The translations under genes were made by a program, and so were the position numbers. A stretch of 36,046 bases of DNA, from the IMG/VR virus record IMGVR_UViG_3300017749_000044, positions 1-36,046 of that record. The stretch is one strand, 5' to 3'. This DNA is from a virus. Position 1 is the first letter of the stretch. The number at the start of each line of letters is the position of its first letter. Of this stretch, positions 1-36,046 are shown piece by piece. Under the pieces are notes generated by a model. That model worked only from the letters and a program-made list of their open reading frames with translations, was not told where the DNA came from and made no database searches.

Positions 1-949
1 CAAAATCTTTTTTAACTCGATCTAATTCCCATGGTGGATTAACTTTAGTTTGATTATAACCAACAACATCGTTCCAAGCCTCTTGCAATGTCCAATGACC
101 TTCGAAGTGTCGAGTTAAACTCCACCCAATCGCTCGACCCATAGCTTCAAATCTAGTTTCACCTGCGTCTGCGCCTTCGTACACTTGCTCTTTGTACATG
201 TCTTCCATTGGTACTTTGTTGTCACCTAAAGTTTTTTCGTTAACTTGTATCCCTGGCATGATTGCCATGTTATTAACGCTGTCGATTAATTCTTCCAGCT
301 CATATTCAATCGCTGAGTGATTAGCTATGCGTACTTGATTAGCAACATTATTTTTTTGATGTATGCTTCCAGGGAGGCGAATAGGTTGGTGGGCCGATCC
401 AAAACTAGGATCCGCTGCAATCTTTTGAGCTGCTAATTTTTGAGCCGAGGTGATACGAGTGATGTCAGTTCCCATGGCAGGTTCTGTTAGTTTCCAATAC
501 AAATGTCGCTTGTAAACATTTTCAGCAGTCTTACCGCCAGAATATATTTCTAAACTTGGTTGACCGAGTTGGGCAATGATATAATTTTTTGAAGCTTCAA
601 TATCACCGCTATCGATATCAACCACAAAACATGGGTAGTTAATAATGTCACTAGCTTTTGCTTGATCTCTTGCAGCTACCGTTCCAGGGATAACATACAC
701 CCCCATTTTAAAATTACGTCCACGCTCAACTAAGGGTTTGAGGTGTTGGTGCATGTCATCTAAATTACTAGTTGGGATCCAATGTAATTGTTGATAGTGG
801 CTCGTGCCGTCTACGCCCTTCTCCATAAACATACGAATAGGAATAAAGCCGTCACAATAACCATACAAAGTTTGTAGATACAACTTGATAGCGTCCGTAT
901 CTATGCGTGTTGGTTGACTGTAATCCGTGCGGAAATTATTCATTACCAT
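1..949 (-). CDS. Phage primase / primase-helicase, N-terminal part (cut by window edge)
   Basis: This leftward ORF has no stop before base 1, so only about the first 315 residues are visible. It resembles archaeo-eukaryotic-type (RepB/D5-like) phage primases. Counting from the ATG at 943, CFVVDIDSGD near residues 105-114 gives the paired catalytic aspartates (D109, D111). YSGGKTAENVYKRHLYW follows near 131-147 and IRLPGSIHQKN near 190. The last visible part looks like the small helical PriCT domain that links primase to helicase. A helicase domain beyond the edge is therefore likely but unseen. Two starts are possible, ATG at 949 or 943; neither has a good Shine-Dalgarno site. It is the last visible gene of the early operon and would prime phage DNA replication. 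Confidence 0.72.
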   Translation of the reverse strand, partial: MVMNNFRTDYSQPTRIDTDAIKLYLQTLYGYCDGFIPIRMFMEKGVDGTSHYQQLHWIPTSNLDDMHQHLKPLVERGRNFKMGVYVIPGTVAARDQAKASDIINYPCFVVDIDSGDIEASKNYIIAQLGQPSLEIYSGGKTAENVYKRHLYWKLTEPAMGTDITRITSAQKLAAQKIAADPSFGSAHQPIRLPGSIHQKNNVANQVRIANHSAIEYELEELIDSVNNMAIMPGIQVNEKTLGDNKVPMEDMYKEQVYEGADAGETRFEAMGRAIGWSLTRHFEGHWTLQEAWNDVVGYNQTKVNPPWELDRVKKDF

Positions 950-984
950 CCGTATTCATCTTCGGGGTTCAAGGGCATTAAATT

Positions 985-1287
985 TTAGTTTCCTTTTTCT
1001 GTTTCTCTTGGGATTGGCATAGTTGCAAGGGTAATGTTCCCGGCAATAAATTCGTTAAAAGCTGCGTCTTTGTTGCCTTCAAAAATTTTCTCATGTTTAT
1101 CAAAAATATCTAAAATTTGTTTTACTATTCCTGAATGAAAGTTACCCAAGATCTGTAATTCATCACGCAATAGTTCAGCGTCATTAGTACACTTCTCGAC
1201 ATGTTTATCGATCAACGGCTGTACATGTTTATTCATAGCTGCGAATACTTTCTCTAAAGTTTTTTCAGCTGCATCCATTTTTCTCAT
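985..1287 (-). CDS. Small helical protein of unknown function, early operon
   Basis: A 100-residue ORF whose ATG overlaps the stop of the upstream gene (ATGA at 1284-1287). A GGAGG motif lies 7-12 bases before the start, so translation is well supported. The protein is charged and predicted helical, with repeated Lys/Glu heptad-like stretches and no membrane segment, signal peptide or cysteine cluster apart from one Cys. I do not recognise a family. It sits between the nuclease and the primase, which points to an accessory role in replication or host takeover, but that is inference from position only. Confidence 0.6.
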   Translation of the reverse strand: MRKMDAAEKTLEKVFAAMNKHVQPLIDKHVEKCTNDAELLRDELQILGNFHSGIVKQILDIFDKHEKIFEGNKDAAFNEFIAGNITLATMPIPRETEKGN

Positions 1288-1634
1288 AGTGGTTCCTCCA
1301 AATAATAATCAGTTAATAAATGGTCAGCGACATGACCAACAATAGTCATAGCGGTGCCGTCAGTTCTTCTTAGTTCTCTATCTGCAATCTCTCTTAACCC
1401 TGCGGTTGGATCTTGAAATTTTTGTATCATCTCAGTTAAATAAGATGAAAAGACTGCAACATAGGAACCTTTGTTATTGATATCTTCCTGGTATTTATGA
1501 AAGATTTTAACCGACATTAATCTGCCATCAGGCATAGGTCGGTATTGTGCATTAATATAATATTTACCTGTCTCATGTAGGCATTTGACAGTTACACCAT
1601 GTCTACGCCAAGGTTCTTGAAGTGTTGTTTGCAT
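1284..1634 (-). CDS. Unknown protein, early operon
   Basis: A 116-residue ORF with a weak purine-rich ribosome site (AAAGAAAG). It overlaps the next gene by four bases and lies 20 bases after the nuclease gene, so it is clearly in the same operon. The sequence is mixed alpha/beta in character and cytosolic, with no recognisable catalytic motif. It contains the segment WRRHGVTVKCLHETGKYY near the N-terminus and ends in DYYLEEPL. Function unknown; only the operon context (replication genes on both sides) is informative. Confidence 0.6.
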   Translation of the reverse strand: MQTTLQEPWRRHGVTVKCLHETGKYYINAQYRPMPDGRLMSVKIFHKYQEDINNKGSYVAVFSSYLTEMIQKFQDPTAGLREIADRELRRTDGTAMTIVGHVADHLLTDYYLEEPL

Positions 1635-1654
1635 TAGTTTTCTTTCTTTAGTTG

Positions 1655-2449
1655 TTAAATTGCTCGTTCACCCCAACAAGTTTTACGATAGTCACACCAC
1701 TTACATTGAAAATATGATGGATCATTAAAACTTCTGGGTAATAGTTCGCCACGTTCGGTAGCGGTAATAATTTCAAAGGCTCGATCAGAATATTGTTGGG
1801 CAACTTCAGCGTCATAACCCACAAACTCATGCCAAACTTCAGCCGTATCTTTATTGACTGAAGTAAACCAACATAGATTGTCAGTTAATTTCATGAATGC
1901 CATGTAGAGCTGGACTTGTACATAGTAACCATAGTGACTTTGCTTCACGCCTTTTTTCTTATACTCATTGAACTTAGAATTTTTCATTGACTTGGCTTCC
2001 CATAAACATGGAAACCCTCTGACATATTCTTCTATGGTGTCTCGATCTTGCACCCAATCCTCAATGCCTTTGATAATGCCATCACAGTGGCCAGATACTT
2101 TGCCTTCCTTGCCAACATTAAGAGTGAACTCCCACTGCTTACCCGTTTTTGGATTAACATCTTGTAAAATAATGCCACCAGTACGCATCCAATCCACCAT
2201 AAGTTCCTCTGACTTGTGACCAAAATCAAAAATTCTTAAAGTCTTACCTTGAAAATCAAAATCTTTCTCTTGACCCATGTAGCCGTATTGCACTTCACGT
2301 TGACAGTCACGACCGATAGCTGATGGCCCAAGGTATTTTCGTCTAGCTTGTTTTTTATTCTTAGCTTCGATACCTGTGTCTAGGGCTAATGCAACTTTCT
2401 TATTAAAAAGTTCACCAGGGGTTGGACTGAAATTAGTGTTAAAGTTCAC
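1655..2449 (-). CDS. Cas4/RecB-family PD-(D/E)XK exonuclease with probable Fe-S cluster
   Basis: 264 residues starting at GTG (2449), overlapping the upstream stop as GTGA; AAGGA lies eight bases upstream, which supports this start. The nuclease core is visible as H78 in DFGHKSEE, D123 in GHCDG, and E151-x-K153 in LWEAKS, followed by the QVQLYM helix near residue 179. C49 together with C249, C252 and C258 near the C-terminus matches the four-cysteine layout that binds a 4Fe-4S cluster in Cas4 and AddB-type nucleases. Phage members of this family act as DNA end-processing exonucleases in recombination or host DNA breakdown. There is no CRISPR array or other cas gene here, so a CRISPR role is not supported. 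Family call is strong; exact substrate is inferred. Confidence 0.82.
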   Translation of the reverse strand: MNFNTNFSPTPGELFNKKVALALDTGIEAKNKKQARRKYLGPSAIGRDCQREVQYGYMGQEKDFDFQGKTLRIFDFGHKSEELMVDWMRTGGIILQDVNPKTGKQWEFTLNVGKEGKVSGHCDGIIKGIEDWVQDRDTIEEYVRGFPCLWEAKSMKNSKFNEYKKKGVKQSHYGYYVQVQLYMAFMKLTDNLCWFTSVNKDTAEVWHEFVGYDAEVAQQYSDRAFEIITATERGELLPRSFNDPSYFQCKWCDYRKTCWGERAI

Positions 2450-2628
2450 TTATAAAATCCTTGAAACCAACGACTAATTTTGCGTAATACGATTGATTGA
2501 TTTTCAATGTAATATTGCATACGTCTATAAGTGGTGTAACGTGCCTTAGTTTCCTCGACAATCTGTCGTCTCAACAATGCATTCTCTTGTTTTAATGTGT
2601 TGTATTCTTCTAAAGTTATTTCGATCAT
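2446..2628 (-). CDS. Short coiled-coil protein, early operon
   Basis: About 60 residues beginning MIEITLEEYNTLKQENALL, a leucine-zipper-like helix, followed by a basic aromatic C-terminus. I chose ATG 2628 because AAGGA sits six bases before it; an upstream ATG at 2646 would add six residues (MTEGNK) and has a more distant purine tract. The stop overlaps the GTG of the nuclease gene. Such small coiled-coil proteins are common in phage early operons and may oligomerise or bind another protein. No family recognised. Confidence 0.5.
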   Translation of the reverse strand: MIEITLEEYNTLKQENALLRRQIVEETKARYTTYRRMQYYIENQSIVLRKISRWFQGFYK

Positions 2629-2648
2629 TTTGTTTCCTTCCGTCATGG

Positions 2649-2876
2649 TTAATTAATTCCTTGTAATAATTTCACTATCTCGTTGAGATAAAATTGTGCT
2701 TTCTGATAATCCTCAATGGGTTTGCCTTTGTGAGGCGCTCTCCAAGTGTATTTTTGTACTTGCCCACGGCAATAGGCTAGGTAGCCTTCAATACCCAACA
2801 TAGATTTGATTGAATCCTTGCATTCTATTTCGCCTTGCTTGTAATGCGGTGGGTGGTTTACCATATCATCGGTCAT
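2649..2876 (-). CDS. DUF3310 (SaV-like) small protein
   Basis: 75 residues matching the DUF3310 pattern: NHPPHYKQGEIECKDSI at the N-terminus, then a Gly/Tyr-rich middle with QVQKYTWRAPHKG, then EDYQKAQFYLNEIV. Proteins of this family are widespread in phage replication regions and are often annotated as nucleotide-kinase-like without proof of activity. The start (2876) overlaps the end of the upstream gene by 11 bases, and AGAGAGA lies upstream. Cytosolic, probably associated with nucleotide or replication functions; the biochemical role is not established. Confidence 0.75.
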   Translation of the reverse strand: MTDDMVNHPPHYKQGEIECKDSIKSMLGIEGYLAYCRGQVQKYTWRAPHKGKPIEDYQKAQFYLNEIVKLLQGIN

Positions 2877-3297
2877 AATAATCTCTCTTTACTTGTAATA
2901 ATGTTTGTAATGCTTCTTCGCTGTGAATTGGTTTGTTGGCTTTATGTTTTTCAAAAGGACATTTAACCAAACCACAAGGGAATGATACTTTGCGTGGCAT
3001 AGCTTCGGTCCCATAACAATTGATTGAACATAGACCGCATTCACCCACGACTTGTTTGTCTTTAACCATTTTTTTAACCAATGAGTCTGACCGATAAAGT
3101 TTATCATCTAATGCAGCTTCCAATATAGGTGCCAACGCTTGGTCTTTGTTGCGTTTGACAATGGTATGAATAATCATTTGAAATGTAATTAGAGTTTCTT
3201 TGAACCTTGCGTCTAATAGGTTCAGCTTCTCTTCGAGTACCTTGCGTTTTACTTTCCATGGTACATGTACACCCCTTGCTCTTTTTTTCTCGGTCAT
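2866..3297 (-). CDS. Unknown protein with a cysteine cluster (possible zinc site)
   Basis: 143 residues, starting in an ATGA overlap with the stop of the helicase gene. The N-terminal half is basic and helical (MTEKKRARGVHVPWKVKRK), suggesting nucleic-acid contact. The C-terminal half contains cysteines spaced as CGLCSINC, then CGLVKC about 20 residues later, which could bind zinc. No catalytic motif is visible. Its tight coupling to the helicase suggests a partner or accessory DNA-binding role, which is inference. Confidence 0.6.
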   Translation of the reverse strand: MTEKKRARGVHVPWKVKRKVLEEKLNLLDARFKETLITFQMIIHTIVKRNKDQALAPILEAALDDKLYRSDSLVKKMVKDKQVVGECGLCSINCYGTEAMPRKVSFPCGLVKCPFEKHKANKPIHSEEALQTLLQVKRDYYDR

Positions 3298-4967
3298 GCA
3301 ACTCTACGTCCCTCTATTAAAGCGATGTCTCGAATGAGAGAGCCGTAAAACTTCCACTTGATCAAAGCGGTTGCTCGATACTTAGTCATGGAATAATCAT
3401 GTTTGAATTTGTTGTTCAGCATTTTTTGCTGTTTGTCAGTAGGTCGTTGTTGTAACCACGTTCGACTTTTTTTAGCAGAGTCACCTTGCTCATGCTTACA
3501 CATAAAATCATTAGCGACCGCTAGTGCGTGTAATCTTTCACCAACAAATAATTTGTATGCTTGACGACCTTCAACTCTACCAATGGCGCACCAAGTGGTA
3601 GGATTTAGTTGTAACATCATAGCGAAACAATCAAACCCGGTAGCCATAAAGGTGTCTCCCTGGCCGAATAAATCTACCCATAAAAATGGTGATTGTTTTA
3701 ATAGATCAACTTCACGCATTTTAAAATCAATGACAATTTCTTTACCCATTGATTGAATGCGTTTATTTTGAAAGCTGTACTCACAAAATGGACACTCTAA
3801 AGAAGCAAGAGGAACTTCTGCCAAACATTCTGGACAAGTTTTGTGGGGGGAGGTTCCAGAAGGTTTTTTATCCGTCTCTAGTAAGTTTACCTCTTGCTCT
3901 AATGTGCCGTGAAGGGAGGAGCTAATACCAAAATCCAACACGATACAATCTCGTTTATCGACACCAGGGAATTTATCTGGATCAACAATTCTTAGACCTC
4001 GACCGATCATCTGAATCATTGTTGATTTGTATGATGAAGGTCTAAGAAGGATAACGCAGCTTGTAGGCTGACTGTCAAAACCTTCAGTTAAAACCATAAC
4101 GCTAATTAAAACTTGGGTATTACCATAGTCGTAATTTTCGTAGATCTCTTTTCTTTCAGCTTCTGGTGTCTCACCTGTAATTAACTCTGCATTAATGTTA
4201 CTACTCATGAATTCATCTAACACGCTTATGCCGTGGGCCACTGTCGAACAAAAGATAATGGTCTTACGATCACCAGCTTTGTCCATCCAATGTTTTACCA
4301 CTGACTTGTTGTGTGCTTGTTTATTCATGATGTCCTCAACGTCTTGCATGTTGAAGTCGTTCATAGTTTGTCGAACTTCTTTTAACTTATCGTTACAACC
4401 TAAATCGATTTGATAAGTTACTGGTGGTACTAATAAACCACTCATAATTAATTCACCGATATGTACTTGATCAGCACAATTGTTCCAAATCTTACCTAAA
4501 GTTTTACCGTCACCTCGATTAGGTGTAGCGGTAACTCCAAAGATTTTTAAATTGGGGTTTAAAGATTTAGCGTGATCTAAAATTTTTAAATAACTATCAC
4601 TAGCTGCATGGTGGGCTTCATCAATAACACATAAGTCTATTGGTGGTAGGTTCCATAAGTTTTTTTCACGGCTCATAGTCTGTGCCATGGTGAAAATTGT
4701 TTTACCGCTATAGTCTTTGTTGTCACCATTGACAATGCTAGTAGCGATACTTGGATTTAATCTACTAAATGTTCCTAGATTTTGGTTCGTGAGTTCATCA
4801 CGATGTTGAATAACTAAAGTTTTATTAGATTTTATCTTGCCGATAATATCTGAAGTGACAACAGTTTTGCCATAGCCTGTCGCTGCTACCAAAAGGGTAT
4901 TACCTTTTGTATTAAGTGCTTCAATGCACTTGGTTACTGATTCTTCTTGGCGAGGTCTAAGAATCAT
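3294..4967 (-). CDS. Superfamily 2 DEAH-box DNA helicase (UvsW/RecG-like use) with zinc-finger insert
   Basis: About 557 residues. Counting from ATG 4967, motif I is ATGYGKT (29-35), motif II is DEAH (116-119), motif III is TATPN (near 147), and motif VI is QMIGRGLR (near 320), so both RecA-like lobes are complete. A CPEC...CPFC four-cysteine knuckle follows the helicase core near residues 375-395, and a C-terminal region of about 150 residues is unassigned. The start at 4967 is supported by AGAGG six bases upstream; an in-frame TTG at 4985 would add six residues. Relatives in phages unwind branched DNA during recombination-dependent replication and repair. It overlaps a short ORF upstream and an unknown gene downstream. 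Confidence 0.88.
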   Translation of the reverse strand: MILRPRQEESVTKCIEALNTKGNTLLVAATGYGKTVVTSDIIGKIKSNKTLVIQHRDELTNQNLGTFSRLNPSIATSIVNGDNKDYSGKTIFTMAQTMSREKNLWNLPPIDLCVIDEAHHAASDSYLKILDHAKSLNPNLKIFGVTATPNRGDGKTLGKIWNNCADQVHIGELIMSGLLVPPVTYQIDLGCNDKLKEVRQTMNDFNMQDVEDIMNKQAHNKSVVKHWMDKAGDRKTIIFCSTVAHGISVLDEFMSSNINAELITGETPEAERKEIYENYDYGNTQVLISVMVLTEGFDSQPTSCVILLRPSSYKSTMIQMIGRGLRIVDPDKFPGVDKRDCIVLDFGISSSLHGTLEQEVNLLETDKKPSGTSPHKTCPECLAEVPLASLECPFCEYSFQNKRIQSMGKEIVIDFKMREVDLLKQSPFLWVDLFGQGDTFMATGFDCFAMMLQLNPTTWCAIGRVEGRQAYKLFVGERLHALAVANDFMCKHEQGDSAKKSRTWLQQRPTDKQQKMLNNKFKHDYSMTKYRATALIKWKFYGSLIRDIALIEGRRVA

Positions 4968-5136
4968 TCGTATCCTCTGGCTCAAAAAAAATTTCTATTT
5001 CATCGTCTTGGTCTACATTGACTTGTACATTTTCTATTTGTACTCCAGCGTCTTGTAAAAATTCTAGTATAGAATTCTTTGACCTAGCTTTAATTCTTTT
5101 AGCTTTTTCTTTTTCAAAACTTATAACTTTTGACAT
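4957..5136 (-). CDS. Short acidic-tailed ORF overlapping the helicase start
   Basis: A 59-residue reading frame starting ATG 5136, with AGGGG six bases upstream. It begins MSKVISFEKEKAKRIKARSK (basic) and ends with an acidic stretch (VDQDDEIEIFFEPED). Its stop codon (4957-4959) lies inside the helicase gene in another frame, and the helicase ribosome site lies within its last codons, so the two are probably translationally coupled. The basic head and acidic tail suggest a small DNA-mimic or protein-binding factor, but no family is recognised. It is immediately downstream of a large hairpin. Confidence 0.55.
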   Translation of the reverse strand: MSKVISFEKEKAKRIKARSKNSILEFLQDAGVQIENVQVNVDQDDEIEIFFEPEDTNDS

Positions 5137-5149
5137 TATTACCCCTAAC

Positions 5150-5202
5150 GGGCGTAGGTAGGAAGGTGGGTAATGAACGAACCCTTGTAACGACCTACGC
5201 CC
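5150..5202. repeat. Large perfect inverted repeat (10-bp stem) between early genes
   Basis: GGGCGTAGGT at 5150-5159 is the exact reverse complement of ACCTACGCCC at 5193-5202. Inside the 33-base loop is a smaller pair, GGGT (5168-5171) and ACCC (5181-5184), so the RNA could fold as a nested hairpin. It is much more GC-rich than its surroundings. On the minus strand, the direction of the operon, it falls between the stop of one gene and the ribosome site of the next, with no U-tract after it. On the plus strand it is followed by TTAATTTTTT and would look like a terminator for antisense transcripts. It could be an mRNA processing or stabilising structure. Confidence 0.7.
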
Positions 5203-5210
5203 TTAATTTT

Positions 5211-6077
5211 TTATGTGTAGCTTTCTCGTTGCCAAGAAGGTTGCGCCCATTCGCCTTCCGCTGGTGCGGTAGGTGATGTCATTGCTTGATCTAGTTTACC
5301 TAAATCAGAAGCATTAAATTCAGCAGCTTCATCTTTTGGTATAAAAGTTTTCAAGTTGGGTTGTCTACTAGCCATGATGGTCTGATATTGAGGGTCGTTA
5401 GGAAGTATAATCTTCTTAACTGAGTTCTTATCATCAGGGTAATCTGGGTTTGTGCTTTTCTCTAACTTGAGAATTGCAGCAAACTCTAAACCAGTCATTG
5501 CCATAAAACCGTCATCGCCAAGGTTAAACACAGCATTGTTTGAACCATCGTTCATGACGTTATTTGCAGAAGATAATACATCACCAATAAAAGTCTCACT
5601 CATTTTTAAATGCATGAGAATTTTTTTGTACTTGGCAGCGTAATTATTTGCTGGGCTACCTGATGTACCGTTTCTTATTGCGTCTTGGATTTTTGGATAA
5701 TGCGTAGCTTGAGTTGCATCATCGATTGTATTAAACATTTCCAAGGTTGGTTTGTCTGCAAGATCGCTTTGGATAGGGTGATAGGAATTCATCAACTGTG
5801 CATTGCCATGACTTAATACAGTCATAGTAAAAGGCACTTGCCATGTTCCAGCTCCACTTAGATAAGCCTGATCTTGAGTTTTTACACCATTCTCAACTTG
5901 TTTTTGAAGGTGCTTGTGATTGATCGCAATGCCTAAAACCACGGGAGTTCCGTCTGGTAGGGCTTTACGTTCGTTTGTTTCCATGACTATGTTGTTCTCT
6001 TTTAAGAACTGATTCTTAGATTCAGCATGAGCCGTCATAGTGGCTTTACTAAAATCTGTATTAAAGGTATTATTCAT
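5211..6077 (-). CDS. Unknown early protein coupled to Sak4-like ATPase (possible ssDNA-binding partner)
   Basis: 288 residues from ATG 6077, which has an ideal AAGGAG site six bases upstream and overlaps the end of the ATPase gene. The upstream in-frame extension starting at 6104 lacks this support. The protein is hydrophilic, without membrane segments; the C-terminus (TAPAEGEWAQPSW) is Pro/Trp-rich and unstructured-looking. No family is recognised by eye. Sak4-type recombinases normally work with a single-strand-binding protein, and this adjacent, overlapping gene is the best positional candidate for that role, but it shows no clear OB-fold signature or acidic SSB tail. Confidence 0.6.
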   Translation of the reverse strand: MNNTFNTDFSKATMTAHAESKNQFLKENNIVMETNERKALPDGTPVVLGIAINHKHLQKQVENGVKTQDQAYLSGAGTWQVPFTMTVLSHGNAQLMNSYHPIQSDLADKPTLEMFNTIDDATQATHYPKIQDAIRNGTSGSPANNYAAKYKKILMHLKMSETFIGDVLSSANNVMNDGSNNAVFNLGDDGFMAMTGLEFAAILKLEKSTNPDYPDDKNSVKKIILPNDPQYQTIMASRQPNLKTFIPKDEAAEFNASDLGKLDQAMTSPTAPAEGEWAQPSWQRESYT

Positions 6078-6993
6078 AAGTTGTCTCCTTTGGTTTTGGA
6101 ACAATAGGGGTAGAGATTGGTTTGGTTGTGCTTACTTTATTCTCTACTCCGCTACTTCCTTGCATTTTTTTGAACAAGTTTCCCCATAAAGGCTGTTCAA
6201 TTCCCTCCAAGCGTCCGCTTCTATCTTTAGCAGGATACCCTCCAGGGTTGGGGCTAGTACAAACAAAAACTCTTTCGGGCTTTGTTGTGTCGTCTTTTTG
6301 TTTCACTGGAATTACCGCAAGTGTAATTACTTCGTCTACAATTCCAGGAAGTTCATTCTTAATTCGTCTACCTTCAGCTTCAATGACATAAGACTTACGA
6401 CCTAAATCGTCTTCCTCAGTATTGAGTTTGCATGAAAATATAACTGTTTTCTCATGATTGTGTTGCCAATGGCGTAACGCACTTAATACATCTGTTGCCA
6501 TGTTTCCATAAACCCTCATCATATTATTTGATGTTTCTAAGGCTTTATGGTGGGCAAAGGCTCTCTTAGTTAGATCCGAGATACTGTCGATAAAGAACAC
6601 GTCAGCGTCTTGAAACATTTTTTTCTCAGCCTCAACATTGTAACCAGCTTGACTTCTTCTGCTCATTACACTGTCGTGGTGATTTTGTGACATTGGGCTA
6701 CTTGGATGTGCCGACTTATCTGGCCCACATGCTAAAACAGTTATATCTAGAAAGTCTTGAAACTCACCAATCTTAATTGTTTGAACATGATCACCAGCTT
6801 TAGTGCGTAACCATTGGTTGACAGTCATTAATCCACTTTCAATATCAAGTACAATAGTCTTCATATGTTTAGGGATAGTTTGAATAGTGTAAGTCTTGCC
6901 TACACCATACTGACCTGTTAATAAGATCTTAGGCCCTTGGCTTTCCAAGTGTGTAGCCCTTTGATCTGGGGTTATTATAGAATATCCGTTCAT
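6070..6993 (-). CDS. Sak4-like RecA-type ATPase (phage single-strand annealing/recombination)
   Basis: 307 residues with Walker A GQYGVGKT at 27-34 and Walker B VFFIDS at 132-137, the compact RecA-core layout of the AAA_24/Sak4 family. Between them is a Ser/His-rich insertion near residues 91-120. The C-terminal portion includes a beta-rich VDEVITLAVIPV segment and a loose Ser/Thr/Pro tail. Members bind single-stranded DNA and promote strand annealing during phage recombination. It starts within the stop of the preceding gene and overlaps the next, so it is translated as part of the leftward early operon with a nuclease and helicase that would complete a recombination set. Confidence 0.82.
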   Translation of the reverse strand: MNGYSIITPDQRATHLESQGPKILLTGQYGVGKTYTIQTIPKHMKTIVLDIESGLMTVNQWLRTKAGDHVQTIKIGEFQDFLDITVLACGPDKSAHPSSPMSQNHHDSVMSRRSQAGYNVEAEKKMFQDADVFFIDSISDLTKRAFAHHKALETSNNMMRVYGNMATDVLSALRHWQHNHEKTVIFSCKLNTEEDDLGRKSYVIEAEGRRIKNELPGIVDEVITLAVIPVKQKDDTTKPERVFVCTSPNPGGYPAKDRSGRLEGIEQPLWGNLFKKMQGSSGVENKVSTTKPISTPIVPKPKETTYE

Positions 6994-7529
6994 TTGAGAT
7001 CCTTTACAGTTAATTTATATGAGGGGGTTTTTTCAGTGATAGTTCTATGAGGCTCTAGAAATCCTCTAACGGCTTTAGCTAATGGTTCGTCACTTGCTTT
7101 AAGTTTAGTCCAATTAGTCTCAGATACTTCTATCTTTACAGTCACTCCACACTTATTTAATTGTTGAAGAAACTCCATAGCCTTATCATCTATATTACTA
7201 ACGACCTTTAACATTGCCTTAGAATCCCACTTAATAGCTGTTGGGCTAGAAGCGGACACAGATACTTGTGGATTCTTAGAATCATTCCAAGATACTTGGC
7301 CGATAGTATTCTTTACCTTCCTAGCTTCTTCCGCATGGCTGCTAAATAGGGTAGATAACACATCTTGAAATTGCAACGTCCGCAACTTTGTGTAATCTGC
7401 CGAACTTTTAATTTGTGACTGGATCTCAAGTAGATCGTCAGTATCTAAATTAACAGCACCATTGGGGTTTTGTGAGAGATCATCTAGTATTTCTAATGTT
7501 AAATTAGACTTTTCGTGAGCATTTTGCAT
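6990..7529 (-). CDS. First gene of the early operon, unknown function
   Basis: 179 residues, preceded by AGGAAGG about eight bases upstream. It is the first gene read leftward from the divergent control region. The N-terminal half is acidic and helical; the C-terminal half (residues ~120-175) contains CGVTVKIEVSETNWTKLK and a conserved-looking LEPHRTITEKTPSYKL end, a pattern I recall beside Sak4 genes in other marine phages but cannot name. Its position as promoter-proximal gene and overlap with the ATPase (ATGA) suggest a recombination accessory or early host-interaction protein. Confidence 0.62.
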   Translation of the reverse strand: MQNAHEKSNLTLEILDDLSQNPNGAVNLDTDDLLEIQSQIKSSADYTKLRTLQFQDVLSTLFSSHAEEARKVKNTIGQVSWNDSKNPQVSVSASSPTAIKWDSKAMLKVVSNIDDKAMEFLQQLNKCGVTVKIEVSETNWTKLKASDEPLAKAVRGFLEPHRTITEKTPSYKLTVKDLK

Positions 7530-7790
7530 TTTTTTACACCTTCCTAATGTAGGCAGACTACTAGAAACTGGAAGGTATGCTCGGATTAGAAACTAAATAA
7601 TCTGCCTTAAAATTTGTTGATTCGAAGCATACTCGAACCGTATGTAGACTTTTTACAGTAAAAATATAAATGCTTCAAGTATTAATTTTATCAATTCAAA
7701 TAAATATTAATGCACATGCTATGTAAAAAAAACTTGACAATAATTTACAATTGTCTGTAATGTGAAAAAATTATAAAAAAAAATATTTTT
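7530..7790. promoter_or_regulatory. Divergent lysogeny/early control region with operator-like repeats
   Basis: This 261-base gap separates the leftward early operon from the rightward repressor. It holds related short repeats: GTATGCT (7575-7581), AGCATAC (7626-7632, inverted) and GTATGT (7640-7645). TTTACAGTAAA (7652-7662) is a palindrome, and TTACA-N6-TGTAA (7745-7760) is a further inverted repeat. A possible leftward promoter on the minus strand has TTGAAG (7678-7673) and TAAAAA 17 bases on, with the TTTACAGTAAA palindrome overlapping it. This is the layout expected for a repressor switch; the sites are assigned by eye only. Confidence 0.5.
7734..7763 (+). promoter_or_regulatory. Probable repressor promoter overlapped by an operator
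   Basis: A consensus -35 box TTGACA (7734-7739) is followed 18 bases later by a weak -10 TAATGT (7758-7763). Two overlapping inverted repeats cover it: TGACAAT...ATTGTCT and TTACA-N6-TGTAA. Transcription would start near 7770, only about 20 bases before the repressor ATG, leaving no room for a normal Shine-Dalgarno site. The overlap suggests autoregulation by the repressor. Confidence 0.5.
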
Positions 7791-8741
7791 ATGTTGCGAA
7801 AAAATTTAACTAATATTATAGAAAAAGCTAAAGTGAGCAAACCTACAGATATATCTACAGAGTCAAACGCAGGTATAGGATCATATTTTGACAAAGAGGG
7901 TAAGTATGTACAGCGTAGACCCGAAGATAATTTCTATTTTATTATTGACAGAATTCAGACTAAGCACGGTTTAAAGTTAAACGATGTTGCTACTAAAACA
8001 GGCGTTAGTGTTAAGACTTTATACAATATCCAAAAAGAATATAGAGAACCTGGTGAAGGTCACACTACTACTATTGGTGTGATTAATAAGGTATTTGCTG
8101 CTTACCCTAAATTTAAAAAAGAGTGGGAAGAATTTAAGGCAATTATGCCAATTGATAAAAAAGAGGATGTGGTTACAAATCTTACTTTTGATAAAGATAT
8201 GTATGCAACCATTCCAGTGTTGGGTAATTGGTATTCACAATTTGATGACTGTTCTATTTCTTCATTAGAACCGCAGCAAACGCCACAAATGCTATTTCCT
8301 AAATTCGTTTTAGGGGTAGGTGGTTATCAAGACGGACAGTCTTTAAAGGGTTGGTATGCTTTAAACTCACAATCTCCCACTTATAGTGGTGTTAGTATTA
8401 TGGCTGAAATTGGTGATGTTATTCCTGGCACTAAAATATACAGAGCTTCATTGAATAATTGGTCAATCATTAAATTTAAAGATCAAAAAAGATATTTTAA
8501 AGGTTTAATTTATGCGTGTTTAGTACCTTCTAAAAGTGGTTTTGTTAATTTACATTTATCATATAGTAACTATGAAGCTGAAGGTAAATCACCAACTAAA
8601 GTTATTAACGATATACCAATGTCAGATATTGAATACACAATTCCTTTTGTCTTAACAGTAAGTCAAGTCACAGTCGGCTTATGGCAAAGCAGAATCCAAA
8701 ACCAAAAAATAAACAACAATGACGAAAAGATTAAAGAATAA
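7791..8741 (+). CDS. CI-like lysogeny repressor with N-terminal HTH
   Basis: 316 residues, the first gene transcribed rightward from the divergent control region. A helix-turn-helix is visible near residues 60-85 (LNDVATKTGVSVKTLYNIQK), followed by a linker and a beta-rich C-terminal domain (about 140-305) resembling the size and position of LexA/CI dimerisation domains. I see no clear Ser-Lys protease dyad, so RecA-stimulated self-cleavage is uncertain. No Shine-Dalgarno sequence precedes the ATG; the leader is A/T-only. The gene overlaps the Xis-like gene by 23 bases and sits with the integrase, which supports a lysogeny-control role. Confidence 0.72.
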   Translation: MLRKNLTNIIEKAKVSKPTDISTESNAGIGSYFDKEGKYVQRRPEDNFYFIIDRIQTKHGLKLNDVATKTGVSVKTLYNIQKEYREPGEGHTTTIGVINKVFAAYPKFKKEWEEFKAIMPIDKKEDVVTNLTFDKDMYATIPVLGNWYSQFDDCSISSLEPQQTPQMLFPKFVLGVGGYQDGQSLKGWYALNSQSPTYSGVSIMAEIGDVIPGTKIYRASLNNWSIIKFKDQKRYFKGLIYACLVPSKSGFVNLHLSYSNYEAEGKSPTKVINDIPMSDIEYTIPFVLTVSQVTVGLWQSRIQNQKINNNDEKIKE

Positions 8742-8958
8742 AAAAGAGATTGCTACATATTTAGGATTAAGTTATCCCAATTTTTTGGCCAAAGAACACC
8801 GTTTACAGGCTGTTGGCTTCCCTAAATTAGAGCTGGTTGTTAACCGTTACGACATAAAAAAAGTCGATGCTTGGCTAGACAATGACACAATTCAGCGGGA
8901 TAGTGGCTTAAAAAAACATTATGAAAGTAAACTATCCCTACTTAAAAATAATCACTAG
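8719..8958 (+). CDS. AlpA/Xis-like excisionase or HTH regulator
   Basis: 79 residues with an N-terminal winged-helix/MerR-type HTH: NKKEIATYLGLSYPNFLAKE, then GFPKLELVVNRYDIKKVDAWL, the typical 'recognition helix - FP - R(Y/W)...vd.Wl' pattern of AlpA and phage excisionases. It overlaps the repressor 3' end by 23 bases and the integrase 5' end by 38 bases, so it is co-transcribed with both. Likely role: directing integrase toward excision by binding the attachment arms, or regulating the int promoter. Confidence 0.72.
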   Translation: MTKRLKNKKEIATYLGLSYPNFLAKEHRLQAVGFPKLELVVNRYDIKKVDAWLDNDTIQRDSGLKKHYESKLSLLKNNH

Positions 8959-9961
8959 ACGATCTCGTTCTAAAAAATCTAAAAAAATAATTAAAAAATA
9001 CTATTACTATTTTCGTAATAAAAAATTACATAAAATAAATGTATCACCAGACCATCCACAATTTCATAAAATGTATACCGCAATTGATAGCAGCTTCGAT
9101 GGTGCTACAACTCATGGTACTATTGAGTGGGCTTGTGATTGGTATCTAAAATCAAAACATCATAAGTCTCTTAGTGATTTTTCACAACGAGATGATAAAA
9201 AATTTTGTAAGGCTTTAAAGGAAGTGATAGGTGATTATAAATTAAATTTAATTACCGCTATAGATGTTAGAGATTTTAAAGATGACTATGCTGAAGTTAA
9301 ATCTAACGATGCAGCTAATAAGATTTTAAGTTTTATGCGTAAACTTTTTAATCAAGCTGAACTAAGAGAGTTGCAACCAATTAATCCGTTTGCGAAATAC
9401 GGCAAGTTAGCAACACTACCTAGGGATCAAAGGTGGGAAGATGATGAAATAGCTTTAGTGCATAAACATAAGGATGACTTGCATCCAAATAACTATTTAG
9501 TTTTTTTAATGGGATTGTATACGCTCCAAAGAATTGGAGACATTTTAGACCTAGATCGAGATCAATATGATGGTAAGAAAATATCTTTACAACAAGCAAA
9601 GACCTTGAAGAAATCAAGGAAATTGGTGGGTTTTCCAGTACATAAAGATTTAAAAATTGTACTTGATAAAAGTTTACAAGGACACAATCATCATAAACTG
9701 TTACAACAAAATTCGTACTGGAGTTTTAGAAAAGATTTTGATAACTTCAGACGCAAACATAATTTGTCGCAAAAAAGATTTCATGATTTACGCAGAACAG
9801 GAATGGTTAAAATGGCTGAGTTGGGAGTAAATGATATTATGATCTCGGCTGTATCTGGTCATAGTCTTGAGTCTACTAAAAGAATACTTGAAACTTACTT
9901 GCCGAGAAATTATAAAATGGCAAAGAAAGCAATGGATACTTGGGAAAGTGGAAACCCTTAA
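8921..9961 (+). CDS. int: Tyrosine-family site-specific integrase
   Basis: 346 residues. The basic N-terminus (RRSRSKKSKKIIKK) suits arm-site binding, residues ~65-155 form a core-binding SAM-like domain, and the catalytic domain follows. Visible catalytic residues: R204 in LQRIGDIL, a Lys in the ISLQQAKTLKK hairpin, H288-D-L-R291 in RFHDLRRTG, H314 in VSGHS, and the nucleophile most likely Y326 in ILETYLP. The His-to-Tyr spacing (12) is slightly longer than usual. It lies directly upstream of the partial tRNA-Phe attachment site and would insert the phage there. The stop codon falls inside the first arm-type repeat. No good Shine-Dalgarno site; translation may be coupled to the Xis-like gene. 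Confidence 0.93.
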   Translation: MKVNYPYLKIITRRSRSKKSKKIIKKYYYYFRNKKLHKINVSPDHPQFHKMYTAIDSSFDGATTHGTIEWACDWYLKSKHHKSLSDFSQRDDKKFCKALKEVIGDYKLNLITAIDVRDFKDDYAEVKSNDAANKILSFMRKLFNQAELRELQPINPFAKYGKLATLPRDQRWEDDEIALVHKHKDDLHPNNYLVFLMGLYTLQRIGDILDLDRDQYDGKKISLQQAKTLKKSRKLVGFPVHKDLKIVLDKSLQGHNHHKLLQQNSYWSFRKDFDNFRRKHNLSQKRFHDLRRTGMVKMAELGVNDIMISAVSGHSLESTKRILETYLPRNYKMAKKAMDTWESGNP

Positions 9962-9978
9962 CGCAAAAGTGGAAACCC
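9945..9978 (+). repeat. Direct repeats AAAGTGGAAACCC, likely integrase arm sites (left)
   Basis: AAAGTGGAAACCC occurs at 9945-9957 and again at 9966-9978, exactly 21 bases apart (two helical turns), so both copies face the same side of the DNA. The first overlaps the last codons and stop of int. They lie 30-60 bases left of the tRNA-Phe core, the usual position of arm-type binding sites for the integrase N-terminal domain. Confidence 0.6.
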
Positions 9979-10007
9979 CTAATTAATTTTTCGCAGTTTT
10001 CTAGTAC

Positions 10008-10050
10008 GGCTCGATAGCTCAGTTGGTAGAGCAAAGGACTGAAAATCCTC
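10008..10050 (+). other. attP core: 5' half of a tRNA-Phe(GAA) gene
   Basis: The 43 bases follow tRNA numbering closely: acceptor GGCTCGA, TA, D-arm GCTC-AGTTGGTA-GAGC, A26, anticodon stem AAGGA, loop CTGAAAA with anticodon GAA at 10041-10043, then TCCTC. Beyond this the sequence diverges: no T-arm (no GTTCGA) and no TCGAGCC to pair with the 5' acceptor strand. So this is not a functional tRNA but the part shared with the host gene. There is one A27-C43 mismatch in the stem. It directly follows int and is flanked by GGAAACC repeats, which marks it as the crossover region. Confidence 0.8.
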
Positions 10051-10084
10051 TGGTTTATGCCCTAAGTCATTGATTTTATTGGTT

Positions 10085-10150
10085 GGGGTTTCCAGTTAGA
10101 AGTAAAAAAAACTCTATATAAATCAAGAAAAATAAAATTAATTGGAAACC
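10085..10150. repeat. GGTTTCC / GGAAACC copies, likely integrase arm sites (right)
   Basis: GGGGTTTCC at 10085-10093 is the reverse complement of the core of the left arm repeats, and TTGGAAACC occurs at 10142-10150 in the direct orientation. Together with the two left copies, the motif brackets the tRNA-Phe core on both sides. As an alternative, the right pair could form a long-loop hairpin followed by TTTTTT, but a 50-base loop makes a terminator unlikely. Confidence 0.5.
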
Positions 10151-10230
10151 TTTTTTCCGTATAGTTTTGTCCAAGACCAACTATTAATCTTACCTGCGTA
10201 CTTATTAATTATTTTTAATATTGTTCTCAT
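10138..10230 (-). CDS. Possible 30-residue basic peptide at the end of the late operon
   Basis: An ATG at 10230 opens a 30-codon frame rich in Lys, Ile and aromatic residues, ending NSWSWTKLYGKKVSN. It begins five bases after the upstream late gene stops. No clear Shine-Dalgarno site is present, and the 3' end overlaps an integrase arm-type repeat. Its compact W-x-W...LYGKK end looks protein-like rather than random, but size and lack of a ribosome site keep confidence low. Confidence 0.35.
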   Translation of the reverse strand: MRTILKIINKYAGKINSWSWTKLYGKKVSN

Positions 10231-10234
10231 CTAT

Positions 10235-10555
10235 TTATCTGAGTAGTGGGTTACTTTGCTCTTCTTTAATCTCATTTAATTTGGCTTCCATGTAGGCTAT
10301 GGCAGCTTCGTTGATTTTAATAAGTGCTTTCATTGCTTGTAAATCTGTTTGTAAGACTTCAAGTTCTTCGCTTAAACCATCTTTTGATTCTGCAATGCGA
10401 TCATGAATTTCTGTAAGATCAATTGATTGAACTTTCTTTTTTTCAATGACATCTAGTCTTTGGTTAAATGTACCCCAGGTATAAAAGCCACCTCCGATTG
10501 CTGAAACCAATGCTATAAGCATTCCCACTGTTTGTAGTTTAGATATTATTTGCAT
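10235..10555 (-). CDS. Membrane-anchored coiled-coil protein, possible lysis accessory
   Basis: 106 residues. A single N-terminal membrane segment (VGMLIALVSAIGGGFYTW, residues ~10-28) is followed by a long charged coiled coil to the C-terminus. This N-in or N-anchored helical topology resembles i-spanins, but there is no embedded Rz1-type lipoprotein frame that I can find. It overlaps the end of the exported 618-residue protein and lies at the distal end of the late operon near attP. A role at the inner membrane in lysis or envelope interaction is plausible; not proven. Confidence 0.55.
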   Translation of the reverse strand: MQIISKLQTVGMLIALVSAIGGGFYTWGTFNQRLDVIEKKKVQSIDLTEIHDRIAESKDGLSEELEVLQTDLQAMKALIKINEAAIAYMEAKLNEIKEEQSNPLLR

Positions 10556-12395
10556 TTTTTAACTCCATTAATTTTTTATATGCGTCTTCTGTTTTAATTT
10601 TAAGTTTTTCTTTTTTTATTTCATGAGCGGTTACAGGATCATCAACTGACAAAGAAACTTGTTGCTGATATATCTCATAATCATAACCGACTAAATCTAT
10701 TTGCTTAAAGAAATCCATGTTACCGTCAGGGAAGTCTAATTGGTTCTCAAAGAAACTTTCATTAATTGCATTGTAACTAGCAAGACTTACTTCTTGTTGA
10801 ATAATATCTCGGCTTAAAATTTCACTGACTACTGACAATGTTACTTCAACTTTTTGTCGTACATTAGTTATCTTATCGGCAATGGCTTTTTCAATTTGCA
10901 CAACTTTAGTATCTTCTAGCTCAACTACTTCTTCTTCGACTGATTCGTCAGCGACTTCTGGCTGTTCGACTGGCTCTTCAACGTCTGCTGTCTCTTGCGG
11001 TTGCTCTGCGATAGGCTCCTCTGTAATGGGTGATTCATTCTCAATGGCATTTTCTTCAACTACCTCTTCGTTGATAACTTCTTCTTGGTAGGTTTCTTGG
11101 ATTGGCGTTTCTTCTTGATAGGTTTCTTCATCGGTGCTTGTGGAAAGAATAGGTTCTTCAACCATTGCAATCTCTTCATTAGAATTTGTTTCAACATAAT
11201 TATCCTCACTATAGTTGGTTGGTTCATCGATTGGTCCTGTTGAGACATCATCTTGATTATTAAGTGTAGGCTCATAGGTTTCAATAAATTCTTCTTGATT
11301 AAACTCTTCTTCTTGATATGGATCGGTGTCATTATTTAAAGTTATTAAAGACAACTCATTTTCATTGTCTAGTGACACACTAGTTTCAAACTCTATTTCA
11401 AGTTCAAGATTTTCTTCAACTGTAATATTGTTTGGTTCAAAGTTAATTTCTTCAGCATCGAAGTACTCAACGTCAAAATAATCGTCAGATATAAGTACAG
11501 TTGCTTCATCATAATTAAAATTATCTTCTTCATATGTGTAAAGATCTTCTTCATACTCATATTCAAAATAAGTAATGTCAGTATTAGGAATATTAAAAAT
11601 TTCTGTTTCTTCGTTGGGGTCATAAATATCTATCCATTCCTCTACATCTATGCTTTCAATCAATTCTCCCGCTGCTACAATTTCATCGTTACCGGGACAT
11701 GCGTTAGGTATCTTTTCATAACAGTAAACTGTATCTACAGAGACCGTGTTTGTGTAAGTATTGTAACTTACATTTAGAGAAGGCGATTTCAAATCAACGC
11801 CAGCATGACCTCCGTTGTAATTAATTTTAGTATCATCTAAAATATCAAAATCAAACCGAGCGGTTAGAGTTCCATGTTGAATATCTGCACTAGGGTTTAC
11901 AATCAAAGTATTTTGATAAGGATAAAACTGATAGTTATGATTAGTAGTATCTTCTAGAAGTAAAATTTGTGTTGTACTATCACCATTAGATGTTGTTGCA
12001 ATTTGTGTCATGGTAAAAGTTGATGGCACTGAGTTCCACCATCGAGCTTGAACACCAAACACACTAGTAAAACCACCTTGAAGTTCTTGTAAAGTAAAGT
12101 AATCTTGTGAGCTAAGTGTAGTTTGTGCATACGTTCCATCTTTACCTGTCAGATAAAGAGACTCATTACTTAAATCACTTGAGTCTGGAAACATAGTTCC
12201 AACCCAAGATCCATCAATCCAATTTTCACTAATAAGATTAGAAGTAGTTACAGATGTACCATGCGCGTGATAAGTAGTTGTCGTGGTGTCCCCTATAGAT
12301 GGCCAGTCTTCTTGTATCTCAACTAAATCGGCTAAACTATTGGTTACCCAACTTAACAACACCACCAGAGTGGCTAATGACGTTAGTAGTTTCAT
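10539..12395 (-). CDS. Large exported acidic protein, unknown function, next to attP
   Basis: About 618 residues from ATG 12395, which is preceded by GAGG nine bases upstream. It starts with a classical signal peptide (MKLLTSLATLVVLLSWVTNSLA, cut before D23). Residues ~25-230 are a Thr/Ser-rich beta-type domain with a WWNSVP motif and an isolated cysteine pair (CYEKIPNAC) near 225-235. Residues ~240-510 are extremely acidic, low-complexity and Pro/Glu-rich (for example many EEPI, EEYD-type repeats), probably disordered. The last ~100 residues regain helical character and end in a Lys-rich tail. It should be exported to the periplasm or cell surface. Its place at the attP end of the late operon fits either a lysis-stage envelope protein or a lysogenic-conversion gene. 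No family recognised. Confidence 0.7.
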   Translation of the reverse strand: MKLLTSLATLVVLLSWVTNSLADLVEIQEDWPSIGDTTTTTYHAHGTSVTTSNLISENWIDGSWVGTMFPDSSDLSNESLYLTGKDGTYAQTTLSSQDYFTLQELQGGFTSVFGVQARWWNSVPSTFTMTQIATTSNGDSTTQILLLEDTTNHNYQFYPYQNTLIVNPSADIQHGTLTARFDFDILDDTKINYNGGHAGVDLKSPSLNVSYNTYTNTVSVDTVYCYEKIPNACPGNDEIVAAGELIESIDVEEWIDIYDPNEETEIFNIPNTDITYFEYEYEEDLYTYEEDNFNYDEATVLISDDYFDVEYFDAEEINFEPNNITVEENLELEIEFETSVSLDNENELSLITLNNDTDPYQEEEFNQEEFIETYEPTLNNQDDVSTGPIDEPTNYSEDNYVETNSNEEIAMVEEPILSTSTDEETYQEETPIQETYQEEVINEEVVEENAIENESPITEEPIAEQPQETADVEEPVEQPEVADESVEEEVVELEDTKVVQIEKAIADKITNVRQKVEVTLSVVSEILSRDIIQQEVSLASYNAINESFFENQLDFPDGNMDFFKQIDLVGYDYEIYQQQVSLSVDDPVTAHEIKKEKLKIKTEDAYKKLMELKNANNI

Positions 12396-13056
12396 CTTTA
12401 TTTTCCTCTTGCTCAATTTTTTTATCAACTGAATCTATGTAACGAAGGTCTTTAGTATAAGTCTCATAGTCAGGTCGTAACTTAGGATACTTTTGATAAT
12501 GCTCTTCGGCCTGACTTCCAATCAAACCCATGTAAGGACAGTGAGTTGAGGCATGAGCCATAGAAAGAAAAATTCTTTCATCAGTACATAGCAACGCCAA
12601 ACTTGCAACTTTCATACCCATTAAGTGTAAAGTTTTAGCAAGTAAAACTAACTCACACGTTAAATCTCTTTGATGACTTGCAACTGAAACACCAAGACCA
12701 AATTTTTGAATACCACCAGACACTGATGATGTACAAACCATTTGATTCATGTTGCCGATTGCCGCTGCATTAGCACTAGGCACGACTCTTGTGTCGCCTG
12801 TAAAACTGTTATTAGTACTATTAGTGGTGTTAGTAGTAGTGGTGTTAGAAGATGAACCAGATTGATAATTAGTTGTACTATCTGTTTCTGTATGCATTCC
12901 GCCTGTTATGGCAGTATTTGTTCCTGAACTATTTGTTTGTGTATTAGTTGTTGCTTCTGCACCAGTAACGTCTGCCATTGCTTGATCCATTAACCAACCA
13001 AAAACAAACAATACTAATGTGATAATAATTACCATTGTTAATATATTCTTTATCAT
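12337..13056 (-). CDS. Membrane-anchored Thr/Asn-rich protein with conserved Cys domain
   Basis: 239 residues. One N-terminal membrane segment or uncleaved signal (MIKNILTMVIIITLVLFVFG) is followed by a Thr/Asn/Ser/Gly linker (about 35-90). A compact domain (about 105-185) then carries cysteines in MVCTSSVSGG, DLTCEL, ALLCTDER and HCPYMG, likely paired by disulfides in the periplasm. I recall similar Cys domains in unassigned proteins of marine phages, usually near lysis genes, but cannot name a family. The 3' end overlaps the next gene by 59 bases; the start overlaps the previous stop (ATGA). The charged C-terminal tail (KKIEQEENKDETTN) is probably flexible. Confidence 0.62.
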   Translation of the reverse strand: MIKNILTMVIIITLVLFVFGWLMDQAMADVTGAEATTNTQTNSSGTNTAITGGMHTETDSTTNYQSGSSSNTTTTNTTNSTNNSFTGDTRVVPSANAAAIGNMNQMVCTSSVSGGIQKFGLGVSVASHQRDLTCELVLLAKTLHLMGMKVASLALLCTDERIFLSMAHASTHCPYMGLIGSQAEEHYQKYPKLRPDYETYTKDLRYIDSVDKKIEQEENKDETTNVISHSGGVVKLGNQ

Positions 13057-13250
13057 CTTCTTGCTGCCCTTCGATATTTTTTTTGTTGTTTACAACACTC
13101 ACCACGCTGATTTTTATTTACAGTATGGTTAGTGCAAGTTCGTGAGTGATCAGTCATTCGTTCTTGATTCTCTTTTAAAAAATCAACTAACTGAGTAAAA
13201 GTTTTTACTTTGCCTGTGGAGGGGTGAGAGTAATTAGACTTCTTCGCCAT
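13053..13250 (-). CDS. Small basic Cys-containing protein
   Basis: 65 residues from ATG 13250 (MAKKSNYSHPSTGKVKTF). A longer in-frame start at 13295 would overlap the upstream gene much more, so I prefer the shorter form; ribosome site evidence is weak for both. The protein is strongly basic, with cysteines in SRTCTN and GECCKQQKK and an Arg-rich end (RRAARR). No family recognised. It sits between two exported or membrane proteins in the distal late operon. Confidence 0.5.
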   Translation of the reverse strand: MAKKSNYSHPSTGKVKTFTQLVDFLKENQERMTDHSRTCTNHTVNKNQRGECCKQQKKYRRAARR

Positions 13251-13446
13251 ATCTACTTTCACAATAAAACTCAAAGCCTTGAAGCTGATCACCATATTCT
13301 ATTAAAAGTGGTGCTAATAAAGTCACCTTGTTGTCTGCGATAAATTCGTGACAACTCCATGTGTCTTGAAAAGATCTTTGTAGGTACTCTCGACTGAATT
13401 GTTCACCTTCATAGAACGTCAGCATTATTGTGATTACAAAAAACAT
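13234..13446 (-). CDS. Small exported protein with two cysteines
   Basis: 70 residues starting with a short hydrophobic stretch (MFFVITIMLTF) that could be a signal peptide or membrane anchor, then a mixed domain with WSCHEFIADNK and GFEFYCESRYG; the two cysteines could form a disulfide. It abuts the holin-like gene (shared base at 13446) and overlaps the next gene by 17 bases. The conserved-looking CHEF(I/V) segment recurs, from memory, in small proteins of marine phages near holins, but has no assigned function. Confidence 0.55.
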   Translation of the reverse strand: MFFVITIMLTFYEGEQFSREYLQRSFQDTWSCHEFIADNKVTLLAPLLIEYGDQLQGFEFYCESRYGEEV

Positions 13447-13871
13447 TATTTTTTAACCAACGAACCGCCAAAGTATAAGCCAATAATAGCTGACACTAAG
13501 TTAGTATCTAACGGAGTTATAACTAACCCTTTGAGTGGTACCCAATTCATTACGTCTTTGCCTTCAATAAATAAAAACCCTGGTCTAAATTCTGTAAAGC
13601 CCACAACGACTGGTGTGTCTGGTGCAATCAATGGTACGATTTTAGGTAGTACTACGATTGCAAATACAGAGACTAATGCAATAATTCTTCTGGTCCATTG
13701 GAACCCTTCATTCTCATATTCTCTTGCTTCCTTAAAAGCTGCTGTTTGTACTTCAGCTCTGGCCAATAACATTTTTTGTTCTGCTTGTTTGGCTTTAATA
13801 TTTTGTGACCATATACTCATAACTCCACCTAACACGGTTGAGCCGAGCATGGTAATCATCTCGAACGGCAT
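13446..13871 (-). CDS. Holin-like membrane protein (3-TM type)
   Basis: 141 residues. Hydrophobic segments lie near residues 5-20 (LGSTVLGGVMSIW), 63-85 (RIIALVSVFAIVVLPKIVPLIA) and 122-138 (NLVSAIIGLYFGGSLV), separated by a charged coiled segment (KAKQAEQKMLLARAEVQ). This arrangement and length match the holin-like family often found in marine podoviruses between the virion genes and the end of the late operon. It would form inner-membrane holes at lysis. No endolysin gene is recognisable nearby, so its partner is unknown. Confidence 0.65.
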   Translation of the reverse strand: MPFEMITMLGSTVLGGVMSIWSQNIKAKQAEQKMLLARAEVQTAAFKEAREYENEGFQWTRRIIALVSVFAIVVLPKIVPLIAPDTPVVVGFTEFRPGFLFIEGKDVMNWVPLKGLVITPLDTNLVSAIIGLYFGGSLVKK

Positions 13872-13882
13872 TTTGTTTTCTC

Positions 13883-14362
13883 CTAGTTATTTTTTGAAAT
13901 TAATTTGCAAAGTTTAATAAAGTCTTTTTGCTTTAAGTCATTCTTTGCAACATTCACATCGGCACATACCAACTGAACATTTTTTTTTGTGTAACCCTTG
14001 TCGCTGTTAATGCGATCAATACTCATATTGGTATTGCATTTTTTTTTTAAACCAATAATCCGGGTCATAGGCCTATGTGATAAGGCACACAAACCTTTTT
14101 GTTTTTTTAATAATTTTAATAAGAACTCAACATCAACCGCTATCGGTATGTTACCGTGGCGATTAGATCTTTTACTGTGACTAATTTTTCTTCTTAAAAA
14201 TGAAGCATCGCTTCTAGCATAACGCTCTTGCATTTGTTTTTGTTTGCAAATTTTACAAGCGTCAATGGTCGGAGTTTTCCTATGAGTATTATTAACATAA
14301 AATTCTTGTACTGCTTTTTCTTTTTTACAAATACGGCAAACGTGCCTTCTTTGATGAAGCAT
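13883..14362 (-). CDS. Free-standing HNH endonuclease with zinc-binding cysteines
   Basis: 159 residues. The N-terminus has CRICKKEK and CKICKQKQ, a likely zinc ribbon. The C-terminal HNH fold is visible as CALSHRPM, then SIDRINSDKGYTKKNVQLVC and NVAKNDLKQKDF, the ββα-metal arrangement of phage HNH endonucleases. It lacks a clear ribosome site and sits between the holin-like gene and a coiled-coil protein, so it could be a homing endonuclease inserted into the late operon rather than a packaging HNH, which is normally near terminase. Confidence 0.82.
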   Translation of the reverse strand: MLHQRRHVCRICKKEKAVQEFYVNNTHRKTPTIDACKICKQKQMQERYARSDASFLRRKISHSKRSNRHGNIPIAVDVEFLLKLLKKQKGLCALSHRPMTRIIGLKKKCNTNMSIDRINSDKGYTKKNVQLVCADVNVAKNDLKQKDFIKLCKLISKNN

Positions 14363-14391
14363 TCATAAACCAAACCGAGCGTCCAGTTTGT

Positions 14392-14628
14392 TTAAAATAT
14401 CAGACCAAACATAGATTGGACTGTATCTGCAAATATTACTGACAACATTATAGCAAATCCAACAGCTAATTTATAGAGTTGGTTAACACTTTTCTTTAAT
14501 TCCTGTACCTCAATTGAGAGGTTTTCCATTTGATTGTCGCGCATAATTAATACTTCCTGTGATAGTAGTGCAACCTTCTTATCTAATTCGATGATTGCTT
14601 CTCGATTTTGTTGTGATTGGGTAGCCAT
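14392..14628 (-). CDS. Small coiled-coil, C-terminal membrane-anchored protein (XhlA/holin-accessory topology)
   Basis: 78 residues: an N-terminal coiled coil (IIELDKKVALLSQEVL...) followed by one C-terminal membrane helix (LAVGFAIMLSVIFAD, near 54-70). This is the topology of XhlA-type haemolysin/holin accessory proteins and other phage lysis factors, although sequence-level membership cannot be confirmed. It starts one base after the giant virion gene ends, so it is tightly coupled in the late operon. Confidence 0.55.
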   Translation of the reverse strand: MATQSQQNREAIIELDKKVALLSQEVLIMRDNQMENLSIEVQELKKSVNQLYKLAVGFAIMLSVIFADTVQSMFGLIF

Positions 14629-17600
14629 TTACTTCATATCCTTTATATATTTTAAATATTCTGGTCGTTGAGATTTTCTTAATTTCTTAACTGTGTTGAT
14701 TGCCCTAGGATTTCTAAGGTTTCTAAACATTCTGCGGATGTAACCATTGTTAATAGGAATATCATCCTCTCGTGCTTCAGTTCGAATACGATTTAATTCT
14801 TCTCTAAACTTTTCAGGATCAGTTTTAGCATAACGTGTATATACATATGCCATGTCGGTATAAACTTTTTTGGTTTCACGATCTAAATTGTTATCATCAA
14901 ACATTAATAGTTCATTTAAGTCAGACTCTAATGAGAACTTAGTAGGGCGACCACCAATCATATAGTTGAATACATCAAGTCTAGATACTTTATTACTAAC
15001 TACTTGCCCTGATTTGTAACCACTAGTGTAAACAATATTAGATGGACTGGCTAAGTTCTTCATAACTGTTTCAGCATACAATTGTAAAGTACTCATATCG
15101 GTTGTTGCTAATACTGCCAAGTCTTGACCGCCTGCTAACATCTCAATACCTTTTAGTGGTTTACCAATACCACTTGTGATGTTAACTGTTTGATCACCAA
15201 AAGTAGCACCAGCTTCTTGTAGTTTACGAGCGTTAATTAAAGTAGATATAAACGGACCTTTAAATTGATCCATTAAGTTATCACCGATACTCAAACGATC
15301 ATTGTAAGGAATAAATCTATTACCTAAACCAACCCTAGATGATATATCTTGGCCAACTAAAGTAGGTAAACCTTTAACAAAAAGATCACCCATCATACCA
15401 GTGGCTTCACCGTTAGCATGAGCATCTAAATTAGTACGCATTAAAAATTTAACTGGTGAATATTCATCACCGAATAAGGATCTGATTAACCAATCAAGTG
15501 CTTGTAAACCAGGTAAGCCTAATGCTCCCGCTAGTATATAAATGTGTAGTAATTGTTTTAACATTACCTTACGCATCTCTTTAATTCTAGCGACTGCTTC
15601 TTCGGCAGTCTCAATAGTGCCATCGTCTTTTTCTAAACGAGTTTTTGGATTAAATGGATTGAGTTCAGCATCTTTCCATATACCTAAAGTAAATGCAGTT
15701 TGTTTGAATAAGAAGTTTTTAAATTGAGTTCCAACTTTTAAACCTTTTATTCTTAAAATTTTTGATGTATCAGATTTGTCATAGAAGAACTGTGTATCGT
15801 TCCACGCTTTTTGGCCATCAAATCTAGCTTGTTTTTCTGTCTTGCCGTTGTTGGTAGCTCTAGTATGTCCTGCCGTATAAGCCATCATACGGTTAAAGAC
15901 TTCTGCTTTTTGAAATAAGAACATAGAGTACTTAGCAATAGTGCCACGATCTAAATTCATTTCAGTACCATCAGTAAATAGACCTTGGTCTACATCTACA
16001 CCACCTTCATCAAATCTTTGATCCCACATAGTAGTAAACTCAGTGTCAGTACCAGTCATTTTACCACGAGTATAACGTGAAAGAATTCCATACGATTGTA
16101 CTATTTCGCTGTAACTATAAAGTGCTGAAGTATTAATAACAGTTTGCGATAAGTTAACAATCGGTGATAGTAAGTTCATAAACATACCTAATTTAGTATG
16201 TGCTGAGATACCTAAAATTGCTTGTATAGTAGGATCAAAAACTTTAGTTGATCCATCTTCGGATACTATACCTGCGTCTGAAGAGGCTTTTACTCTGCCG
16301 TAGACCATCATTCCTAACGGTACACCTATAATTAAACCAATAACAGGAGCGCCAAAAATACCTACGACACCTGCAGCTCCTAATCCTGTCATACCAGAAT
16401 AAAGTGTTGCTCGATCTAAGCCTTTAACTTTACCTTTAGTTAAGGTGTCAATACTATTATCAACTGTATTAAAAAATGAATCAAATACACTATCAAATGT
16501 ATTTTCGAAACCGCCTTCAACATTACTAATGTCATTGATAAAGTTTCTAAATTCGTCTTTCATTAAGTTATCAACTGATGAATACTTTCCATCGTCTAAT
16601 GCTTGTTGTATTTCATTAGCGTCATATTTCATTTCATCTAATATTAAGAAACGCATGACGTTTTGAATATGTGAACCTAATATCTTTTGAGTGTCAGTTG
16701 AGTAACCTTCAGCACCTAATCGTTCTTTTTCAAATGAAGCGGTAACTCTTCTATCACCCATTTTAACATTTAAGTCTCTATTAATTTGAGCTAATGATTG
16801 TCTACCTGTTCTAACATCTTCTAATTGATCCGCAGTTAAAGATACTGCTAACTTTTCAATTGTTTTATCATTAAGTATAGTTGCACTGACAGCACTGTCA
16901 GCCCAAGTTGTTCCTCTATTTACAACAACAATTTTATCGTCTTTATACTTAGGGTTAGCTTCAATAAAATTTTCCGCTGCTTGTCTTGCTTGAGCGTCTG
17001 TATCAAAATAACCTTGCTCACTAAATATGTTTTTAACTTTACCGTCCGCGCTAACAATTCTAACACTATGACTACCAAACCATATATGAGGCAGATAACC
17101 ATCATTAGTTTTAATATCAAACTCAGGTTTTATTCTAGAGTTCTCAATATCAATCATTACAATTTGACGATTTAATTCTAATTGATATGGGTTACTATTT
17201 TTGTAACCTCTCTTATAACCAATCTCTTTTTCAATTTCTCTAATACGATCGTTTAGTCTATTAATATTTTCTTCTCTAAGTTTAGCTTTCTCAGCGTTTC
17301 TTAATTTAGGAGTACGATAAACTCTTTTAAGTTCATTATATATTTCTTCACGTTCCTTTAAAGATTCAATAATATCAATCTCGGCTCTTTCTGCTTCAAA
17401 ATCAGCTTTAGCTTTAGCTATAGCTATTTCTTGAGCTGCTTTCACTGCATCACTTTCCATGATTAATTTTTCTAATTGTTTGCCGTTTGGGTTATTAACT
17501 TCTGGAAAATCTTTTTTAGTAAACTTCATTGACCAACCGTCAGGAAGTGCTACTACATAACCTAATATATTTTTAGTCTTAGGATCTTTAATACGTTCAA

Positions 17601-20600
17601 CAATTTCAACTTTACCTGCATCTTTAAACTTAGGTGTTTCAAGACTATCAAATGTTTTTTTTACGTCAGCTAATAAGTCGTTTAATCTTTTAGTAGCTTT
17701 AGGTCTGATGTTGTCGTTGTGTTCGTTAATTAATGTACCAAGTTCATCAAGGGTGTTACGAGTTTCATTGTAACCATCAATACCTTCTTTAGTTAACTTG
17801 ATTGTTTTATCACCAATAACAATACCTTCTTGTAATTCTGCTAATGAGTACTTTTTACCTTGGCGATCACCTTCCACTATAACTGCGGATACATCTGCAC
17901 GTTCAGCTTCAGGAACTTTACGCCAAACATCATTGTATCGCTTAAAGATACGACTCATTTTTGAGGTTACACTTTGTGTATTAAATTGAAATTTTTCTAT
18001 AACTTTTCTAACTTGAGGATAGACATAAGTACCATCAGGATTACGCATACTCCAAAGTTTTAACGGGCTTTGTACCCACTTTAAAAAATTTACTTTCCAT
18101 TTCTTAGGTGCTTTCTTATCTGAAGTACCATCACCGTCACCGCTATCACTTTCAACACCAGCTTCATCAGGCACAATTGGCTCTGCAAGTTCTGCAAGTT
18201 TTTCTTCTTCAGTCATCTCATCCACTATAACTTTAGCTTCTGCCTCAGTACGTTCAACGGACTTTTCAACTGCTTCAACAATTTCTGGGTCTTCTATAAT
18301 TTTACTTATGGGTAAACCATCTTTTAACTCACCGTTAAAACCAATATTAGTGTCTATGGATCTGTCAATGACACCTTCAAAGCCTAAAGGTTGATTTCTA
18401 TCTTCAACAACCCCCAACTCATTCATGACAAATCGTTCATCTAAATACTTTTGAATTCTTTTATCTGTAATATTAAACGGAGCTTTCTCATTTGGAACTC
18501 CATATCGGCTTGTTGCCTTTTGATCTTCAGCCGTATCAAAACGACCCCACGATGTAAAATTACTTCTTATACCAGGAGGTGGTTGTTTGTTAGGGTAATC
18601 GTGCGCCCACAATGGATTTTGTGATCTTGTCTCATACATTTTACTAATGCTGTCAACTGGAGTAATTGTGTTAAATAGGCGTTTCCAAAACTCTGCAACT
18701 TTTGCAAAAAATTTTTCTGATAAAGTTTTTGGTGGAATATTAGTTAATGCCCAACGTGAACTTTGTTCAGCAAACCATTCTGCAAAACTCCCATGATATA
18801 CTTGATCCTTATTTGGTATGTTATAGTCACGTTTTTTACTTGGTCTCTCAACACCACCGCTAACAACAGTTCCACCATATTTAACTTCATAATTTTGAAA
18901 GTCAGTAATGTCTTTCATCAACGCATCATTATTAAAACTACCATCGCTGTTGCGATATATCTCAGCAGTATGTTGATTTCCAGCAAAAGCAGCTAACCTA
19001 CTTAAAGGGTTACTTTTAGTAAACGTTAAGTTCTGATATGTTTTACCTATTTGTAAATATTTAAGATAATCAAGAAGAACTGCTCTTTTAGTTGCAGTAT
19101 CAGAATTGTTAAACAATTCCCATTCCATAATATGACCAACTTCATGAGCCACTGTTGAAAGAATACTCATGTCGTCAACAGATCTATTTAAATCAGCTTC
19201 ATTAAAAGTATCAAACATACGTTTAATTTGGTAACTTGTTGAGCTAGTGTCTAAATTAATAGTGTATGTTTTATTTATTTCAAAATCGGGACCAAATTCA
19301 TGTTGTATATGTCCTGCAAATTTTTTCTGTGCGCGTCCAACTATATAAACATTACCACGGGTTAAACCTTGTTCAGATAATTCATTCTTAAATTTTGCCC
19401 GTCTTTTATCACTGCTTGGATTTGCGTAAACACTATGTTTTTTTGCAACTTTTTCTGTCAAATGTCCATTACCATCTCGGTCTTTATCGGTAGTAACAAA
19501 TATATTAATGTTGCTCATATTTAATTTTGCTAACATCTGTTCCATATATTCTAATGCATAACTTGGAACTGTATCTGTACCGACAACTTTGCCATCTAAT
19601 GTGTCCCCAAATGGACCAAACTTAGGTGTCGATTTAGTTGGAACTGCTGGCCCTTTAGTTTTCTTCTTAACAACTTTTTTTTCTTCTTGACCAAAAGTAT
19701 TTGACCAAGAGCGTTTGTCATACTCTAACCTAGTGCCATCAGGTAAAAAGATATCTACAATTTCGTTACTGGCTTCATCAATTTGAGATTTTTGTTTAGC
19801 TCTTACCGCGGGCTTGTTTCGATCTGTGCCTTCTTCTACAAATTGTATCGGAATTGCATTAATACCTTCTTCAATATAACTGTTTAAGTTATTAAGGTTA
19901 TCTTGAGTATCATTTATTATATAACGGCTTCCAGTTTTACCGGGCATTTTAGTAACTATAATTTGTGGAATATTTGCCCCACCAACATTTGATTGATTAT
20001 CAAAATCTTGAAATGTAAATCTTGAATCAGAATTACTACCAGCTAATTGAAAAGCCCCTACACCAGATCGTAATTGCGCTCTAGTTGGATCAATAAATTT
20101 AGATTTTAAATTAAATGATTTAGCTAAATTTTCTGCTTGAGCTTTAGTAATAAACCCTACTTTACCGATAAACTTACCTTTAAGATCTTTTTTATCAATG
20201 GCTGCTCTAGTAGAATTTTGATCTGCTGAATTTTTATTAGCAGCTCTTGCACGTTGTACAGAAGGTCTGTTGTCTATCGTATAATAGCCATCATCAAGTA
20301 TAGTTGTCGCTGTATCTGCTATATCTTTTGGATCTAGTTCTTCAACAGTTTCTTTTACCGCTTTAGTTTCAGCAGTTGGTTTATTATAGATGCCTCTTTT
20401 TTCAGCTTCTTTTTTAAGAGCAAAACCGTCACGCATTGCACTGTAATAAGTGTCTTGTCCTGCACCAAACTTATCACTTGTTTTTTTACGGTCTTTAATT
20501 CTTGTTCTTCTATCTGCAAGAAGTGCTAATAATTGTTCATTAGATAAATCTTTAGGTTTGATTTTAGTTTCTTTGCCGTCAATACCACTTAATTCAAAAT

Positions 20601-22092
20601 TTTCATCTAAAGGATTTTTAGTATCATATTCAAATCCTAAAATTTGAGGCTCACCATCTAATTCAAAATCAACTTGACCTGTCTCTTGATCTCTTGAAAT
20701 AACTCTTACTCTTTTTTTTCTACCTTGAAGATCATAGACATCTATATGTGAACCATCATCAATATCATCTTTAGTAGTCTTTGGTCGCCAGTCAGGACCA
20801 TTGTCATCAAACGGAGTTAACTCAACTGTATCAAATCCAAACGGATCAAGTTCTTCATCTACGTCCATGTCGTAGTAATCGTCATCAGCTAATACAGTTT
20901 GAAAACCGCCAGTGGGTGTTGAGCCACCCATATTGTCAATGCCTTCAGCTATTTCTTTTTCTGCATCGATAGCAGCTTTGATTCTGCGTGTCTTTGCTTT
21001 AGCAAACGGATAAACAATTGCAGTTAAAGTACCGCCCGCAATACCACCTAAAATTCCTTCGTATTGATTTTCTGCCCAACCAATAGTTTTTTCTGGGTCT
21101 AAGAACATCTGCTCAATATAATCTTGTGCAATAGCTTGAGCGTATTCTTGGCCACCCTCAAGAAAGGCTCCAGACACCGCGCCTGTAAACACATCACCAG
21201 TAACTTGGGCTAATCTATTGTTGCCCATCTTTTTAGCAACACCTTCAATAATTGGATTCTTACCAATAATTTTACCAAGAATACTATATGACATAGCAGT
21301 CTTAGCTTTACCGCCCTTACTAAGTTTAGATAACTTACTTGCAACTAAACCTATTGGTGCTGCTTCTAATGTACCTAAACCAAAGGAAGCTCCTACAGCT
21401 TTTGAAAATTCAATATCATATTCATCATAACCTAAACTTCTAGCACGTTCAGCCATATCACCTGCTGCCATGCCACCACCTAAAGCAGCCATCATACCTA
21501 TACCTGCTAATGGCCCACCAACGGCAGTACCTGCTACACCTGCACCAATGAAACCACCGAGATTACCAAACACATAACCAAGGTCATCAACCCAATCATC
21601 GTCTGTAAAATCTACTTCACCAAACCATTCACGATTAGCATCACGGACAGCTTGTCCAGCTTTCCATAAAGTACTGTCATTACCACTTGCAAATTCTTCA
21701 AAGAAATTTTTATAATTATCATCAGTTGCAGTTCCTGCCGCAACTGCTTCAGAAATACCTTGTAACGCTAGACCACCAGTATCGATCACACCGCTCATAA
21801 GACTTTGACTAAATCTACTTATAGCTCCACGATCATCAAAAGAATTTTCAGTAACTTGTGGCACCAATAAATTACGCATAGTTGGATCGCCAGAAACATA
21901 TTGCGATACTTGAAATGCTTGAGCGTTAGGATTTAATTCTGAAAAATCCATTGACTGACCTTTTAATAAGGCAGGCTCATAATTAGCAAGTGGATTAGAG
22001 AGTAGATTAAGTTCAATATCTCTAGCGTCAGCATTCAGCCGTTGTTCTCTAGATGCAATTGGATTCTGCTCTTCTTCTAAGTTCTTAACCAT
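14629..22092 (-). CDS. Giant internal virion / polyvalent protein with zinc-metalloprotease motif
   Basis: 2487 residues, about a fifth of the window. Glycine/alanine-rich hydrophobic segments lie near residues 170-210, 345-365 and 1895-1935, suitable for membrane insertion. Residues 983-987 are HEVGH inside STVAHEVGHIMEW, the HExxH zinc-protease signature; E1105 in GSFAEWFAEQ is a plausible third ligand. A long charged coiled coil spans about 1490-1600. The size, position after the tail hub and other virion proteins, and membrane-active segments fit an ejection protein comparable in role to T7 gp16, or a polyvalent protein delivered with the DNA. I see no lytic-transglycosylase or RNA-polymerase motif. 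The protease might mature virion proteins, cut host envelope proteins or act in the cytoplasm after entry. Confidence 0.78.
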   Translation of the reverse strand: MVKNLEEEQNPIASREQRLNADARDIELNLLSNPLANYEPALLKGQSMDFSELNPNAQAFQVSQYVSGDPTMRNLLVPQVTENSFDDRGAISRFSQSLMSGVIDTGGLALQGISEAVAAGTATDDNYKNFFEEFASGNDSTLWKAGQAVRDANREWFGEVDFTDDDWVDDLGYVFGNLGGFIGAGVAGTAVGGPLAGIGMMAALGGGMAAGDMAERARSLGYDEYDIEFSKAVGASFGLGTLEAAPIGLVASKLSKLSKGGKAKTAMSYSILGKIIGKNPIIEGVAKKMGNNRLAQVTGDVFTGAVSGAFLEGGQEYAQAIAQDYIEQMFLDPEKTIGWAENQYEGILGGIAGGTLTAIVYPFAKAKTRRIKAAIDAEKEIAEGIDNMGGSTPTGGFQTVLADDDYYDMDVDEELDPFGFDTVELTPFDDNGPDWRPKTTKDDIDDGSHIDVYDLQGRKKRVRVISRDQETGQVDFELDGEPQILGFEYDTKNPLDENFELSGIDGKETKIKPKDLSNEQLLALLADRRTRIKDRKKTSDKFGAGQDTYYSAMRDGFALKKEAEKRGIYNKPTAETKAVKETVEELDPKDIADTATTILDDGYYTIDNRPSVQRARAANKNSADQNSTRAAIDKKDLKGKFIGKVGFITKAQAENLAKSFNLKSKFIDPTRAQLRSGVGAFQLAGSNSDSRFTFQDFDNQSNVGGANIPQIIVTKMPGKTGSRYIINDTQDNLNNLNSYIEEGINAIPIQFVEEGTDRNKPAVRAKQKSQIDEASNEIVDIFLPDGTRLEYDKRSWSNTFGQEEKKVVKKKTKGPAVPTKSTPKFGPFGDTLDGKVVGTDTVPSYALEYMEQMLAKLNMSNINIFVTTDKDRDGNGHLTEKVAKKHSVYANPSSDKRRAKFKNELSEQGLTRGNVYIVGRAQKKFAGHIQHEFGPDFEINKTYTINLDTSSTSYQIKRMFDTFNEADLNRSVDDMSILSTVAHEVGHIMEWELFNNSDTATKRAVLLDYLKYLQIGKTYQNLTFTKSNPLSRLAAFAGNQHTAEIYRNSDGSFNNDALMKDITDFQNYEVKYGGTVVSGGVERPSKKRDYNIPNKDQVYHGSFAEWFAEQSSRWALTNIPPKTLSEKFFAKVAEFWKRLFNTITPVDSISKMYETRSQNPLWAHDYPNKQPPPGIRSNFTSWGRFDTAEDQKATSRYGVPNEKAPFNITDKRIQKYLDERFVMNELGVVEDRNQPLGFEGVIDRSIDTNIGFNGELKDGLPISKIIEDPEIVEAVEKSVERTEAEAKVIVDEMTEEEKLAELAEPIVPDEAGVESDSGDGDGTSDKKAPKKWKVNFLKWVQSPLKLWSMRNPDGTYVYPQVRKVIEKFQFNTQSVTSKMSRIFKRYNDVWRKVPEAERADVSAVIVEGDRQGKKYSLAELQEGIVIGDKTIKLTKEGIDGYNETRNTLDELGTLINEHNDNIRPKATKRLNDLLADVKKTFDSLETPKFKDAGKVEIVERIKDPKTKNILGYVVALPDGWSMKFTKKDFPEVNNPNGKQLEKLIMESDAVKAAQEIAIAKAKADFEAERAEIDIIESLKEREEIYNELKRVYRTPKLRNAEKAKLREENINRLNDRIREIEKEIGYKRGYKNSNPYQLELNRQIVMIDIENSRIKPEFDIKTNDGYLPHIWFGSHSVRIVSADGKVKNIFSEQGYFDTDAQARQAAENFIEANPKYKDDKIVVVNRGTTWADSAVSATILNDKTIEKLAVSLTADQLEDVRTGRQSLAQINRDLNVKMGDRRVTASFEKERLGAEGYSTDTQKILGSHIQNVMRFLILDEMKYDANEIQQALDDGKYSSVDNLMKDEFRNFINDISNVEGGFENTFDSVFDSFFNTVDNSIDTLTKGKVKGLDRATLYSGMTGLGAAGVVGIFGAPVIGLIIGVPLGMMVYGRVKASSDAGIVSEDGSTKVFDPTIQAILGISAHTKLGMFMNLLSPIVNLSQTVINTSALYSYSEIVQSYGILSRYTRGKMTGTDTEFTTMWDQRFDEGGVDVDQGLFTDGTEMNLDRGTIAKYSMFLFQKAEVFNRMMAYTAGHTRATNNGKTEKQARFDGQKAWNDTQFFYDKSDTSKILRIKGLKVGTQFKNFLFKQTAFTLGIWKDAELNPFNPKTRLEKDDGTIETAEEAVARIKEMRKVMLKQLLHIYILAGALGLPGLQALDWLIRSLFGDEYSPVKFLMRTNLDAHANGEATGMMGDLFVKGLPTLVGQDISSRVGLGNRFIPYNDRLSIGDNLMDQFKGPFISTLINARKLQEAGATFGDQTVNITSGIGKPLKGIEMLAGGQDLAVLATTDMSTLQLYAETVMKNLASPSNIVYTSGYKSGQVVSNKVSRLDVFNYMIGGRPTKFSLESDLNELLMFDDNNLDRETKKVYTDMAYVYTRYAKTDPEKFREELNRIRTEAREDDIPINNGYIRRMFRNLRNPRAINTVKKLRKSQRPEYLKYIKDMK

Positions 22093-22112
22093 TAATGATG
22101 TTCCTTGATTAT

Positions 22113-23345
22113 TTAGTAGCCAACAAAATCTTCTAGTTTACCACCAGAAGCTACCCATGCTTTTTGATCTGCTGTTAAGTTACCTTGACCAACTTCAGAT
22201 AAAAGATTGTTAACATTTACGTTTTGATTGTCAGTTTTATTTAAACTTTTTTGATAACTCTCTGAACGCATAATATCATACAATGTAGTTTGAGTGCCAT
22301 TCAACGTCACTTTAACTTTTTTCTTTTGTGCATCTGTTTTTTCACCATGCATTGAAACTACCGATTGTATCTCTTGATTAACTTTAAATCCTTGTTCTTG
22401 GTTGTCACCATCCATAGTAATTTGAAAACCATTGTCTTCATCATATTCTGGCATACCAATTTTATTATCAACGATGTTAGCAAGGTAATTATCAGAATAA
22501 AAACTAGCATCAGGATCCATTTCTCGTAATGATATTGCAACTTGGTTCCAATCAGTCTCTGAATACTTAGTACCAGTGTCACCGTCAGTGAAATCTCTAG
22601 TATTCTGTTTTACAATGTTTTCATAGATCTCACTAGTTGTTTTAGCTTCATCAAGTTTAGCCGCTCTATTCTCTTTAGCAGTTTCTAATGCAGATAATTT
22701 TCTTGCATCAGCTTTATCAACTGTATCACCAACTGATTGCGCAACGGTTCCTAAGAAGTCATCACCTGCACCTTTTGAGTTAGCCATCATAGCTAATCCA
22801 AAATCCAAAAGATTCCGTGGAGCGGTACTGTCTTTGTCGGTAAATTTATCCCATTGTTTTTTAAAGAAACCTCTTTTATCTAATTCTTTAGGAAGTTTTC
22901 CACCTTTTCTTTGTTCGTCAGTTGGACCACTTTTATCAGTTTTTTTGTTATTAGATTTTCTTTGCTCATCAGTCATAGTTTTAACCGATTGAACTTTTTC
23001 TTTTGGTGCTTCGTATTTTGCCCCTGCATTAAAATTATCTTCAGAATAAATTTCATTCATTGCATCCTCAAACGCAGGGCTTCCAGGTAGTGGGTTAGAA
23101 GTTAAACCATAAGGATTAATTTGTTCTTTTGATTTAGCTTTTTCCATCATGGCATTATACCCACTATTGGCAGCGTCTTTTAATGGTTGAAGCTGTTCAC
23201 TAATAGGTGCAAAACCTTGTTTAATATTAGGATCGCCTGGTGGAAGAAACTGAAAAAAAGGTACTCCATATTTTTCTTCAAATGCAGATTTCTCTTTATC
23301 ATTATTAACTAGACTTTGAAAATATGTTACTTGATCTCTATTCAT
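22113..23345 (-). CDS. Probable internal virion (ejection) protein
   Basis: 410 residues, hydrophilic and mostly helical, with an extremely Lys/Asp/Gln-rich middle (about 115-165) and no membrane segment. The N-terminus contains KYGVPFFQFLPPGDPN; residues 170-230 include an alanine/lysine helical stretch around NLLDFGLAMMANSKG. It starts in a TAATG overlap with the preceding virion gene and ends 20 bases before the giant gene, placing it among the proteins that probably form the internal ejection assembly. Family not recognised; the role is inferred from position. Confidence 0.62.
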   Translation of the reverse strand: MNRDQVTYFQSLVNNDKEKSAFEEKYGVPFFQFLPPGDPNIKQGFAPISEQLQPLKDAANSGYNAMMEKAKSKEQINPYGLTSNPLPGSPAFEDAMNEIYSEDNFNAGAKYEAPKEKVQSVKTMTDEQRKSNNKKTDKSGPTDEQRKGGKLPKELDKRGFFKKQWDKFTDKDSTAPRNLLDFGLAMMANSKGAGDDFLGTVAQSVGDTVDKADARKLSALETAKENRAAKLDEAKTTSEIYENIVKQNTRDFTDGDTGTKYSETDWNQVAISLREMDPDASFYSDNYLANIVDNKIGMPEYDEDNGFQITMDGDNQEQGFKVNQEIQSVVSMHGEKTDAQKKKVKVTLNGTQTTLYDIMRSESYQKSLNKTDNQNVNVNNLLSEVGQGNLTADQKAWVASGGKLEDFVGY

Positions 23346-24370
23346 TAGTAACCTCCTCCTTGACCAAACATTCCACCTGCACCAAGTAGTGATGCAAAGG
23401 CTCCAATGTTGCCCGCTAAATTATTGTTGCCAGGACCATAAGTTGTTGACGTAGTTGGATACGCTGCTCCTGTTAATGCTCCTTGGCGAATTGCTAAGTT
23501 ACGCAATGGATAATCTCTTTGTTGTAAGAAATCATTGTACTTATAGTCTTCACCTTGTTGAGCAAATTGTTGATTGGCTGCTCCAACAGATTGACCTGCA
23601 AGTAAAGCCTTCATCGCCTCTGCGTTTTGTGCGCCTTGCATTTGACCCATCATACCGTAGGCTTGATTACTTAAACCACGATTTTGTAATTGAGCCGCTT
23701 GATTGAGTTGGCCAGTCTTCATTAAGTTAGCAATGTTTTGTTGATCAGCACTCATCTGACTTGCACGGTCTTGATTAAATTGTTGTTGTGCATTTTGGAA
23801 ACCTTGATTTAAAGTTCCAGATAAGAATTGATTGACTTGATTATTTGTATTTTGTTGTAATTGCGAATTTTCTAGTGCCGTTCTATTATTACCAAATGCA
23901 CCTCGTGCAGCTTGTCGTCTTCTCAACTGTGCTTGTTGGTCAGAACCTTGCTGATTGATTGTTTGCAATCCTTGATTAATAACTTGTTGCTGATATGGAT
24001 TCATATACTGAGCAGCTTGTTGTGCGCCAAACTGTTGTGACGTAATTGAATTAGGATCAGCAATAGTCATAGCACTAGAGCCAGCGTTATTTGCGATACC
24101 AGACATTGCTTTAGTATAGTTTTGACTACCTGGTGCTGTATAATTGCCATCGACATCATACATATTTTTTAAGTAGTCAGTACCTCGTGTTTGCAAATCA
24201 TTTTGTTTTGCAAATCGTTGAGCTGGATCCGCATCATTGTATTGCTGATATGGCGAAGCTGCAATTGTATCCGCCATTGTAATATTTTTCTTTGTCGCAT
24301 CTCTTAACCAATCAGGTATTTCTGTTGCCTGAACTTGAATTGGATTTTGACCTCCGCCACCCATGCACAT
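23345..24370 (-). CDS. Glutamine-rich virion protein (probable internal/ejection protein)
   Basis: 341 residues, starting MCMGGGGQNPIQVQATEIPDWL and ending in a Gly/Ala-rich tail (ASLLGAGGMFGQGGG). The middle (about 110-280) is dominated by Gln, Asn and Ala and forms long polar helices. Such Q-rich proteins with a short PxWL segment near the N-terminus recur in marine podovirus virion operons. It lies between the GNAT gene and another putative internal virion protein. Likely a structural component of the head core or the DNA-ejection apparatus. Confidence 0.65.
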   Translation of the reverse strand: MCMGGGGQNPIQVQATEIPDWLRDATKKNITMADTIAASPYQQYNDADPAQRFAKQNDLQTRGTDYLKNMYDVDGNYTAPGSQNYTKAMSGIANNAGSSAMTIADPNSITSQQFGAQQAAQYMNPYQQQVINQGLQTINQQGSDQQAQLRRRQAARGAFGNNRTALENSQLQQNTNNQVNQFLSGTLNQGFQNAQQQFNQDRASQMSADQQNIANLMKTGQLNQAAQLQNRGLSNQAYGMMGQMQGAQNAEAMKALLAGQSVGAANQQFAQQGEDYKYNDFLQQRDYPLRNLAIRQGALTGAAYPTTSTTYGPGNNNLAGNIGAFASLLGAGGMFGQGGGY

Positions 24371-24382
24371 AATTGTATCTCC

Positions 24383-24823
24383 TTATAATTTTGTGGTGTA
24401 AATTCCGCCTGCTCGTGTAAAGCCTGCTTTATTAAAAAATTTATCTTTTGCTTCAATATGTCTGCCGTCTAAGACTGACATAATTAAAGGTTGTTTGTGT
24501 TTGTTAGAAAACTTTTTTAGTTTTTTTAAAAGTTGTTGACCAACCCCTGTATGTTGTACAGAGGAGTCAACGTAAAAGAACGCATCAAATAATCCACCTT
24601 CATCTGAGAACCACATGTTATTCCAATAGCAACCGATAGTACCATTGAGAATGCCTTGTTTATCTTGACTCACCCAACACATTTTATTCGTAACATGTTG
24701 AGAGATATATTTAACGGCACGTTCTTGATTGATTGCTGGATAAGTTGTACTCGCTTCTGAGTGCATCTTTTCCAACATGATAAAGATATCAATCACATCT
24801 TCTTGAAGGGCTAGTCTAATCAT
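24383..24823 (-). CDS. GNAT-family N-acetyltransferase
   Basis: 146 residues with the GNAT fold order: N-terminal helices, WVSQDKQGILNGTIGCYWNN strands, then motif A (FFYVDSSVQHTGVGQQLLKK, with the Q-x-x-G-x-G acetyl-CoA phosphate loop), and a C-terminal FFNKAGFTRAGG strand typical of motif B. It shares one base with the preceding virion gene, so it is expressed late with structural proteins. The substrate is unknown; it may modify a virion protein or a host target delivered during infection. Similar enzymes in the same position are familiar from marine podoviruses. Confidence 0.86.
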   Translation of the reverse strand: MIRLALQEDVIDIFIMLEKMHSEASTTYPAINQERAVKYISQHVTNKMCWVSQDKQGILNGTIGCYWNNMWFSDEGGLFDAFFYVDSSVQHTGVGQQLLKKLKKFSNKHKQPLIMSVLDGRHIEAKDKFFNKAGFTRAGGIYTTKL

Positions 24824-25818
24824 TATTCGTAATTGTAAATTCCTCTATTGATAGTTCTTTTTAAAGGATCATTTAATAATTGTGCTAATTCTTCTTCTGA
24901 TAGAAGTTCTAACGGTTTATTAAATTCAGCTAACGCTTTAGCTTTAAGTTCTGCTTGTTCATCAGAAGCATCTTGAGCAGCCCCTGCGGTCATTGAACCT
25001 GCAGTTGACGCTCCCGCATTGATTGCAGTTGATGCATTCATACCACCTGCTGTACTGTTAGCCACAGCATTGGCTGCTGTACTACTAGGGCCAAACATAT
25101 TATATGCCGCATCGCCAACTGATATTGGAGGTGTAGCTGTACCAGAAAGAACTGGACCCGACACTCCAGGTCCAAGATTATTACCAAGCATTGGATCTGA
25201 TGCAGGAATATTATTACCTGTAATAGGATTAACACCGCCTGTTGATCCACCACCCATAAAGGTTGAGCCAGACGCCATATTACCAGCACCTGTCAAACCA
25301 CCTGAAATTACTGCTCCAGTTAAACTTGACTCATGGTCATTACCTACTACTCGGTTAGCGGTGTAGTTAACTGCCGCTGCTCCTAATGGATTAGCCATTA
25401 ATGCAGGTGCCAAAGTAGGCATAAACATTGAAGCTGCAATTGGCAAGATAGTTCTTAGCATTTTGTTTTTTTTAATTTTGTTTCTAGCTTTTTTAAGTTT
25501 CTTTTTTAAGCCACTTAAAAAATATTCAGGGTTACCTGTAGTTGGATTAATTTTATTGTCTGCCATTCCCACAACAAATTCTAATGGGTTAATACCCGCA
25601 CTTTCAAACGCATCTCTTACGGCTGTTAAGACTTCTTCAGTTTGTGCATCAAGTGGAATTATAATCTCTCCAGGAGTTAAGTGTCCTAAAACACTATCAC
25701 CACCTCGACCTGTTTGTTCTGCAAAAGCCTGCATGTTTGGGTTCATGCCTGCTTGAGGGGCTTCTTGCCCCGGTTGTGGCATCATGGTTGGTGCCATGCT
25801 CATATTATCTATTGCCAT
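24823..25818 (-). CDS. Virion protein with hydrophobic Gly/Ala-rich core (possible gp14-like ejection protein)
   Basis: 331 residues. The N-terminus is Met/Pro/Gln-rich and contains GGDSVLGHLTPGEIIIPLDA, a motif I know from unassigned phage structural proteins. A very basic stretch (LKKKLKKARNKIKKNKM, near 104-120) is followed by a hydrophobic segment (LRTILPIAASMFMPTLAPALM) and then a long Gly/Ala/Ser/Asn-rich region to about 285. The ending is charged. The combination of a basic patch plus a membrane-active segment suits a small ejection protein that inserts into the host envelope. Position between tail hub and GNAT supports a virion role. Confidence 0.62.
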   Translation of the reverse strand: MAIDNMSMAPTMMPQPGQEAPQAGMNPNMQAFAEQTGRGGDSVLGHLTPGEIIIPLDAQTEEVLTAVRDAFESAGINPLEFVVGMADNKINPTTGNPEYFLSGLKKKLKKARNKIKKNKMLRTILPIAASMFMPTLAPALMANPLGAAAVNYTANRVVGNDHESSLTGAVISGGLTGAGNMASGSTFMGGGSTGGVNPITGNNIPASDPMLGNNLGPGVSGPVLSGTATPPISVGDAAYNMFGPSSTAANAVANSTAGGMNASTAINAGASTAGSMTAGAAQDASDEQAELKAKALAEFNKPLELLSEEELAQLLNDPLKRTINRGIYNYE

Positions 25819-26063
25819 TATTTTAGTACTCCTCGGTTTTTTAAATCTGCAATGAGTGTTGCCACTACATTTGCTAATTCGGTTAAAGTTGTAGTTGACA
25901 CATTATAAGTTCTAGTGTCGGTTGAATTACTAGTAACGTAAGGTTCTTTATTCACTAAAGATAATTGTCTTACGATCTCTTCTAGTTTTGATGATACATC
26001 ATTGGTATAACGAGTATCGTACTGTTCAGGTGCTGAACCTAAAAACATTCCTCTTTTTGCCAT
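25818..26063 (-). CDS. Small unknown virion-operon protein
   Basis: 81 residues linking the tail hub gene and the downstream virion protein, with single-base overlaps at both ends. It begins MAKRGMFLGSAPEQYDTRY, followed by a helix (SSKLEEIVRQLSLV) and a Thr-rich beta-like centre, ending in a hydrophobic helix (ELANVVATLIADLKNRG). No family recognised. Its tight coupling suggests a minor tail or head-tail component. Confidence 0.55.
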   Translation of the reverse strand: MAKRGMFLGSAPEQYDTRYTNDVSSKLEEIVRQLSLVNKEPYVTSNSTDTRTYNVSTTTLTELANVVATLIADLKNRGVLK

Positions 26064-27826
26064 TACCTACGTCTTCCTGCAGGAGCAATATCAATTCTGT
26101 TTTTACCCATACGATAGTGTCCGCCCACAACATTACTTTGTAATTTAAATGACAAAGTTCTGGCACTGTTACGCATATCAATTTTTTCTGTTGATGGTGA
26201 AATGGCATAAGGACCAATAGTTTCAACTACTGAATTAGGTTTATCTTTTAAATCTACTGTTAATAAAATATCACCTGTTTGGTCTTCAAAATCAGGTACC
26301 CATCCAAATAGATCTGCAATCTGTTCACCGTCTGCAATATCAAGTGGTGCTGTTTGTAAAGTGCAATCCATTGCTGACCCATCATCATCTGTACCTAACT
26401 CGTGTTGGTAAATATAACTTGCACCATCTTCATTCGAAGCTAATGGGTAAGGCCAAGTAGGAGCGTCAATCCAAGCTGATCGATCCATTGTACCAACTGA
26501 CCAAGTGCCTTCTTTCATATTATAAATAACATAACGATTGTTAAATGTAGAATTTGCCGTTGGATAAAACCACCATACTTCATCGTGTTTTGAATTGTGA
26601 GCTGCAAACACTTTTGATCTTTGATCAAAGTTAAAGTCATCAAAAACAAAACGCTCAATTGCACTAGAATTTAATTTTTTAGCATAACCATCATACATAA
26701 AGAAATTTTGTTTAGTCATCCAAAAAGACATACCACCAACTTCAACTGAGGCTTTAGGAGCAATCAATCCACAGTTAGTACCTACAATGTTAAAGTTAAA
26801 AACTAATGTGTCGGCTGTAAACTGCATTAAAAAAGCAGTTGTGTCAGACCATAATAAAATGTTTCCACCTCTTAATCTTTTACCACCTACCATAATCGTT
26901 CCACCTGATAGCAAATTTGAGCCAGCATCATTATCCGAAGCTGCGGTCCATTGTGTAAAGTCTTCTTGATCAGACCAAGATACTTTCATTGGATCTCCAT
27001 CTGAACCAAAACAAACAAGATGTCTTTGTTCTGTAACAACAATACCTTGATTATTATCTGGTGTATTAACACTAACAATTTGTGAAGTGTCAGTTGATGC
27101 ATCATAATAATATGGACGATCACCACTAGGACAAAATATTAAATCTTCACCCCAGTTATCCATGGTAAAAGTTTTTAATGCAAGTATAATGCCACTACCA
27201 CTTGTACGAGGAGTACCATAAGTGCCTTGGTTCCAGGTACCTGTACCATAACCAAAAGAAGCAAACGCTGAAACATTACCAACAGCCATATAATAATAAT
27301 AATTTAAGTTACCACTATGTGTTCCTGAAGCATTAGCATTAGTTGCTGAAGTTATAATATAATTGTTAGCATCAGTTACCGCAGTTACTTGAAAGTCACC
27401 ATTTAAAACTACATTATTAAAAGTGACATTAGTTAATTTGATCCAATCGTTCTCACCTAAAGCGTGAGTAGTATGAGCAATACTAACTTGGTTTGATCCG
27501 CTAGTGGTAGTGATAGCATTGGTTAATGTGCCTGTGCCATTAATACGATAGGGCGTACGATCATTTAAATAACCATTTTTATAAATATAAAATCTTTCTG
27601 TAGTTACAGCACCAATTAAATCTGTTTGATCATTAGTTGACCATGCAGCTAATGCTCTCGGTGTACCTGTTAAAGTTTGTGTTGATAGCTTTGACCATCC
27701 ACCAATCTTTTCAGGTTGCCCGTTTTTAAATCTAATTTTATCAGCATCAATAAATCTACCTTCAGATGCATATTCAGTTTCATCTTTAACTACTCCTGGA
27801 GCAAAAGCTAACGGCTGTAATGTCAT
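26063..27826 (-). CDS. Tail tube/hub protein (P22 gp10-like DNA stabilisation, T7 gp12-like role)
   Basis: 587 residues, predominantly beta, matching the packaged-DNA-stabilisation/tail-hub family of podoviruses: an N-terminal LQPLAFAPGVVKDETEYASE with FIDADKIRFKNGQPEKIGGW, repeated beta-propeller-like strands (for example RAWSTNDQTDLIGA-type, ALAAWSTNDQTDLIG), GLIAPKASVEVGGMSFWMTK, and a C-terminal beta sandwich ending in RIDIAPAGRRR. It would form the nozzle below the head-tail adaptor and plug the DNA exit. It lies directly after the tail-fibre genes; shared start/stop bases show tight coupling. Confidence 0.78.
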   Translation of the reverse strand: MTLQPLAFAPGVVKDETEYASEGRFIDADKIRFKNGQPEKIGGWSKLSTQTLTGTPRALAAWSTNDQTDLIGAVTTERFYIYKNGYLNDRTPYRINGTGTLTNAITTTSGSNQVSIAHTTHALGENDWIKLTNVTFNNVVLNGDFQVTAVTDANNYIITSATNANASGTHSGNLNYYYYMAVGNVSAFASFGYGTGTWNQGTYGTPRTSGSGIILALKTFTMDNWGEDLIFCPSGDRPYYYDASTDTSQIVSVNTPDNNQGIVVTEQRHLVCFGSDGDPMKVSWSDQEDFTQWTAASDNDAGSNLLSGGTIMVGGKRLRGGNILLWSDTTAFLMQFTADTLVFNFNIVGTNCGLIAPKASVEVGGMSFWMTKQNFFMYDGYAKKLNSSAIERFVFDDFNFDQRSKVFAAHNSKHDEVWWFYPTANSTFNNRYVIYNMKEGTWSVGTMDRSAWIDAPTWPYPLASNEDGASYIYQHELGTDDDGSAMDCTLQTAPLDIADGEQIADLFGWVPDFEDQTGDILLTVDLKDKPNSVVETIGPYAISPSTEKIDMRNSARTLSFKLQSNVVGGHYRMGKNRIDIAPAGRRR

Positions 27827-29238
27827 TATGAAATCCTCTGTGCTATAAACATAAGCGACCAGAGGGATGTACTTGTATTTTCACCACCACCACTAGTATT
27901 ACTACCTGTCTGACCGCTTGTAATTGCCCGCCATGTTCCTGTTTTAGTAGAAACAGTAGATGTATTCTCTAGACTAGTAGATCTGCTTACTCGGTTTTGT
28001 TCTGACGTAAATTGACCAGTGTAGTCAGCTATTATGTGATTACTTTGACCTGCTCCTGAACCAGTATAAGGTCCATTATTAAGTACAAGAGTGCTTGGAG
28101 TAAATGTAGTGCCTACACTTATTGATACTGGGTTAACACTGTATGTACTGCCGTCTGACCTTAGTTGAATTAAAAAAGGCATAATACTGCCTATGTCTGT
28201 ATTTGCACTTGGTACTGCTTCTACTCCCGTTAAAGCTGAGCCGTCAATTGCAGGTAAAGTTCCCGTTAAATTAGCAGCGTTTAAGTTTGTAAGATTTTGA
28301 CCATTACCGTTAATATTTCCTGTCGCTGTAACGTCCCCCGAAATAGAAACTCCTGTGCCTACTGTACTTAGCTTACCTGAATTTGAGTAACTTAAAGTCA
28401 CTGATCCTCCATTGCTAAAACTTGCTAAAGTACCACCACTTGCTCCTTGCAATAAAATACTATCAGATTTTAATCTTAAACTATGACTTGTATTAGTTGC
28501 TTGAATGACGTTGTCTGTTCCACCTCCAGAAGTATCATGAAAAATTTCTAAATCGTCACCTGCACCAAATTTAATTTTTACATCATCAGCATTGTGACGT
28601 AGACCATCTAATTGACTTTGTATATCAGAAGTAACTCCATCTAATCTTTGAAATTCAGTATTTGAAACCGAGCCATCAGCAATTTTTGATGCGTCAATCG
28701 CTGCACTTGTATTTATATCAGCGTTAACAATTGATCCATCAACAATAGATGTAGTAATAGTTGGGTCAGATGAAAAATCAGTAGCAACCGAACCGCTAAC
28801 AACTCCGCTTAAAGTAATTGTTTTATTAGCAGAGAAACTATTAGCAGGGCTAGTTGCTTCAACTATATTTGAGCCATCACCATAAACAATACTTTTTAAT
28901 CCTTGCGTAATAACTACGCCTGTTCCTGAATTACTTTTAAAAGTTAAAGTATAAGAGCCACTAGTATTATTAAATATAATATATGGTTTAGTGTCATTTG
29001 ATGCGGTCTTAACATCTATATTACCACTTAATGTGCCTTGAAATTCTATAATGGCAAAACTAGATTCAGAATCTGATAATGTAACATTAGAGCCACCACC
29101 TACACCTTTGACTAGACGTTGAGCAATTGCCTTATCAATTTGATCGATGGTTCCATTTAAAACATTTCCCCAATTGTTAGCTTCAGAACCAATATCAGGT
29201 TTAGCTAAATTTAAATTTGAAGTTACAGTAGTAGTCAT
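27826..29238 (-). CDS. Tail fibre/spike protein with duplicated N-terminal anchor
   Basis: 470 residues, Ser/Thr/Gly/Asn-rich and beta-repetitive. The N-terminus (SNLNLAKPDIGSEANNWG then LNGTIDQIDKAI) is clearly homologous to that of the next fibre gene upstream in transcription, and probably anchors the fibre to the tail. The middle has repeated phrases such as DASKIADGSVSN and GDDLEIFHDTSGGG, typical of phage fibre shafts in marine viruses. The C-terminus (about 350-470) is a separate receptor-binding-like domain. GGA near the start gives a good ribosome site. Expected at the virion surface, binding the host. Confidence 0.78.
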   Translation of the reverse strand: MTTTVTSNLNLAKPDIGSEANNWGNVLNGTIDQIDKAIAQRLVKGVGGGSNVTLSDSESSFAIIEFQGTLSGNIDVKTASNDTKPYIIFNNTSGSYTLTFKSNSGTGVVITQGLKSIVYGDGSNIVEATSPANSFSANKTITLSGVVSGSVATDFSSDPTITTSIVDGSIVNADINTSAAIDASKIADGSVSNTEFQRLDGVTSDIQSQLDGLRHNADDVKIKFGAGDDLEIFHDTSGGGTDNVIQATNTSHSLRLKSDSILLQGASGGTLASFSNGGSVTLSYSNSGKLSTVGTGVSISGDVTATGNINGNGQNLTNLNAANLTGTLPAIDGSALTGVEAVPSANTDIGSIMPFLIQLRSDGSTYSVNPVSISVGTTFTPSTLVLNNGPYTGSGAGQSNHIIADYTGQFTSEQNRVSRSTSLENTSTVSTKTGTWRAITSGQTGSNTSGGGENTSTSLWSLMFIAQRIS

Positions 29239-29247
29239 GAAATTCCT

Positions 29248-30222
29248 TTACGTTTTAATAATGTAATTGACACAAAGATATGGATTTAACACGCTAGTGT
29301 TTGAACCAGTAAAAGTAGCTGTAGTAGTGTTACCACTAAAAGTTGATGAAGCTGTTAAACCAGTTGAACTATGTGAGTGAGCCTGACCTGATCCACCAGT
29401 AGGTACACTTGCACTATTGTAAGCTGCTCCACCACCAGAAGATGAACCTCTGTTTCCTAGTCCATCTCCGTCAGGTGGGGTTAATGAAGTTTCTTCCATT
29501 TTTACATAGTTTGTAGTTTTTAAAGTTATGTTAGGTAATTGAGCTTGGGTAATAGAATGACCTGCTGTACTACCACCAATACTTGTTGATACTGAACCTG
29601 TTGGTGTTATTGAGCTTACTGAACCAGCGGGAGTTATTGTAGCAGATCCATTAGTGTCTCCTAAATTATCACTACTACCTTTACCTCTTGGTACTCTTTC
29701 TTGAAAATTTGGTAGACTAAATGTTAAAGCACCTGTGCTACCATGGGTTGTTCCAATTACTGCAAATAAAGCAGAGTAGGTTGATCTAGAAATCTCAGTA
29801 CCATCACATAATAAATATCCGCTTGGGGGAGAGGTGCCTCCAAACATTGATATTACTCCAGTTGGCATTGGATCTGTACCAAAAGAGGTACTAATAGAAG
29901 CATTGCCACTTACAAAATTAGCTGTTCCAACAACTGCCCCTGTCAGTGCGACTGTTGCGTCAGCAACATTAGCAGGTGTCCAAACGGCTGTAACTATATT
30001 ACCTGCAGTGGTAGCGATGTAAATAATTTTATTAGAACTATCTACGCATACTTGGCCAATAAAATCTGCGGCAACATTATTATTAGGGTCACCTGTAAAT
30101 CTTAAACCAATAGCTGCATCGATTGCATCTAAGTTACTGTTAAGTGTGTTACCCCATGAGTTGGATTGTTCACCTGGACCTGGTTTTTCAAGTGTCAGAT
30201 TTGAAGTAAAAGTTGATGTCAT
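29248..30222 (-). CDS. Tail-collar-domain fibre protein
   Basis: 324 residues. The N-terminal anchor (SNLTLEKPGPGEQSNSWG, LNSNLDAIDAAIG) matches the other fibre. Residues ~125-190 carry a classic phage tail-collar domain: GVISMFGGTSPPSGYLLCDG, STYSALFAVIGTTHG and FSLPNFQERVPRG. The rest is a Ser/Thr/Gly-rich repetitive region and the protein ends in NPYLCVNYIIKT, the typical end of collar-domain proteins. Probable receptor-binding fibre or short tail fibre. It sits between the adaptor and the second fibre. Confidence 0.86.
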   Translation of the reverse strand: MTSTFTSNLTLEKPGPGEQSNSWGNTLNSNLDAIDAAIGLRFTGDPNNNVAADFIGQVCVDSSNKIIYIATTAGNIVTAVWTPANVADATVALTGAVVGTANFVSGNASISTSFGTDPMPTGVISMFGGTSPPSGYLLCDGTEISRSTYSALFAVIGTTHGSTGALTFSLPNFQERVPRGKGSSDNLGDTNGSATITPAGSVSSITPTGSVSTSIGGSTAGHSITQAQLPNITLKTTNYVKMEETSLTPPDGDGLGNRGSSSGGGAAYNSASVPTGGSGQAHSHSSTGLTASSTFSGNTTTATFTGSNTSVLNPYLCVNYIIKT

Positions 30223-30232
30223 AAATTATTTC

Positions 30233-30859
30233 CTAAGTAGTTGCTACAGTTAATAAAGTGCCTTGTCGTTCAAAGTCACTTTCACGCATAGCTTGGTCTA
30301 TTTCTGCCACAACAATTTGCATCCAATATGCTTTTTCAGCATCGTCTTTTAAATACTCATTAGCAAATGCACACGTTGCAGCTAATAACATTCTTGGATA
30401 TCTTTTTGTTAAAAAATTTTCTGCATTAGATGAAGTTAAGGCGGCAGGTTCATTAAAATAAATCATTTCATAACTGTAATCAGCATTAGCAACTAAATTA
30501 AAATTTATGTTTGAACCATCTGTATAATATTGAGTTGGTACACCTTGAGTTCGAGTATTACCTGATGAATAAGTAATTGATGCTTGTAAGACTTCTGGTA
30601 GTTTTCGTGTAAGTACAGAATTATTTGCTCCAATAAGTTTAACTTGTTTAGCAGCTAGATAATCATTTGGTAAGGTTACTGATGATGTACCAGAACTAAT
30701 GGTACCACTAACAGTTGTCAATTGATCTCTAAGTCTAAGTCTGCGATAAAGAAATGCTTCTGCTTGACGAATTAAAATTGCAACAGGAACATTCTGATTG
30801 ACAAAATTACGGATACTACCCTCAGTAGATTTATCCGCAGTTAATTGATGATAATTCAT
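30233..30859 (-). CDS. Head-tail adaptor / tail tube A-like protein
   Basis: 208 residues. Helical ends and a beta centre: NFVNQNVPVAILIRQAEAFLYRRLR, then TVSGTISSGTSSVTLPNDY, KQVKLIG, a beta region, and C-terminal KRYPRMLLAATCAFANEYLKD with IDQAMRESDFER. This arrangement is that of podovirus adaptors (T7 gp11/P22 gp4 role) that dock under the portal. A GAGG ribosome site precedes the ATG. It lies after the capsid-associated small proteins and before the fibres and tail hub, the expected position. Confidence 0.78.
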   Translation of the reverse strand: MNYHQLTADKSTEGSIRNFVNQNVPVAILIRQAEAFLYRRLRLRDQLTTVSGTISSGTSSVTLPNDYLAAKQVKLIGANNSVLTRKLPEVLQASITYSSGNTRTQGVPTQYYTDGSNINFNLVANADYSYEMIYFNEPAALTSSNAENFLTKRYPRMLLAATCAFANEYLKDDAEKAYWMQIVVAEIDQAMRESDFERQGTLLTVATT

Positions 30860-30893
30860 TTAAGTTCCTCTTTTAAATTGGGATAGACCCAGC

Positions 30894-31118
30894 TTACGCT
30901 GGATCCATTCCGTCTGAGCCAGTGTCTTTGACTTTACCCATTGGTGTGTAACCTTTGTCTAGTAGTGACTCAGATTTGCCATCCAATGCTTTTTTATATC
31001 CATGAGGATTAGAAGGAACAGAAGTTCCTTTACCTAATGCATCCCCACCGATGTCTTGTGTATTTGATCTGATTGCATTGCTGTAACCAGTTGTATCTTT
31101 CATTCCATATTTTGGCAT
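30894..31118 (-). CDS. Small Gly/Lys/Asp-rich virion-operon protein with GY motifs
   Basis: 74 residues, low in hydrophobic content and probably unstructured: MPKYGMKDTTGYSN, then NPHGYKKALDGKS and LDKGYTPMG. The repeated Gly-Tyr motif is shared with the next small protein. A strong AGGAG site lies upstream. It is in the head module between the capsid protein and the adaptor, so it may be a head decoration, cement or internal protein. No family recognised. Confidence 0.58.
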   Translation of the reverse strand: MPKYGMKDTTGYSNAIRSNTQDIGGDALGKGTSVPSNPHGYKKALDGKSESLLDKGYTPMGKVKDTGSDGMDPA

Positions 31119-31143
31119 GATGTATTCTCCTAATTAAAATTAA

Positions 31144-31338
31144 TTATCGTTCGTTAGCAAAGTAGCCACGATCTAAAAATCCTGTGTGGTCGTAACCTTT
31201 TAGTCTTGCACCTTTAGGATCGTTTTCCATGTTCTCAGTGCTATCTTTAACGCAATAACCTTTGTCATGATCCAAGTCACTCTTGTTCATTACGCCAGTC
31301 ATTTGGTTCTTATCGAATTTCTTTTTTTTCATTTCCAT
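31144..31338 (-). CDS. Small charged head-module protein with repeated GY motifs
   Basis: 64 residues beginning MEMKKKKFDKNQ, with repeated (K/R)GY units: DHDKGYCVK, RLKGYDHTG and LDRGYFANER. AAGGA precedes the ATG. It is immediately downstream of the terminator that follows the capsid gene. The shared motif with the 74-residue neighbour suggests a common partner, perhaps the capsid or packaged DNA. Function unknown. Confidence 0.58.
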   Translation of the reverse strand: MEMKKKKFDKNQMTGVMNKSDLDHDKGYCVKDSTENMENDPKGARLKGYDHTGFLDRGYFANER

Positions 31339-31351
31339 GATGATGTCCTTA

Positions 31352-31385
31352 TAAAAATGGAAGGAGTGCCATAAGCACTCCCTCC
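31352..31385 (-). terminator. Strong intrinsic terminator after the capsid gene
   Basis: On the minus strand, GGAGGGAGTGC pairs with GCACTCCTTCC (one G-U pair) around a five-base loop TTATG, giving an 11-bp stem, followed by ATTTTTAT. It begins eight bases after the major capsid stop. This would stop or attenuate transcription so that capsid and upstream genes are made in excess over tail genes. Confidence 0.85.
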
Positions 31386-31393
31386 AATTGGTA

Positions 31394-32356
31394 TTATGTA
31401 GCGGAATCCCACTTCACAATTCTAGCTTGTGCAGCTGAGTCGTGAACTAGACCAAAGCCACCTAGGTAGTACCATGCGATACCTCTAGAACGACCGTAGT
31501 CAGTAGGAATTTTACCACGCATTTCTTCAGGTATTGCAATTGCTTCGGCTACAGTATCTGCACCAAAGAAATAACAAGCATTAGATTTGCCGTTAGTAAA
31601 TTCTCCTGCTGGAGTTCCGAATCCACCTTTAGCAACATTTGTTTGCTCGATGAATCGTACGTTCTCATATCTTCCAATTTCGCCATTCATGATCATTTGG
31701 AAACCACCATCAGTGTACTGATGAATAGATTCTAAATCATTTTTAACGCCTCTGAAAGTTGATGGGTGAGCGATCGCATAGTAGTCATCATTGATGTATG
31801 CAGGAATATCTCTTTCCTTCATGATATCAACAATAGCTTTAACGTGATCTTTACCCATTGCAACGTCATTAGTTACTGAAGTAGTTCCGTCAGCATCTAG
31901 AGTTACAGCACTTGTTGATGTACCTCCAGTTGGAACTACAGCAAGTGGTGTAGCTTTAAACTGAGCATGTGCTGCTCCGTCAAATGCTTTCTTAGCATCG
32001 TTCTTTAGAACTTTGTTAATCACTTCTGTAACTGAGTGTTTTGATAAATCATCTAACTTACTAGAGTAGCCAACGCTGTTGCCGTACTCAGTAACTGTTA
32101 ATTGATTTTGTTCTACAGTAAAACTAGTTTCAGGAATTGCTGTGCCTTCAGTTAAAGCTGTACCTGCAGTACCTACATCGCTGTAGATATTCCAGTTAAA
32201 CTTGTCACCTTTAGATAGACCTTTATTAGTCGCATCTTTAGCATCACAAAACTGTCTAAACTTTACCATAGGTTGCACAGCCATTCTAAGTACATCAGAC
32301 AATTCGTCTGAATACATAAAACCACCGGCAGAATTTGTACCCCATACTTGAGCCAT
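31394..32356 (-). CDS. Major capsid protein (HK97-like fold expected)
   Basis: 320 residues, starting MAQVWGTNSAGGFMYSDELS, with an AGGAG site. Features typical of podovirus coat proteins: an N-terminal arm, KGDKFNWNIYSDVGTAG and VTEYGNSVGYSSKLDDLSK segments, a long helix (KHSVTEVINKVLKNDAKKAF), and the YAIAHPSTFRGVKNDLE / GEIGRYENVRFIE regions seen in N4-gp56-type capsid proteins. It directly follows an acidic scaffold gene and is followed by a strong terminator. It forms the icosahedral shell. Confidence 0.88.
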   Translation of the reverse strand: MAQVWGTNSAGGFMYSDELSDVLRMAVQPMVKFRQFCDAKDATNKGLSKGDKFNWNIYSDVGTAGTALTEGTAIPETSFTVEQNQLTVTEYGNSVGYSSKLDDLSKHSVTEVINKVLKNDAKKAFDGAAHAQFKATPLAVVPTGGTSTSAVTLDADGTTSVTNDVAMGKDHVKAIVDIMKERDIPAYINDDYYAIAHPSTFRGVKNDLESIHQYTDGGFQMIMNGEIGRYENVRFIEQTNVAKGGFGTPAGEFTNGKSNACYFFGADTVAEAIAIPEEMRGKIPTDYGRSRGIAWYYLGGFGLVHDSAAQARIVKWDSAT

Positions 32357-32396
32357 ATTCTTTATTCTCCTATTTTAGTTTATTTATTTGTTTAAG

Positions 32397-33548
32397 TTAA
32401 AGTTGACCTCGTCTTTTTTGCATCATACGCACAACATCCGATCGAGTAGGAGGTGGAGGAGTATCCTCGCCTATACTTGCGGTACTTGAGGTAGATGGTT
32501 TGACGACATCTGCGCTCTGCCTTTTAGCTTCAACTTTTTTTATTGACGCTTTAGGTTTCGCTTTTTTTTCACCATCAACATTGGACAGTTTAGATTTTGA
32601 CCATTGATCAACAGCCTCACACGCACTTCTAAATAACTCCGAGTCTGATCTCGAATTGCCACTTTGGGCATCTTCGGCTCTCATCTCGTGTACATATTGT
32701 GCAGCTAGGTATGTAGTATTTCGGTCTGCAAAAACATCTGGGTACTCTTGCCCCAGATCTTTTAATAGGTTATCGAAAGCAACTTTGTTTTGAACTTGCT
32801 GTGTCGCTTGTTCGGCTGCTTGTCGTGCAATCGCCATCTCATCAATTTTTGGTTGTTGAGGTGTGCGAGTTTGCAAAATTTGTTTTAAAGCATTTTTAGC
32901 TGTATCACCTTCACCAAATTGAATATCATGAACCAACTTATTAAGTTGTTCATCATTCATTTCTGATTCAGGTTTCTCTTCTACTTTCTCTTCTGCTTTT
33001 TGCTCTCTCAATTGTGCTAACTGTTCGGCTTGAGCCTTCATAGTTGCAGCTTCTTGAAATTTCTGCGTAGCAGAGTCTGCCATTTGAGCCATACGTTTTA
33101 ATTCATCAAGGCTAACATCTTTTTCTTGGCCATTGACTTTAAGTTTGTACGTCTCAGCTACAGGTGGTGTAGTAGGTTCTTCAGCTTCTTCTTCAACTGA
33201 TTCCGCTTCAACTTCTTCTTGCTCGGAATCACTTGCTTCTTGAAGAGGTTCGTCTTCAGCAATAACTTCGCTATCGGGTTCTGCTTTAACTTCTTCTTCT
33301 TGTTCATATGCTTCTGGTACTTCAGTTTTTAACTGCTCTTTTCTTGCAGCTATAATAGACTCCAAGGTATTAGTTCTTGGATTAAGTAGTACTCGTTCTT
33401 GGTCAGCAATCTCTTTACGTTTTTCTTGATCGCTTCTAGTATCTTCTTCGTTAACCTCAAGATGAGGTGTTTCTTTTGGGGCGTTCTCAACAACAGCTTC
33501 AGTAGCTTCAGGTTGAGAGATGCCCTCTTGGGTGATCTCTTCAGACAT
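32397..33548 (-). CDS. Scaffolding protein
   Basis: 383 residues with no hydrophobic core: a very acidic Glu/Ala-rich N-terminal half (for example VEAESVEEEAEEP near 116-128), a short beta-like segment (TYKLKVNGQEKDVSLDELKR), a helical middle (QEAATMKAQAEQLAQLREQ) and a basic C-terminal end (VVRMMQKRRGQL), the standard design of phage scaffolds whose basic tail contacts the coat. A consensus AGGAGG lies upstream. It precedes the capsid gene in the operon and would guide procapsid assembly. Confidence 0.85.
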   Translation of the reverse strand: MSEEITQEGISQPEATEAVVENAPKETPHLEVNEEDTRSDQEKRKEIADQERVLLNPRTNTLESIIAARKEQLKTEVPEAYEQEEEVKAEPDSEVIAEDEPLQEASDSEQEEVEAESVEEEAEEPTTPPVAETYKLKVNGQEKDVSLDELKRMAQMADSATQKFQEAATMKAQAEQLAQLREQKAEEKVEEKPESEMNDEQLNKLVHDIQFGEGDTAKNALKQILQTRTPQQPKIDEMAIARQAAEQATQQVQNKVAFDNLLKDLGQEYPDVFADRNTTYLAAQYVHEMRAEDAQSGNSRSDSELFRSACEAVDQWSKSKLSNVDGEKKAKPKASIKKVEAKRQSADVVKPSTSSTASIGEDTPPPPTRSDVVRMMQKRRGQL

Positions 33549-33562
33549 TATGTCCTCCTATG

Positions 33563-33889
33563 TTATTTGTTTAAATCTTCTTCTTGAATAATTTGCTCGG
33601 CAAGTATTCCTCGGTCGATTTGTTTCTTCAGATATTCTGTAAGCATAAAGAAAATTCTTGCATCATTTTGCAATTTTCTAACTGTGTCGACTTTAGTTGC
33701 ATCGGTTGCAATTAGTTTTCTTATAGCTTCACTAGAATCTTTTTTCGCCTGTGCTAAGACAGCCGATAAGCCTGTGTTGTCAGCTAATTCTTTTTCTATG
33801 TCCATTGCTTTACGAGCAATTTTGAACAGTGGGTCTTGAGCAAATTGATCAAACATTTGCTCTTCATTAAAATCTAAATCTGCGGGCAT
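33563..33889 (-). CDS. Small helical head-module protein
   Basis: 108 residues, all helical and charged, beginning MPADLDFNEEQMFDQFAQ and containing VRKLQNDARIFFMLTEYLKKQI near the C-terminus. AAGGA precedes the ATG. It lies between a nuclease-like gene and the scaffold. I recall similar short helical proteins near head genes of many podoviruses, but without an assigned role. Possibly a head-assembly accessory protein. Confidence 0.6.
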   Translation of the reverse strand: MPADLDFNEEQMFDQFAQDPLFKIARKAMDIEKELADNTGLSAVLAQAKKDSSEAIRKLIATDATKVDTVRKLQNDARIFFMLTEYLKKQIDRGILAEQIIQEEDLNK

Positions 33890-33897
33890 TTAGTTCC

Positions 33898-34260
33898 TTA
33901 CTTTAAAGGTTTAGTGAGAATTGATAGAGCTTGACTTTTTAATTTAAAAAAATGTTCTGCATCAACTAACACGAGGGGTTTAGTATTATTTTTTTTTATA
34001 ACCAACAAAGGCTCATACTGTTTACAGTTAGCCTTTGCTTGGTCATAGGCTTTCCATACATTAATCTTTTCTGTGTTTTTACATTCAATGCTGTATGGAA
34101 ATTTGCGTCTAGCAAGTGGAGACATCATTACATCTTCACCGCCAGCTCCCATTGAACGACTTTCAAGATCACCTTCTTCTAAATAAAAAATTTGTGTTAA
34201 AATATCTCGGACCCATTGTTGTAGTCTTCGACCTTTAGCTTTAGCACTTTGTGTTTTCAT
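33898..34260 (-). CDS. PD-(D/E)XK nuclease, Holliday-junction-resolvase-like
   Basis: 120 residues. AKAKGRRLQQWVRDIL forms the first helix, D43 lies in GAGGEDVMMSP, and E59-x-K61 in YSIECKNTEKI completes the catalytic set; a following KAYDQAKANCKQY helix and LLVIKKNNTKPLVLVD strands fit the resolvase-like fold. In phages, proteins of this kind resolve branched DNA before packaging (the role of T7 endonuclease I). Its place in the head module, apart from the early recombination genes, supports a packaging-time function. Confidence 0.75.
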   Translation of the reverse strand: MKTQSAKAKGRRLQQWVRDILTQIFYLEEGDLESRSMGAGGEDVMMSPLARRKFPYSIECKNTEKINVWKAYDQAKANCKQYEPLLVIKKNNTKPLVLVDAEHFFKLKSQALSILTKPLK

Positions 34261-34274
34261 GAGGGCAATCTTAA

Positions 34275-34403
34275 TTAGTAACCTTTACTTTTTTTTGGTT
34301 TTCCCATTTTACCAGGGTTACCTGCTTTAACTGCACCCATGTTTTTAGGTTTTTTACCTTTTACTTTTTTGTAAATTTTTTTACCTATCATAGAAACTAC
34401 CAT
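34275..34403 (-). CDS. Tiny Lys-rich protein (42 aa) ending SKGY
   Basis: ATG 34403 is preceded by AAGGA about eight bases upstream, inside the end of the preceding ORF. The product has about one-third lysine (KKVKGKKPKNMG, KPKKSKGY) and no acidic residues, so it is strongly basic. Its C-terminal SKGY is shared with the ORF just upstream. Likely binds DNA or another nucleic acid; a protamine-like head content protein is one possibility. Confidence 0.6.
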   Translation of the reverse strand: MVVSMIGKKIYKKVKGKKPKNMGAVKAGNPGKMGKPKKSKGY

Positions 34404-34405
34404 AA

Positions 34406-34507
34406 TTAATATCCTTTACTTTTGGTTTTTTTCTTTGTTTTCTTTTTCTTCTTAATTTTATCTTGCAAAAATTTAGGAAGAGTTTTTTGTGACTTTGTTA
34501 GTGACAT
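34406..34507 (-). CDS. Tiny Lys-rich protein (33 aa) ending SKGY
   Basis: ATG 34507 has an AGGAGA site six bases upstream. After MSLTKSQKTLPKFLQDKI the chain is almost only lysine and threonine, ending KSKGY. Nearly half of its residues are basic. It overlaps no other gene and lies between two similar small ORFs in the same direction. Function unknown; nucleic-acid binding is the most reasonable inference from composition. Confidence 0.58.
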   Translation of the reverse strand: MSLTKSQKTLPKFLQDKIKKKKKTKKKTKSKGY

Positions 34508-34520
34508 AAGGTTTCTCCTG

Positions 34521-34655
34521 TTATTTATTTTTCTTTTTTTTCTTAGGGAAGCCAGCTTTCATATTGGCGTAGGCTTTTTTAGAAATGGTACTGTTCTTTT
34601 TACTTCTAGATGTATTATTACGTTTTCTTTTATTTATATTTTCATAGAGTGACAT
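34521..34655 (-). CDS. Tiny basic protein (44 aa)
   Basis: ATG 34655 follows an ideal AAGGAG site five bases upstream. The product (MSLYENINKRKRNNTSRSKK...AGFPKKKKKNK) is rich in Lys, Arg, Asn and Ser and carries no hydrophobic segment. It is the first of three consecutive very small basic ORFs between the portal region and the nuclease. Each has its own ribosome site, which argues that they are real genes rather than chance frames. Confidence 0.62.
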   Translation of the reverse strand: MSLYENINKRKRNNTSRSKKNSTISKKAYANMKAGFPKKKKKNK

Positions 34656-34664
34656 AATTTCTCC

Positions 34665-34928
34665 TTACCACTTTACTTTGTTAGCCCAATAAGCCGCACT
34701 CATTTTGCCTTTAGCAATATTTTTACCGTGCCTAGCCTTAAAGGAATCTGATCTTTTAGTTTTAGTTCTGTCGCCAGTAACACCTTGTTGACCAAAACGA
34801 ATTGTCTTAACTTGGTCACCAGATTTTGCTACTACCACATGAGATTTAGTTTTGTGACTAGGTGTACGTTTAGGTTTATTGTACCCACTAACACCTGCAC
34901 TTTTTAGTCGAGAGTCTTTTTCGCTCAT
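34665..34928 (-). CDS. Small basic head-module protein (DUF6321-like)
   Basis: 87 residues: SAGVSGYNKPKRTPSHKTKS, SHVVVAKSGDQVKTIRFGQQG, then FKARHGKNIAKGKMSAAYWA. The KTIRFGQQG and RHGKNI(A)KGKMSAAYWA segments are well known from small proteins next to portal genes of marine phages; I believe they correspond to DUF6321, from memory. Basic and cytosolic; no enzymatic motif. No Shine-Dalgarno site is visible, so translation may be coupled to the preceding 35-residue ORF, which ends two bases upstream. Confidence 0.72.
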   Translation of the reverse strand: MSEKDSRLKSAGVSGYNKPKRTPSHKTKSHVVVAKSGDQVKTIRFGQQGVTGDRTKTKRSDSFKARHGKNIAKGKMSAAYWANKVKW

Positions 34929-34930
34929 GA

Positions 34931-35038
34931 TTAACCGAAGATGATTGCGACTAAAGCAATTACCGCTATTGATAATGCAGCTCGTTTGTGCATTGGCATA
35001 GCCATAATTTTATCTTTTATCCAATTAATTTTTTCCAT
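34931..35038 (-). CDS. 35-residue C-terminally anchored membrane peptide
   Basis: ATG 35038 overlaps the portal stop as TAATG, with AGGAG nine bases upstream. The peptide has an amphipathic, basic N-terminal half (MEKINWIKDKIMAMPMHKRA) and a single hydrophobic helix to the C-terminus (ALSIAVIALVAIIFG). It is a convincing translated small membrane protein. Its role is unknown; a membrane peptide in the head operon could aid host takeover or be a minor virion component. Confidence 0.6.
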   Translation of the reverse strand: MEKINWIKDKIMAMPMHKRAALSIAVIALVAIIFG

Positions 35039-36046
35039 TATCCTTGTCTCCTATTTTGATTGTTAACTAATGTCATTTGCACTTGTTGATCTGCTTGTCT
35101 TAATTTAATTTTGCTATCAATCATTTTCTCTGCTTCACGCAAAGTTAACTGTGCTTTTAATCTTTGACTTTCACTTTGTTGTTTCATTTGCTCCAACATT
35201 AAGTCACCTTGATTTTCCATTTCTTGCTCTTGGATGTTTGCTTGAGCTGCTATCTGAGCAATCTCAACTTTGTTTTGCATTTCTGCTTGTTTGTCATTTA
35301 ATGCTTGTTCCATTTGAGCAATTTGATCTTGCAATTGTTTCATTTGCGGATCATCTTCACCAAAATTAAAGAATCGCATTCCGTCTTTGTAACCAAGTTT
35401 GCCAAATATTTCGGTAATAATTTCTTTTACATTAAGTGCTTGAGCAACAGATGGACCAACTAGTTGTGAAACTGTTTGAGCGCCCATTGTAAATTTTTGT
35501 AATTGTTCCATCGGATTTGTTGAACCAATGCCGACATTAACATTAAGCGATAATTTTTGTTTTAAGATCTCGTCAGTCATTTCATCGGTACCGTAAGTTT
35601 TGTACATATCAATATCTTGAGCAGCTAACTGCATAACCACTTGATCAGTTTCATAACTTTGTTCTAGCTGAACTAGTTGACGTATTGTTGGTTCAACCCA
35701 AGTTTCAGAAAAAATTCTTAAATCATATTCACCAATTGCCGATGCAGCTCCACTTATAAGTTGCATTCCACCAACAGTTTCATTTAACGATTTGTTAGAT
35801 TGCACTGAACTTGTAGAAAAGTTTCCAGCAATTTCATCAAAGTCTAAGTTTAATCTATCTTGCTCAATGTAACTTGATTGCGTAACATCAGGCGCTCTAT
35901 TGATAACAACATCCGAAGACGGATCTTCCATTAATACAACACCGCCAGGTGTACTGCGAACCAGCGCGTTAAGATCAATATTCCTCCCTTGGCGGGCAAA
36001 CATTCTTCCGTTTAGTGCTAGTTTTATATTGTCAAGTCTCTGATTC
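35038..36046 (-). CDS. Portal protein, C-terminal part (cut by window edge)
   Basis: The frame stays open to the right edge; the first visible residues are NQRLDNIKLALNGRMFARQG, so the internal ATG at 36003 is not the true start. About 336 residues are present. LVRSTPGGVVLMEDPSSD, DEIAGNFSTSSVQSN and LNETVGGMQLISGAASA are the familiar podovirus portal segments, followed by a wing/stem region and a long Gln/Glu/Lys-rich coiled C-terminal tail (about 240-336), which may form the barrel reaching into the head. It begins the visible late operon; terminase is expected to the right of the window. Confidence 0.85.
   Translation of the reverse strand, partial: NQRLDNIKLALNGRMFARQGRNIDLNALVRSTPGGVVLMEDPSSDVVINRAPDVTQSSYIEQDRLNLDFDEIAGNFSTSSVQSNKSLNETVGGMQLISGAASAIGEYDLRIFSETWVEPTIRQLVQLEQSYETDQVVMQLAAQDIDMYKTYGTDEMTDEILKQKLSLNVNVGIGSTNPMEQLQKFTMGAQTVSQLVGPSVAQALNVKEIITEIFGKLGYKDGMRFFNFGEDDPQMKQLQDQIAQMEQALNDKQAEMQNKVEIAQIAAQANIQEQEMENQGDLMLEQMKQQSESQRLKAQLTLREAEKMIDSKIKLRQADQQVQMTLVNNQNRRQG

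Follow-up and report, generated by a model that had tools for sequence, protein, structure and literature searches.

Tandem lysine-rich mini-genes in a viral head module belong to an exchangeable island of small basic proteins

The internal head proteins of phage T4 and gp6.7 and gp7.3 of phage T7 are small, late virion components, some of them basic, whose genes lie near the head genes. Protamines and the baculovirus protein P6.9 are highly basic and bind packaged or condensed DNA. Basic virion proteins also occur in PBCV-1 (PMC3281028), and the capsid operon of ICP1 encodes gp125, a predicted prohead protease (PMC9040626 and PMC7567579). Here we analyzed a 36,046-base virus record (the window, meaning the whole stretch of DNA under analysis), in which three tandem Lys-rich genes encode proteins of 44, 33, and 42 residues (Table 1). 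These resemble the T4 internal proteins and T7 gp6.7/gp7.3 in size, charge, and vicinity to head genes, and their genes lie in the head module in a same-strand run with head genes, as expected for internal head proteins of the T4 kind. Protamines, P6.9, and the PBCV-1 proteins are DNA-bound by experiment; the three proteins here are Lys-rich, and one of them has a specific conserved core. We describe them as small basic head-module proteins set in an exchangeable island.

The original prediction described three tandem ORFs of 42, 33, and 44 residues, each with its own ribosome site. All three are present exactly where they had been placed. They are encoded by the minus strand, along which the 44-aa ORF comes first and the 42-aa ORF last, and are preceded by the Shine-Dalgarno-like sequences AAGGAG (44 aa), CAGGAG (33 aa), and AAAGGAT (42 aa). 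Two products, of 33 and 42 residues, end in SKGY as had been noted, and the 44-aa product ends in KKNK. The description of their composition as one-third to one-half basic is fair (Lys plus Arg 36% in the 44-aa, 42% in the 33-aa, and 33% in the 42-aa protein; net charge +15, +13, and +14), the basic residues being mainly Lys, with Arg at 0–7%. These are the only non-overlapped ORFs in the 36-kb window with a Lys plus Arg fraction of at least 0.28, and four other ORFs above this threshold each overlap a larger ORF. We shuffled the A-rich segment of 396 bp 2000 times at the dinucleotide level and never obtained three tandem ORFs of at least 30 residues (1699 had no ORF, 286 had one, and 15 had two); the segment starts 5 bases before the first start codon, so that ribosome sites were scored for two of the three ORFs. 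These shuffles, together with codon-level conservation of the 44-aa gene, rule out that the whole set arose by chance or as an artifact of A-rich DNA, and the three ORFs are real genes. Mini-genes of this kind escape annotation, being shorter than the usual length cut-offs, and their low-complexity sequence causes them to be missed by BLAST filters and, presumably, by trypsin-based proteomics.

Table 1. Features of the head module around the Lys-rich cassette, with positions in the window
Feature	Position	Strand	Support
C-terminal part of portal protein, continuing beyond the window	35038..36045	-	PF23899 SU10_portal E 1.9e-20; PHROG 1216
35-aa gene, C-terminal half hydrophobic, probably membrane-spanning	34931..35038	-	ribosome site; kept in relatives
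87-aa basic gene (b87), PHROG 7595	34665..34928	-	E 1.6e-34 (residues 3-87); dN/dS 0.06
44-aa Lys-rich gene (k44), LYxNI / PHROG 25774	34521..34655	-	profile match, dN/dS, relatives
33-aa Lys-rich gene (k33), C-terminal SKGY	34406..34507	-	relative in L172; look-alikes in HTVC168P and L260
Direct repeat copy 2, over 33-aa gene end and 42-aa ribosome site	34403..34432		
42-aa Lys-rich gene (k42), C-terminal SKGY	34275..34403	-	aligns with genes of L006-L008
Direct repeat copy 1, over 42-aa gene end	34272..34301		
120-aa RusA-like / PDDEXK nuclease	33898..34260	-	PHROG 244 E 2.4e-20; PF24608 E 2e-5 (just short of the curated cut-off)
108-aa acidic gene, head module	33563..33889	-	weak match to portal PHROG, E 0.006; position conserved
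383-aa scaffold-like protein, acidic N-terminal part	32397..33548	-	precedes capsid gene
Major capsid protein	31394..32356	-	PHROG 1357 E 1.8e-25; PF25209 E 1.8e-9
Terminator-like hairpin, strong, intrinsic type	31358..31386	-	13-pair stem and T-run

The predicted placement in a head module is borne out by the minus-strand gene order, which runs from the portal gene through the 35-aa and 87-aa genes, the three Lys-rich genes, the nuclease, the 108-aa gene, and the scaffold-like gene to the major capsid gene. The scaffold-like protein has a net charge of -34, of which residues 1–128 account for -31. Profile searches with it returned no family match, and its position and acidity suggest that it is the scaffold. 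The same-strand run from portal to capsid has its strong terminator-like hairpin only past the capsid gene, directly after it; the remaining coding-strand sites are weak and lie within the portal and scaffold genes. The cassette is probably co-transcribed with the head genes. No Rfam match to an RNA element was found within positions 31300–36046. The genes for the 87-, 44-, 33-, and 42-aa proteins make up a "basic island" between portal and scaffold in what is probably a late head-assembly operon.

The 44-aa protein matches PHROG 25774 over its full length (profile 1–42/42, E 5.9e-21). Members of this widespread family include Syn5 gp59 and HTVC019P gp30, and PHROG 16028 is its sister group (profile-profile probability 93%, E 3e-7). 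As PHROG 25774 is catalogued without an assigned function, membership alone explains nothing. An alignment of 43 members defines the core LYxNIxxRKKxGTSRxKxKSTISxKAYANMKAGFP, with invariant L, Y, N, N, S, and T positions. The gene is under strong purifying selection (dN/dS 0.14 and 0.12 compared with two relatives). A tblastn search against phages with the 44-aa query gave no match, and the filtering of low-complexity sequence is the probable cause, since a relative with fewer repeats did return matches as a query. The 44-aa profile has no match among the sequences of solved structures, and the structural model consists of two short helices and a basic tail (mean pLDDT 79, pTM 0.34).

We compared the neighborhoods of 44-aa relatives in 18 annotated phage records. 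In 14 of these a gene annotated with a head or packaging function is no more than 3 kb away from the relative, whose position inside the head module differs between phages. Seven relatives are located between scaffold/head-assembly and capsid genes (HTVC019P, HTVC119P, HTVC021P, HTVC168P, CRP-804, S-RIP2, and S-CBP4), and another seven have a portal, terminase, or capsid gene within 3 kb (MEP301, HTVC028P, Venkman, Syn5, P-SCSP1u, P-GSP1, and CRP-810). Two are found outside the head module (HTVC024P and CRP-5), and two have only hypothetical neighbors and are uninformative (P60 and DC33). The gene set of HTVC168P closely mirrors that of the window: its gp29–gp31, between scaffold and capsid, comprise a peptide resembling the 33-aa protein, a member of the LYxNI family, and a protein of the DUF6321 type, the last assigned by alignment to two Pfam-confirmed members. 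GenBank lists the LYxNI protein of Venkman (L335:1325-1465) as "Gp59-like DNA recombinase" and that of CRP-810 (L341:2501-2659) as "ribonucleotide reductase A subunit," both probably misnomers, and the LYxNI copy in P60 carries no annotation.

Among viral contigs, many of them short, we inspected the best 80 of at least 132 confirmed loci of 44-aa relatives, which are not independent of one another. With 16 head and 17 replication queries, we recognized a head or packaging gene within 5 kb in 38 of these 80 loci and a replication gene in 5; any head, tail, or internal-virion gene is found at that distance in 45. A basic partner is encoded within 700 bp in 45 of the same 80 loci, either a protein of the 87-aa type (18 loci) or a DUF6321 protein (27 loci), and 35 have no recognized partner. 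The two types never occur together (chance 1.8e-4, if the 80 loci were independent). Among the loci listed, we counted 83 small, free ORFs that are rich in Lys/Arg and have a ribosome site in the 149 kb lying up to 1 kb from 44-aa relatives, and 9 such ORFs in 381 kb at greater distance. When ORFs with the LYxN motif are left out, 35 remain near the relatives in the loci listed, about 10 times the far density; these 35 include the known partners and one LWxN variant.

DUF6321 (PF19846; P-SCSP1u gp16) comprises small, basic proteins encoded next to LYxNI genes where the 87-aa type is missing, and both types have an SFxAR stretch. Homology between the two is unsupported by profile comparison: the 87-aa protein has no DUF6321 match in Pfam, and hhalign gave a probability of 20% over 15 columns. 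Compared with sequences of solved structures, each profile has one weak match (E 0.61 for the 87-aa type and 0.79 for DUF6321). The 87-aa protein resembles residues 191–261 of ICP1 gp125 (34% identity, E 1e-9 in a single comparison), in which residues 37–160 form a Peptidase_S78_2 (XkdF) domain. Both domains are also present in a 336-aa protein of Vibrio phage 10AMN, in the reverse order. The gp125 gene is located between portal and scaffold, as is the 87-aa gene here; unlike gp125, the 87-aa protein has no protease domain, and the three Lys-rich proteins share no family with gp125. The 87-aa gene encodes a stand-alone form of a domain that is fused to prohead proteases in ICP1 and 10AMN. Its model shows a three-stranded sheet and helices (pLDDT 82, pTM 0.69; three of five models have a mean pLDDT below 56). 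A search of the PDB with this model gave no match at E ≤0.001 (best VIA-align Z 3.3), and relatives in a viral library include XkdF- and ChaB-named proteins and ICP1 ORF125. PHROG 1530, which is labeled "DNA methyltransferase," matches an XkdF-type protease protein (L246:3752-4762), and this label may be wrong. In HMO-2011, gene 68 (L245:2642-3679; 345 aa, 26% Lys plus Arg) overlaps an 87-aa-type gene and encodes a Lys/Ala-rich protein that reads as histone-H1-like and has no family match.

The 33- and 42-aa proteins do not belong to PHROG 25774; their best PHROG hits are to other families (E 0.9 and 0.14, respectively), and the 42-aa protein has no family match among PHROG and Pfam profiles. 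Genes resembling the 33-aa gene adjoin 44-aa-type genes in HTVC168P (gp29) and L260. Conservation of the frames in relatives, which had been named as a check, holds for the 44-aa gene (dN/dS 0.12–0.14), stands for the 33-aa gene on the one close relative found, in L172 (86% identity, dN/dS 0.11 over only 16 synonymous sites), and is loose for the 42-aa gene, which aligns with 56/57-aa genes of L006–L008 with in-frame indels and a dN/dS of ∼0.6. The 42-aa gene evolves fast. Both SKGY ends fall in a 30-nt direct repeat (80% identity), the copies of which are spaced by 131 bp, or one gene length, and AAAGGA in the end of the 33-aa gene doubles as the ribosome site of the 42-aa gene. A 21-base stretch of the repeat, identical at 19 positions and matched by none of 60 shuffles, extends beyond the stop codons. 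As the ends lie in a DNA repeat, the case for SKGY as an independent peptide motif is weakened; as both mismatches are synonymous, constraint at the protein level is possible. A Tyr codon (TAC/TAT) closes the final cassette gene of the window, as it does in each of the seven other cassette loci compared (L005–L011); L172 is an exception. The Tyr/SKGY ends may reflect shared DNA at the cassette edge or selection on the protein, both being compatible with the data.

We next consider close relatives, defined as 15 loci with a capsid gene at least 85% identical, of which 14 were counted because L167 stops short of the cassette. Lys-rich genes are present in 12 of the 14, in seven forms. The form seen in the window occurs in four loci (L001–L004; 99.98% identity over 4.5 kb), and the others encode proteins of 44+30, 48+56 (two loci), 48+57, 46+47+37 (two loci), and 58+29 aa, or a 30-aa protein behind the remnant of a 44-aa gene. 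The identity of the flanking DNA is high and breaks at the cassette: L005 is 97.1% identical until the 44-aa gene ends, and identity resumes, at 99.5%, within the final codons of the 42-aa gene. In L012 and L013 (contigs of L173 and L174) the 35-aa gene is followed directly by the nuclease, which makes the locus a naturally empty site, and the cassette is therefore probably dispensable in these two relatives. The 87-aa gene is found in 11 of the 14 loci; the three contigs without it here, all of them fragments, have none elsewhere. In one of these relatives, L009 (the contig of L170; positions 3815–3890), the 87-aa gene is deleted; its start codon now precedes the 44-aa gene from around codon 27 onward, which leaves a 19-aa ORF, and the junction is possibly a misassembly. 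Beyond the close relatives, we examined 28 of 65 loci with a distant major capsid protein (L176–L240), some of them incomplete and with L191 left out because its upstream part is too short, and found no flagged Lys-rich ORF from portal to capsid; a flagged ORF in L186 is Arg-rich and was judged spurious, and L197 and L204 have one each upstream of the portal gene. The 44- and 87-aa genes seem to be the conserved parts, and the later Lys-rich genes an exchangeable, fast-turning accessory set.

As to function, the reading we would tentatively put first is that the small basic proteins act inside the procapsid, with scaffold or DNA as their target. The proteins would be made alongside scaffold and capsid, and their charge would draw them into the growing procapsid, toward the scaffold with its very acidic N-terminal part and, at a later stage, toward DNA as it enters. 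Once inside, they might aid assembly, scaffold exit, or DNA organization, or be retained as minor internal head proteins; they would then be located in the procapsid, bind scaffold or DNA, and be present in the virion. Since the scaffold-like protein is very acidic, basic proteins made next to it could indeed be drawn in, but the scaffolds of cassette-less relatives are similarly acidic (net -28 and -25), and the charge match is therefore not specific. In favor of this reading are the purifying selection on the 44-aa gene and its long core, the head or packaging genes near most of its annotated relatives, the frequent basic partner, the gene set of HTVC168P, and the strong terminator-like hairpin after the capsid gene. 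The fusion of the 87-aa-type domain to a protease places this domain near the procapsid in other phages, which gives the best, though indirect, hint for the basic island, but this evidence bears on the 87-aa neighbor and not on the three genes. Against a procapsid role, L173 and L174 lack the whole cassette and L170 lacks the 87-aa gene, so that the set is probably not essential there, 2 of the 18 annotated relatives lie outside the head module, and 35 of the best 80 of at least 132 confirmed loci are partnerless. The literature searched, as far as its text was accessible, contained no virion proteomics for any relative, and the full-text literature, with subscription papers mostly outside its scope, contained no functional study of these families.

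Ranking next after the procapsid role, and possible though rather doubtful to us, the proteins could be late cytoplasmic binders of phage or host DNA or RNA, with the head operon providing only strong late expression. Their high positive charge and the modeled helices and basic tail of the 44-aa protein would suit such a role, as would gene positions that vary by phage and include sites beside terminase, lysis, or replication genes; the fact that the relatives lie close to head genes far more often than to replication genes (in the best 80 of at least 132 loci) and the fusion of the neighboring 87-aa domain to a head protease argue against it. The original prediction had instead likened the proteins to protamines or histone tails that condense or neutralize packaged DNA, which we regard as unlikely despite a net charge of +13 to +15 in 33–44 residues and the location in the head module. 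The proteins are Lys-rich and not Arg-rich, the 44-aa family has its specific core, and some relatives lack the cassette altogether. For an assumed genome of 40 kb and an average one of the three proteins, neutralizing 10% of the phosphates takes ∼570 copies and 50% takes ∼2,860, and an assumed 415 copies of each protein would cover 22%; with hundreds to thousands of copies required, bulk neutralization is unlikely and local effects are possible. According to PMC3281028, there is no evidence for a large contribution of basic proteins to the neutralization of phage dsDNA.

Cationic peptides can disturb membranes. Delivery into the host had been raised as well, and ejected or host-acting peptides that disturb membranes, the nucleoid, or defense would agree with this general property and with the fast, accessory-like turnover of the last cassette genes. 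We give this little credence, as a gene caught in an arms race would be less conserved than the 44-aa family is; a PADLOC scan of five proteins returned no defense-family match, and a link to defense was rejected. It is similarly improbable that an A-rich spacer, repeatedly exchanged or duplicated between direct repeats, gave rise to the 42-aa ORF, and perhaps also to the 33-aa ORF, as a by-product with little function. The dN/dS of ∼0.6 for the 42-aa gene, its replacement by unrelated Lys-rich ORFs in relatives, and the repeat flanking it at one gene length are what such an origin would produce, but a basic ORF is retained in 12 of 14 close relatives despite differing sequences, and shuffles fail to yield such ORFs.

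Returning to the procapsid role, we entertain, with some doubt, a broader version in which an interchangeable kit of basic mini-proteins is encoded in the head operons of phages, short-tailed marine ones among them. It would consist of a conserved LYxNI protein, one partner of either the 87-aa type or DUF6321, and fast-swapping Lys-rich peptides. This kit might act inside the procapsid, and the 87-aa domain might be a procapsid-targeting module that is fused elsewhere to the maturation protease. If the procapsid role is true, a large uncharacterized set of marine phage proteins gains a testable role, and protein help in organizing packaged phage DNA becomes testable in cultured pelagiphages and cyanophages.

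For the nuclease downstream of the cassette (33898–34260), 449 of 456 pattern matches were confirmed as relatives, and these sit in loci with very different neighbors, suggesting that it may travel on its own. Elsewhere in the window, a single ORF of 2487 aa occupies positions 14629–22092 of the late region. Two plus-strand ORFs (7791–8741 and 8921–9961), judged by eye, presumably encode a repressor and a tyrosine recombinase, respectively, which suggests a temperate phage.
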